Positions 1 through 64,000 of a stretch of 64,000 bases of DNA are shown here, piece by piece. The translations under genes were made by a program, and so were the position numbers. Below the pieces are notes generated by a model, which saw nothing but the letters and a program-made list of their open reading frames with translations, had not been told where the DNA came from and did not search any database. Where the stretch lies: positions 124,001 through 188,000 of the forward strand of contig NW_008805083.1 in assembly GCF_000004825.1 (NCBI RefSeq), read 5' to 3'. Within the stretch, counting starts at the first letter, position 1. Each line of letters begins with the position of its first letter. Source of the DNA: Heterostelium album PN500 (Eukaryota > Evosea > Eumycetozoa > Acytosteliales > Acytosteliaceae).

Positions 1-1550
1 TTAATATAAATTGCATCAGTCAACGGTTCAATGACAATGTCAGTGTACATAAATGTCACTAGGTCATAAACTTTGGCATTTTTACTGGAGTTAGAGAAAC
101 AATACAATTTGCTCGAAGATATACCACTTGAAGGAATAAATACTATTTTTGAAATTGGGTTGGATTGCGCATTAGTTACCAATTGATTCATATGAGGAAC
201 GGTCGTGAAACTTTTTGATCCCAGATCATATCTTTCTATTGTATTGAAGTTGGTGAATATATAAATGTGATTATCTCCAATTGCACAATGTTTCATTGAA
301 AAATTTTTGGAGAAATCAACATTTGATGTTATTTTGTAGGTATCCGACAAGGTATAGATATTGGATGAGTCAACTAAATAAACAACACCATTGTTCGCAA
401 GAATTTCGGAAATAGATGTGATTGATATTGATATGAATTGGGTACTTAAAATATTTGGATCAACGATTTCGATTTCTCTACCGATAGAATAGTAGTCTCT
501 AGAGCGGCTGGTGTATCTGTGCAAAATATATATCTGGTTTTTCTCTTTGTCATAGCATGCTGACTCCATCGTACTCTTAATTTGTGTTGAACGTGGGAAT
601 TTAGTTATCGTTTTCTTTGAGATTGAATATTTAATATATTCAGAATCAAAGAAGAAGATATCATCTCCAACTTGAACCATATGGGCAGGTTTTACATCTT
701 TCAAACTGTTTGGTTTGGTAATTGTTTGAGTTTTCATATCAAAAAACTTTGTCTCTACTCCATTGTAATAAACTATCATATCATTGTCCCGGGATTTCTC
801 TAATTGCCACATGGTGTCAAAGCCATCTTTGATGATCTTGATTTGATTGTGATCAAACATTGCCACGTATTTAGAAGGAATGATTTGGGAGTTGGTCTTT
901 TTCATATCTTTATGCTTGGAGACATGTGATAGGAAGTCGATCTTGTCTGCTGGATTGGCGAACGAAACTTCTGAAAAGACATTCTGGAATGTTTGGAAAA
1001 GTTGTTTGTGGTCAACTGACTGTTCGACAGCCTTGAGGAGATCACCAATAGCGTTATATTGTTGGTGTTCTTTGGTATTTGAGCTGTCTGGACTTTCGGA
1101 TACATGTTCTCCTGATCTACCCTCTGAACTCTCCGAATTCTCTGGATTTTCGTTGTTGTAAATGGTATTGGTAATGACCTTGAGTGAATTAATCTCCTCG
1201 ATCACCAATGGAATAAGTGACTTTGCCAACTCCAACTGCTCTTCCACTGGTTTCTTCTTCTTGTGTTCTTCAACCATGAGAACATTGTGTATATCTTCAT
1301 AGAACTTGGTAATTTCATCAAGTGTAGACTCTAAAGAATCAATGGTTGATTTGATTGTCTTTAATCGATCGAAAAGATTCGAAATCTTGTCTTGATAGCC
1401 ATTTGTCTTCAACACCTGCTCCTTGATCGAGTCGAAATCATCAAACCTGTGTTGATTGTGATCACTGACACAACATTGTTTACAAACTAATTTTGAACAA
1501 GTTGAACACAAGAATATAAAATCTTTAAAATGTACTGAACAATGATTCAT
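1..1550 (-). CDS. B-box zinc finger / coiled-coil / beta-propeller-like protein, copy A (C-terminal end cut by window)
   Basis: The reading frame is open from the ATG at 1550-1548 to the window edge, giving about 516 codons with no stop. By comparison with copy B only about five C-terminal residues are missing. The N-terminus has a B-box-type Cys/His pattern: MNHCSVHF, then CSTC, CKQCC and DHNQH within the first 35 residues. A helical, Lys/Glu-rich coiled-coil region follows (about residues 45-140), then a polar linker. The last 320 residues are beta-rich with recurring Tyr-hydroxyphobic strands such as HIYIFT and LYCFS, suggesting a kelch- or NHL-like propeller. Dictyostelids have many B-box/coiled-coil proteins of this type; the function is unknown. 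It is intact, unlike its tandem neighbour. Homology and reading frame are clear; the propeller assignment is inference. Confidence 0.8.
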   Translation of the reverse strand, partial: MNHCSVHFKDFIFLCSTCSKLVCKQCCVSDHNQHRFDDFDSIKEQVLKTNGYQDKISNLFDRLKTIKSTIDSLESTLDEITKFYEDIHNVLMVEEHKKKKPVEEQLELAKSLIPLVIEEINSLKVITNTIYNNENPENSESSEGRSGEHVSESPDSSNTKEHQQYNAIGDLLKAVEQSVDHKQLFQTFQNVFSEVSFANPADKIDFLSHVSKHKDMKKTNSQIIPSKYVAMFDHNQIKIIKDGFDTMWQLEKSRDNDMIVYYNGVETKFFDMKTQTITKPNSLKDVKPAHMVQVGDDIFFFDSEYIKYSISKKTITKFPRSTQIKSTMESACYDKEKNQIYILHRYTSRSRDYYSIGREIEIVDPNILSTQFISISITSISEILANNGVVYLVDSSNIYTLSDTYKITSNVDFSKNFSMKHCAIGDNHIYIFTNFNTIERYDLGSKSFTTVPHMNQLVTNAQSNPISKIVFIPSSGISSSKLYCFSNSSKNAKVYDLVTFMYTDIVIEPLTDAIYI

Positions 1551-1969
1551 TAATTTTATAAATAAATAATTACTTTTAATCTTTATAACTTTTTTTTAAA
1601 AACAAAAATAGTGTTACAGAAACTAAAATATGTGAGTTAAAGTTTTTTGAAAAAGGTGCTTGTTGAAGGTTAAATATCATTTCTCCCAAAACCAAAAAAA
1701 AGTAGTGTACCAAAGAAAATATCATCCTAATTAGAATTTCAATTGTTGAACCTACAGATTCCGATTCAAATTACTTTCTCCCATATTCAATAGAGAAAAT
1801 ATTTGTTAAATATTCCTAAAACAATGATAATAAGATCTATTTTTTGAACTAAGATTTATATATGAACAACAATAGACAAATATTATTAAAAACAAAATCA
1901 AAAAATCATTGATCGCAACTAACTAAGAATGTTTTTTTTAATTTATTTGAAGATTATTATAGTATGCGA
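1551..1969. other. Spacer between the two B-box copies
   Basis: This is 419 bases of AT-rich DNA. It holds the presumed promoter of copy A and the 3' flank of copy B. I see no gene, repeat array or RNA. Confidence 0.6.
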
Positions 1970-3553
1970 TTAATCTTTATTTCTTTTAATAAAAACTGCA
2001 TGATTAGAAACTTCGATAACCACATCAGTGAACATATATGTTATTAGGTCATAAACTTTGACAGTTGTACTGCTGGCGGAGAAACAATACAATTTGCTCG
2101 AAGATACACCACTTGAAGGAACATATACAATTTTTGAGATTGTGCTGTTGTTCGGATATCTAAACAATTGATTAATATCAGGCACAGTCGTGAAGCTTTT
2201 GGATTCCAGATCAAATCTTTCAATGGTGCTTTGGGTGGTGAATATATAAATATGGCCATCTCCAATTGCACACAGCTTCATTTGGAAATTGTATAAACCA
2301 ATGGTAGACGTAATTTGGCAGTTATCCGACATCGTGTGAATATAGGATGTGTCAACGATATACACCAAACCATTACTTGCAAGAATTTGCGGATTTGTAA
2401 TATGTGAGATTGATACTGTTTTGACTTGGACACTTAGATTGATGGGATCGATGATTTCGATTTGTGAACTTTTGCTATAGTGGTCGGTGTATCTGTGCAA
2501 AATATAAATCCGGTTTTTCTCTTTGTAATAACATGCTGAGTACATTGTGCCCCTTTGGTAAACACAAGAGTTGAATTTAGTTGTCTTTTTCTGTGAGATT
2601 GAATATTTAATATATTCAGTACCAGCACCAAAGAAGAAGATATCATCTCCAGCTTGAACCATATGAGACTGCTTTATATCTTTCAAACTGTTTGGCTTGA
2701 TAATTGTTTGAGTTTTCAAATCAAAAAACTTTGTCTCTGATCCATTATGATAAACGATCATGTCATTGTCCTGGGATTTCTCTAATTGGCACATGGAGCT
2801 TAAGCCATCTTTGATCATCTTGGTTTGATCTTTGTCAAACATTGTCACGTATTTAGAAGGAATGACATGTGAGTTGGTCTTTTCTAATCCACCTTGCTTG
2901 GAAACATAGGAAAGGAAGTCCATTGTATCTGCTGGATTGGCGATCGAAACAATTGGAAAGAGATTCTAGAATCTTTGGAAAACTTTCTTATAGTCAACTG
3001 ACTGTTCGACGGCCTTGAGGAGATTGTCAACTTGAGAGCTATAGTATTGTTTGTGTTCTTTGCTATCGTATTGTTTGTGCTCTTTGATAGTTGAGTTGTC
3101 TGGACTTTGAGTTACTTGCTTTCCTGATCTACCCTTTGGGTTCTTTGGATTTTCGTTGTGGTGGATTGTATTGGTAATGACCTTGAGTGAATTAATCTCC
3201 TCGATCACAAATGGAATAAGTGACTTTGCCAACTCCAACTGCTCTTCCACTGGTTTCTTCTTCTTGTGTTCTTCAACCATGAGAACATTGTGTATATCTT
3301 CATAGAACTTGGTTATTTCGCTAAGTGTCGACTCTAAAGAGTCAATGGTTGATTTGATTGTCTTTAATCGATCGAAAAGATTCGAAATCTTGTCTTGATA
3401 ACCATTTGTCTTCAACTCATGTTCTTTGATTGAATCGAAATCATCAAACTGATGTTTGCTATGATCACTGACACAACATTGTTTACAAACTAATTTCGAA
3501 CAAGTCGAACATAAAAATATAAACTCTTTAAAATGTACTGAACAATGATTCAT
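1970..3553 (-). pseudogene. B-box / coiled-coil / beta-propeller-like protein, copy B, with one in-frame TAG
   Basis: This is a tandem paralogue of copy A in the same orientation. The frame runs from the ATG at 3553-3551 to the TAA at 1972-1970, 528 codons. One in-frame TAG at 2968-2966 splits it into segments of 195 and 317 codons in the same frame. At the matching place copy A has CAG (Gln), so a single C-to-T change explains the stop. The rest is intact and strongly similar: the B-box Cys/His residues, the coiled coil and the C-terminal beta-rich region. A small internal duplication of EHKQY lies just before the stop. The options are a young pseudogene, a truncated B-box/coiled-coil protein of 195 residues, or a sequence error. 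The lack of other damage argues that the change is recent. Confidence 0.75.
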
Positions 3554-4171
3554 TATATATATATATAAATAATTATATATTTATAAATACAAAACAAAAC
3601 AAAACATAAATATTTAGATTAAATAGAAATTTGGATGTCGTTTTTTTTTTTTTTTTTTTTTTTTTTTGTTTGATGATGAAATTTTTGACTTGGGTCTATG
3701 GGACAAAAGCTACCTTCACGCTTTAACAATATTTTATTTGTTATCTCATTTAAAGATTGTGTCATATTTTCATATCTTTTTTAGTAATTTTTAAACTCTT
3801 TTTGCCTTTATGACAATTCAAATGAATCAAACATATGGAATTTCTGTGCAAATAAATAAGCATAACAAAAAAATTTTTTTGATCAAAAAAATTGTAAATT
3901 TTTTTTTGATTTATATTTTCAAAAAAAACGTTGAAATCATTCGATTGATCATTGTGTGTTACTACTCTGACAAATAAGCAGTTTCTATATTTTCATCATT
4001 GTTGTTCTTGTTTTTCGTTTAATTTAGATTTAGATTTAAATTAAATCAATTATTATAATCTCTTTTATCAACTTTACATTATAAAAGATAAAAGAGAGAA
4101 ATATATATTTATATTATCGATTTATAATAGACAAGAAGGAAACAGAACAGATAGTAAATAAATAAACAACG
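3554..4171. other. Divergent promoter spacer with 27-base T run
   Basis: This spacer lies between B-box copy B (minus) and the S18 gene (plus). It is AT-rich and contains an uninterrupted run of 27 T at 3641-3667 and further T and A runs near 3870-3930. It presumably holds promoters for both genes. No coding sequence is seen. Confidence 0.6.
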
Positions 4172-5760
4172 ATGCAATCTTCATTGTCAATTCTAAATAG
4201 ATTCACAAGACAATGTTTGTCTGCAAGTAGATCAACCACATCGTCATCCACCTATTTGGTTGGCTATATAAATGGCAACTCGATTCAAACCAATGGATAT
4301 TGTAGTCACAAGAAGAAACATCATCATCATGGCATGGGAACATCGGCAAAGGATCTCGAGGAGGTCGAAGATGCCGCTGCCTATCCAATACAGATGCGTC
4401 GTGCCGATCTCCTAAAGAAGATGGACGCTCGTGAGCAACAGGAAGCCAAGCAATTCGAACAGGACGAACTAGAGGAGATCGAAGAGGACGAAGAGTACGA
4501 CGAGGAGATGTACGAGCAGGACAACGACAGAGACGACGACGACAACGAAAACGCATTCGACCGTTCCGCCATCAAAGAGAAACTACAGTTGCGTCGTAAG
4601 AAGCTGGCGATCGAAGATGAGTTGGAGTCAATCGGTCGTTTCGGATCGGGACACGACAACAAGTTCCACTCGGACGTGCTGTCGGTGGAGCAACTGGAGC
4701 GCGCCGTCTTTGGCGAGGACGGCAAGGTCATTCCACCAGAGAATGTAACTAGCCGTGACATGTACTTGCATCTGATGAGAAAGTATCGTGGATTGCGTAG
4801 CAAGACGAACAAGTCACACGATTTGCCAACTGAGGAATTGTTTGAGTCGGCACACGACGACTGCGACGGCGAGCATCACCACCACACCCCACAGCTCTCC
4901 AAGGAGAGAAAACAAATTTTGCTCCAAAAGCGATTGGACATTTTAGAGAAAGAGAGAATACACGAAGAGATGTTGGCCAAGGCAGAGGAGGTCGGCGCTG
5001 AAAACATCGAAAAGTATCGTGTCAACCCGATGCTCGAAGAGATGCGTGCCAAAAAGGCTGCCAAAGCAGTCGAGGATAAATCATCGACAGAGTATCTCTT
5101 AAGACACATCACCAAATTAGAGAGACAAGGTGTCTTTGATGATCAAGTCACACGTTCACCAACCACCGGTAAAGAGGTCGTCGGAAACAAGAAGTTCCCC
5201 AAATGTCTATTATGTTTTGATTATGGATGGAAAGTTGAACCAATGGTAAGTAAAGCAACAATGTGAATGTTTAAAACTAACTTAAACTAACTTAACTAAT
5301 TAAAACTATTTATTTATATGTTTACTTCTACTACTAATAGAATGTTCCATTGTTAAGTATCTATTTAAATAATGACGGTGATATTTTGCCGAGATATATT
5401 ACAGGAAATTGTTTGAAGCATCAAAAGAAGATCGCTAGAACTATTAAACAAGCGAAACATCTTGGATTGTATTCATATAAGAAGGGTACTTTCACTATCT
5501 ACGATCCAAATGTAGTGCCACCAACACCCAAGGAGGATGTCGAGTACGACAAATGGTTCCGTGGTGACTTTACAGACAAGGATTGGATCGGAGATGAATC
5601 TATCGAGGAGGTCGACGACTTTGAGAATCCAATCGACGTTGAAAAGGAGAAACTCAAACAGAAGGAGTCTATCATGTTGGATATGGGTGTCAGTGAGCAT
5701 GAAGCAGATCAAATCTTGGCTGGTAAATTCTTTAAGATTAAAGATACTGACAGTAAATAA
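4172..5760 (+). CDS. mrps18: Mitochondrial small-subunit ribosomal protein bS18m, with long N-terminal extension
   Basis: Two exons, join(4172..5245, 5341..5760), encode 497 residues. The intron begins GTAAG and ends AATAG, and exon 1 ends exactly after a Met codon. The S18 domain lies at about residues 345-425: KCLLCFDYGW, DILPRYITGNCLKHQKK and IARTIKQAKHLGL match the family's core, which binds small-subunit rRNA. CxxC followed by CxKH is the zinc-type pair seen in some S18 proteins, and the intron falls between the two halves. The N-terminus (Ser-, Thr- and Arg-rich, few acidic residues) suits a mitochondrial presequence. About 300 residues of charged, acidic and coiled-coil-prone sequence separate it from the S18 domain. 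Bacterial S18 is only about 75 residues, so the extension is unusual. Family identity is firm; the role of the extension is unknown. Confidence 0.9.
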
Positions 5761-5931
5761 GAATAATAATAAAAATAATAATAACGAAAATAATAATAAT
5801 AACTATAATAACTATAATAATAACAACTATAACAATAACATTAATATAATCTTTTTATCAATTTAAAATAATAAATTTATATTTAAATTATCTTGTTTTG
5901 TTTTGTTTTTGCTTTTGTTTTTGTTTTGTTT

Positions 5932-6359
5932 TTATTTAACTAATTGGTTGGGATCTTTACCACAGAATATTTGAAAGATCCTAGAGGAGAGTACCGGACC
6001 TAACTTCTTGTTGGATGACTCTATCTTTAGATCCTTGAGAAGTGAAACTCTTTGTTGATCGGTCATTCCAGGTTTGTAGTAGTCGTCGTACAACGATTTG
6101 ATGGTTGGATACCGCATGATAATCGAAGATGCCACACTCTTTGAAACACCACTGATCATACAAAGCTGTGAAGTCCAAATCTCATTGGAATTCTTGTATT
6201 TCTTTTTGATGGCATCCGGACAGAAACCCTGAAACAACTTGGAATTGTCTTCGCGATAAGGCAACATACTGATACACTCTGTACATTTCACCAAAAACAA
6301 TGAACTTTCACTTCTATTATTTACAATTCTAACCATTATAGTTGAATATTTATACTATT

Positions 6360-6390
<31 letters not shown>

Positions 6391-7626
6391 TGTTAGTATG
6401 TATTTGATATACAAATAACTAACACTATATCTAACTAACTGAAGATATTGATTGATAAATTTAAATTTACCTGTATTTCTAAAAATATCTTTTCAAACTC
6501 GTGTCTGGAAAAGAACTTTTTACAAACAACGTCAGATGAACTACCATTAGTAGTGGTACTTGATGTTTGGTTACTACTGCCATTCAACTTTGATGTGATA
6601 TCAGCTGATTTCATTTGTGACTTTTGTTTCAAAAAGTAATCCAATGATTCAATCAAGAGGATGAATCTCTTTGTTGGGTAGTTATCAAGTAGATTAGATA
6701 TGGTAGTAATCAAAGTATTGGTTTCCGCCATTCTATATAGAAATTCCGGTGAATATCTTAAAACTATAATATCTTGATCTTCTTTCTTTCCATTGCTCAA
6801 TGACTAGACAACAATATAAAGTTTGATTAACAACTAACTAATAATCAAAATATCTATAAATAAAACTCACTCTTTTCCATTGAATTGAACAATCGATCGA
6901 TAGTTTCTCTTGTTTCAAATCGGAACAGATGATATCACTACATTTCTCTGTCATCATACTGAGAAGATCGTCGATCTCTGCTGGCGGCAGTTCCGAATCG
7001 AAATGAATCGATGTCTCTTTCAGTGCTTCTTTCTTTGATTTCTTCTTTGCCGGTTTTGAATCGTCCAATTGCAATTGTCGTGGTCTTCCTCTGGTTGTCG
7101 ATGTTGTCGATGTAGTTGTTGTTGGTTTCATTGTTCTCTTTGATGCTGCTGTTGCTGCTAATGTCGATGTTGAAGTTGTTGGTGCAGGTGTTTTGAAATC
7201 ATCGTCATAGTCATCCAAGTCCAATGCACTATTGTTACTCTTTTTACTAATAAACGAATCTTCATAATCTAATATCGAGGTTGACGATGTATTGACTGCC
7301 TGTTTCTTTGTTTGTCTACCACGTGACGTAGTGGAAGCAGCAGCGGTTGATTTCGTTGTCTTCTTTCTCTTTTTCGGTTCATCTCTTGTGAATGTCATTT
7401 CAATCTCGTCTTCAAAATCATCGTTATCAATTGCATCTAAACTACTTTCAAGTGACATTGCTACATTATTACTCTTATTAGCATTTGTAGTTGTTGTTGT
7501 TGTCTTCTTCTTTATAAATCCATTATTTGTATTACTATAATCATTATTATTATTACTCTTATTATTATTATCTACTTTAAAATCATCATCGTCATCATCC
7601 AATGATATTACATTATTACTATTCAT
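5932..7626 (-). CDS. eme1: EME1/Mms4-like subunit of the MUS81 structure-specific endonuclease
   Basis: Three exons on the minus strand, complement(join(5932..6354, 6471..6803, 6871..7626)), encode 503 residues. All junctions are GT-AG and in phase. The first 250 residues are disordered: Asp/Asn/Ser/Thr-rich with basic nuclear-localisation-like clusters (KKRKK, KKKSKKE). Exon 2 carries the ERCC4-like fold (RFILLIESLDYFLKQ). Exon 3 carries the C-terminal region typical of EME1, with SQLCMISGVSKSVASSII as a helix-hairpin-helix-like segment and a final LGPVLSSRIFQIFCG. EME1 is the non-catalytic partner of MUS81 in cutting branched DNA during replication-fork and recombination repair. The exon 3 acceptor was chosen because it restores the conserved residues before MVRIV. 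The gene converges on S18, with 171 bases between stop codons. Confidence 0.82.
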
Positions 7627-7952
7627 TCTACAACTTGTTACTTTACTTTACTTTACTTTTAAACTATAACCAACAACAATACAATAAACATATATCATTT
7701 AAACATATTATCTATATTTTATTTTTTTCAAATTTTAAACAAAAAAAACATTAATTTATCTTTGGCGCTCAAAATAATAAGTCGACTTGTTTTGTTTATT
7801 CTTGGAATTATGCATAACACTTGACTGACTCATTTAATAGAAAAAGAAATATATATGATTGTTTAAGATTGATAAATGATAAATTAATTAAAAATATATA
7901 TTAATTATTTATTGCTATGAACCACCATCGTAATGAAAAACAATACAACGGT
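7627..7952. other. Spacer upstream of eme1, 3' flank of the Rab-like gene
   Basis: These 326 AT-rich bases contain the presumed eme1 promoter. Repeated TTACTT units lie just upstream of its start codon. No gene or RNA is seen. Confidence 0.55.
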
Positions 7953-9218
7953 TTACAATATTGTACAAAAAGAGGATTTCTTCTCATTATTAGTAGTGTT
8001 ATTATTATTTGGTGAATTATTTTGAGGTGAATTACTATTACTATTATTGTTGTTACTATTATTTGAATTATTATTACTACTGCTGTTGTTGGTGTTGCTA
8101 CTGCTACCATTAAAACTATTTTGAAAACTACTGCTAAAAGTACCTAAAAGAGTGGGTGAACGAACTGTCGATTTCGGTTTGAACTTTGTCCAGTTTTCGT
8201 CGGCGTACAACTTCTCGCCGGCACCCTTCACCACCGTATACAACAGATCTTCGACACCGGTGCCACTGACCGAGCTCGTCTGTATATAGATGATTCCTTT
8301 GGATTGTGCGAATTGCTGCGCTTCTGCGACGCTGACAATGTCGCCACCAGTATTGTTATTGTTGTAGATGCTACTGTTATTGCTGTTGCTGCTGTTGTTG
8401 TTGTTGTTCGATGATGTAGCGGTGGTTGTCGTCGAGATGGTAGCGGTGGTGCCTGACGTCGTCGCCGTGGTAGACGATGAAATTAAATCTGACTTTGTGC
8501 TGGCCAATGCCACGTATAGCTTGGGGTTGCGTGCGTATCTCTCCACCTCTGTATTCCACTGCTGCAGACGTTCGAACGACGATCGATTCGTTGGATCGAA
8601 CGTTAGAATCACCACATCCGTATTCGAATACAAACTTCTAGATATAGTTCTAAATCTTTCTTGTCCCACTGTATCAATCTATTAGATAAATATTGATATA
8701 TAAGGAAAAAAAAAACATATTGTGTTAACAACTTTTCTTTTTTTTTTTTTTTACAATGTGGTAAATAATTGTAATTAAAACAACATCTTACAAATTTAAC
8801 AACTATTTGTTTTTTACCACTAAATGGTATCGCTTTTGTTTTCTAAAAGAAAAGCAAAGCAAGTTCAGTAATGTATGAAGAAGTGAGTAGCAAAGTTAAT
8901 GTTAGTTAGTAAGCTGTGTGGTTGTTGCCATTACTTTAAATAGATGATTTGATTCTTTAAACGAATCTTTAATAATGACGTACATGAGTTTGAGCTATAG
9001 TAATATTTGCTTGTTCAACTGATGGGTGTATATTCTCACACATTCTCCATAGCAAAGATGATTTACCAACCGATGGGTCACCAACCAATAACACTTTGAC
9101 AGTAATATCACTATATTAAAAATCATTATAACAATAGAGGTGACAAGTATAAGTAAACTATCAGATGGATGAACTATCAATCGACAACCTACCAATTTGA
9201 TATTGATGTTGTAGACAT
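7953..9218 (-). CDS. Rab-like small GTPase with low-complexity insert and C-terminal CaaX box
   Basis: Four exons, complement(join(7953..8678, 8792..8842, 8984..9110, 9193..9218)), encode 309 residues. Visible GTPase motifs are the P-loop GDPSVGKSS, the G3 motif DTVGQERF, G4 as TKSD in place of the usual NKxD, and a G5-like TSSVSG. The G3 sequence and the following FRTISRSLY are Rab-type. The switch I region (ANITIAQTH) lacks the usual Rab TIG(I/V)xF motif. A Thr/Ser/Asn-rich insert of about 45 residues sits between G4 and G5, and a second Asn/Ser tract precedes the tail. The protein ends CTIL, a CaaX motif that would favour geranylgeranylation, where typical Rabs end in two Cys. Exons 2-4 are firm; the 26-base exon 1 rests on splice signals and phase. 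Subfamily is unassigned. Confidence 0.8.
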
Positions 9219-10214
9219 TATTAATTAGTCTTCCAATTATATATTATATATTTTATATTTAAAAGTTGCTGCTCTCTAAATAAGAAGTTTTTTTTGTTTG
9301 TTGTTTTTCTTTCGAATGATTTGTAATCCTACATAAATAACCTAACTGATAATGTGATGTTTATTTGTTAACTTTTACAATTGCTATTAATATCTACAAT
9401 TACAAAAGATCTAAAATAATAAATCTATTCTATTTTGTTATTCTTCCTTATTTTTTTTGTTGTCATGAATGTTTTTTTTTTTGACAAAAAAATAATAACC
9501 AGTTTTAAAAAAAAAAAAAGGAGCTTATAATAAAAAAAAAAAAAAATCACACAAAATTTATTTTATATGAGAAAAAAAAATTCAAACTTGTGGAGGGTTT
9601 GGTTCACCTTATCAGCAAAAATTTAAAAACACTAAAACTAAACAAAATTACTTTGTGATAAAACAACATAATATTATTTATTTGTATTTGATTCTTTTTC
9701 TTTCTTCTTTAAACTTGAGTTTCATAGTTTAGTTATTTTATTATTCGAGAACAACATGTTGTTAAAAGAAGTAATTACTTTATGTAGGTGTAGTTTTTTT
9801 TTTTTTTTTTTTTTTTGGTAATTCTTTTTTTTATTTTATTTTATTTTATTTTTTTAAAAATTTGAGTAACTTGAAGTTGAAAAAAATATGTTTTTTTGTC
9901 ACTATTTTTGATGAATCATTAATTTTAATTGTTTTTGTGTGAATTCACCAAAAATTATAAATTTAATTTATTTTGTTTAAAAACCATTTCATTTCATATT
10001 TTTCATTTTAATAAATCGATAAATATATATTTATTTTATAAAGTTAGTTAGAATTAGTTATATCTTATTATCATTTTAATATATATTAGAGTGTAAAGTT
10101 AAAGTTAAACAAACATCATCATTATTTTATTTTTTTTTCTTCAATATATTCTCAAATTTGTATAGACACCTTTTATTTGTTACATTAATATATTAGTATT
10201 ATAAAAACAACACA
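9219..10214. other. Divergent promoter region between the Rab-like gene and npl4
   Basis: This is about 1 kb of very AT-rich DNA with several homopolymer runs, for example A runs near 9510-9545 and a T run near 9798-9816. It presumably drives both flanking genes. I see no coding sequence or RNA gene. Confidence 0.6.
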
Positions 10215-12303
10215 ATGGTAAGTGAATTTGAGTGAAATCTAAAACAATCTATCTCATTATCTAATCCAATTGATTGTTTATTTTTATCTTTAAGATTATC
10301 GCAGTTAGAACACCTGTAGGTACAAAAAGAGTGGAAGTACCAGATGGATCAACAGTCAGATCGATCTACGAAAGCTTAAAGAATATGGGTGTCAATGTAG
10401 AGGGAACATATCTATCGATTTCCCCACGTGATCCACCAATGAAACCGGAATTAACAATCAGTCAATCCGGTATAAAACATGGTGATATGCTTTTATTAAT
10501 ATCTGTACAGTCAACAACAAATAGTAGTAACAATAACAACAATAATAGTAGTAGTAGTAGTAATAATAATAATAATAATACAGTTTCATCACCTGCATCA
10601 AGTCATTCAAGTTCAAATAGCTCAAGTGTTTCAAGTGGAAAATCATTGTCTTGCAAACATGCACCCGGTGACAAGTGTGTGTTTTGCTCAGATAGTTTGG
10701 GTGAGAAGAAGTGCACTCATCCCGAGTCGGCAACCTGTCCAAACTGTCAGGACAAGAAGTTCACCGGTAAGAAGTTAAAGTGGCTGTGCAATCATCCACC
10801 CGGTGGCAAGTGCAGCAACTGTCTCAGAGTACCAAAGAAAGTATCGTATAAATGTACACACGGTCCCAGTGCAGTATGTTCCAATTGTATAGATAAAGTA
10901 ACAAATAGCAATAGCAGTGGCGACGTCAATAGTGGTAATAGCGGCGCTTCTTCACCGGCCGGCGATCGTTCTTCGGCACCTTCATCTCCACCCAACTTGG
11001 ATGCAAACAACAACAACTATGTCGAGAAGCAGTCGCCATTCGCCAACAAGCAGAAGCCGGCTGCCGCTCCAGCCACCAAGTGCTTGCACGGCGCCAACGC
11101 AAAGTGTACAAACTGCTTGCCAAAAGACGATCCCAACGACACCGAACCACCCAAACGTAGATGCAAAAACCACGGTATCCACGGTAGCTGCATCGAGTGT
11201 ATCGAGTGGCGTGAGTCACTCAAGATGAAGTTGAAGAGTCAGGACGCTGCACATTGTCCGGGCGCAGCAATCGCCGTCACACCGGCCAACGAGTTCCAGC
11301 ACTACGTCAGCAGTCGCAAGTTTGAAGAGCAACGCATTGGATTCCTCTACGGTAACTTTTTGCAGGATGGATCGGTCTCTGTCGATGTAATATACGAACC
11401 ACCACAAAAGGGTGACAAGAAATCGGTTACTCTTCTCGAGGACAAATCAATTGACAAAATCGAATCACTCGCCAGCTTGCTGGGAATGACTCGTGTCGGA
11501 TGGATATTCTCGCATCCCTCAAGAAAATATGTTATGTCATCCTCGGAAATCTTGCAAGCCGCCAACTACCAAAATAAATTTGGTAACTCTTTTGTAACAT
11601 TAATTCTATCTGGTAAGTTAAGAGAGTTTTGCAAAACTCAGTCAAGTGTGTATATACATAGGATAAACAATACTAATCATTAATATTTGGTTTGATTATT
11701 ATTATAGTTAATAGTGAAGGTAATAGTAATTTAGAAGCATTCCAAGTCTCTGATCAAGCGATGAAGCTAGAGAAAACAGGAGAGTTCCAATCGAATCAAT
11801 CGGAGCCAACCATTTGTAAATTAAAATCACCGGTACTCGTCGAAGGTTCAGAGACTCTGAATGCAGACAACAATTTCTTTATAGTCACAGTTCCTGTCAA
11901 GGCAAGAGAAGACAAACCTGTCTTGAATTGTGTATTCCCAGTCAACAATAGAAATCCACCAACCTCTGACTCTGATCTCGCTTCCTACAAGATTGACAAT
12001 CAAGATCAATCCAAATTGACATTCTTTTCAGATTTCCATTTCCTTGTTTATTTATTAATGCATGGTATATTTGATTTAAATGTAAGTGTTTTTATTTATA
12101 AATAATTTAATAGTTTAATCTAAATACTTAAGAAACTAACAATGTTATCATTATTATTATCTATTTTTTTATCATCAAATTATTATTAGACTGATCTCCC
12201 ACTTATCTGCGATAATGTTAGATCGAGAACATCAAATAGTTTAGATATTTACTATGAGTTGATTGAAGCTCATGTTGGTGAACTTATTGGTCATGATCAT
12301 TAG
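10215..12303 (+). CDS. npl4: NPL4 nuclear protein localization factor, Cdc48/p97 cofactor
   Basis: Four exons, join(10215..10217, 10295..11612, 11708..12081, 12190..12303), encode 602 residues, close to the usual NPL4 length of about 600. Exon 1 is only the ATG codon; the next exon begins IIAVRTPVGTKR. Domains in order: a ubiquitin-like domain (about 2-80), an Asn/Ser linker, a Cys/His-rich region (about 120-300) and an MPN-like domain (about 320 to the end) containing GFLYGNFL, VIYEPPQKG and VGWIFSHPS. NPL4 pairs with UFD1 to direct the p97/Cdc48 ATPase to ubiquitylated substrates, for example in ER-associated degradation. The Cys-rich region has six C-x-H-type knuckles ending in C-x2-C, more than I expect for this family. 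The gene ends in TAG. Splice phases all agree. Confidence 0.92.
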
Positions 12304-12473
12304 ATCATTTATATATAAAAAAATCAATAATCAATCAAATAAACAAATAAACAGATATTCTAAATAAATAAAACAAAACACAAATAATATTATTACATTT
12401 ACTATTTTTTAATATAAATATTTATTTCTTGTTTTTTTTTTATTTTAGTTTATTGTTTTAATTATTATTTATT

Positions 12474-13331
12474 TTAATCACTTTCACTACTTGATGATTC
12501 TGATTCTGAAGAAGATGAAGATGATGATGATGATTTCTTTGATTTACTATTACTGTTGTTATTATTTGTTTTCTTTTTTGATGATTTATCTGATTCTGAC
12601 TCTGACTCTGACTCTGATGACTCCGACTCTGACTCTGATTCTGACTCTGAATCTGATGATTCCTTTTTACTCTTTTTACTATCTGTACTATTGCTATTGT
12701 CTAATTTAATCTTTTTATTCTTGGTGTCACTGGATGCACCCGATGTGGAAGCCGATGAGTTCTCTTCGTCGCTCTCGTCAGAGTCTGACTCTGAATCAGA
12801 TTTTTGTGCCTTTTCCTTCTTTCTCTTGTTGTAGCTACCACCGCCATAGTCAGAGTTTCTCTCTGAGATGTCACCGTCGTCTGTCTCGTAGTTGTTGGAT
12901 TTCAGTGGTGTTGTTACCAGTTCGTCCAGTGGAACGGGTGGTGTATTATCGCTACCCTTTCTATGGTGATGATGATTACCGTTGGCACCACCGATTCCGT
13001 TGGCGTCACCACCGACACCGCTACCACCGGCCGGGTCGTTTCCCTCGATCTCCATCATCGATTGGTTGCTCGCTTCGACACCGCCATCCTCGGCATTCTC
13101 TAGCGAGAGCTGCTCGTTGGCATCGGTGTCACCGTAGATCGATTTTGAGAGATACTTTTGAAAGTGTTGTAGATTGTTCGATATGATCTGGAAGAAGTCG
13201 TCGTTTCCACCGTTACCGGTGATGAACAACTTGTGATCGTTTTGTTGTTTACGCTCTACATTGAACTTTGATAACAACTCTAAAGCTTTCTCATTGGAAA
13301 TCTTTGATCTCTTTAAAACTTCAATATCCAT
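12474..13331 (-). CDS. Acidic Ser/Asp-rich low-complexity protein, function unknown
   Basis: A single exon of 285 residues. The first 80 residues look folded and mostly helical (MDIEVLKRSKISNEKALELL). The middle is Gly/Asn/His-rich, and the last 130 residues are runs of Ser with Glu/Asp interspersed with Lys clusters. That composition resembles acidic nucleolar or chromatin-associated proteins and casein-kinase-2 target regions. No recognised domain is present, so no function is assigned. It converges on npl4, with 170 bases between the stop codons. The DNA of the tail consists of tandem Ser/Asp codons and is prone to length change. Confidence 0.65.
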   Translation of the reverse strand: MDIEVLKRSKISNEKALELLSKFNVERKQQNDHKLFITGNGGNDDFFQIISNNLQHFQKYLSKSIYGDTDANEQLSLENAEDGGVEASNQSMMEIEGNDPAGGSGVGGDANGIGGANGNHHHHRKGSDNTPPVPLDELVTTPLKSNNYETDDGDISERNSDYGGGSYNKRKKEKAQKSDSESDSDESDEENSSASTSGASSDTKNKKIKLDNSNSTDSKKSKKESSDSESESESESESSESESESESDKSSKKKTNNNNSNSKSKKSSSSSSSSSESESSSSESD

Positions 13332-14143
13332 CTTTTTTTAAAAAACTTTATATCTATAATAATACTAAATTAAACATTACTTAAAAAATTATCATCAAAT
13401 TTCGTTTTATTCGTTTTTGCAAAAAAAATTATTTTTAATTTTAATTTTTTTTTTTTTTTGCTGCCCTTAAAATTTCTCTTCATACAAAATTTCTCATTAA
13501 CTCATCGCACCTCAACTCAACTCATTTAGATTTGTAAATAATGTTTGAGATTATTTCTTTATTTATTTGTGTTTTAAAAGAAAAAAATAAAATTTAAATT
13601 AAATAATCAAATAAATCATTTTTAATTTAATTATTTAATTTGTGTTAAATTTTTGGATAATAAATAATAAAAAAGATTTCATTATTGTTCACTTTACACA
13701 AATTAAATAATAATTATTTCAATATCTTACGAGAACTTCTAAAAAGGTAGTTCCATTTGTCTATTCTCGGGTTGAGAATAAAATAAAGAATGGATCGTAG
13801 ATATTAAAAAGCGAATAAAAAAAAAAGGAAGATGAATAGGAAATATCTTTAGAAATTTATTTTCAATCTTATTGAAGATGGTCATCTTAAGTTAAGTTCT
13901 AATGATCAGAACTGGTGTTTTTAATTTATAAGGATTTTATTTTATTTTATAATTTACAATAAATATTTTTGTGGGTGACGTACCTTTTCAAAGAATATAT
14001 TGTATTTATTTTTATTCTATGCTGCGAGAATTTGTATTTTGGAAGTTTCCAACACTTCACGAGAAAGATCATTCGTGTTTATTTCACTTCGTCAATATTT
14101 TACGGATACAGCTTACTATACGAAGTGAAATATTAGATTTTTA
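13332..14143. other. AT-rich spacer
   Basis: This spacer of about 800 bases holds the promoter of the acidic protein and T/A runs. Its last part, 14080-14132, carries a perfect 13-base inverted repeat listed separately. No gene is supported. Confidence 0.5.
14080..14132. repeat. Perfect 13-base inverted repeat, 27-base loop
   Basis: The arms at 14080-14092 (TATTTCACTTCGT) and 14120-14132 (ACGAAGTGAAATA) are exactly complementary. The repeat ends 11 bases before the ATG of the possible small gene at 14144. It could be an RNA hairpin in a leader, a dimeric protein site, or a remnant of a small element. Confidence 0.7.
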
Positions 14144-14461
14144 ATGAAACAGGCTCCTCTCGAAGGAGACAAAGGTTTATTCCCACCATCATTCTTAAGT
14201 TTTCCAAGATTTTTTCGCAATTGTTTTTAAAAAAAAACAAACTTTTTAGTTCTCGAAGTCGTTTTGAATAACACCAATCTTAAATTTCAATATAACCTGC
14301 TCTCTCACCAAATCAAAATCATCGACATCATCAACTGTTTAGTCTACAATAAGGGTGATAGTTTTCTCCCCGAAAAGATCAAGGTGGTTTTTGCAAAAAA
14401 ATCAGCTGATGATTTGCGAAAAAACCTCAAGTTCCGAAAAGATCAAGATGATATTACTTAA
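14144..14461 (+). CDS. Possible small two-exon gene, 80 residues, unknown
   Basis: Exons join(14144..14174, 14250..14461) would encode 80 residues. The intron starts GTTTAT, a weaker donor than its neighbours, and ends TTTTTAG. The second part has protein-like codon choice with many C-ending codons and a mixed composition (NLLSHQIKIIDIINCLVYN, then a Lys/Asp-rich tail) unlike the surrounding spacer. No family is recognised. It could be a real small gene, the last exon of a decayed gene, or chance. The exon 1 assignment is the weakest part. Confidence 0.35.
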
Positions 14462-14652
14462 AAAATCTACTGTTTTTATTTAAAAAATCTCAATATTGAT
14501 GATTTTTAATAAAATTTTAAACTAATATCTGTTTGGGATCAAACATAAATCAAACTATTTTATGATATCATTAATCATTTTCCTAAACCACTCTTCTTAC
14601 TTATATATATATTTATAATATAATTCTTTATATAAAGAACGACTCTTAGAAA

Positions 14653-16691
14653 ATGATAAAATCAGTCATCCTCATCTTATCATTATTATCTTTAATTTCA
14701 TATAGTGTTGCAAACCAATTGGAATGCACTGTTGTCGCTGGTGCTCCATGTACATCTGGGTAAGAAATCATCACAAGTTTTTGAAAAAAAAAAAAAAAAA
14801 AAAAAAGTTAATGTTTTTTTATTAACTTTTATTTGTATTCTACCTACTATTTATATATAGATCATGTGCTACAGTTACTCTTTGTTTGACATGGTTAGCT
14901 AATCAAGTACAACTCAATCCATCATATAATGTTACTGTTGTAACTTTGAACGACAATACCTACGATTGTCCGGGTGTTTTCCCAACTGCTTCTTTCCCAA
15001 GATCAGCTGTTCACATTTTCAGAACCACCAACGATATTAACATTCTTTGTAATGTAAGTAATAATTTGAGGAAAGAAACAATCATCTTACTTAAGTAAAT
15101 ATAAATTTATTAATTATCTTATCAATATATATATATATTTCGTAGACACCATTTATCGATGTTAATTTACCATCACCAACCAATATTGTTTTCGAAGGTA
15201 TCACTTTCTATAGACACTCACCATTGATTTTGGCTCCAATGCTCAAGTTCAAGAATTTGAATGCCTCTGCTGCCGCACTCCCAACTTTGTACTTTTTCTG
15301 ATGGTGCTTTGGCCAACATCGAAGGTGGTGCCATCAATGTCTTCAACATGAATATCGACATTTTCAACTCAACCGTTATCAACTGTACCTCACCATACAG
15401 CACCATCATCGCCAACTCCACCGCTGGAAACAATACTTTAATTAGTGTTTGGTACTCAACCGTCTTTTTGAACAACGCTACTGTCGGTGGTATCATCAAC
15501 GGTCACAACATCATCATCGAAGACTCGCAATTCTACAACAACTCAATCTCTGGTGTTATCAACGCCACCGTGAGTGTTTCGATCGACAACAGTTTCTTCA
15601 CTGAGAACTTCAACAATGTCACCAAGGGTGGTGCCGGTGTCGCCAGTGCACCAAAGATCTTCGCCACCAGCTCGATCTTCTCCAAGAACTACGGTGTCAA
15701 GGGTGGTGTTTTCTTCTCTGACCAATACCAGTACAAGACTCTCGGTGTCACCGTCGATGACTGCGAGTTCACTGAGAACACTGCCTTTGAGAATGGTGGT
15801 GTCGCCGTTGCCTCGAACTTTGTCATCTCCAACTCTGCCTTCCTCAACAATGTCGCCCCATTCGGTGGTGCCATCAACGCCAACAACCTCAACGCCACCA
15901 ACTCGCTCTTCAACAACAACACCGCAATTCGTTCTCTTTTCAGCGGTGGTATGGGTGGTGCTATCATGGCATACAACAACGTTTCACTCGTCAACTGTCA
16001 AGTCAACGGAAACGAAGCCTATTCTTTCGCCGGTGCCATCTACTCTGACCAAAGCAACTCCAAGAATACCTTCTACGCCTCGAACACCACTTTCGATGAC
16101 AACAAAGTCACCAGATACGACGGTGCCGGTGGTGCTATCTACTTCAGTGTCGACGATGTCGTACTCCTCAAGGTTAACATTGTGAACTCTTCATTCGCCA
16201 ACAATCTCGCTGGAAAGGGTGGTGCTATTGTAAGTATACTTTCACTTAACCCTATCAAAGTCGCAAACATATTAAACTAACATATCATTATCAAACTTTA
16301 GTATATCACTGATTACTATCCAAGCAGTCCATACAACTACGTCTTCAACATGAAGAACACTGTTTTCTTTAATAACTATGCTAACGACCAAGGTGGTGCC
16401 ATCTACTTCAGAACCTATCCAACCAAGTTGGTTGGTGGTCTCTTCATCGACAACGATGCCGGTGTCTCACAAACAGCCACATTCACCAAGATCCCAACAT
16501 CACTCAATATCGTCAAGGTTTTCTCATCGATTCTCTTGAACGCCAGCAACTATTTGGTACCAATCGTCAAGGATCCAAACACCTCACCATACGTTATGGC
16601 CTACGGTGTTGTCGGTCACTGTCCAAACGGATGTGCAACCATCAGTCTTTCAGGTCAAGTCACTGCTTGTTCAACCACCACCTGTTCATAA
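14653..16691 (+). CDS. Secreted right-handed beta-helix / Pmp-repeat-like protein, with an apparent one-base frame change
   Basis: Four exons, join(14653..14759, 14861..15053, 15146..16229, 16302..16691), would encode about 590 residues if one base is discounted. The start MIKSVILILSLLSLISYS is a clear signal peptide. The body consists of repeating GGAI or GGA motifs followed by hydrophobic strands and short Asn-rich turns (FSDGALANIEGGAINVFN, GKGGAI, DQGGAIYF), as in pectin-lyase-fold and chlamydial Pmp-like repeat proteins. In exon 3 the frame meets TGA at 15299-15301, while homologous sequence continues at once in the +1 frame. A run of five T at 15293-15297 would fit as four. Cys residues at the very end suggest a disulphide-capped helix. 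C-ending codons dominate, so it may be well expressed. Likely extracellular or cell-surface; function unknown. Confidence 0.75.
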
Positions 16692-17195
16692 ATCAAAACA
16701 TATATATAAATAAGATAAAATAACTTTTTTTTTTTTATTCCTTTTTCCCCCATCGATATCAAATATGACCGATCAAATAAAACTCAAATAATAAAACCAC
16801 AAGATATATAAATTTAATAATCATTTAATTATAATTATTAAGAAATCAAAATTGAAAAAGAAATTATTTGTTTACTCAAATTTATTTGAAATCTCTCATT
16901 AGCTCCTATTCATTGAACAAAATTAAACTTTTAATTTTTATCTTATTTCTTTTTCTATTTTTTTTTAATGCTTTTTTTGTCATTGTTAATGAGTCCAACA
17001 AGCGAACCAAATAAGTAAATATTATCTGTCGCTTATTGTTTTTTGTTTTTTTTTTTTTGAACAAAAAACATTGTGTGAATTTCATTTTTAATTAATTTAA
17101 TTGTCGTCATACACAAATATATAAATATATAAATAGTTAATTATCTATAATATTATTATTTGAGTATTGTTAATCATCATATATATAAAAACATA
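16692..17195. other. AT-rich spacer upstream of the PTPA gene
   Basis: These 504 bases hold the beta-helix gene's 3' flank and the presumed PTPA promoter. T runs occur at 16724-16735 and 17040-17060. Nothing else is seen. Confidence 0.55.
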
Positions 17196-18339
17196 ATGTC
17201 AACATCATCAACTAGTAATGAAGAATTTGTTACACCGATGAAATTACCAGCATCTCATCAATATGTTGTACCATCAAAAGTAATCACCAGTCCAGTTGAA
17301 TTGAATCAATTCCTAGCGTCAAACACTGCCAAATCATTACTTTTATTCATACAGAGACTAGGTGATATTGTAGTTAGTAAATCTAATTCATATCAATGTA
17401 ATGTTTCAAATGTAAGTGTTATATAGTAATTACTTTAAATTAAATGTAAGAAAAGCAAAGCAAATACTAACATGTGTGGTGGGTATATGTTACATTTTTT
17501 CTATAGACTGTAAATACAATGATCGAAGTATTGAATCAGGTGAATCAGTGGATAGATGAAATACCACCATTGTCACAACCAATGCGATATGGAAACAAAG
17601 CATATAGAACTTGGAATCAACGTTTGTTGGACAATGTCGAGGAGCTACACAAGCGATTCGTACCGGAATCGATGCACAGCGCCATACAGGAGCTGTCACC
17701 ATACTTGATCGATGCGATGGGCAATGCAACCAGACTCGACTATGGCACCGGTCACGAGTTGCACTTTGTCGCGTGGCTCTACTGTCTGCGTGCTGTAGGT
17801 GTGGTCGGTGTCGACGATGAGACTGCACTCGTACTCAAGGTGTTCCCCACCTACCTCACACTGATACGCAAACTCCAGAGAATCTACGGACTGGAACCGG
17901 CAGGAACACACGGTGTCTGGTCACTCGACGACTACCAATTCATCCCATTCATCTGGGGTGCAGCGCAACTCACCGACACCACATTCAAACCCATAGACAT
18001 CCTCTCATCCGCCATCATAGATCAAAACTATGAAAACTATATGTATTTTGCATGTATAAAATTTATAAACACCGTATGTATTTTAATAACCAAAATAATT
18101 TGTATATTGAATATTAACAACATGGCAATAACAACAACAACAATAATTATAACAATAATTATTAGGTTAAAAAAGGACCTTTTCACGAACATTCACCAGA
18201 TTTGTATAATATCAGTGGAGCAGCTTCTTGGAGTAAGATACATCAGGGAATGATGAAGAAGTTCTACGCGGAAGTAGTAACAAAAGTACCTATTATGCAA
18301 CACTTTTTGTTTGGCTCAATATTTGTTTTTAAAGTTTAA
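17196..18339 (+). CDS. ptpa: Serine/threonine protein phosphatase 2A activator (PTPA), peptidyl-prolyl isomerase family
   Basis: Three exons, join(17196..17411, 17507..18073, 18166..18339), encode 318 residues, the normal family length. Diagnostic motifs include [57 protein letters not shown] and [17 protein letters not shown] folds PP2A catalytic subunits into their active form in an ATP-dependent way. All splice sites are GT-AG and in phase. The C-terminus QHFLFGSIF matches the family's usual end. Confidence is high. Confidence 0.93.
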
Positions 18340-19497
18340 GTAACTATTAAATTTATTTTATTTTTAGAAAAAAAAAAAAAAAAAAAAAAACAAAGATATT
18401 GTTTGTGTTTTTAATATATTAAATCTCAATTAATTGTTTGTTTTATTATAAATCTAATCATTATTCCCTTCCTGCACTTTAAAAGGTTGATCTCACTCAC
18501 TTGCTCTTAAAAGTACAAAGTAAGTTCCCACTCAAATGTGGGGTGACAGAGAATGATCACACCCAAATATATAAAGAAATTTATAAACCCCTTTTTTGAT
18601 TATAATCTTGGACCATTATATCATATCTTTTTGTTGTGTTGTTGAGCATAATGATTCATAAGTTTTGCCGCCACACTTTCTTTTTTTTGATTAAAAAAAC
18701 CCACCTACTGTTCATCAAAAATGTTTAACAAAAAGTTTTTTTTTGAAAATCAGATTCCCAACTTTGTTTTTTTTTTTTTTTTTTTTTCATTTTTTTTAAA
18801 CAATCTTAGGTAGGTTGATGTTGTTGTATATGTGGGGTGACAAAAGTTTCGACTTATTGTTTTTTTTTAAAATATTTTTATATTATTATTTTTTAGAAAA
18901 GAAAGAAAAATAAATTAATAATTAATAGTTAATAATTAATCATTTTATTTATATCTTATCGTTTCATTCGTCGATAGCACAATCAATAATATTACAATAA
19001 TATAATATTACACTACTTTCTTGTACAATCATCAGTCTAGTATAACAACAGCAGCACACACCACTCACAGTCACAATCGTTTTATACAAATCTTGCGACA
19101 CACACACACACACAAACAATAAAATTATAAAAATACAATTAAAATTATTAGATGATTGATTTGTGTAAACAATAAAGAGTTGTTCAACAAACGAAATTGA
19201 TAAGCAGTCACACCACTGTAACATATCTATCAAACATTACAAAATTACCAACATACAATTATAAATAGTTAGTTTTAGCAGATTAGTTAATTAGTCAGAT
19301 TATTTAGTTTTAAAGTAAATAAATAAGATATCTAAAGAATATAAATAATAATAAATATAAATAAATAATAATAATAAAAAAGAAATATAAAATTTATATA
19401 TTGTTAGTTAGAACTTAAAAAGTTAAGTTTAGCATCAACTCAATTGGTAGATACAAACCCAGTAAGGTAGGTAGAGAGCAATAGATATGATCATAGA

Positions 19498-19563
19498 TTA
19501 GGTTAGGTTATGTTAGGTTAGGTTAGGTTAGGATGATTCAGGTCAGGTCATGTCAGGTCATGT
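19498..19563 (+). repeat. Pentamer array: (TTAGG)7-like followed by (CAGGT)5-like
   Basis: Seven 5-base units at 19498-19532 are TTAGG except for one TTATG. After a short break, five units at 19539-19563 are CAGGT or CATGT. The second block equals TCAGG in another register, so both blocks may derive from one array. It resembles arthropod telomere repeats only in sequence; here it is interstitial. Confidence 0.8.
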
Positions 19564-20438
19564 TATAGATTTTTGTTTTTTATATATATGTTTGTATATG
19601 TCTTGTTTTGTTTTGTTTCATTGTTAAGAATTGAATGTTCTTAATATTATTATTATTATTATTATTATATTTTTATTTGAAATCAATATTTTGTAAAATT
19701 TTCTCTCTCATTCTCACTCCCTATCAAAATGAGATAGTTACAGGTCAAGGATAACAACAATTGTGGTTGTTGTTGAACATCCAGAATTTCGACCGTATTT
19801 TAAAATTAGAATTCAATTGGTCAATTAAAGTTAATCTTCATTCTGTTTGATTTGTAAAATCTTATATTTATGCTTTATACCTCATTTGGAAGTGTTGGTG
19901 TTTTATCATGTTCATATTGGTTATAACCACAAGAACAAGATCTTCAACTTCACTTCCCCCAATAAATCAATAATAAATAATAATAGTATTTAGTAAATCA
20001 TTTTATTTTGTAAATAAATAAATTAGATATACTAGACATTGTAATAGCTATATATGTATTTGTAATTGAATTGGATTGTCATTCCAACAACAACAACAAT
20101 AGTGGTGGCAGTAGCAAAATAACAAGAATAACAATCACAATAACAATGACAATAATAACAACAAATATTACCATGTACCAACAGTACACCAATTATCAAA
20201 AGAGTTACTCAATTTCATATATTTAAAAATATCAAATGGTTGTATCTATTTTAAGACGACATTTGCGACACTTGTCACCCATTAGATAAATCATTGGACA
20301 TAAACAGTACTTTAGTCATTGTTTTTTTTTTCTATATTGCAATTGTCATATAAAAATTGTATAGATTCAATCTGTAGATAATAATTTAATCGATGACAAT
20401 GACAATAATTACTTATTGCTAATTTTATCATATAAGAT

Positions 20439-20464
20439 TATATATATATATATATATATATATA
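20439..20464. repeat. (TA)13 microsatellite
   Basis: Thirteen perfect TA units lie in the long spacer upstream of HMG-CoA reductase. Confidence 0.85.
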
Positions 20465-23400
20465 TTATGTGAAGTTATAACACACACATATAAACATACA
20501 CACCCACATAAATCAAAACGAAGAATCCGAAAGATTTTATTATTACCCCTTTTTCTCTTTTCTTTGCCTTCTAACTAAACACAAAACAAAAAGAAAAGAA
20601 AAAAAACCAAAAATGAAATGTTTTTGATTACTTACATATTTGCTTACCAATGTCATCATAAAACATCATCAATGTATCAGCACTCCTTAATTTTTTCATA
20701 ATCAGTGTGTATTTCGGGGTGGGGTTGTTTTTTTCTTGATTACTTTTTTTTTGCTGGTGTTTTTGTTTTTAATTAGATGTTGATGATGAACATACAGTCA
20801 GCCTTTAAATAATAACAACAAGTCTGAATGAAAAGACCAAAAGGTTATGTTCAACATCATCATCATCTTTTAAACAAATAATAATAATAATAATAATCAG
20901 ATACTTATTATATTATATCTTCACTTATTATCATCAGTAATTCACTCAACACATCGATCAATAAATCAGCCAACCAGCAAACCACTTTTTATATCAACTT
21001 ACAGCTTACATCTTACAATATCATAAAACAAATAAAGATATTTATTTAGTGGCACTTCACTTATTTAATAAAAATTAGTTAGTTAAGATATCACATACAC
21101 AGTGGGTACAATATTAAAATTTATCTTTTACAAAAAAGGTTAATAATAATATAATAATAGTAGTAATAATTGATTCAATTTAATTGTAATTATTTAAATC
21201 ATAACTCAATCTGGTATAAATAATAATTCCAACTCCACCACCACATCACCACAGATATTTACAACTGAACACACACAACACACATCTCCCACCTCATCAT
21301 CACTCTCAAAAAATGATAATCAACTTTAGTAGTAATTTGTTTATTGGTTTTGATCTTAAGACATCAGTATCACCATTTATCCAGTCACACACTCTCACAT
21401 TGTTTCACTAAATACCCCATTAAGCCCTAACACATCACCACTACTACTGCTACTCACTTGTCAATAAAGAACACAGAAAAGAAAAGAACAAAACAAAGCC
21501 AAATACAGAAGATCAAAACAATAGATTGAAGATTGATGATTGACATATATAGTGATAATATAGATAAGTCAGTCAACTATGAATCTTATCTATTTAACAT
21601 GATTGATGATTTACTGGTATCATCTGTCTATTATTATTTTATTTTGGTCAATTTATATAAAATCATAATGATGGTTTGTGTGTTTTGTTTTCATATATGT
21701 GTGTGTAGGGTGAAAATGTGTTTTCTCAGGATACATGTGGAGTAATATAATACATATTCATATGGAATTTCGATTCTCTCTCGTTTTTTTGTATGTGTGT
21801 GAGTGTGACAGGTGTATTTGTTTGATTGATGATGCGTCGTATTATTGTCAATAACAACCACAACAACAAACAACAACAACAACAACAACAATAGTAATCA
21901 CAACCTATATTTAATATTAGAGAACCCATCTAAGATTGAATTGATGATGAGTCATTGCCATCACCTACAATCCCCAAACTGAAAATTATAATAACCACAC
22001 AACACAAACACACTCCCTCACAATTGTTTGTTCTAAATACTACTCTTTTGTAGAAGTAAGAGAGTACAACTAGTCCTACTATAGTTGTTAGATCTATCAA
22101 TCAAAACAATTCTTTTACCAAGCTTTGATTTGGTTTGGTTTGGTTTTTGGTTAATGCACTCAACTAACTGACCAATCAATCAACCACCCATACTATATTT
22201 TATTTATTGTTGGAGTCCACTAAGTTTGGAAAGGGTTATAATAATCACAATCATAATAATATAATTTGGCTATTATAGATATTTTTACTTTCAGAGTGAT
22301 AGATAGATAGATGCAATCACTCTCCACTTCCACCTCAATCTTTAGCTAAATATCCAAAAACCAACAACAATAAATAACAATCATATCAGATAAACCAAAT
22401 CAAACCAAACATTAGTAGCAGCAGTAGTACTATTCTACTCTACTTCTCACACACCAACACACATCTCATTTATTCAAAACACTTTATCACACTTTACTTT
22501 ATTTTGGTTTTTTGTTTTTCTTTTCTTGCCCCTCACCAATCAAATAGGTGGAACATTTGTTTTGTAAAGACATTAATGGTTTGGTTGGGTGAGTGTTGTG
22601 TGTAGTGATGGTAATGCCCACCCGCCATCCAAGTACATTTAAAAACCACACATGTTCATAACAATTAAACTAAACCAACTCTGATATAATAAAAGACGGA
22701 TGTGGTGCGTAGTAGTAGTTTATATTCAATTAATATTAATCTGACTCTACTATAATGCATCTGGATTGTGCCGTTGTACTACATATATTAAAAATATCAT
22801 ATCCGAATCTCTCCATACGACAAAAAACCAAAAAAAACAAAACATTTAAATAGCAAACGGACAACCAAAGAAACTTTTCATTATGTTTTGTTTACTTTCC
22901 AAATCGACACATTTTTAGTTGGCAGTAGTTTTTTTTATTATTATACAATTATTTATCATAAACATTTATTATTCATAAATTTAAATATATTTAATTAATT
23001 ATATGTTTTTATATTATAATAATTGTTATGTTCTTGTTCAGTTCAATTGAAATCAATTCAATTCAATTGACATCCCAATATAATCATAAACTTCATTCTC
23101 ATTTTAAATATCAAAGAAGAGTGTGACAGTAACAATAGCAAACTTTCACTTTCACTCGCACCATCAACCAACTTTTTATTTATTATTATATGTCACTCGT
23201 GCACTTACGCTGTTATTCTCACCACCACACACGATACATCTTAAAATAAATTAATACAATTGTTAAAAAACACATCCACATTGCTCTTCTGTCCAGTGGC
23301 AAATTGGGTAGATCTGAACAATACCACCAACAACCTTGTTAGTTATTATTGTTTAATTTACAAACAATAACAATAATTAATTATTATTCATCTTTTAAAT

Positions 23401-24071
23401 ATATATACAAACTTACATTTCTTAGAGAGTGGAGGAGCAAGTCATCCACTGTCCATAAGAATTTAAATTCCTTATCACATTCTATTCATTAATAATTATT
23501 TATTAATAGCAGTACTGTTGGAGTAATATCCATATTAATTAAAAAAAAGATTTATTTTTAAATCTTTTCCAATATTTTGTTGTTAATTTTTTCATAAACA
23601 AAATAAATATTTATTTATTTATCCTTATATTTTCCAACCCACCAACATTCTTCATTAGGTTTGTTTGTTTGTTTGTTTGTGTGTGTTGTCTTCTTTTTTT
23701 AAAGAACATTTATTATTGTCGAATCAATCTTTCTTTGGTCCAATCCAATTCCATTGTCTTTATTTTCTTTATATACAAAACACAATATTTTTCCTATTTA
23801 TCTCATCTATACATTTAAAATTTTATTTCAAATTATAATAGATTGTTTTTTTTTTTCACTTACAGTTTGTTCTTTTCCAACCTGACCTGTTTGTGAATCA
23901 TTGAAATAACTTTATTTGTTGTTTACAAAAAAGAAAAGAAACCCCGACCATAACCAACCCCCCTAACTTTACCCCTCTAATTTTAAAAACAATTATTAAT
24001 TATCTAATTATTTTTAATTTAATATTTAATATTTTTTTTCATTATAAATATTTATCCTCTTGCTTTACAAA

Positions 24072-25967
24072 ATGTTGGTTCTACCTAAATTAGACATTAA
24101 GGATATCTTTTGGATTTTCTATATAGTTTTCTTAATTCCAAAGTTAGCCTTTTTCAGTAGCTTTGGTTATCAAACACTAATGTCCGTCAGAGAATTATTC
24201 CCTTTTTTCAAATGGGTAAGTTTGTCAAACTAACTAATTAAAAATTTGAAACTAAATAATAATATTAATAAAATTATTTTTTTTCTTTTAGGGATTCAAC
24301 ATTAGAAGATCAAACTTCTTGGTTCCAATCCTCAGTAATAATATTATAGTAACTGGTGAAGAAGCTGTCAGTTTCGAAAAGCCATTGCCACTCATCATCG
24401 ATAGTAGTAAAAACACGCTGTCTGTAGTATGTTCTGCCGAGTCTGTTTCATCTCAATCCTCTCCAGTCACCGAGCAAGATATTATAGCCGTTTTACTAGA
24501 GAAGAAGAATTTACAAAATCAAAATTATAAACAACAACAATTACAACAACAACAACCATCACAACCATCACAACAACAAGAAAAAGAACAACATTGTAAA
24601 CCAACACCATCACCTCAGCCAGTACAACAATCATTATTATATTTATCAGACAGAGAGATCATAACGAAAATCGAGAAGGGAGAAATTCCACTCTATCGTC
24701 TGGAAGCAGAGCTCGGTGACTGTAACAGAGCCGTCGAAATTAGAAGAGCTGTTCTTGAGAAGAATATCGAAAAATCCATTCCAGAGCTGCCACATACATC
24801 GTACGACTTCTCCAAGGTACTCGGTGCCTGTTGTGAGAATGTAATCGGTTACGTACCGATTCCAGTTGGAACTGCCGGTCCACTGATGCTGAACAATCAA
24901 CCGGTCAACATCCCAATGGCCACCACCGAAGGTTGCTTGGTTGCCAGCACACACAGAGGTTGCCGTGCCATCTCAGAGTCTGGTGGTGCCAGAGCAACCA
25001 TTATTTCGCGAGGAATGACCAGAGCACCAGTCGTACGTTTCCCAAGCATCGTGGGAGTTGGCGAGTGCGTCGAGTGGCTCAGAGAATCCAACAACTACGA
25101 AACCGTCAAGAAAGAATTTGACTCGACCAGCAGATTCGCCAGACTCACCGGATTAAAAACAACCGTAGCCGGTCGTTCATTATATATTAGATTCAAGTGT
25201 GATACCGGTGATGCAATGGGCATGAACATGGTATCCAAAGGTGTAGAAGCTGTTTTAAATTTATTAAAGAACCAATTTAAGGATATGGAAATTTTAAGGT
25301 AAAGTACTTTAAAGAAATAATAACTTTTACAATATTGTATTGACTAACATAATAATTATATAGTTTATCAGGAAATATGTGTACAGACAAGAAACCATCG
25401 GCAATCAATTGGATTGAAGGTAGAGGAAGAACTGTTGTGAGTGAAGCAATTATCAGCGGTGAAATTGTGCAAAAAGTCTTAAAGACTTCTGTTCAAGCAA
25501 TGGTCGATTTGAATATCTCAAAGAATCTCGTTGGTTCTGCAATGGCCGGTTCAATCGGTGGTTTCAATGCACACGCCGCCAACATTGTCACTGCTATTTT
25601 CTTGGCGACCGGACAAGACTGTGCTCAAAACGTAGAGTCATCCAATTGTATCACATTGATGGAGGCATGCAACGATGGAAAAGACCTTTATATCACCGTC
25701 ACAATGCCATCGATCGAAGTCGGTACCGTTGGTGGTGGTACCTTTTTGCCAGCGCAATCTTCGTGTTTGGATATCATCGGTGTCAAAGGATCGAAGCCTG
25801 GATTCCCAGGTCAGAATGCCGACCAATTGGCCAGAATTGTTTGCGCTACAGTAATGGCTGGTGAATTGAGTTTGATGGCTGCCCTCTCTGCTGGTCATCT
25901 CATGAAGTCTCACCTCCAATTGAATCGAAAAACAAGTAGTATAAGTTTAGAATTAAAGAGTGTGTAA
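24072..25967 (+). CDS. hmg: 3-hydroxy-3-methylglutaryl-CoA reductase, compact form
   Basis: Three exons, join(24072..24215, 24292..25298, 25364..25967), encode 584 residues. It makes mevalonate from HMG-CoA with NADPH, the committed step of sterol and isoprenoid synthesis. The N-terminus holds one or two hydrophobic segments ([17 protein letters not shown]) for ER anchoring and lacks the multi-span sterol-sensing domain of animal enzymes. A Gln-rich linker follows at about residues 125-155. Catalytic motifs are [17 protein letters not shown] (catalytic Glu near 230), DAMGMNM (about 353), [15 protein letters not shown] (catalytic Lys near 391), GTVGGGT (about 503, NADPH side) and the His in [10 protein letters not shown] (about 559). 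D. discoideum has two such genes, hmgA and hmgB; I cannot say which this matches. Its 5.7 kb upstream gap suggests complex control. Confidence 0.95.
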
Positions 25968-26067
25968 ATTAAATTAAATTAAATTAAAATAAATAAAATA
26001 TTTTATAATTATTTATAATAAATATTATGTGTTTGTTTGTATATAAATTTATGTATGTATTTTATTT

Positions 26068-27672
26068 TTATATCTTTGGCGATTGAAATGGATATCTTAT
26101 ATAGTTGATTGGTGAAGAAATTTTATTCTTATTCTCATGCTCTGAACATGAACTGTGTCTTCCACTCTTTTTGATATTGAAATTCCAAGTTTTGATTGTT
26201 GAATCCAAGGATCCAGAGATGATTTTCTTGTTGTCAAATTGAAGACTGACAATGGATCCAGTGTGTCCTTTGAGACTGAGTCGAGGTTTGTTGTAGTTAT
26301 TTGTATCCCATACCTTGATCACCATATCACTTGAACCAGATACCATTCTCTCTCCTTTGATCTTCAATGTTCTCACTGCGTCGGTATGACTATTCAATGT
26401 GTCAACACACATTCCATTTCTAATATCGAATATTCTAATCAATTTATCGTCACAGCCAGTCACTATATAGTTGCCTTTGTTATCGATCGTATTAACAAAT
26501 CCACCGTGACCTTGAAGTGTCATAAGTGGATGTCCAACTGAACGTCTATCCCATAATCTGACAGTGTTGTCTGCCGAGCCAGATGCAAGTAACTTATCAT
26601 TAATTATCGATAAACAAAGAACAACATCTTGATGTCTTCCAACATTGTATGATTCCTTCGAGTCGATACTCCAATATTTAATAAGACAATCACTTCCACC
26701 ACTGAAGAAATGTTGTAAATCCTTCTCTGGCTCTATAGTCCAAACCGTTCCAACATGACCATTCAGCCTAATCATTGGTGAAATTGTAGATTTACATTTA
26801 TTAGTTATCTTTATACTTGAATCTATATTGTTATTGGCGGATTCCTCTAGAGATTCATGATGATGTTGATTGTGAAGTTTAGAACTTATTTGAGTGAGAT
26901 TCGTAATGTTTATAGTTGAATCCTGACTTGAGCTCATCCCGATGAGAGCGTGTGTCGATTTCGATCTCTCCAGTAAAACACTCCATATCCAACCGGCGTG
27001 TCCCATGATTGATCCGATTCTCACCATATTCTTTCGATCCCATATTCTAACCAGCTTATCGAAGGAACCGGTCAACATCAAGTTGTCCTTGAAGGACAGA
27101 GTGAAAACACCACCACTATGACCCTCGATGGATTTCGACTCGTAGTTGCCAGTACACCAATTCCTATTGATGTCATGATACTTCTTGAATTTCATTTTCC
27201 AATTCAATGGTTTATTGTTGTTGACTGGTGGTGAAACATTCTGAGAGGATATTATATTCTTTTTATTGTAAAACAAACAATCTGGTGAACTTCCTCCTCC
27301 ACCTCCTACATTATTATTACTACTATTATTATTATTATTATACATATTGAAATCTTTTACTCTTTGAGAGGATTTAAAATATTGAAAGAACAGGTTCTTC
27401 CATATTATTTTCTCTTGATTTACCAAAGAGTAGAAATATCGATTCGAAACCAAAAGACTCTTAATATCAAAAAGATTCAAATTAACCAAAATATTATATA
27501 AAATCTCTATTGGTAGAATTTGGATATTTATATCATTGTTATTGGAATCTATCTTGGATGGTGGTGATGTTGATGATGAAGATATTAGTTTTGGTGAAAT
27601 TATATTATTATTCTGTGAAGATAATTGCAATGGTGAATTTCTAATATCTTTATAATTATTATTTTTAACCAT
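26068..27672 (-). CDS. F-box / WD40-repeat protein, probable SCF substrate receptor
   Basis: A single exon of 534 residues. An F-box lies at about residues 50-95 (LPIEILYNILVNLNLFDIKS). About seven WD40 repeats follow from residue 190 to 505, with GH and WD signatures such as GHSGGVFTLSF, GSFDKLVRIWD, GSADNTVRLWD, GSSDMVIKVWD and GSLDSTIKTWN. The third block contains a polar insert. F-box/WD40 proteins recruit phosphorylated substrates to Skp1-cullin ubiquitin ligases, so proteolysis control is the likely role. An Asn tract and a Gly-rich stretch separate the F-box from the propeller. It converges on HMG-CoA reductase with only 100 bases between stops. The orthologue is not assigned; it is far shorter than D. 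discoideum FbxA. Confidence 0.88.
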   Translation of the reverse strand: MVKNNNYKDIRNSPLQLSSQNNNIISPKLISSSSTSPPSKIDSNNNDINIQILPIEILYNILVNLNLFDIKSLLVSNRYFYSLVNQEKIIWKNLFFQYFKSSQRVKDFNMYNNNNNSSNNNVGGGGGSSPDCLFYNKKNIISSQNVSPPVNNNKPLNWKMKFKKYHDINRNWCTGNYESKSIEGHSGGVFTLSFKDNLMLTGSFDKLVRIWDRKNMVRIGSIMGHAGWIWSVLLERSKSTHALIGMSSSQDSTINITNLTQISSKLHNQHHHESLEESANNNIDSSIKITNKCKSTISPMIRLNGHVGTVWTIEPEKDLQHFFSGGSDCLIKYWSIDSKESYNVGRHQDVVLCLSIINDKLLASGSADNTVRLWDRRSVGHPLMTLQGHGGFVNTIDNKGNYIVTGCDDKLIRIFDIRNGMCVDTLNSHTDAVRTLKIKGERMVSGSSDMVIKVWDTNNYNKPRLSLKGHTGSIVSLQFDNKKIISGSLDSTIKTWNFNIKKSGRHSSCSEHENKNKISSPINYIRYPFQSPKI

Positions 27673-29142
27673 GATTTTTTTTTAAAAGTAACTAAATAAA
27701 TAATTCGAAAACAAATAAAAATAAAGATTCTAAGTTTTAAAAGATTAAACTAAATTTTTGTAAATTACAAAAATTGATATTTTTATTTGTAGAAATAAAT
27801 ATATTTTTAAAAATAAATAATTAACAAACTACAAATAAACTCAACACTCATAAATAAACAACAACTACAACTACAAATATGACATTGAAATGATTATAAA
27901 TTTAAAATTATAAAAAATTCATAATGATATCATTCAGTTTGACTGGACTGGTCGGTCACTTTGAAGAAAAAAAATCTGGATACATTGTTTATATCATTTG
28001 GTGTTTTTCATTTTAATTGGTGTTGTGTGTTTGTGGTTCTCTTTTATTATTTCTTAATACACATATATTAGATGGAAGATTGATATGTTCAAAATATATA
28101 AAAAGAAATGACCACAACAACAATAAAACAACTGCAACAACAGTAAAAACAACATTTGAGTTGAAATCACTCAAAAAAAGATAATTAATATTAAAATGAA
28201 ATGGAATTTACACTGGTTTGTTCACCAGATGCATATTATTAAATTAAATTGAATTGAGAATTGAATTGACACCCACTTATTTACTACTATGGGTGTGGGA
28301 CAACATACCATATAACCAATTAGGTAAATTTAATAGAAAATATCAAAAAAAACTATGCTTCTTCCCATTACTCACCCCCTTTAAAAAACAAAAAATAAAA
28401 ATAAACAACATGAAGATTTGAATTGAATTTATTGTGTTTGTTTTAATGTGTATGGTGAAACAAAAAGAGAGTGAGAGAGTGAGAAAGAGAAAAATGATTA
28501 ATGATTTCCCATTTTAATTAATTCAACTTAACTTTAGTTAGTAAAGCTATTGTTATTGCTTTTTTGGTGTTTGTGCAAATTGATTTTTCTTTTCTTTTCT
28601 TTTCTTTTTTTGTTGTTTCAATTAAAAATTATTTTGATTCAATTTTAATTTTTTATACATATTTGTCATGACAGATTTATTATTATATTTAGTTATTCTC
28701 TCTTTTCTTTTTCACTTTAAAAGTACAAAAAGATAGTAGTACTACTAGTAGTTTAGTTATTTGTTATTGTTTTGAACTTAACTAGTTAATACAATTGTAT
28801 TTTGCGATTTTGTGTTGGTTGTTTTTTTTTTCAATTTTGATTACTTTAATTCATTCCAAAACAAACAATCCCAAATTAATTCGTTTTTAAATAATTTTGT
28901 TGTTGATATTTGTGCGTGTCCAAATATCGTTGTTGTTTATATTATAAATATTAATTATTTTATTTTATTGTTTTGTTTTGTACTGTTTGGTAATGGTTTA
29001 TTGTTTATTATTATTTTAAAATAGTAGTAAAATATAATAATGTTAATATAGATAGATAAAATATAGAATAGTTATAGCTTTATTTACATATTAAATCAAT
29101 ACAATACGGTGATGATAGATATTTATTATTAGTCGTTTATAA
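27673..29142. other. Divergent promoter region, F-box/WD40 gene and Atos-like gene
   Basis: These 1470 AT-rich bases lie between divergent genes. A C-rich/G-rich pair, GACACCCAC and GGGTGTGGG, lies at 28267-28300, and T runs occur near 28590-28610. There is no credible coding exon. Confidence 0.55.
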
Positions 29143-32068
29143 ATGCCTCTAAGTGAGTTTAGTTTTTTTTGATGATCATGATAGAGAATCATATATCGAT
29201 CAATCAATGATATTAATTATTATTATTATTTAATCTATCTATCTAGTTGAAGAAGATCGGAGTCATGATGTTGATTCATTGAAACAAAAACAGCAACAAC
29301 AACAAGATAATCAACATCAATCTCAGACATTGCAACAACAACAACAAATATTGCAACAAACAAATATACAATTGATTAAACAACAACAACAACAACAACA
29401 AACTATAGCAACAGCAATAGGAAATGATTCAAAGAATAGAATGGTGACATCGTCAATGTTTGAAGTTGATCCAACGATTATACAATTCATACAGACATCA
29501 ATTCAGCTAATCTATAAGAATAGATCTTCTTTCAATGGAAATCGTACAACCGATTGCAATGACAGTAATAGTAGTAGTAATAATAATAATAATAATATAA
29601 CGTTATCACAGTTGTTCAATAATGATGTAGGATTACCAATCTCCAAGAATATCACACTCTCTGATTTCCAAGTGAACCAAACTGATAAAGATGTAAGTCT
29701 TATCATCGGAAGAAAACAAATCAAACCAATCAAACTGACATTCGATTCATCATCGATTCATAGATAAACTTGGAACTCAATGAAATCAATGAGATCAATC
29801 GTGATTTATTTCTCTGGTGTGATCACTTGGATTCCGCACCTTTGAAACTCGATATCTTTGAATGCAGAAACGGCAACAACAGTAACTCCGATGCCAAACA
29901 TATACTACTGGAGAGATGGATATTCAATTTCAAGTATGTTAATATACTATTAAATGTTTAAACAGCAGCAACTGTATATATATACTGATACTCTTTATTA
30001 ATTATAACTATTTAGACCGAAAAAATTGGATCCGATGGAAGTAAATGAACTGACAATATCTGATGAATTAAGTTCTTTAATGCTACCAAGTAGCACTTCA
30101 ATACAAGATATAACAGAGAATAATCAATTACAACAACAACAACAACAACAATCAAGTATATCATCATTGATATCTCATGAACCTTTGTTACAATGTTTAT
30201 ATTTAATACTACCATCAATGCCACTGTATAATCACTTGAATAATATTTACAAATCACCAACATCCACACAACAACCTAAAGTAAAGTATGGAGTTTCTAA
30301 ACAGATTCCACCACCTACAAATTTTGAACCCACAGAATGTATGTTTTACTTAATCTATTCCGACTAATGATTACTAAATTATTAATACCATTTCTCTATT
30401 GATAACAAACAAACAAACAGATCAACATTTAATTAAATTAAACTTTCCAATTTTCGATACACCTAAAGGAACACTTTCACTCTCTGTACATTTCTCTGGT
30501 AGAGTTGACTCATTTAATTTTGTAAGTAGCAGTAGTCTGTCTATTGTTATCACACCACACACCCATTTTAAAATTGATATTAATATATGTTTTTTTAGGA
30601 TTCAAATCTATCATCTTTAATTATATATCCATCTAGGTCTTATTCTAATTTAACTTGTCACAGTTCTTCCCTTTCCGAATCAAATCTTAATCAAATACGA
30701 AAGTCATCAAATGAAGAATATAATATATCTAAACTATTACAACAGCAACAACAAAAGAATAACAATAATAATAACAATCAATCTTTAGTAAATAATAATA
30801 ATAATAGTAATAGTAATAGTAAAGCAAATGGAATATCAACTATCAATCCAGTTACACCATCAACATCATCACAATCTACTTCACCAAGTTCAGCGCCAAT
30901 CTCCATTCCTTCAAGAACAACACCAACTCTCTCGTCGAGTAGTAGTAGTAGTAGTTCCACAAATACTACTCCACAAAAACAGCAACAACCGTCACTACAT
31001 CATAACTCTTTTAATCAATCCGTTACACCTGGTAAATCACCGTTTTCACTCTCTTTTGAATCACCGTCCACGCCTACACTGTCACCCTATCATCGTTTCA
31101 GTCCATTCTCACCAAACAGTCCCAATAGTTTTTTAGGTCGCTCTGGCAGCACCAGTCTAGTCTCACCGCCATCCTCTCCCATAAGAGTTGGACATCGTCC
31201 ACTGTTTGTCGATGGCACTCTTGTATCTTCATCTCCATCCAACAATATTGGTTCTCCCGCGTTCTCCTCCTCGTTTCCACTCAACAACTACAATCACAGT
31301 TACAACAACTTTAACATCAATAACAGCAGCAACAATGGTAGCTATAACAACAACGTCAGCAGCAACAACATGATGACAATGATGAATAATCTAAAGCTTG
31401 GCAGTAACCATCACCCTGGTGCTTTCCATCAGAATGAAATGCATCCAAACAGTTTCAACAACAATAATATCGCTAATGGCGGTCTATCATTTGGATCGTT
31501 CCAAGAATCGATTCTCATTGGCAACATGTCGAATACACCTTCGACTGTATTCGATGGATATCTCGCCAACCTAGGTGTAAGTGGAAAAGACTACCTCCCG
31601 CCACACAAAAAGATATCGTTCTCCGCTGTCTACTACCACATTGACCACGATGCACCCTACGCCGCATCAATAGAGCTCAGTTCCAAGGGTTACAGAGTAC
31701 CTCAGAAAGGCTTGATCCAACTGACACTCTTCAACCCAAATAACACCTCGATCAAGACATTCCTCGTTAATTTCGATCTCACCAACATGCCAGCCGAAAC
31801 AAAAACATTCATCAGACAAAGAATCATATCAATACCAAATTCACCAAATAACAATAACAGCAACAATAATAACGATAAGATAAAAAATAATAATAATGAA
31901 GTATTGAAATACGCTATTCATCTTCGATTTATCAGTCCTAAAAAGAAAAAGTATTACCTGTATCGAAATATCCGTGTTGTCTTTCCCAATCGAATGCCAG
32001 ATGAAATGGAACAACTAAAAGTAATCTATGAATATCCACCTTCACCTGTATATTATCCAATTGAATAA
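29143..32068 (+). CDS. Atos-like (FAM214-type) protein, probable transcription regulator
   Basis: Six exons, join(29143..29152, 29247..29692, 29764..29933, 30016..30338, 30421..30521, 30599..32068), encode 839 residues; all junctions are in phase. Exon 1 is only 10 bases and is the least certain. The conserved Atos block begins near residue 649 (FGSFQESILIGNMSNTP, then VFDGYLANLGVSGKDYLPPH). A C-terminal block follows (GYRVPQKGLIQLTLFNPN, LVNFDLTNMP, FIRQRIISIP, KKYYLYRNIRVVFPNRMPD). An N-terminal block includes LERWIFNFKPKKLDPM. Atos proteins act in Drosophila macrophage invasion and mammalian metabolism as nuclear factors. The rest is Gln-, Asn-, Ser- and Pro-rich disorder. Family membership is well supported; the cellular role here is unknown. 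Confidence 0.85.
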
Positions 32069-32237
32069 ATATATATTCATTTTTCTTTATAACTTTGCTC
32101 ATTTTCCAATATTAAAACAAAAAAACTTGAAAGTTAATTATTAATTATTATTTATACAATTGATCTGTTTATTCAAAAAAGAAATAAGTTTATACTAAAA
32201 ACTATTATAATAACAAAGAAGTAAAGCGGATTGTTAT

Positions 32238-32744
32238 TCATTCCAAAGTAGAAGCATCTATAAAAGCTTGAATTGCAAAAGGAAAGTAAATTGCTTTCTT
32301 TCCAATAAAGATCATTTGATGCAGCCCGTTAATGGTTTCAATAGAGATTTGCTTGCGGTTGGTGATAAAGCATTGGAGGTACGGAGATTTCGGAGGTGAT
32401 AGGGTATCTTTAAGTGCATTCTCACATCTGGATATCGATTTGTCGATTATTGTTCTGTAAGATTTGTATCTATAGCTGTGTGCTTGCCGTCACCAAACAA
32501 ATAAAGGTATGTTTGTTGGATATTATTTGTAATAGTGGTAGTAGGGTAGAATGAAATCCAATCATAGGGTGCCATCTTCGTAGCTCGACTTGAAATCTTC
32601 TAACCATGCCTTTGTCTCAACAATACTCCATTCTTTGGGATCTAATATAATAATGACTTTGTTAGTAACCAATCTCTGAGCTTATTTATTAAAACTTAAT
32701 AATTGTGTGTGATAGTTACGTTTTTCTTTGAAGCAATTGAACAT
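32238..32744 (-). pseudogene. Small two-exon gene with interrupted frame, unknown family
   Basis: On the minus strand, exon 1 (32744..32720, MFNCFKEK) and an intron (GTAACT...TTAG) join an exon 32641..32238. The protein-like sequence contains KEWSIVETKAWLEDFKSSY, ISFYPTTTITNNIQ, CENALKDTLSPPKSPY and MIFIGKKAIYFPFAIQ. The frame changes about 32545 and returns near 32410, so the two changes compensate and the whole would be about 142 residues. Codon choice and composition are clearly unlike the flanking spacer. No domain is recognised. Either two indels in the sequence or a decaying gene would explain it. A 19-base inverted repeat overlaps the start codon. Confidence 0.45.
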
Positions 32745-32793
32745 CACTTCTAACTGAAATGATCTTTAGTATATTTAGAAGTGATGTTCAATT
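32735..32793. repeat. Perfect 19-base inverted repeat, 21-base loop
   Basis: The arms 32735-32753 (AATTGAACATCACTTCTAA) and 32775-32793 are exact reverse complements. The left arm contains the minus-strand ATG (32744-32742) of the small interrupted gene. It could form a stable hairpin in either transcript. Confidence 0.8.
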
Positions 32794-33409
32794 TTAGTAT
32801 ATTTCTTTAACTTTTTCTTATATATGTTTATATATGTAAACAAAATACAATTTTGAAACAAACAAACTACGACAAATTAATTAATGTAAACTAATAAATG
32901 GATGGAATATTTATTACCAAAATTATCATCAAAAAAATAATAATTTAAATATTATAACTATATATATTCATTTTCTTTAATTTCTTCAATTATTACTTTT
33001 TACTTATTACTTATTTCTTCATTATTGTTTGAGCAAATGTAACGTTATCATAGACAATCATGTTTACAACCACACACAACAAATCCAACAAAATCATTCG
33101 AAATTTTGTTTTTTTTTTTTTTTGCTCATTTTCACTACTTTTGATGATCATTTTTCAGAGCATTTTAAACAACACTTTACATTATTATTATTAATAATAT
33201 AATTGTTTTTTTAAAAAAGTTTATTTAAAAATCTTAATTTAATAAAAAGAGATTTTTATTTTTTCAAAAAACATAGTAGTTATATGTACTATTATTAATA
33301 GTAGTAATAATTGTATATAGTAGTAGAGCAACATTAGATAACAACGGAAATTTGTAGATTATATATATAGTTTAGCACTCAGTTGAACAATTTAAAAATA
33401 TAGGATACG
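32794..33409. other. AT-rich promoter region of sdhA
   Basis: AT-rich, with a T run at 33108-33124 and a TAGTAG-rich stretch near 33295-33325. No gene is seen. Confidence 0.55.
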
Positions 33410-35454
33410 ATGTTAAGTGTATTCAAGAAAACAAACTACTTGACTGGAAGCGGTAAGAATATGTTGAAGTCATACTTCCATAGTTCTGCCGCTTCGTTCG
33501 GTGTGCAATCACGTACCGGTGTCGAAACAGGTCCATCACAAGGACAGTTCTCACGTGCCTATCCGGTGATCGATCACACCTACGACGCACTCGTCATTGG
33601 TGCCGGTGGTGCTGGTTTGCGTGCTGCCCTCGGTCTCACTGAGAAAGGTTTAAAGACCGCTTGTATCTCAAAGTTATTCCCAACTCGTTCACACACTGTC
33701 GCTGCACAAGTAAGTAGTAGTCTAATATTTCTCAAATTGAGATAAGATAAGAGAATGGTAATGTTAACAAACAAACAACAAAAACAACAAACAACAACTA
33801 CAACAATCATTATTAGGGAGGTATTAATGCAGCACTTGGAAATGCAGATGTTGACGATTGGAGATGGCATGCTTATGATACTGTTAAGGGTAGCGATTGG
33901 CTCGGTGACCAAGATGCCATTCACTATATGTGTCGTGAAGCCGTACCAACAGTTTTGGAGTTGGAGCAATATGGTGTTCCATTCTCACGTATGGACGATG
34001 GACGTATCTATCAACGTGCTTTCGGTGGTCAATCAAAGAACTACGGTAAGGGTGGACAGGCCACACGTTGTTGTGCCGCTGCCGATCGTACCGGTCACGC
34101 TTTGTTGCATACACTGTACGGACAATCGTTGAAGCACGACACCAAGTTCTTTATCGAGTATTTCGTCACTGATTTGATTATGGAGGATGGCGAGTGTCGT
34201 GGTGTCATCGCCTACTGCATGGAGGACGGAACCATCCACAGATTCCGTTCGCACGCAACCGTGTTGGCAACCGGTGGTTACGGTCGTGCCTACTTCTCGG
34301 CAACTTCCGCTCACACCTGCACCGGTGACGGTAACGCCATGGTGATCCGTGCCGGTTTGCCATGTCAGGATTTGGAGTTTGTTCAGTTCCATCCAACCGG
34401 TATCTACGGATCCGGTTGTCTCATTACTGAGGGTGCTCGTGGTGAGGGTGGATATTTGTTGAACTCTGAGGGTGAGCGTTTCATGCCGAGATATGCTCCA
34501 TCCGTAGCGGACTTGGCGTCGCGTGACGTCGTGTCGCGTTCCATCACCATGGAGGTGCGTGAGGGTCGTGGTGTCGGTCCGGAGAAGGATCACGCCTTGC
34601 TCAACTTGACCCATTTGTCGCCAGAGATCATTGAAGAGCGTCTTCCAGGTATCAGAGAGACCGCCATGATTTTCGCCGGTGTCGACATCACCAAGGAGCC
34701 AATCCCAATCATTCCAACCGTTCACTACAATATGGGTGGTATTCCAACCAACTACAAGGGAGAGGTCGTCACCAAGAGTGCCGACGGCAAAGACCATATC
34801 GTGAAGGGTCTCTATGCCGCCGGTGAAGCCGCCTGTGTATCGGTGCACGGTGCCAACCGTCTCGGTGCCAACTCACTGCTGGACATCGTCGTCTTTGGTC
34901 GTGCCTGCGCCAACACCATCGCCGACACCCTGCCAAAGAACACTCCACACAAACCATTGCCAAAGAATGCCGGTGAGGAATCGATTGCCAACTTGGACAA
35001 GGTTCGTTTCGCCGACGGTTCACGTAGCACCGCCGAGTTGCGTTTGGAGATGCAAAAGATCATGCAACGTAATGCCGCCGTCTTCCGTGACGGTGACGTC
35101 TTGAAGGAGGGTGTCCAAAAGATCGACCAATTCGCCAAGTCACTCAAGAACGATCTCAAGACCACCGATCGTAACATGATCTGGAATTCCGACTTGGTCG
35201 AGTCGTTGGAGCTTCAAAACCTCATGACCCAAGCCGTTTTAACTATGCACTCTGCTGAGGCCCGTAAAGAATCTCGTGGTGCTCACGCCCGTGAAGATTA
35301 CAAAGAGAGAGACGATAAGAACTGGATGAAACACACTCTTTCCTATTTGGACGTCGATTCTGGAAAGGTTACTTTGGATTACAGACCAGTCATCATGGAG
35401 ACTTTGGATGAGAAGGAATTCCCAACCGTTCAAACCGCTAAAAGAGTTTACTAA
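33410..35454 (+). CDS. sdhA: Succinate dehydrogenase flavoprotein subunit, mitochondrial
   Basis: Two exons, join(33410..33709, 33817..35454), encode 645 residues, the normal length. The enzyme oxidises succinate to fumarate in complex II of the inner membrane. The N-terminus ([13 protein letters not shown], then [10 protein letters not shown]) fits a cleavable presequence. FAD-binding motifs are [18 protein letters not shown] and [16 protein letters not shown], whose His carries covalent FAD; the intron splits AAQ from GGI. Further motifs are [30 protein letters not shown] and [18 protein letters not shown]. The C-terminal [19 protein letters not shown] is typical. Codons are strongly biased to C, suggesting high expression. 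Confidence 0.97.
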
Positions 35455-35866
35455 AAAAAAAAGCTAGTACTTTTTAAAGTGTATCCACCACCACAGCCTC
35501 TCACCTCTCAAACCCATACAATAATAATTTATAAGCATTCGATTTTGGCCAACAACAAAACTTTTTAAGAAAAAAGGAAAACATTGGTTACCACCCTATA
35601 AACATTTAAACAACAACCATTCGCACCTCACTCCCAAAACACACAAAATAATGTTCCATAAAACAAAAATATTTTAAATTAAAATAATACTATAATTTCT
35701 TAACAAAACATTATCTTCAATTGATTATTATAATTGGAAATATATTTCCATGGAAATATATTTTTGTTCTTTCAAATCTTCTTGGAAGCATGAACGAAAA
35801 ATATTGTAAAATTGGCGCTGAGTTTACCAATTTTTATCTTTTTCCACACAAATCAGTTCAATCAAA
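35455..35866. other. Spacer between sdhA and the cyclodeaminase-family gene
   Basis: These 412 bases carry the sdhA 3' flank and the promoter of the next gene. A perfect palindrome at 35738-35763 is listed separately. No gene is seen. Confidence 0.55.
35738..35763. promoter_or_regulatory. Perfect 26-base palindrome centred on CCATGG
   Basis: The sequence reads identically on both strands across 26 bases with no spacer. It lies 104 bases upstream of the cyclodeaminase-family start codon. A dimeric regulator site, or an RNA hairpin in the sdhA 3' region, is possible. Function is inference only. Confidence 0.5.
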
Positions 35867-37019
35867 ATGTTAATTTTAAATGAAAAAGAAGGTTGGTAAT
35901 TACATCTACTTGGAAGCTTTGAATGAATAGTTTTACTAATAGATTGATTTGATAGTTGAGGAGTTATCAACATGGGAGGAAGGAATAGAGGTAAATGAAT
36001 CGGTTTTCTATCTTGAATCTCAAAATGATGTGGAATGTCCTCACAGAATAGTGATAGATCAGGAATCACGTGGTAATAGTATTATTACTTTCTTTAAGCC
36101 TGCGCTCATCTCTAATGAAGGTATGGGTTTAAAGATTGTTAGTGTTGCTCCAGACAATGCGAAAAAGTCGTTGCCAACTGTGCCCGCTACAATATTGTTG
36201 GTCGACCCCACCACCGGTATACCACAGGCATTGGTAGGTGGCACTTTCCTCACCGGTTTTAGAACGGCAGCAGGAACTGCAGTTGCGGTCAAGTATTTGG
36301 AACGATCCAAAAGCGATTGTAAGGTTCTCTCGATATTCGGTTCTGGATTGCAGGCACTCTGTCATATTGAGGCTATCCTCCATGTGAGACCATCGATCAA
36401 AACCGTCAGAATTCACAGTCGCACCACTGAAAACGTTCATACTCTCATTGGCCAGTTGCGATCGAAACCATATATACCTGAGGATATAGAGTTTGTCTAT
36501 GAGGCAGATGTAAACACGATGGTTGGCGATGCCGATATTGTGGTGACTGCAACTTCATCGTCGACGCCAGTTTTTGATGGCGCTTCATTAAAAGACGGAT
36601 CAATGGTGATTTCAGTTGGCTCGGCAAAACCAACAGCCAGAGAATTGGATTCAACTGTTATGAATAGAGCTTGTTTGGTGGTTGTAGACGATATTCATTC
36701 AGCGGGTGTCAGTGGTGATATCACCTCACCAATTCAAGAAGGTTCACTTAAACCGGAAGATATCATCAAACTATGTCAAGTTGTCAAGGAAAAAGGTATC
36801 ATATCAACACCACCAAACAGACAATCTGAAAAACAAACAATCATTTTTTATAAATCAGTAAGTAATTGGGATTCTATACTTTTAGTTTTAGTTTTTTAAT
36901 ATTATTTATTCATCATTATAAAATAATAGGCAGGTACAGCTATTCAAGATATTTCAACAGCAAATATGTTATATAACAAAGCAATAAGATTAGGTAAAGG
37001 TTTAAATGTACAAACATAA
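35867..37019 (+). CDS. Ornithine cyclodeaminase / mu-crystallin family protein
   Basis: Three exons, join(35867..35891, 35956..36857, 36930..37019), encode 338 residues, the usual size. Exon 1 is MLILNEKE plus one base; the acceptor after GATTTGATAG was chosen because it alone keeps phase and gives NEKEVEEL. Family features are MGLKIVSVAPDNAKKSLPTV, the dinucleotide-binding SIFGSGLQALCHIEAI, DADIVVTATSSSTPVFDG, ISVGSAKPTARELD and DITSPIQEGSL. Members include ornithine cyclodeaminase, alanine dehydrogenase and ketimine reductases, all NAD(P)-dependent. The exact substrate cannot be told from sequence. It converges on the lectin-like gene with 62 bases between stops. Confidence 0.85.
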
Positions 37020-37081
37020 ATATTTTATTTGTTTTTTTTTTTTCTTAGACAGAGTTATTTTTAGATATATTATCTTTTTAT

Positions 37082-38452
37082 TTATTTATTAATTTGGTCA
37101 AATTGTTGACTCCATACATGTTGACATCCACATGTGTCTTGATTATCAATACCACACAGTTTTCTCTTACAATCTAGAATGACTAGAGCTGGAATCTGGT
37201 TGTAGGTGAAGAAGTAAAAGTTTGAATCTTCAACATGTGGAGCATCCGTTATATACAGTATCTCGCCATAAACAGGAGTTACAGAATTCCATACTCCAAA
37301 GAATTGACCGCTTTTACTTGTGAATCCAAGTGAAACCTTGCCATAGGATTTAGCTGACAAAGTTCCAGGAGTCTTTATATGGTAGGCAGCCAATAGTTTA
37401 GAATTTAAAAGTGGTGTTGTCGAAATCGATATGTTGGCATCTTTGCAATAGAAATCAATGAATTTCATAGACTTGGGGTTAGCTTCCATTATCAGATAGC
37501 TACCATTAATAGATGGATAGTTGTAATTTGGATTAGGGTTGCGTTGTGATATACAACTGAAGGGATGATTCACTATTTGAGTTGGATGATTGAAGTGTCC
37601 CCATACTATTTTACCATTGGAATCTCTTCCGAGAATTGACCATTCCGCTTTAGAGTACGTTGGATCTGGGTTTGGTAAGTGAAGAAATCTTATATCCGAA
37701 TGAAGATGTTCACGATATATTATTGGATTCGCAGTATCATTTGAATAGAATACCATCGTTCCATTTTCCAAATTCATAACATATTTTGAATTGGCTTTAT
37801 AAAATTGAGAAGATGAACTGAAAACACTAGGTGATCCATTCGTATCGCCATTTGGATTGCCAAGATACATCATCAATACACCATCTCTTTCCATTCTCAA
37901 GTAGTCTCTTCCATTCGTAATGAAATCACCTTGTTCCAACTTATTATTCTCTTTATCTTGACTATCAATATAACTGCCAGGAATCATTGTATCCACTGTC
38001 GATGTCAAAGGTCCAAATCTTCCCCAAACCATCTTTCTTTTATAGTTGACCATAACTAATCCATATTCTCTATTGTAAGCACCTGTTTCTAGTAATATTA
38101 ACTCTGTTCCATTTAAACCACTTGTACAGAAATCATATTTTACTTTTTCTACACTATCACGAATTTGAAGATTTGAATTATTAAAGTATAATGAATAAAT
38201 AGGAGATGATGATTTCGAAGGTGTATTATCAAAGGTAAAAATTGGTAGACCATTTCTTTGAATCTGTAAATTTCCTTTTTTGTTTAGAATAAGAGACATT
38301 GATCCAGCTTCTAATCTATCAGTCTGTCGGAAAATCTGTCCAACTTTCAAAGTGGATTTAGGATTCGAAGGAATTGTGAATCTGTCATATTTTATACTTG
38401 ATACTCTAACGGTAAATAAAATTAATAAAATATATAAATATAATTTTAGCAT
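37082..38452 (-). CDS. Secreted bulb-type (comitin-like) lectin-domain protein
   Basis: A single exon of 456 residues. A signal peptide is clear (MLKLYLYILLILFTVRVSS). The rest has beta-strand repeats like those of mannose-binding bulb lectins: GNLQIQRNGLPIFTF, GDFITNGRDYLRMERDGVLM and YLGNPNGD. Several N-glycosylation sites (NNS, NGT, NDT, NGS) and a Cys-rich C-terminus (CKRKLCGIDNQDTCGC) suit an extracellular protein. No membrane anchor follows the signal peptide. Carbohydrate binding is the likely role. The family assignment rests on motif resemblance, so it is tentative. The intergenic region 38453-38903, upstream of it, is AT-rich with no other gene. Confidence 0.68.
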   Translation of the reverse strand: MLKLYLYILLILFTVRVSSIKYDRFTIPSNPKSTLKVGQIFRQTDRLEAGSMSLILNKKGNLQIQRNGLPIFTFDNTPSKSSSPIYSLYFNNSNLQIRDSVEKVKYDFCTSGLNGTELILLETGAYNREYGLVMVNYKRKMVWGRFGPLTSTVDTMIPGSYIDSQDKENNKLEQGDFITNGRDYLRMERDGVLMMYLGNPNGDTNGSPSVFSSSSQFYKANSKYVMNLENGTMVFYSNDTANPIIYREHLHSDIRFLHLPNPDPTYSKAEWSILGRDSNGKIVWGHFNHPTQIVNHPFSCISQRNPNPNYNYPSINGSYLIMEANPKSMKFIDFYCKDANISISTTPLLNSKLLAAYHIKTPGTLSAKSYGKVSLGFTSKSGQFFGVWNSVTPVYGEILYITDAPHVEDSNFYFFTYNQIPALVILDCKRKLCGIDNQDTCGCQHVWSQQFDQINK

Positions 38453-38903
38453 TCTTTTTAGATTCTAAAATATCAATATAGAAGTTAATAATAATAATAA
38501 TAAATATGATCTAAATTTACCTTTAACATATTTTAAAATCTATTTTTAAAATATTGTATATTATTTCCTAAAACAAAATAAAATACAAATATTGTTTGGG
38601 CAACTCTTCCATCCATAGAAATATAATGTTTACCTAAAAATATACACATTTTTACTTAATTGGATACTACTAAACACTAATCTATTAAAACCATGATTTA
38701 AACCACATCAAAAATAAAATATATCACAATTATTATTAACACACACAAACATTAATCATATGATGGTTTGTAATAAAAACGAGTGAATTTGATTTGATAT
38801 GGTTTGATTTGTTTGATAATCAAAAACATTACAAATAATAATTAATTTTATAATATATAAATGGATTAAAAACAAAATATAATAATACATATGATCATCA
38901 TTT

Positions 38904-40598
38904 TTATAATAAATGAACTTTCTTATTAGTTCTTTGTTTTTGATAGGTTTTTGGTATTGGTGAGAAATGTAGTTGATCAACAACATTATTATCTTCTTTG
39001 GTTTTGATTGATTCGAGATATTTAGATATCCATTGGTGACCGTTATTCTCTTGGATCGTTCCAATGAGTGATTCCACTTGATTGTCCCACCAGTATGGTA
39101 TATCGATGATTTTGATTCCCAGCTCACGACAGATCACTCGCTTCTCAGTGTCGCGATCACGATAGATTTTGGCGTCACCGAAAAGTGGAGTGTCCAAAAA
39201 GTGTTGTTTACCTTGATATTCGAATGCCAGCTTCAACTCGGAACAGTAGAAATCCAATTGGAATCCGGTGTTGGTAGAACGATACCTTAGAAGATCGACA
39301 TCCCGATAGTCCTCGACAACCTTGTAGTCCGGGTGTAACAGCCGATCCAAGTAGATCTTCAGTAGTCGTTGCGACGACTTCTTCCCAGGCATATTAAAGA
39401 GTAGCGGATTCCACTGTTTCTCAGGATAGATCTTTGCCAGACTCTGACAGAATCCACCGTTCTTCTTGACCAGCGAGAATCCACCGATATCACGAATCTG
39501 ACTCCACGACAACCTATACCAATCGGCTTGACTCTCAATCGCGTAGTGACTCTCAGCGAACTGTATAAACTCTCTCAGCACCTCTATATCTAATTTGGCA
39601 GCACGAGGTAAACAAGTGAATCTCCATATTTGCCATTTGTTCTCAACATGTTGTTGTTTCTCTACCATTCCAGTTTTCAGATTGTCATGATGATCTTTGG
39701 GATCTATCAATGTCATAACTACTCTTGCAGGTGAACCGCCAAACAAAGACAATAGACTGGAACCGTAATTCTCTTGAAAATCAAGCTTTGTTATTCTATA
39801 CCAATCTTTCAGTTGTTTGATTTCCAGTTTACGAGCCAGCCATTTTATGTATCTGATCTGATTGTCTCTGTCACTCCAGAATCGTTTCGGTGTATTATCA
39901 AACTTCCAAGGCAGCCATTCAAACTCGGGGTACAGTGAACTTAGTAGCAGATAGACGGAATCGCCATAGACCGATAGTAAACCACGACCTCTGTACTTGA
40001 TGAAATGTGATTTTCCAACGGTATACCAACGTTCGTATTCACGATCGTCAAACGATAATTGCTCTGCCAACCACTTCATATATAGCAGTTGATGTGATTG
40101 ATCCTTCCAGAATCCTCTTGGATTACTAATACTCTTATTGTTTGATTCTGATTCTGATGTTGTTGTTGTCAAAGTATTAAACTTCCATGGTTCCCATTTG
40201 AAATCGGGTTCAACAAAACTCAATAAAGAATAAAGTGATCCTCTGAATTGTTTCCAAACATCATTGGGTATTTGTAATTTACTTAAATCTGCACCGACAT
40301 TATACCAATCCTCTAATTTACCAATGTTTTGTCTTCTACTATTTTCATTTAGAATTTGTTTTAATTCATCTCTACTATAAATTTTATCTACATTGCTATT
40401 ACTATTACTATTCTTTTCGAGGCTATCCTGAATTTCATTAACAACAATATCTTTAGATTCAATCACACTACTATAATATCTATTACTTCTTTTATAACTA
40501 TTTATTATATATGATGAAGATAATAATGATGATAATGTATTAATATTATTATTACTATATCTAAATGTTGTATAAATATATTTAGATATCATCATCAT
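38904..40598 (-). CDS. Predicted mitochondrial protein: four Trp-Tyr modules plus a PD-(D/E)XK-like nuclease domain
   Basis: A single exon of 564 residues. The N-terminus (MMMISKYIYTTFRYS, then Ser/Asn/Arg-rich) looks like a mitochondrial presequence. Four related modules follow, with Trp-Tyr signatures at about residues 98, 191, 266 and 360. Each runs DWY, a short helix, GSSLLSL-type Gly/Leu, then a YPEFEWLPWKF-type ending, with FW and YIKWLA elements between. A C-terminal domain at about 440-510 has LDFYCSELKLAFEYQGKQHF, then RDRDTEKRVICRELGIKI and IDIPYWW. The D449, E460, Q462, H466 pattern and a later RD resemble restriction-endonuclease-like proteins with an EYxGxQH motif. Nucleic-acid cleavage or binding in the organelle is inferred. 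Catalytic competence is not established. Confidence 0.7.
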   Translation of the reverse strand: MMMISKYIYTTFRYSNNNINTLSSLLSSSYIINSYKRSNRYYSSVIESKDIVVNEIQDSLEKNSNSNSNVDKIYSRDELKQILNENSRRQNIGKLEDWYNVGADLSKLQIPNDVWKQFRGSLYSLLSFVEPDFKWEPWKFNTLTTTTSESESNNKSISNPRGFWKDQSHQLLYMKWLAEQLSFDDREYERWYTVGKSHFIKYRGRGLLSVYGDSVYLLLSSLYPEFEWLPWKFDNTPKRFWSDRDNQIRYIKWLARKLEIKQLKDWYRITKLDFQENYGSSLLSLFGGSPARVVMTLIDPKDHHDNLKTGMVEKQQHVENKWQIWRFTCLPRAAKLDIEVLREFIQFAESHYAIESQADWYRLSWSQIRDIGGFSLVKKNGGFCQSLAKIYPEKQWNPLLFNMPGKKSSQRLLKIYLDRLLHPDYKVVEDYRDVDLLRYRSTNTGFQLDFYCSELKLAFEYQGKQHFLDTPLFGDAKIYRDRDTEKRVICRELGIKIIDIPYWWDNQVESLIGTIQENNGHQWISKYLESIKTKEDNNVVDQLHFSPIPKTYQKQRTNKKVHLL

Positions 40599-40764
40599 TA
40601 TTATTAAACCTTCTTTAAGAATAACATAACTGTCTGAATCTATGTTTTTTTTTTTTTAAAAAAATTTGATGATCCTATGACAACTTTTTTTGATTGACCA
40701 ACTGTTGAACATTCATATATAACTTATTTTTATCATTGTCATTAATTATAATAACAATAATAAT
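40599..40764. promoter_or_regulatory. 166-base bidirectional promoter gap
   Basis: Only 166 bases separate the start codons of the nuclease-like gene (minus) and ski2 (plus). The region is AT-rich with a T/A run near 40647-40667. It must carry both promoters unless a leader overlaps the other gene. Confidence 0.6.
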
Positions 40765-43700
40765 ATGACATCATTATCAATAGATCAATTCTTAAATGAA
40801 TTGGAAACTCTAGAAAAGAAACAAACGAATCTACCAAAAGATTCACCACTGACATTTGAAAATGGTGTAGTAACAACCAATATTATAGCCACTGCCAATG
40901 GTATGCCTGATCTATCTGTATACAATAGAAACATAGATAAAACAATTTCTACATCTCTATTCCCTATTTCTTTAAATGTAATTATTATAAACAAACAAAC
41001 AAACAATCAATCAAACAAACATCTAGATAGTTCATTTATATTAACAATATTACATTATTGATAAATGTTGGTTATTAAAGAATTGTATTCCATTGTTTAA
41101 TGATGATACACCAGATTTGTTGGGAAAGGTTAGAGATAGTTTCACTAGTGTTTCGCTTGGTAAGAGTGATTTCCAGGGTTGTTGGGCAAGAGATGTCGAT
41201 TGTAGATCGCTGGCATTCAAGGCGTTGCTGAGTGCAGAGGGATCGGCACCGTCAACCACCATTCAGTTGGAGGTCGATCAAGTCAATCATCAGCTATCGA
41301 TGTCCGCCTACAAAGAGATAGAGTTGAACACCAATCTCAATGCTACCAACTCTACTTCGTTGATGCGTAATTGGAATGAGAGTGGAACAGAGTTTCACCG
41401 TGGAGATGCACAAGCATTCCCTTTCTTGCCTGGTGGAATGGAGCCTGCCAAACCAACAGCAACTTCCTCTGTCCACGCCAACGATAAGAGTGAACCTATC
41501 GATTGGATGTCATTCTGGAAACAACCATCTCAACTATTAACAAAAGCACCTGGATTATCACATGGTTTATCAGTTACAACACAACAAAAACAACAGCAAC
41601 AAGTAACTTCAACATCAACATTTGAATTGATTGATGAAGATGAAGAAGAAGAAGAGGAAGAATATGAAGAAGAGGAATATGAAGAAGAAGTTGAGGAAGA
41701 AGAAGAAGAAGAAACAAAGGGTGATAAAGAATCATCAGAAACAGTAGATGATTCTTTAGATAAGGTTATTGGAGAGAGTAGTTCATCTCTTGAGAATAAA
41801 CTGGAGAGTTTGTCGATTGAGGAGATAAAAGCAAAGGCATCGGAAGCTACTACAGCAATCTCAGAGAATGTCGAAAGAAAACAATGGGCATTCAACGATA
41901 CCAAAGAGATAACTACACCGTTCAAAGAGTTGATTACCAATCCTGCCATTGAATATCCATTCGAGTTGGATTCCTTCCAGAAACAGGCTATCTATCATAT
42001 GGAGAAGGGTGACAGTGTATTCATCTCGGCACATACCTCTGCCGGTAAGACAGTGATTGCCGAGTACGCCATAGCGATGGCTGCCAAGAATATGACACGT
42101 GCTATCTATACTTCGCCAATCAAAGCACTGTCCAATCAGAAGTTCCGTGACTTTAAGAATACTTTCAGTTCAGTCGGACTGATCACCGGTGACGTCTCGG
42201 TGAATCCGTCGGCAGCGTGTCTCGTGCTCACCACTGAGATTCTGCGTTCGATGCTCTACAAGGGTGCCGATCTAATTCGTGATATCGAATGGGTTATTTT
42301 CGATGAGGTTCACTATCTCAATGATATCGACCGTGGTGTCGTGTGGGAGGAGGTTATCATTATGTTGCCGGCACACGTAAAGATTGTGCTCTTGTCCGCC
42401 ACTGTTTCCAATCCTTTGGAATTCGCCGATTGGATCGGTAGAACAAAGAAGATGCATATCTATGTGATTGGAACAACTAAACGTCCTGTTCCTCTCGAGC
42501 ATTACATCCATACGCAATCGAATGATCTCTTCAAGATCGTCGATAGTTCACGTAGATTCCTGAGTGACGGTTACAACAAAGCATATGCTTCGATCTTTAA
42601 GGAGACAACAAACCAGCCTGGCGGTGGAAACAGAGGTGGTGGTCGTGGTGGAAACATGGCGGGTGGCGGTGGCGGTGCCAAGCGTTCATCCGGTTGGTCC
42701 AAACTCATTATGATGCTAAAGGAAAAGAATCAACTCCCGGTGATTGTGTTCTCATTCAGTAAGGCGAAATGTCAGGATTATGCTTTCAGTTTGGGATCGA
42801 ATGTCATTCTAACGACGAGTGGTGAGCGATCTATTATCAAGGTATTCATTGAGGAATCGCTGGCCAGACTGCGTGCAGAAGACAAGGAGCTACCACAGAT
42901 TCTTCAGATTCGTGACTTTTTGGAGCGTGGTATCGGTGTCCACCACGGTGGTTTGCTTCCAATCGTCAAGGAACTCGTTGAGATTCTCTTCTCGAAATCG
43001 TTGGTTAAGGTGTTGTTTGCCACAGAGACATTCGCGATGGGTGTGAACATGCCTGCTAAAACCGTTGTCTACAGTCACATTAGAAAACACGATGGAACGC
43101 AATTCCGTGACTTGTTGCCCGGTGAATACACCCAGATGTCAGGTCGTGCAGGTCGTCGTGGTCTCGATGCCGTCGGTACTGTCATCTTGGCGTGCTGGAA
43201 GGATCTACCGGAGCAAACCACTATGGAATCAATGATTCTCGGTGTACCATCGAAACTTCACAGTCAATTCCGTCTCACCTATAATATGATTCTCAATCTC
43301 CTACGTGTGCAAGACTTCAAGGTTGAAGATATGATCAAACGTTCATTCTCAGAGTTTGCCACTCAAAAAGATGTTCCAGAGATGCGTAATGCCATTGAGT
43401 CGCTAAGAAAAGATTATGAAGCGATTCCACCGATTCAGTGTATTCTTGGTGAGCCCGACATTGAGAACTACTACAATATGTATTCGGAAATCAAGTCGTC
43501 CAGTTCGTTCACACAGCGTGCCATCCTTTCATCGCAATCCGATGCACATTTCCAAGCGGGTCGTGTCGTTGTATACAATCCAAAGAATCAATCCTCTGTG
43601 TTTATTGGTTGCTTACTTGGTTGTAGTATCCCAAGTGGTGGTGGTGGATCACGTCAATTTGCCAACTCTCAGATCAACAGAACTTTCCGTATTTTCGTTG

Positions 43701-44695
43701 CCCACGAAGATGGCACCTACAAGATCGTCAATAGTGAATCTGGGGATGAAGAGATCAAGAGAATCTGCAATGAAAAGCTAAAGATTGAGCTGAAATCGAT
43801 TGAAGCCGGTGAAGCTGCTTCCAGCTCCGTACTCGTTCAGCAACTTCATCGACTTGTCGAAGAGTATCCATTGCCATTAGGACCACCTGCATTGGACCCA
43901 ATCACAAAGCTCAAGCTCAAGAGTGTAGAGTTTGTCGAGAATTATCAACGTCTACAGAAATTGGAGCAGCTGCTACCGGAATCCAAGTGCCACAAGTGTC
44001 CAAAGTTGTCAGAACATTTCGCACTCACTGAGAATCGTGCCAAGATTCACCAACAGTTGGCACAGGTAACTCACTCTGCCTCCGATGAAAACTTGGCACT
44101 AATGCCCGAGTTCCAGACTCGTCTCAAGATCTTGCGTACACTTGGATACATTGACGAAGATAACAATGTACTTCTCAAGGGTAAGGTATCTCGTGAGGTC
44201 AACACCTGTGAGGAATTGATCGTTCCCGAGTTGATCTTTGAGAACTTCTTCTTGGCACTCGAACCAGCAGAAATCGTTGCGGTACTTTCAACAATGATTT
44301 TCCATGAGAAGGATGCCACAGCGCCATCTTTAACACCTCGTCTCAACGAAGCAAGAAAATCACTAGAGAAACTAGCTGACAGAATCAAAGACATGGAGCA
44401 CGATCACGGTCTGGAGACACCGACCAACGGCGAAGAATCAAAGATACTCAACTTTGGTTTGATGGAAGTATGCTATGAATGGGCCAAAGGTATGCCATTC
44501 CACGAAATTTGTAGACTCACCAATGTCTTAGAAGGAACAATCGTAAGAGCAATCACAAGAATCGGTGAAACTTGTCAAGAAGTTAGAAATTGTGCAAGAA
44601 TCATTGGTGACACCAAACTCTACCAAAAGATGGACGAATCAATCAAATTAATCAAGAGAGATATTGTCTTTGCTTCATCTCTATATATTGTTTAA
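40765..44695 (+). CDS. ski2: SKI2-like DExH RNA helicase, cytoplasmic exosome cofactor
   Basis: Two exons, join(40765..40977, 41081..44695), encode 1275 residues, similar to yeast Ski2. The N-terminus has the Ski3/Ski8-binding type region, then an acidic Glu run (about 256-285). Helicase motifs are AHTSAGKT (Walker A, about 387), TSPIKALSNQKFRD, TGDVSVNP, DEVHYLND (about 477), LSATVSNP, HHGGLLPIVKE, ATETFAMGVNMPAKTVV and QMSGRAGRRGLD. A Gly/Arg-rich insert occurs near 585. The C-terminal half has the arch-type insert and a DSHCT helical end (NFGLMEVCYEWAKGMPF). Together with Ski3 and Ski8 it feeds mRNA 3' to 5' into the exosome. Ski2 rather than the related nuclear Mtr4 is favoured by the long N-terminus with the W-AFNDTKEI-type entry before the helicase core. 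Confidence 0.93.
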
Positions 44696-44786
44696 AAAGA
44701 TAACTAAATAAAATGTTAACAGTATTGATTGATATTATGATATTTTAATTTTATGCAAATATTTATTTATTTTATTTTCAGAGTAG

Positions 44787-47700
44787 TCAACATATAACCA
44801 AAGATGATAAAAATGGATCTATGTAGGCCAATGATCTCCAATAATCTGTTTTGATATGTACAATAGTTGATTGGACACCAATTTCGAAAATTAACAGTAA
44901 ATGGTGTTGAGGCGGAAGGAATATCAATACCTTGATAGAATTATGATCTTTTTCATCGTTGCCCGTGATTATATATTGTTTCAGGTGCTTAGCAATTGAT
45001 TGCTTAATTATATCCCTATTTACATTGACATGTTTAACTGAATGCATGAACAATGGACTAATTAAATATAAAATAGAAGAGAATAGCAATTAATATCAAA
45101 GTTTGATTTGAGCGCATTACTTTGCTACCTACTTTTTTTGTTCTATCATTTGCTCTTCAATCATCATCTTCCAAAGTTTCTCGAATAGTTCAGATTTAAA
45201 TGTATCTGGAGATTGGGTTGCAGACGGTGGAATTGGAACGGTCATGAATAGATCTTGGAATTCAACGGTTATCTTGGCACCGGCAGCCTTGCAAGTCTTT
45301 CCTTCGTCATCGTTGAATACCATTTTCACTCTGATATCACTAGGCAATGGATGATGTGGAATGAAAGTAATATCAACATCGAAACAATATGGGAATTCAA
45401 TTGACTCTTTCTCGTTGTAACACAAATAGGGAATTCTGATTGGATTGATGTTTGAATAGAGTGATGGTGTAGTTGCTTGACGGAATTGAATTAGCAAGGC
45501 ATACACTTTCTGTGGGAAGGTACTATCGACTATATTTGGTTTATATCTTATACGATAGGGAATCACAATCTTGGCACCCAATTGGTCGTACTCTCTAATC
45601 ATATTTTGATATTCGACCATCAAAGTTTGAAGATGATTAGGATCGTCGGGTGTTGAGTTGTTTGACTTTGCAGGAATATTGAATTGGTGTAGAATCGGTT
45701 TCAAATCCTTGATTGGAGTAATAGCAATATGATTATTCAAAGATTTTATAATCTTCATTGTTGAAAGTGATGACATTCCCATTCCACTAACTAAAAAGTT
45801 AATAATTAAATTAAATAATTAGTTAGTTAGTTGCTTAAAAATATTAACTTTAGTTGGTTTCTAACTATGATAACTTACTATTTGATTCATCTGTTGATGT
45901 TGTTGTTAATAATGGTTTGATTTTGTCATCTGGAAGATGAGTGAGAATACGATCGTAGAATTTGGCACGGTCACGAATCTCAAGATTACAAAAGTAGGAC
46001 GAGAGTGTCGTTAGGATCAATCGGAGCGGTTTGAAGAGGTGTTGGGTGCTATGATGAATCAGAACACGTTGACAGATGGAGAGTATGATGTTTCCAGTGT
46101 ACCAATTGCCTTCCTTACAAATAGAGCGACGTCGCACAGTATCGTAGACCTTGTTCAACAGCACCATCGGATTGATTTGATCCTCCAGTACAATACGCTC
46201 GACCAACGGTAAGTACGCCAAGAATTTCGATGGTTTCAAATTGATTATCACCCTTGAAATCGATAGGAATAAATTGATTCTTGTTTTTCTATTTGGAATA
46301 CCATTCATCAGTGCAATAATATTATTTAAGAATTGATTATAATTAATAATTAATTCCGATATAAATCTAAAATTTATTAGTAAAAAGGTTAATAAGTTGT
46401 GTGTAAATAAAATAAAAATAATAACTCTACTTACGATTCTATATTTTTAAATACAAATGTTGGGAATGATATTAAATATTGGAGTAGAATGGAAAATACA
46501 ATTTTAGTTGGAATTGAATTTTCATTCTGGTGATATCTAAATTCATCTAAACATATCAATGATTTCAATAGATCGTTTGGTGGAATTGCTGTTGTTTTTA
46601 CTTGATTTGTTATTGTTGCTGTTGTTGAGTTATCTAAAATACATTTACACATTGCATAGAGTTTGACTTCCTTAAGTGACAGGTTATCGAATGCAGTCGG
46701 ATAGAATTGTTTATAATAATTATAAATAGTAGATGAATTGTTCAATCTCTTGTTTGGAATTGAAAGTAACCAATCGATTGCCAATATTCTATTTTCTTGT
46801 GATCTAAAAATATATAGATTAAAAATATAATTAGTTTCAATATTATTATGTTAATCAGATTAGCTAGAGTGAATACTTACAATGAAATATCATTAATCAT
46901 AAATATCAAACGTTTAAAGAACAGTTCGAATTCATCGTTGGAATAGATGTCGGGGAATTTCAATGCGAGGAATAGCAGTAGATGGAATTGCAATGGATTC
47001 TTTATGAAAAACAGCTTGTAGAGGTGCGGGTGTTTGAAGACACTCGGTGGAATCGAGGTGGTCAAGTCAACGAGTGGAACCAGTTGCAAGATGACAGAGA
47101 TCAATCCCCATTGGTTAAGTTGTGGTGATTGATCGACCACCACACTGATGCACTTTAGTAGCTCCTTACCAATGTTATCGGACAACTTGGTTGCCACACC
47201 GTTGCCACCCTGTAGTGTTTCCTGCAGCTGCTTCATCGTTGCACTGATCGGAGAGTACTTTATATTCTGTGGGATGGCAAACGATGATATCGGAGTCAGT
47301 GTACTGCTACTCTCCGTAAAGATATTGGTTTGAATGTTGGCAGACGATGGTATACGTGAGAGAGATCGTCGGTAGTTCAGTGAACTTTGATTAGATGGAA
47401 TATTGCTATTACTATTATTCTTGTTATTACTACCTGTAGTTGTATTATTATTATTATTACTATTGTTGCTGTTGCTGTTATTGGAAGAAGAGTAGATAGG
47501 TGAAGTAGGTGCTGCAGATGCAGCTGCATTCTCACGGTTGATCAACTCTTCGTATTCACAGACCATCGCATGTTGGAGAATGGTTGTGAACAACTGAGTG
47601 TAACATTGGATCAAGTGAGTGTTCTCGTTCTGTACGTGCTTGAGTAGTGTCGGTATGAACGGCGATAGCAAACACGGGTAGGTCAACTCCAACTCCAACA

Positions 47701-48614
47701 AACATTGACATGCCGATCCTCTAAGTAGTCGATCGGAACTATTATTGATCTTATTGACAATATCCAACAGTAGATCAATGAATGTCTCTACCAATCTCGG
47801 ATGTGTCTTAATAATCGACTCGCAAATCAATATCGTAGTCATAGTAGACAACACCTGACTCTTCACTGGATAACTATCTACCTGTGAATTCACCAACGAT
47901 TGTAATATACTAAATACTCTTTCAAATCTATATTTATTATAATGTTAGTAAATGTAGATATATAAATATATATATATGATTTAGATATAGTTACCTTTTA
48001 GAATCTTCTTCCAAGAGTAAAGTTGAATTCTCTTGAAGAAAAAGTAGAAGATTGATACGAAGGATGTCATCCTTTTCGAACTTTAAACTTTTAAGTAGAA
48101 TTTCAATGATTAAATGTGAGGGTGTGTTTAGGATGTTACTCTCTGTCAGAATCGATGAGAATGACTGTGAGGCATGTGACGACTGACTATAGCTTGTAGA
48201 TGAATGCATCTTACTGATGTTATCTTGTTCCGATAGCATGCTGTGTTTATCAAGCATGCTTCCCAAGTCTGAGCTATGTGCAGAGGATGTAGAAACACCG
48301 ACACCACCAACAGAACCAACATCGCCTAAACCATCGTGATGACCATCTTTCTGAGAGTCAACCGAACCTATGATATTAGAACCGACACTGACACCAACGT
48401 TAACACCACCGACACCAACATTTACACTAACAACATCATGATGATGATGATCTACAACACCAGATGAATCAATTCCACTCTGATTATTCTGTTGAACGGT
48501 GTTGGCTGAAGGTATCACTGCATTGGCTGACGAAGAAACGATTGGCTTTACCACTCTCCACCCTTGAATGATTGCATACCACTCATTGGCAGTCCAAGCC
48601 TGAACTGAATCCAT
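44787..48614 (-). CDS. Large helical adaptor-type protein, probable AP-5 complex beta subunit
   Basis: Six exons, complement(join(44787..45057, 45133..45790, 45879..46366, 46435..46803, 46881..47927, 47995..48614)), encode 1150 residues; all splice sites are GT-AG and in phase. The N-terminal third has a low-complexity Gly/Val/Ser region followed by HEAT-like helices (LRGSACQCLLELELTYPCLL). The C-terminal third is beta-rich (VIPYRIRYKPNIV, FPYCFDVDITFIPH, IFLPPQHHLLLIFEIG), as in adaptor appendage regions. This order, and the RGSACxCLxELE motif, suggest AP5B1, which acts with AP-5 on late endosomes. I could not run a profile search, so the name is provisional. Exon 5's apparent TAG is avoided by a GTAGGT donor. 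It converges on ski2, with 91 bases between stops. Confidence 0.72.
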
Positions 48615-49965
48615 TGTGCACTACTTTTCTAATCTAAGAGTGTGTTATTATTATTATTATTATATATAATCTGAATCTGATGATGAAAAGATTGTATCAG
48701 AATAATATCAACTAAAAACCGAACTATTAAATAAATATAAATTCAAATAAATTTTAAATAGATATTTTACAGATTATTTTATTTTTATTTTTAATGAATT
48801 GCACAACCATCACTTTAAAAAAAAATGATCATTCATTTTTCAATTTTAGATATTTTTTTGGTTTTGCAAAAAAAAAAAAAAAAGAAAAAGCAGTCGAAAG
48901 GTACCTTTCACTTGTAAAAGCAAAATGTTGTTTGGTTGGTATGATTCAATTTAATACTTTTTAATGTTGATTTTGGAGGAACAGAAGAAAGACAGAGATC
49001 GCTAAAATTGACACTATGGCATAAAAGTGTTAGTAGAATCGATTGGCAATTGTGATATTCGTCTTGATGGTGTCTCTTCCTGGTTGTTCATTGATACAGT
49101 TGGAAAAGAACCAAGTCTTGCTTATCAAAATAAATTAAATTTTGATATTTCATAATCGTCGTTCAATATGAATATCTATACCTCAATAACCACAATCAGA
49201 TAAGACAGTAGTGTAACACTCAACATATGATGACTATTAAATTATATCATACCAAACAAACTCTTTGCAGTCTAATTATAATCACAGATTTTACTTTTAG
49301 AGATCCCCTGATCAAAATATATATTTTTGATTAAATTAATTAAAATAATTTACTTAGTAATCAAATTAGTGTACTATTAATATAATTTCTGATTGAAAAA
49401 CAAATGGTCTTTTGAGAGTATGTGATGCTTGGCAAATATTTATATGATTGAATTGTTGAAGTTGATAATTGTATTAGTAAAATCTAAGAATATTTGTAAT
49501 ATCTCATGTTTGTCTTGAACATTATTATTAAAGATTAATCAATTTCTTAAGAATGATAGGCACAAGATGTTCTCGATCTTAAACAATCTTATATGGTTGG
49601 TAATTATTTAAATTATAACTATAATAAAAACTCAGGATTGCAATAAAGATTTAATTTTTTGATTAATACATTTATATATTTATTTTTTTAAAGTTTATAT
49701 TTTAAATTTAATGTTTTTAAAGAGAATGATTTTTTTTAAGGAGGTACTTTAACCAACTTGATATATTGGGGAGTGGATGTGGAGGGCTATTATATTATAT
49801 GATATTTGAGCTGATTGTTTGTTTGGATTTATTTGTTGGTTGGTGAAATGTTGAGTGAAGAAGGAAAAAAAAAAGTATGGAAAATTTATATTTATATATA
49901 TTATTATATTATTATTAAAATTATTATTATTTGTTGTTGTTGTAAACCAAGTACTAAAAATATGT
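48615..49965. other. AT-rich spacer with one protein-like fragment
   Basis: This is the AP-5-like gene's promoter plus the dcsA 3' flank. At 49012-49155 on the plus strand is an open stretch of 47 codons (including CDIRLDGVSSWLFIDTVG) with no start codon. It is more protein-like than its surroundings and may be a relict exon. Nothing else was found. Confidence 0.45.
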
Positions 49966-52900
49966 TTAGGCAATACGTGGAATACAGACTTTGACCTTGA
50001 CGAACAACAATACCAAGAAACCGAGAATGACAAAGATGACAATGTTGTGTGCATGGTACGATGAAGCGTATGGCCATTGTTTTTCGGATTGACGCAGAGC
50101 CATTGGAATGAATGACCATAGATGCCAGCAGGTGGAAAAGGCGAAACCAGCTACTACGATCAACAACCACATGTCGTCTTGGAAACAATTGAAACGAAGC
50201 ATCGTTAGAAGAATGGCGACAATGTTGGCACCAAACAGGAAGATGTTGGCCAAGAAGAGACGAGAGTTCTTAATGGTGTCGGACTCCTTGTTGGAGGAAC
50301 GGAAAGATTGTTCGGTCTTCTTGGTACCGGTTTCCTCTTCGACTTCGGCGGCATTTACCAACTTGGCTTGACGGAACGACTCGACAATGGTTGGCTTCTT
50401 GACGAAATCACGCTTCCAATTCCACATGGCCAACTTGTGACGACTGATACGACGTTGTTTCAAGAGACGAACGATCGAAGCGGAACCAGCTTTCCAAGCG
50501 GCAATATAAGTTCCGGCGAAAGCAAAGAAAGTCTGTTCGGCTCTCCACAAGTCGGTGGCTTCAACCCAAAGCGATGGACCGGAACGTCCGGCTTCATAGG
50601 GACGACGAGCTCTGAGAATCATGTATTGGATGACACGGGGCAAAATCATGACTGGAATCATACCGACGAGAATGAAGATAACTGGATCGGTAACGACGAT
50701 TGGAACAGTCCAGAGACACATAATTAATGGCGAGAGACCGTAGAAGAAGGCAGTCGGCGACAAGAATGGATAGATACAGGAATCGAGGTTGTACAACATC
50801 TTACGCCAACCGAGCTTGGTACGAATGTACGACCATGGAGTGAGTGAAAAGATTTCAACGGCACCTTGTGCCCAACGCTTACGTTGTTCTAGGGTTTCCT
50901 TAATATCGACTGGAGCGGTACCGACGACCAGTACTTCGTTGTGATACCACGACTTGTAACCAGAGACTTGCAACTTCATACCGGTATACATATCCTCTGT
51001 TACAGAGTTATACATAATACCACCGATGTCATAGAGTGGTTGACGACGGAAAACTGCATTGGTACCTACGAATGGACATGCTCCATTGGCGGAACGACCT
51101 TCCATTACCGGACCGTAGAACTCCATATTACGATGACCGAGTGGATCGTCGACTGGGTAGATATTACTGAAGAACTGTGGAGTCTGTACGAAAGCACAGT
51201 CGGATCCTTCGTCCGAGTAGAAATAGGGCATGACACGCTTCAAGAAGTCGGGATGTGGCTGCTGATCGGCATCGAGCAATCCAATGAATTCAAAGTCGAC
51301 TTTGGTCGATTCGTTGAACAGTGCATTGTTGATGTTACCGGCTTTGTTGTGTGGAATGGGTGGTTTACGACGACGCAAGTAGGTGCACTTTGGTGAGACG
51401 ACGGTTCCCGATGGTTCAAAGTCGATACGCACGTTACCGGTGGAGACGTCTTCGAATGGAACCTCTTGACGTCCCATCATCAACACAGAGTACTGAGCCA
51501 TGGCGAGTGCTTCGGTGTTCAAGAAACGAAGACGGTGAGCATTGTTGAGTTCACGGATGTAGTTACGAACGTAGTCCTTCTTGATCAAGACCGAACGGAT
51601 CAGTGGACGGTACATGGCGTTTCCGTGCCAGAGTGATTGAAGCGATTCCACAGTGAAGTTGTCGATTTTCTCACGCTCCAAAGCAGAGAATGTACGGTAT
51701 GGCGAGAAGTTGTCGTCACGCAACTTGGAGATCAACGACTTCTCACTGTCGTCGGCTTCACGCTGTTCCTCCTGACTGATTCCGAACCACGAGTTCAACA
51801 GGAAGTACTCGATGAACCACTGGACTTCAGCTTCTACTACCTCCTTGGTGGTGGTGGCAATACGATCGCTAGTCTCTGAAAGGATTCCATGTGGATCCTC
51901 CTTGGATTTGGCCATTGGTGGGGCGATGTTGTGGACGGCATAGATGGCACGTTGCAACAGTTGGAAGAGGAAGTTCTTCTCGACCGATTGGAGATGTGCC
52001 CAACCACGACTCTCACGGAAATTGGCGGAATCGTCTAGCAAACCAATCCAGAGATTCTCAGATGGGTAGTCCATGGCAATGGCAGTTCTAAAGGTACGCG
52101 ATACGATTGAGGGTGGTTCCTTGTAGGTGGTGATGTACATCATGATATTTGGGAACTTCTTTCTACGCTTGGCGAGAATCTGTTCGAGTGTAACCACCAA
52201 GATAAAAGTACATGGATTGGTAAAGTTGTTAAGATGGAGCGCTGTTGCCAAGAACGAGACAAACTCAACGATGAAGAACAGCGCTGAGAAACCCATGGTG
52301 TAGACGTCGTGAGTGTTAATAGTCCAACCGGCACGATAAGCGAAATAGAAAAGATTCCACACCAAAAAAACTGCCATCGTTGCCTGGAGAATCGAGTGCG
52401 AGAAGTATGGCTTCACCTCAAAGACAACCTCCTTCTTCTCCTCACCGATGATTGTTTCCAGTGTCTCGAAGCTGTCGTCTTGCATGGTGTTGGAGGTGAC
52501 TTTGCGCTTCACTTGCATCTGTGACTTCTTCTTGATCATGGCTTGCTCACGCTCCTTGGTCTTCTCCATCTCGAGGTGAGCCTTGTGCTGACGCATCTTC
52601 TCTTCCATTTCGGCGGGCGTGATATCGGGATCGATCAGAGTTTCAAAGCGTGGCGTCGCTATGGATTCACGTGCTTCCATCAGTGGCGAGTGAGCATTGG
52701 TGTTCTCCTCTATTCCCTCGCTAATGGGGAGTCCCTCGGTGATGTTTCCGTCGTCGGCGTTGAATCCGTCGTCCTCACCGAAATCCATAATGGTGTTCTT
52801 CTTCTTGAGCATCGAGGTCGACGACTTGAGCTTGCGTTCGCTGTCCTTGCGACCAGAGACCTTCTTCTTTGCCAACTCTCTGTCCATTGGCATCGGTTTA

Positions 52901-53166
52901 TCTTTATTGTTCCACTTCCACTTGATGTTGTTGGACGATGGCTTTGGCTTGAGATTTCTGCTGGATCCCGACCCACTCAGACCCATCAACTGGTGAGAGC
53001 TGTCCATTCTCGATGGATATCCACTCATACTACTGTGACCATCTTGGTGACGACTATTATTACTACTACTTCCACCACTATTATTGTTATTATTATTCGT
53101 TGTTGTAGTTGTGGTGGTTGTTTGTGGACTTGTAGGTGTATTTAATGGTATATCACCTCCCTCCAT
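49966..53166 (-). CDS. dcsA: Cellulose synthase catalytic subunit DcsA
   Basis: A single exon of 1066 residues, close to the D. discoideum DcsA length. A disordered N-terminus of about 250 residues (Thr/Asn runs, basic and acidic clusters) precedes membrane spans near 255-330. The family-2 glycosyltransferase core shows the catalytic D,D,D,QxxRW set: LLDDSANFRESRGW (about 374), LLDADQQPHPDF (about 629), SVTEDMYTG (about 724) and LEQRKRWAQG (about 760). Further spans follow at about 785-870 and near the C-terminus. The enzyme polymerises UDP-glucose into beta-1,4-glucan at the plasma membrane. Dictyostelids need cellulose for stalk and spore walls, so strong developmental control is expected, in line with its 7 kb upstream gap. 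Confidence 0.96.
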   Translation of the reverse strand: MEGGDIPLNTPTSPQTTTTTTTTNNNNNNSGGSSSNNSRHQDGHSSMSGYPSRMDSSHQLMGLSGSGSSRNLKPKPSSNNIKWKWNNKDKPMPMDRELAKKKVSGRKDSERKLKSSTSMLKKKNTIMDFGEDDGFNADDGNITEGLPISEGIEENTNAHSPLMEARESIATPRFETLIDPDITPAEMEEKMRQHKAHLEMEKTKEREQAMIKKKSQMQVKRKVTSNTMQDDSFETLETIIGEEKKEVVFEVKPYFSHSILQATMAVFLVWNLFYFAYRAGWTINTHDVYTMGFSALFFIVEFVSFLATALHLNNFTNPCTFILVVTLEQILAKRRKKFPNIMMYITTYKEPPSIVSRTFRTAIAMDYPSENLWIGLLDDSANFRESRGWAHLQSVEKNFLFQLLQRAIYAVHNIAPPMAKSKEDPHGILSETSDRIATTTKEVVEAEVQWFIEYFLLNSWFGISQEEQREADDSEKSLISKLRDDNFSPYRTFSALEREKIDNFTVESLQSLWHGNAMYRPLIRSVLIKKDYVRNYIRELNNAHRLRFLNTEALAMAQYSVLMMGRQEVPFEDVSTGNVRIDFEPSGTVVSPKCTYLRRRKPPIPHNKAGNINNALFNESTKVDFEFIGLLDADQQPHPDFLKRVMPYFYSDEGSDCAFVQTPQFFSNIYPVDDPLGHRNMEFYGPVMEGRSANGACPFVGTNAVFRRQPLYDIGGIMYNSVTEDMYTGMKLQVSGYKSWYHNEVLVVGTAPVDIKETLEQRKRWAQGAVEIFSLTPWSYIRTKLGWRKMLYNLDSCIYPFLSPTAFFYGLSPLIMCLWTVPIVVTDPVIFILVGMIPVMILPRVIQYMILRARRPYEAGRSGPSLWVEATDLWRAEQTFFAFAGTYIAAWKAGSASIVRLLKQRRISRHKLAMWNWKRDFVKKPTIVESFRQAKLVNAAEVEEETGTKKTEQSFRSSNKESDTIKNSRLFLANIFLFGANIVAILLTMLRFNCFQDDMWLLIVVAGFAFSTCWHLWSFIPMALRQSEKQWPYASSYHAHNIVIFVILGFLVLLFVKVKVCIPRIA

Positions 53167-54581
53167 TATTTTTTTTTAAATTATTTTTTTTGTTTTTTTT
53201 TTTTTCCTTTTGATTTACTAATAATAAATAAAATATTTAGTTAGTTATATATTATTTATATTATCCATTTCATACAATAATTATTATCTCTTACCTTAAT
53301 AAAATTAAAATAAATATATATTTTTAAAAAAAAGTTGATTCAACACTAATATTTTGATTGAAAATATTTTCAGTGTTGTTGTGCTACTAAACTATCTATC
53401 TATGGATTGGTATTGGCAATAATATTATAATTAGTATTACTTTACTCTTTTACTTTTTTAATTTACTTTATTTATTCATATGATAAATAAATTTATAAAT
53501 TATTATTATTATTATTTTTTGTTATTATTATTTTTTTTTATATAAATGTAAATGATATATATTTTTGGAATCAATCAATGAATGAATGTATAAATATAAT
53601 TTTATCACAATTGTCAATTAAATATAAAATAAATTATTATTATTATTATTGTTTTTTTCTTGAATTAAAATTATAAACAATTAATTTGTTGTTGTTGGTG
53701 GTGTTGGTGTTGTTGGTGGGGGTATCGATGATGATGATGTTGATGATTAATCACGGTTTTAATGATCGTAATATAATCGGATAGGTATGAATAAGGTTAG
53801 ATGTATCATTAAAAATAATTAACAAATATACAACATATTCAATTGATATAGTGATATAATGACAATCTCAAATTAATTGAGCAACAGTCTGTCCTGACAT
53901 TTAGGACACAACACACACAAAGCAATAAAAGTAAGAGAAATAAATATACACACAGCAGGAAATAATAAAAATTATCAAAACACAATATGCATTACTCACA
54001 CACCACAAATTTATACAATGAATTAAATGTTGGTGTGTTTGGAAAAATTGTATATATGGCACACTTGTTTGATAGTGTTGGGGGTATAAAAAGAGTGAGT
54101 GGATTTAATTTGGTGATTATTGTTTGATTGATTGATTGAATCAACAGATTGATTGGTTACTGACTATTTTAATTAAGAATAGTTCTTAGATATAATTGTC
54201 ATTGATAAGAATAGACTTGATACTACTACTGATAAATTGTTGTTATTGTTGTTTAAAAATAACTTTTAGATTTGGAATGTGGATATTTAAAAAACAATAA
54301 AATAAAAATAAACAACAATATTAAATGATAATTATGTATGAAAACTTTTATGGAAATTTAAGTAATATTAATTATTGTGTATAAAATAATAACAATTCAT
54401 TGATTTCGTTATTTGTTATAGTTGTTAATATTGTTGTTGTTATTGTTGTTTTTTTATTGTTTAATTGTATAATGGGCATCAATGAATGAGTGTAGCAGTT
54501 ATATAAGAGTTAGAGTTGTTGGTTATAAATATCTAACTCCAATCATCTTAATGTCCAATCAATTTTAAAACAACAAACTAA

Positions 54582-54582
<1 letters not shown>

Positions 54583-54627
<45 letters not shown>
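54583..54627 (+). repeat. (TTA)15 microsatellite
   Basis: Fifteen uninterrupted TTA units lie in the long region upstream of dcsA. Triplet runs of this kind are common in dictyostelid spacers. Confidence 0.9.
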
Positions 54628-54629
<2 letters not shown>

Positions 54630-55484
54630 ATATAGTGTTGTTGTTTGGATGTGTGATTTGTTAGATAGTGTAAAGTCACTACAACTAATAGATATTATTC
54701 CTAAAAATCTTTAGTTTTTCCTACCTCTCTGGAAATAGTTAAATAATTCTTCACTACTATTATTACTACTACTACAACATATATTATTATGACAACAACA
54801 ATATTACTAGATTGATAAATATTGAAAAGATACACACAATTGTGAACTTTTTGATTGATTCTTCTTGTTGTTTTTGTTTTTACTTTGTTATGTATTGTTG
54901 TTTGTTTTTGTTATCTCGAAATTATATAAATATTATAATTCTATCTTTTATAACAAATATATAAATATATATTTAATAATTATTTATTTTTGGTTATGTT
55001 TTTCTTTCAGAAATTATAATTTATTATTATTTAACAACACTAACTAAATTAAAACAAAAAGTTTTTGTTGTTATATAGATAGATGGTTGGAAAAGGATGA
55101 GTTTGAATGAGTGTTTGAGGGAGTGTTTGATTGCAACTATGTGTGTAGGTGTATGTGTGTTTATATATGCTGTTGTGTGCTGCTTTTATTTTAATGATAA
55201 ACAATTCAAATATTATTTTAAATTTGTTTGAAGATAGAGAGATTGATTGAATTGATTATCATATTTTTATATAAATATATATATATATATTTTTATTTTT
55301 ATTTAACACATCACACAGCAACAATAACAAGCACAATCACATACCACCTTAACAAACACATCACACAAACAAACAACCAATTCAACAAACAAAAACAAAC
55401 AAACACACAATATATAATATTATATTGTTTGATAAATAATTATCATTTTTAAAAGTGTTAAGTGTTGTGTAGAATAGTGTAATG

Positions 55485-55506
55485 ACACCCACTACCACAC
55501 ACCCAC
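55485..55506. promoter_or_regulatory. C-rich motif pair, candidate G-box-like element
   Basis: ACACCCAC and ACACACCCAC occur within 22 bases, about 2.3 kb upstream of dcsA. Dictyostelium post-aggregative genes use G-rich/CA-rich G boxes bound by GBF. The resemblance is loose and function is inference. Confidence 0.3.
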
Positions 55507-58500
55507 AATCATATTTTTTAAATGTGTTTAATTAAACACACACACAACTATTTTTTTCACACACTTTAATCAATGATTCAAAAAATCCAAAAAAGTAGTG
55601 TGTGTTTGAAGTGAGAGGGTAGGGAGAAAAATATGATGTGACACTGAGACTGTTATGATTTGTGCTAAGTTGTGTTTAAATTAATATTGCTAAATAAAAT
55701 AAAAACAAGAACAAATATGTTAAACTAAACAAAAAAAAGAAACTAAATTGTTTGAAATTAAGAAAAACCATTCTAAACAAAAAAAAACAAAACAAAAATA
55801 GAAATGTAAAGAAAAGAAATTAACTATAAAAATTCTTTTAACTTTTTGTTGTTGGTTGATTGGTGATGATGATAGATTGATTGGTTATTATAATCCGATA
55901 AAATAGGAAATAAAAGATTCGTATGGTACTTTGAATTGATTCCGAATTTTGATGATTTATATGATGTTATTTGATTTGATTTGATTAACATAAAACGAAG
56001 GATATTATAATTATCATGATTTGAAAAATGCCTTTTACATACCAAAAAGAAAAAATAAATAAATATTATTTTGAAGAGTCGGACTTTTTCTTGTTTTGGT
56101 TATTTTTTTGGAACTGTTTTATTCCTTCTTCTTCTTCTAGACTACAACTACTACTACTACTAGTACAAAAGTTAGGGACCTTTTTTAATTAATTGGAAAA
56201 GGTATTGAATTTAATTTTTCGGAAATTAGTATATATTTAGAATTTAATCAATTTTAGAAAGTGAAATATAAAAAGAAAATCTAAAGAAAGAAATAAAAAA
56301 GCAGAAACAAATTGATATTTTTAAAATGATGATGATGATGTTGTTGGAAATATAAATATTGTTATTATTTGTTTAGTTATTGTTATTCTTTGTTGTTATT
56401 GTTGATGTTGGAGGTGATGTTGTTGAATTTAATGGATATATAATTTTGTTGATCAACAAAAACTTTTAATTTCAGTCGATTTTCAAATGAAACGATTAAT
56501 AGATATGATATTATTCATTAAATATAACATTTTTGGACGTTAATGGATAGAAGTATTGTTATTGATGTCACCTACACAATTCTTATTATTCTTTTTATAG
56601 TAATAGATTATAATAATATGATTTGATTATGGTGAATTTTATGTTTTGTGAATTGAAATTGAAATTGAAACACACACACAACCATCCTTCTTCAACATCA
56701 ACATCATGAATTTATTGATAAATATATATTTGACTTATTATTATTATTATTATTGTTATTATTATTATGATTATTTATTGTTATTTTGTGTAGTAGATAG
56801 ATTGCTGTTTAAAATATTATTATACACTTACAAATAAAATACCAACTCTAACTATTAAACTAAAACTACACTAATTGGACAACAAAAAAAAACACAACCT
56901 CGCAAAACAACTTCAAACTGACTTCCAACGACTTCCACTAACAGATTACTATTTTATAATTAAATTTATAGTTGTTGAAAGAACAATTTAATATATTGTA
57001 CAATGCGAAATGATTATAATTAATAGATAAGATGGACAGATAGATAGATAGAACAAACAAAATCTATCTAATACTGAATTATTTTTTTCAATAAGATGTT
57101 AACATGTGTGTGTTGTTGATGTTAATTAATTGTGTAAATAAATTAAAAAATAAATATGATATGATATGTCAAGATGATGTCCAATCACTCATCTTGATAC
57201 TCAAACAGAGTATAATATCTAATAAAATAATCACACAACACATAAACACACAGACACACACATACACCCATCACATATCAAAAAAATACACATGTTGATC
57301 CAATATACAATATCATCAAATTTTACATTCTATTGTTGTTGTTCACTAAAAATAATAATATATGCATGAAGTATAGAGAGTGTTGTGTGTGGTGATGTAC
57401 ACATCCAATCCCACATCTTTTTTTTCTTTCAGTCTGGAAAATGTATTGGATTTCCTTGGGAGAAAAAGTGTGTGGAGTAGTGTGTGTAGTGGGTTGGTCG
57501 AGTGAAGTGATGGAAAACAATAATAATAAGCGAATGAATGATGTTGGTTGATTGATTTGATAATATCAGTAGTTTTACCAAAAGTGACATTATTCTACTA
57601 ATTAATGAAATGATATACACTGTCCACTTTCATTGGTTTTTTTATGAGGTTTGATTGATATGGAAACAAAAAACAAAAAGTTGTTGAAAAAAAAAAATAA
57701 ACACCTAAGTTTGAGTTTTAGCATCGTTGTTCATATTATACATACCCAAACAGCAAACAGACAGTGGTTCTTTTTTTTTTTTCTATTCCTTAGTCGGCAC
57801 TGGAAGATATGTGGATGGTGAGAATACACCAAATTATTGACCTGATAGCTGGCTGACTGTGTCTGGCTTATCGTAACAAACGAAGTTTTAATGATTTTGG
57901 ATTTTAATAATGACAAGTGTGATGTGATATATATCTATTTATATATATATATTATAATAATAATTGAAATATAAAAGATATTAATTTTTTACTGAAATAA
58001 TTAAGTAAAATTATTTAATTTAAAAAATGGTGTATTGATTGACTTGATATCTTTAATTGTTGTTAATATATTTGATTTAAGTAATTCGTAATAATGTTGA
58101 TTGTATTGATTGTTTTTAAATGAAGAAGAAATATTAAAATAAAATCATACCTTTTTTTTTAAAAATTTAATACCAGAAATAAAAGATGAATGATTTGAAT
58201 TGGATTTGGTCTTTAGATAGATTAATTAATTAAGTATCAATGATTTTACAGAAAAGAAAATGGTTTATATATATTGAGTTAAGTAAAAAAAAACTTTATA
58301 AATTAAATATGCTATGAAATTCAAAGTATGTACAATAAAATAAATATTTTTAGAAAAGTTTGGGTTTATAATGATTGATTTAAATGCAATTGCAACTTGA
58401 TTAGATGATTTGATTTGATTTAATGAAGGTTTTTGATATTAATATTAATACTTTTATAATTAATATATATTAATTTTATTTTCACAATATTTGTTTGGTA

Positions 58501-59448
58501 AGTTTTGGTGATATGGGTGTTGGTGATCATCTCAACAAACAGAGTATGATATCAAATTAAAACAAGAAATTGGAAAATCATGCTGCTCCCGATGCTATTA
58601 ATAATTTTATTGTTGTCAGCTGCATACTTTTTTGTTTGTTTTTTTTTTTAAAAGAAGAAACTGAATTCTTAAAATCAACAACAATAACACGAACTTACTC
58701 ACTCACTAACTCACTCTCTGAGAAAAGAGAAGTCATTTTAATAAAATTGGTGAAGAGATGAAAGAAAAGAGAAGAGTAGGTGGGTTATACCTCTTTGTAT
58801 TATAATTTTAACTTTAAGTTTGTTTTTCTAATTCTAATATTTTATATTATATTTTTATCAATAACATCACCAATAAACGAACCTATTGTATATAAAATTT
58901 GTTGTTATAGTTGCTGAGTGTGGCAGTGTGTACATACGTTCATCGTTTGAGAAGTAGTGGTGGTGGTGGTAATTTTTAATATTCTTTATAGTTGGGTGTG
59001 TGTTTGTGTGTGTTTTTGGTGAGTGATCATTTGATTTGATTTGATTTTAAGAGTGTTCATTATATCAAGATGAGATGTATCACTCGAATATGATAAGTTT
59101 ATCTTTGTGTGTGTTTTGATTGTTATTTATATCTTTTTCAGTATCTTTCTTAAAACTCACTGATGATCAAAGTGGTGGTCATGTACTCATAGTTGGTTTA
59201 AAAATGTTGTTTGTTGATCTATTTTGTGATAGTTATTTAAACAAACACCTAAACACATATACATAAACATTAACAATAACACAATTAATGATTGTTTGAT
59301 TTTTAAATGTAATAGATGGATGTTATAGTTATTGTTGATTGCTTTGCGCTACCTACCTTATGAAACGTCACCGACAATAAACCCATTGTTGTTTGTTTAA
59401 TCACTTAAATGACAACGAATATTTAAAAGCTTGAACATTATATCTCTA

Positions 59449-59490
59449 AAAATGGTGTGATTATAACATAACTTATGTTAACACCATTTT
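59449..59490. repeat. Bulged hairpin: 10-base outer and 8-base inner stem
   Basis: The outer arms AAAATGGTGT (59449-59458) and ACACCATTTT (59481-59490) are exact complements. Inside, TAACATAA (59464-59471) and TTATGTTA (59473-59480) pair around a single C. A 5-base bulge lies on one side. It could be a structured RNA or a relict small element. Confidence 0.65.
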
Positions 59491-60225
59491 CAAATACACT
59501 GTGAACCTTATGACTGACCGAACATAATAACTAACGGTTAATTTATATTACTAACTATTAGTATGAATAGATGTTACTATTGTTTTTCATTTAATTGGTA
59601 ATGTGTGCTTTTATTAAGCTTTGCATTGTGTGTTTAGGATCCTGATCAAGACATTGTTTTTTTTTTTTTTTTTTTTTTAATTTATTTTTTTTGTATTGTT
59701 GAATGGTGATCGCTTCGCAATAGATCATCGGTTTATCATAATCAATCTCTCCACACCACACATTAAAGTATGATAAACATCATCACGATGAGATAAATAT
59801 ATATATTTAAGAGATATATCTATAATACACATGATTGTCATATTCTATTCTTGTTTATAAAAATAGGTTATTCTTAAAAATTAATAATTGCAATAAATTT
59901 ATTAAATTCTAAAAACATTATCCTTTAATATTTTTATGATTTTAATTTTGTACTTTTAATTTAAAACATAATCACTTATTTTCCATTTCTTCCAATACAT
60001 TTCAAAACTTGAAAAGGCTAACCGTGAATGGTTAATCAATGACCAAATTAATATTATTACAACACAAAAAATTTAACATATTTTGATTTTATTTTTGAAA
60101 AAGTTCAGCATTAATTTTAAAAAAAATGTGTTAAATTATTAAAGGGTGGTTACAGTTTTTTTTTTTATTTAAATACTATTAAGTTGGTTTATCTAGATTT
60201 AAGTAGAAAATATATATTAAAGGAT

Positions 60226-61174
60226 ATGGCCAGTGAAAACTTGTCGAAAGACAAGGCATATGAAAATTTACATAACCAATTCACTGCCATACAGCTTGAG
60301 CTAGTTAGACAGAGGAAGGAAAACATAAAGATCCAATCTAAATTTTATTTTGTTACTTCAACTCTCATTTTAATAATTGCAATTTTAATTTGCTTCCATC
60401 TATACTATCTCTTTCCATCAGAGTTGAACGCTGCACTCATCAAAGAGTTGAAATCGCTCAAAGACGAAGCAAAGACATCGCTGTACTCGCTCGACGATTT
60501 CAAGAGTCGTGTCAATGCAATGAATACAACCATTAAAGCACTGACCGAAGAGAAGGAACGATTGTCCAGAGAGAACGGACAACTAAAGGATAGTATTGGC
60601 AAGGAGTTCTCAACACTCGTTACCTCGGGTGACGAACATGCCACCGAGAGATTGAAACAAATCATCAGCATGTCAAATTCAATCGATGACATTGCTCATC
60701 AACTCAAAGAAGCAGAGAGCAGTGATAGATATCAAAAGGAGAATGAACTAATGCTTGCCGAGTTGAACGCATTCAAGCAGGAGTGTGAGAATTTGTTGAA
60801 ACAAAAGTCATATCTCTTACAGTTATTGGAGGACAAGGAAGATCAATTGGTAATCATTCGTGTCATTAAGGAAGAGGGTGAAAAGAAGTTGAAACAACTG
60901 CATGCCAATTTCTTGGAGTTTCAGCTCGATATGGACAAATCTCAGATTGAACTCAGAGATATGCGAATGAAATACGACTCTGAATCTCATTCGTTTTAAG
61001 GAACTCTACTTCCTGACGGTTGCCAGAAGTATAAAACTCCAAATTGCCAACTTGGGTTGGGAGTGTAATCTTAACATCTATGACCTCTACGAAACCGCTA
61101 TCAACACACCGAAACTTTCATTTGAAGAATGGCCTATGTGGATAACAAAACAATTCGAATCAAATAAAATATAA
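60226..61174 (+). CDS. Membrane-anchored coiled-coil protein with apparent frame change near its 3' end
   Basis: The start ATG at 60226 (MASENLSKDKAYEN) is preferred over upstream in-frame non-ATG codons. A single membrane span (FVTSTLILIIAILICFHLYY) lies near residue 50, followed by about 190 residues of heptad-like coiled coil (LKSLKDEAKTSLYSLDDF, then LTEEKERLSRENGQL). The first frame stops at 60997-60999. Clearly protein-like sequence continues in the +1 frame from about 60989 to a TAA at 61172-61174: IRFKELYFLTVARSIKLQ, then WECNLNIYDLYETA and FEEWPMWITKQFES. The combined length would be about 315 residues. One extra base, an error or a real mutation, explains it. Type II membrane topology is likely; function unknown. 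Confidence 0.6.
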
Positions 61175-62470
61175 ATTTTTAAAATAATTCCAAGTCCATT
61201 TGTTGTTGTTATTTCTTTAAAGATCTTCAAATGAAGAATGAATATAATATAAATATAAATATTTTATTTTTTAGTTATTTCCAAAATTTAATTTATATAA
61301 CTTCGAGGGTTAATAATTGATTATTGTGATGCGTTTGTTGGAACATCGGATTCAAGTGAATTTAATAAAAATGAAGAACTTCTCTTGACATTCAAGGTTT
61401 TATGAGGACTAAGGAATCTTCTAGTTCTTTCCTTTAATTTTCCAACTACATTAAATTTACAAAGACGATTTATTAATAGGTATTGAAAATTATTATTACT
61501 GCACTAATAAAGGTATTTTTTTCTTCTAAGATTGATATATCGCGAAGAATTACTGGCTATCCATTAGTTTTTAGTAATAGGAGATTTTAACTGTGGAAAA
61601 GTAATAATAACAACATATAAACAGAAGTGAAATTGAAAATTGTTATTATTAACAGTATTTATCTTGAATATAGACTTTTTTGATTAGTAGATTGGAAGAT
61701 AAAATACATTCACAAAGCTCTCTTATTCTTCCTGCAATCTCATTTTTAAAATCGAAACATTCAAAGAACAACGGTATCATAAATTTGATAGTTGACAGTA
61801 ATATTGATAAATCTTTCTCTAGTTCACGGAGATCCTCTCCAACAATGGAAAACCTCCAACAAAGTATTATAATGGACAGGTTTATAGGGACAACTATCAA
61901 ACTGATGTCCAATCAAATCATCTACATTACAGGGTCACTCTCCCCACACTCATTCACATAGATAACCAGATTGGTAGAAGAACACAAAGATAATAACAAT
62001 AAGCTTTTGATTGTCATCAACTTCAGGTACAGATCTCAGACAAAAACCAATTGGAAACTGATTTCTAATCGGATATGAGACTATTTAAAAATGTTGTGAG
62101 AGATGACTTTGACAATGGACTGATCTCCTACGTTTTTTTGGAATAAAGAACAAAAGTGGTGGCTCTGGCGAAAGGAGGATCACCTGCTGGCAGTAGGTTC
62201 AATGCAGCAACTTTCAATTTCATCAACCAGAAGTTCTTATTCATTGGTGGAAAAGTCAATCACAACCATAAGAAAATTATGGATATATTTCTGGAGGCAT
62301 CTGGTTTTGCCATGAACAGTATCATTCCCAATCAATATCACTTATCATATGCAAACGATCCTTTAATGAATGGTTCTATTATAGATTTAAATCAAAATAA
62401 AAACGAACTTTGTTAAAAAATTAAGTTGTTTTGTTTTTCGAAACAACCATTTATTAAAAATTATGAATAA
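61175..62470 (+). pseudogene. Fragments of a decayed kelch-like gene
   Basis: Open pieces on the plus strand, mainly 61680-61961 and 62150-62416, are separated by several stops and frame changes. The first has KELCH/B-box-family-like helices and IIYITGSLSP. The last has GSPAGSRFNAATFNF followed by KFLFIGGKVN, which matches the R-x-x-x-x-x-F then F-x-GG pattern of a kelch repeat. Codon use is protein-like in these pieces only. It looks like a relict host gene, not a working one. The match is by eye and weak. Confidence 0.35.
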
Positions 62471-63729
62471 TAATCATTTGTGGAAAGAATATGGCACGCG
62501 AAAACTTATAGAGCTTCAAGAACAGATAAGGTTAAACGTAGCAAAGATCTAAGAACGTATCAGGTTAGCCGAAGCAGAACGATAGAAACCTAATTACAAC
62601 ATAATAGACACAGAGAAAATAAGGAGAATGAAAGGATATGACTTTTATGAAAAGTTTTTTCATAAAAAAGATACAGAAAGTGATTGAAAAGAACTTTACA
62701 ATACTATATTGCATGCATTTGGGGAGCCTTAATTCAATCGACTATTAGTTCAATAAAATTACTTTTAGTTTCAACCGACACCGTTTATTATTTATTAATG
62801 CAAACAAGAGACCACTAAAACTAACGATTTTAATTTAGGTTTTGAAAATTTTGATCACATAAAAAGTGTTGCTTGTAACTTGGAAAGAGACAAACAAAAC
62901 TTTTCTCGTTCACCTGTGATAGGAAATCATTATTAAATGTCTTATTGCAGTGAAATGGAAAATGAAAATAGTTATAATGATCATTTATAAATGAATTTGA
63001 AAAAAATAAAATGTTGTTTTTTTTGTATTTTTGTTAAATTTTTTGGTTTTATAATAAATGAAGATCAAGTGTGTGGTTTAAAGTAGTAAATATCTAAGTG
63101 TGGTTATTAAATTTTTAATATATTTTTTTTATTCAAAAATTAAACACACTTTTGATCAGTGTGTGAAGGCCTCACACAAATATTATGATTTTGCTATTAA
63201 GTCTCATTATTTATCTGCCCAACAAAATAAACCTACCATTCAAAACAATCACAACCTCTATCAACATCACATACAAGAAAAAGAATATTGAATGAAAGTA
63301 AGATACTGATTGATTGAATGAAAATAATATCCAAAATACAAAAAATAACAAAAAAAGGTAAATCAAACTTTTTTTTTTTTGTTTTTTATCTTACTTGATT
63401 CAATTTACAATCAATCTATTTTCTTTTCTTTTCCTTTTTTTTAATTCATTTCATATCTTTCATTATTAACTTTCATTGTATTATAGAGATAACCTAATTA
63501 TTTAATTGTAATAATAATAAATAATAAAATTATATAATAACCAAATAATCAAATAACCAAACCAACCAATCATTTTTATCTTCAATTTGTAAATATAAGA
63601 TTATCATTCTTAACCATTCATTAATTTTTTTATTTTTATTTTTTATTTGTATTTTTTTTTTCTTATAGAAAGTTGTTGTTGTATTTTATTTTATTTGTAT
63701 TTATTTATAAGAAGCAATATTAAGAAGAT
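62471..63729. other. AT-rich spacer with a further degraded coding-like stretch
   Basis: Between about 62464 and 62760 a plus-strand stretch has Glu/Arg/Leu-rich helical character (WKEYGTRKLIELQEQIRL) but is broken several times, and its origin is not recognised. The rest, to the start of the last gene, is AT-rich with T runs near 63369-63380 and 63650-63660. No intact gene is seen. Confidence 0.4.
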
Positions 63730-63913
63730 ATGAATTCAATCTTTAAAACTTTTGGAAGCAAAAGTCCATTAGTTAGTAATATTAGAGGTAGTCTTCAATG
63801 TTACCAAAATCCATTGTTTGCCACTCAAACTGCACCAATCCCAAACGGTGGATTTTCACTCAACTCATCAAGTAGATTGATCCAAACATCTTCATTCACA
63901 CCAAAACCATATC
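63730..63913 (+). CDS. First exon of a probable mitochondrial protein (3' end outside window)
   Basis: The ATG at 63730 opens 61 codons plus one base, then a strong GTAAGT donor at 63914. The residues (MNSIFKTFGSKSPLVSNIRG, then SSSRLIQTSSFTPKPYR) are Ser-, Arg- and Lys-rich with no acidic residue, as in a mitochondrial presequence. The mature protein lies beyond the window, so identity is unknown. From 63914 to 64000 is intron. Confidence 0.65.
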
Positions 63914-64000
63914 GTAAGTAAAGAAAATCATTAATAATTATTTATATTTAATCAGATACATTTATTAATAATTAATCATTCTATTTCTTTGATATTCTTA

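Follow-up and report, generated by a model that had tools for sequence, protein, structure and literature searches.

Within the window, a stretch of 64,000 nucleotides from Heterostelium album PN500, the reverse strand carries an uninterrupted open frame (38904..40598) that encodes 564 amino acids and a stop. The stop-to-stop frame around it comprises 583 residues, so that the first Met lies close to the upstream stop; across 300 mononucleotide shuffles of the same DNA, no open run on the coding strand exceeded 133 codons. The repeats and the EYxGxQH block that the original prediction had assigned to a single frame are both encoded here (Table 1). On one side, across a gap of 166 bp (40599-40764), lies a divergent 98-residue frame at 40765 with no Pfam match at E 0.01, and beyond it a divergently oriented Ski2/Mtr4-type RNA helicase with a DSHCT domain at 41093-44695 (+), the N-terminal part of which contains an acidic low-complexity stretch. 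The 98-residue frame may be the first exon of the Ski2-like gene, in which case the Ski2-like and 564-residue genes may share a promoter region. The other side holds a 456-residue frame at 37082-38452 (-) with no Pfam match at E 1e-5, whose product has, by eye, a signal-peptide-like start; beyond it lies an ornithine cyclodeaminase-like frame.

Table 1. Features of the 564-residue protein and their positions in the window
Feature	Residues	Positions	Strand	Basis or remark
Whole open frame		38904..40598	-	564 aa + stop, intron not needed
Leader-like stretch	1-45	40464..40598	-	composition only
Module 1	~73-142	40173..40382	-	HMM domain 77-142, 14.3 bits
Module 2	~159-236	39891..40124	-	HMM domain 160-235, 49.6 bits
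Module 3	~237-328	39615..39890	-	HMM domain 237-305, 63.8 bits
Module 4	~334-404	39387..39599	-	HMM domain 355-403, 15.9 bits
Vsr/I-Bth0305I-like nuclease domain	~405-525	39024..39386	-	profile match and fold
Gln410 codon	410	39369..39371	-	Glu in 69/73 relatives among the matches listed
Asp449 codon	449	39252..39254	-	taken as Vsr Asp51 position (inferred, alignment)
Glu460 codon of EYQGKQH	460	39219..39221	-	alignment
His466 codon	466	39201..39203	-	taken as Vsr His69 position (inferred, alignment)
Asp483 codon of RDRDTEK	483	39150..39152	-	alignment
C-terminal tail	526-564	38907..39023	-	computed composition

The start of the protein looks like a mitochondrial address tag, with five basic and no acidic residues among the first 45 and an RYYSS at residues 40-44 that we take to resemble an R-3 type processing site. 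An acid-free stretch over the first 42 residues is found in two of the 17 window frames of at least 250 residues; the sole other one is 4172-5263 (+), the product of which may, to judge by its sequence, be mitochondrial as well. A leader-like start, as had been proposed, is supported by residue composition. At the opposite end, the tail has a net charge of +4 over residues 531-564.

The region between the leader and the nuclease-like domain is built of four repeated modules. Their [DR]WY motifs, placed by the original prediction at about residues 98, 191, 266 and 360, begin at 97, 190, 265 and 359, and four tryptophan-rich ends recur (WEPWKF 135, WLPWKF 228, WQIWRF 322 and WNPLLF 396), although modules 3 and 4 are less alike there than the shared YPEFEWLPWKF-like ending originally described. 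An HMM was built solely from the four modules of a protein on IMG/VR contig IMGVR_UViG_3300036766_001138 (L020), a contig regarded as phage-like in view of the adjoining gene, which encodes a DnaB-like replicative helicase (phrog_19 E 9.1e-69; Pfam DnaB_C). This model finds four domains in the amoeba protein with 128.6 bits in total, compared with a best score of 9.6 bits on 1000 shuffles of the protein, so that the array is real even though modules 1 and 4 are weak when taken singly. In an AlphaFold model of residues 60-540 (mean pLDDT 82.3, pTM 0.58; based on 15 alignment rows, with the modules covered by the query and a single other row), the array is predicted to be helical throughout; its insertions, including one at about residues 303-319 of module 3, have low confidence. 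A BFVD search with the full model gave three alignments of low TM-score, one of 482 columns with the 466-aa Siphoviridae protein A0A8S5S295 and two, of 426 and 358 columns, with separate giant-virus proteins; all three proteins may carry related arrays.

The kinship of the modules emerged from plasmid records. The module region gave no match at E 10 against phage records; a plasmid search returned two records, both from Bacillales, at E 3e-3 and 0.1, which are weak alone and pointed the way to DUF4046, as both proteins match PF13255 (DUF4046) above the cut-off. One lies on a plasmid of Alicyclobacillus fastidiosus, where the DUF4046 protein adjoins an annotated GerAB-type spore-germination gene; another DUF4046 match in the genome of this species contains a stop codon. 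A profile of 11 amoeba and phage-contig modules, from which the fourth module of paralogue B and all of paralogue C were left out, was compared with one of 14 DUF4046 modules. The two aligned over 72 columns with a probability of 97.3% in one direction and 97.1% in the other (0.4% for a control with the reversed DUF4046 alignment, run in one direction), and the relatedness extends over the whole module. By profile comparison, the four modules of the repeated array, previously described as a binding array, are relatives of bacterial DUF4046, although the PF13255 model itself gave no match to the 564-residue protein in Pfam searches, one of which returned no positive-control match. A full-text search of limited coverage found no literature on DUF4046.

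PF13255 was found in five of 398 genomes of the class Bacilli. The phage-contig protein had matches at E 1e-5 in 16 of these genomes, through its nuclease in 12 and through its modules in four. Its strongest module match, at E 2.2e-10, is interrupted by stop codons; among stop-free matches, the best that could be tied to a PF13255 hit has E 4.1e-9, and in that frame PF13255 scores 22.2 bits, just below the cut-off of 22.8. Modules and nuclease in one frame were absent among the matches listed, of which the best candidates were scored.

The motifs AFEYQGKQHF, RDRDTEKRVIC and IDIPYWW are all present in the last domain, and EYxGxQH arises in one of 20,000 shuffles of the protein. The catalytic domain matches the phage profiles phrog_559 (E 2.3e-12) and phrog_9084 (E 9.6e-8), which bears out the suspected kinship to selfish nucleases in the form of phage nucleases of the homing kind. 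Structure prediction, proposed at the outset as a check on residues 430-520, gives a restriction-endonuclease-like fold of the Vsr type at about residues 405-525, as anticipated; Vsr and I-Bth0305I are among its best fold matches, and similarity extends to FASTKD4 and to mitoribosome chains of T. gondii and Tetrahymena. The Pfam matches of the protein include neither Vsr nor RAP PF08373 (E limit 10), FAST_1 or FAST_2. In an Acinetobacter phage (L102:2270-5407), the gene of a related Vsr-type nuclease splits a ribonucleotide reductase gene. Such a DNA-homing setting, together with the fact that Vsr and I-Bth0305I are DNA enzymes, would suit a domesticated nuclease that cuts, nicks or repairs mitochondrial DNA at specific sites, a reading that we regard as distinctly unlikely.

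The viral scan kept 80 loci among the matches listed (226 confirmed); 79 passed the frame filter and 69 were distinct. These 69 viral-contig rows, the phage-contig protein included, and four more from plasmids and a phage make up the 73 relatives aligned with the amoeba protein. The columns of D449, E460, H466 and D483 are invariant in these relatives, among the matches listed, and K486 is kept in 72; conservation of D449 and E460 is partly built in, since the scan patterns contained those letters but not H466 or D483. At column 410 the same rows have E in 69, Q in two (the phage-contig protein and an ME3 phage protein), A in one and N in one. The domain has the Vsr-like catalytic fold of the EDxHD homing endonucleases; of their motif, with the letters placed on the protein by ourselves, D449, H466 and D483 are present and Gln410 stands at the first E. 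Because Gln410 replaces a widely kept glutamate, nuclease activity cannot be assumed; however, the ME3 protein with the same Gln is annotated as homologous to the 0305phi8-36 nuclease, so the placement of the E may be wrong.

Gln410 would fit a non-catalytic, RAP-like binding domain that stabilizes or matures mitochondrial RNA without cutting it, as would the fold shared with FASTKD4 and the mitoribosome chains and the mutation data in PMC11879112, which suggest that FASTKD4 lacks nuclease activity. The same source reports an Asn at the Vsr His69 position of FASTKD4, opposite Asp51. By alignment the amoeba protein, unlike FASTKD4, retains both residues (Asp449 and His466); furthermore, the sequence matches found for it are phage nucleases and it has no RAP Pfam match at E limit 10, which makes a non-cutting role rather unlikely.

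The original prediction had considered the fusion an unusual host trait, but it is not special to the host, since it also occurs on the phage-like contig and on a plasmid. The phage-contig protein has four modules followed by the same nuclease domain in collinear order, with its frame cut by the contig end, and in a single comparison it is 28% identical to the amoeba protein over 455 columns (E 6e-57). In WP_126620531.1, encoded on a Flammeovirga pectinis plasmid, an EYQGIQH nuclease domain is directly preceded by a single clear module of 26.4 bits; the remaining modules of this protein score below 9 bits and it has Glu at the Gln410 column. Further viral scans for a second collinear relative returned nothing or the same phage contig again. 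In the nuclease tree, a fork with support of 92/91 parts the amoeba protein from the phage-contig protein, and 4% of 200 bootstraps unite them; several branches are long, the amoeba protein's among them. Uniting the two, with or without the Flammeovirga row, was not rejected in a hand-chosen subset of 31 rows (p-AU 0.41 both times). The module-nuclease fusion may have arisen once. The gene was most likely acquired from a phage or bacterium, a direction of transfer proposed because the domain is abundant in phages.

In its own genome, the protein matches two frames besides itself, one of 477 residues on C3 and one of 305 residues on C7; both paralogues have modules without a detected nuclease, and the nuclease part finds nothing but itself at E 10. 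Paralogue B has six basic and no acidic residues among its first 45, whereas paralogue C is acidic overall and its true start was not found. PF08373 gave no match in this genome, a weak result, as the controls matched in only two genomes and below the cut-off. A still-selfish homing gene spreading in the nuclear or mitochondrial genome would explain the homing-type phage relatives and the plasmid relative, but it is very unlikely given the single nuclease-domain match, the position of the gene alone between other frames and outside any recognized gene, and a leader-like start in common with a paralogue that has no detected nuclease. Alternatively, the protein might be a nuclease of the cytosol or nucleus that defends the cell against viruses or bacteria, which would make the leader, for which the evidence is compositional, a false lead. 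Against this, PADLOC defence models, a library that covers prokaryotic systems, gave no match at E limit 1, and the starts of two family members are basic and free of acidic residues; we deem this reading extremely unlikely.

We propose, with a probability of about 0.45, that the gene encodes a nuclear-encoded and probably mitochondrial nucleic-acid factor, akin to mobile endonucleases of phages and bacteria, that combines a module array with a Vsr-fold cutter. From the computed modules, fold, relatives and conserved residues, we infer transfer, import, binding, cutting and a preference for RNA over DNA. A mobile-type endonuclease would have been captured by the amoeba nucleus and would now serve the mitochondrion; its four helical DUF4046-like modules would bind a nucleic-acid segment and position it for the Vsr-fold domain, which, with a metal ion and Asp449, His466 and Asp483, would cut or nick at a set place, or else act as a guide. 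In the host, the array may have become an organelle binding platform, with one copy keeping the nuclease-like domain and two paralogues in which no nuclease is detected. The preferred role would be in the maturation or turnover of mitochondrial transcripts. Against this proposal stand Gln410, the pI of 6.3 of the nuclease domain, which is not basic, the fork in the nuclease tree, the acidity of paralogue C and the annotation of the phage relatives as DNA nucleases, so that an RNA substrate rests on analogy. In a bolder form, which we judge rather unlikely, the DUF4046-like array of a phage-type nuclease re-aimed at the mitochondrion would read sequence module by module and position the Vsr-type cutter; the FASTK/RAP design would then have been invented twice, independently, and the DUF4046 fold would gain a first function.

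The original interpretation is partly supported: it holds for the fold, the array, the leader-like start and the kinship with homing-type phage nucleases, and loses the host-specific fusion. As relatives are fused to a nuclease, a testable function is offered for DUF4046, a Pfam family of unknown function, the modules of which may form nucleic-acid-binding arrays. Moreover, the gene may exemplify the conversion of a mobile-type nuclease into an organelle factor, alongside paralogues in which no nuclease is detected. Among the papers listed by literature searches on RAP domains in Dictyostelium, on mitochondrial processing and on the domestication of homing endonucleases, nothing on the 564-residue protein appeared.

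To our knowledge, Vsr has no such module array; the amoeba protein, in turn, differs from Vsr endonuclease (PDB 1CW0, 1VSR) in having no Vsr Pfam match. It is distinguished from I-Bth0305I (PDB 3R3P, EDxHD family) by Gln410 at the presumed first E, in a comparison of the catalytic domains. With the FASTK/RAP proteins (FASTKD4, PDB 9GEK), defined here after PMC12687428, it has in common predicted helical repeats and a Vsr-like end domain and, if its leader-like start is a true leader, would have converged on their design of leader, helical repeats and Vsr-like end; in contrast to them, it has no RAP, FAST_1 or FAST_2 match and its helical part is DUF4046-like. FASTKD5, of similar layout, is reported in PMC11879112 and PMC12687428 to cut mitochondrial RNA, whereas FASTKD4 appears not to cut, which provides a precedent for either outcome in the amoeba protein and lets this candidate organelle factor bear on the question of which RAP-type proteins cut.
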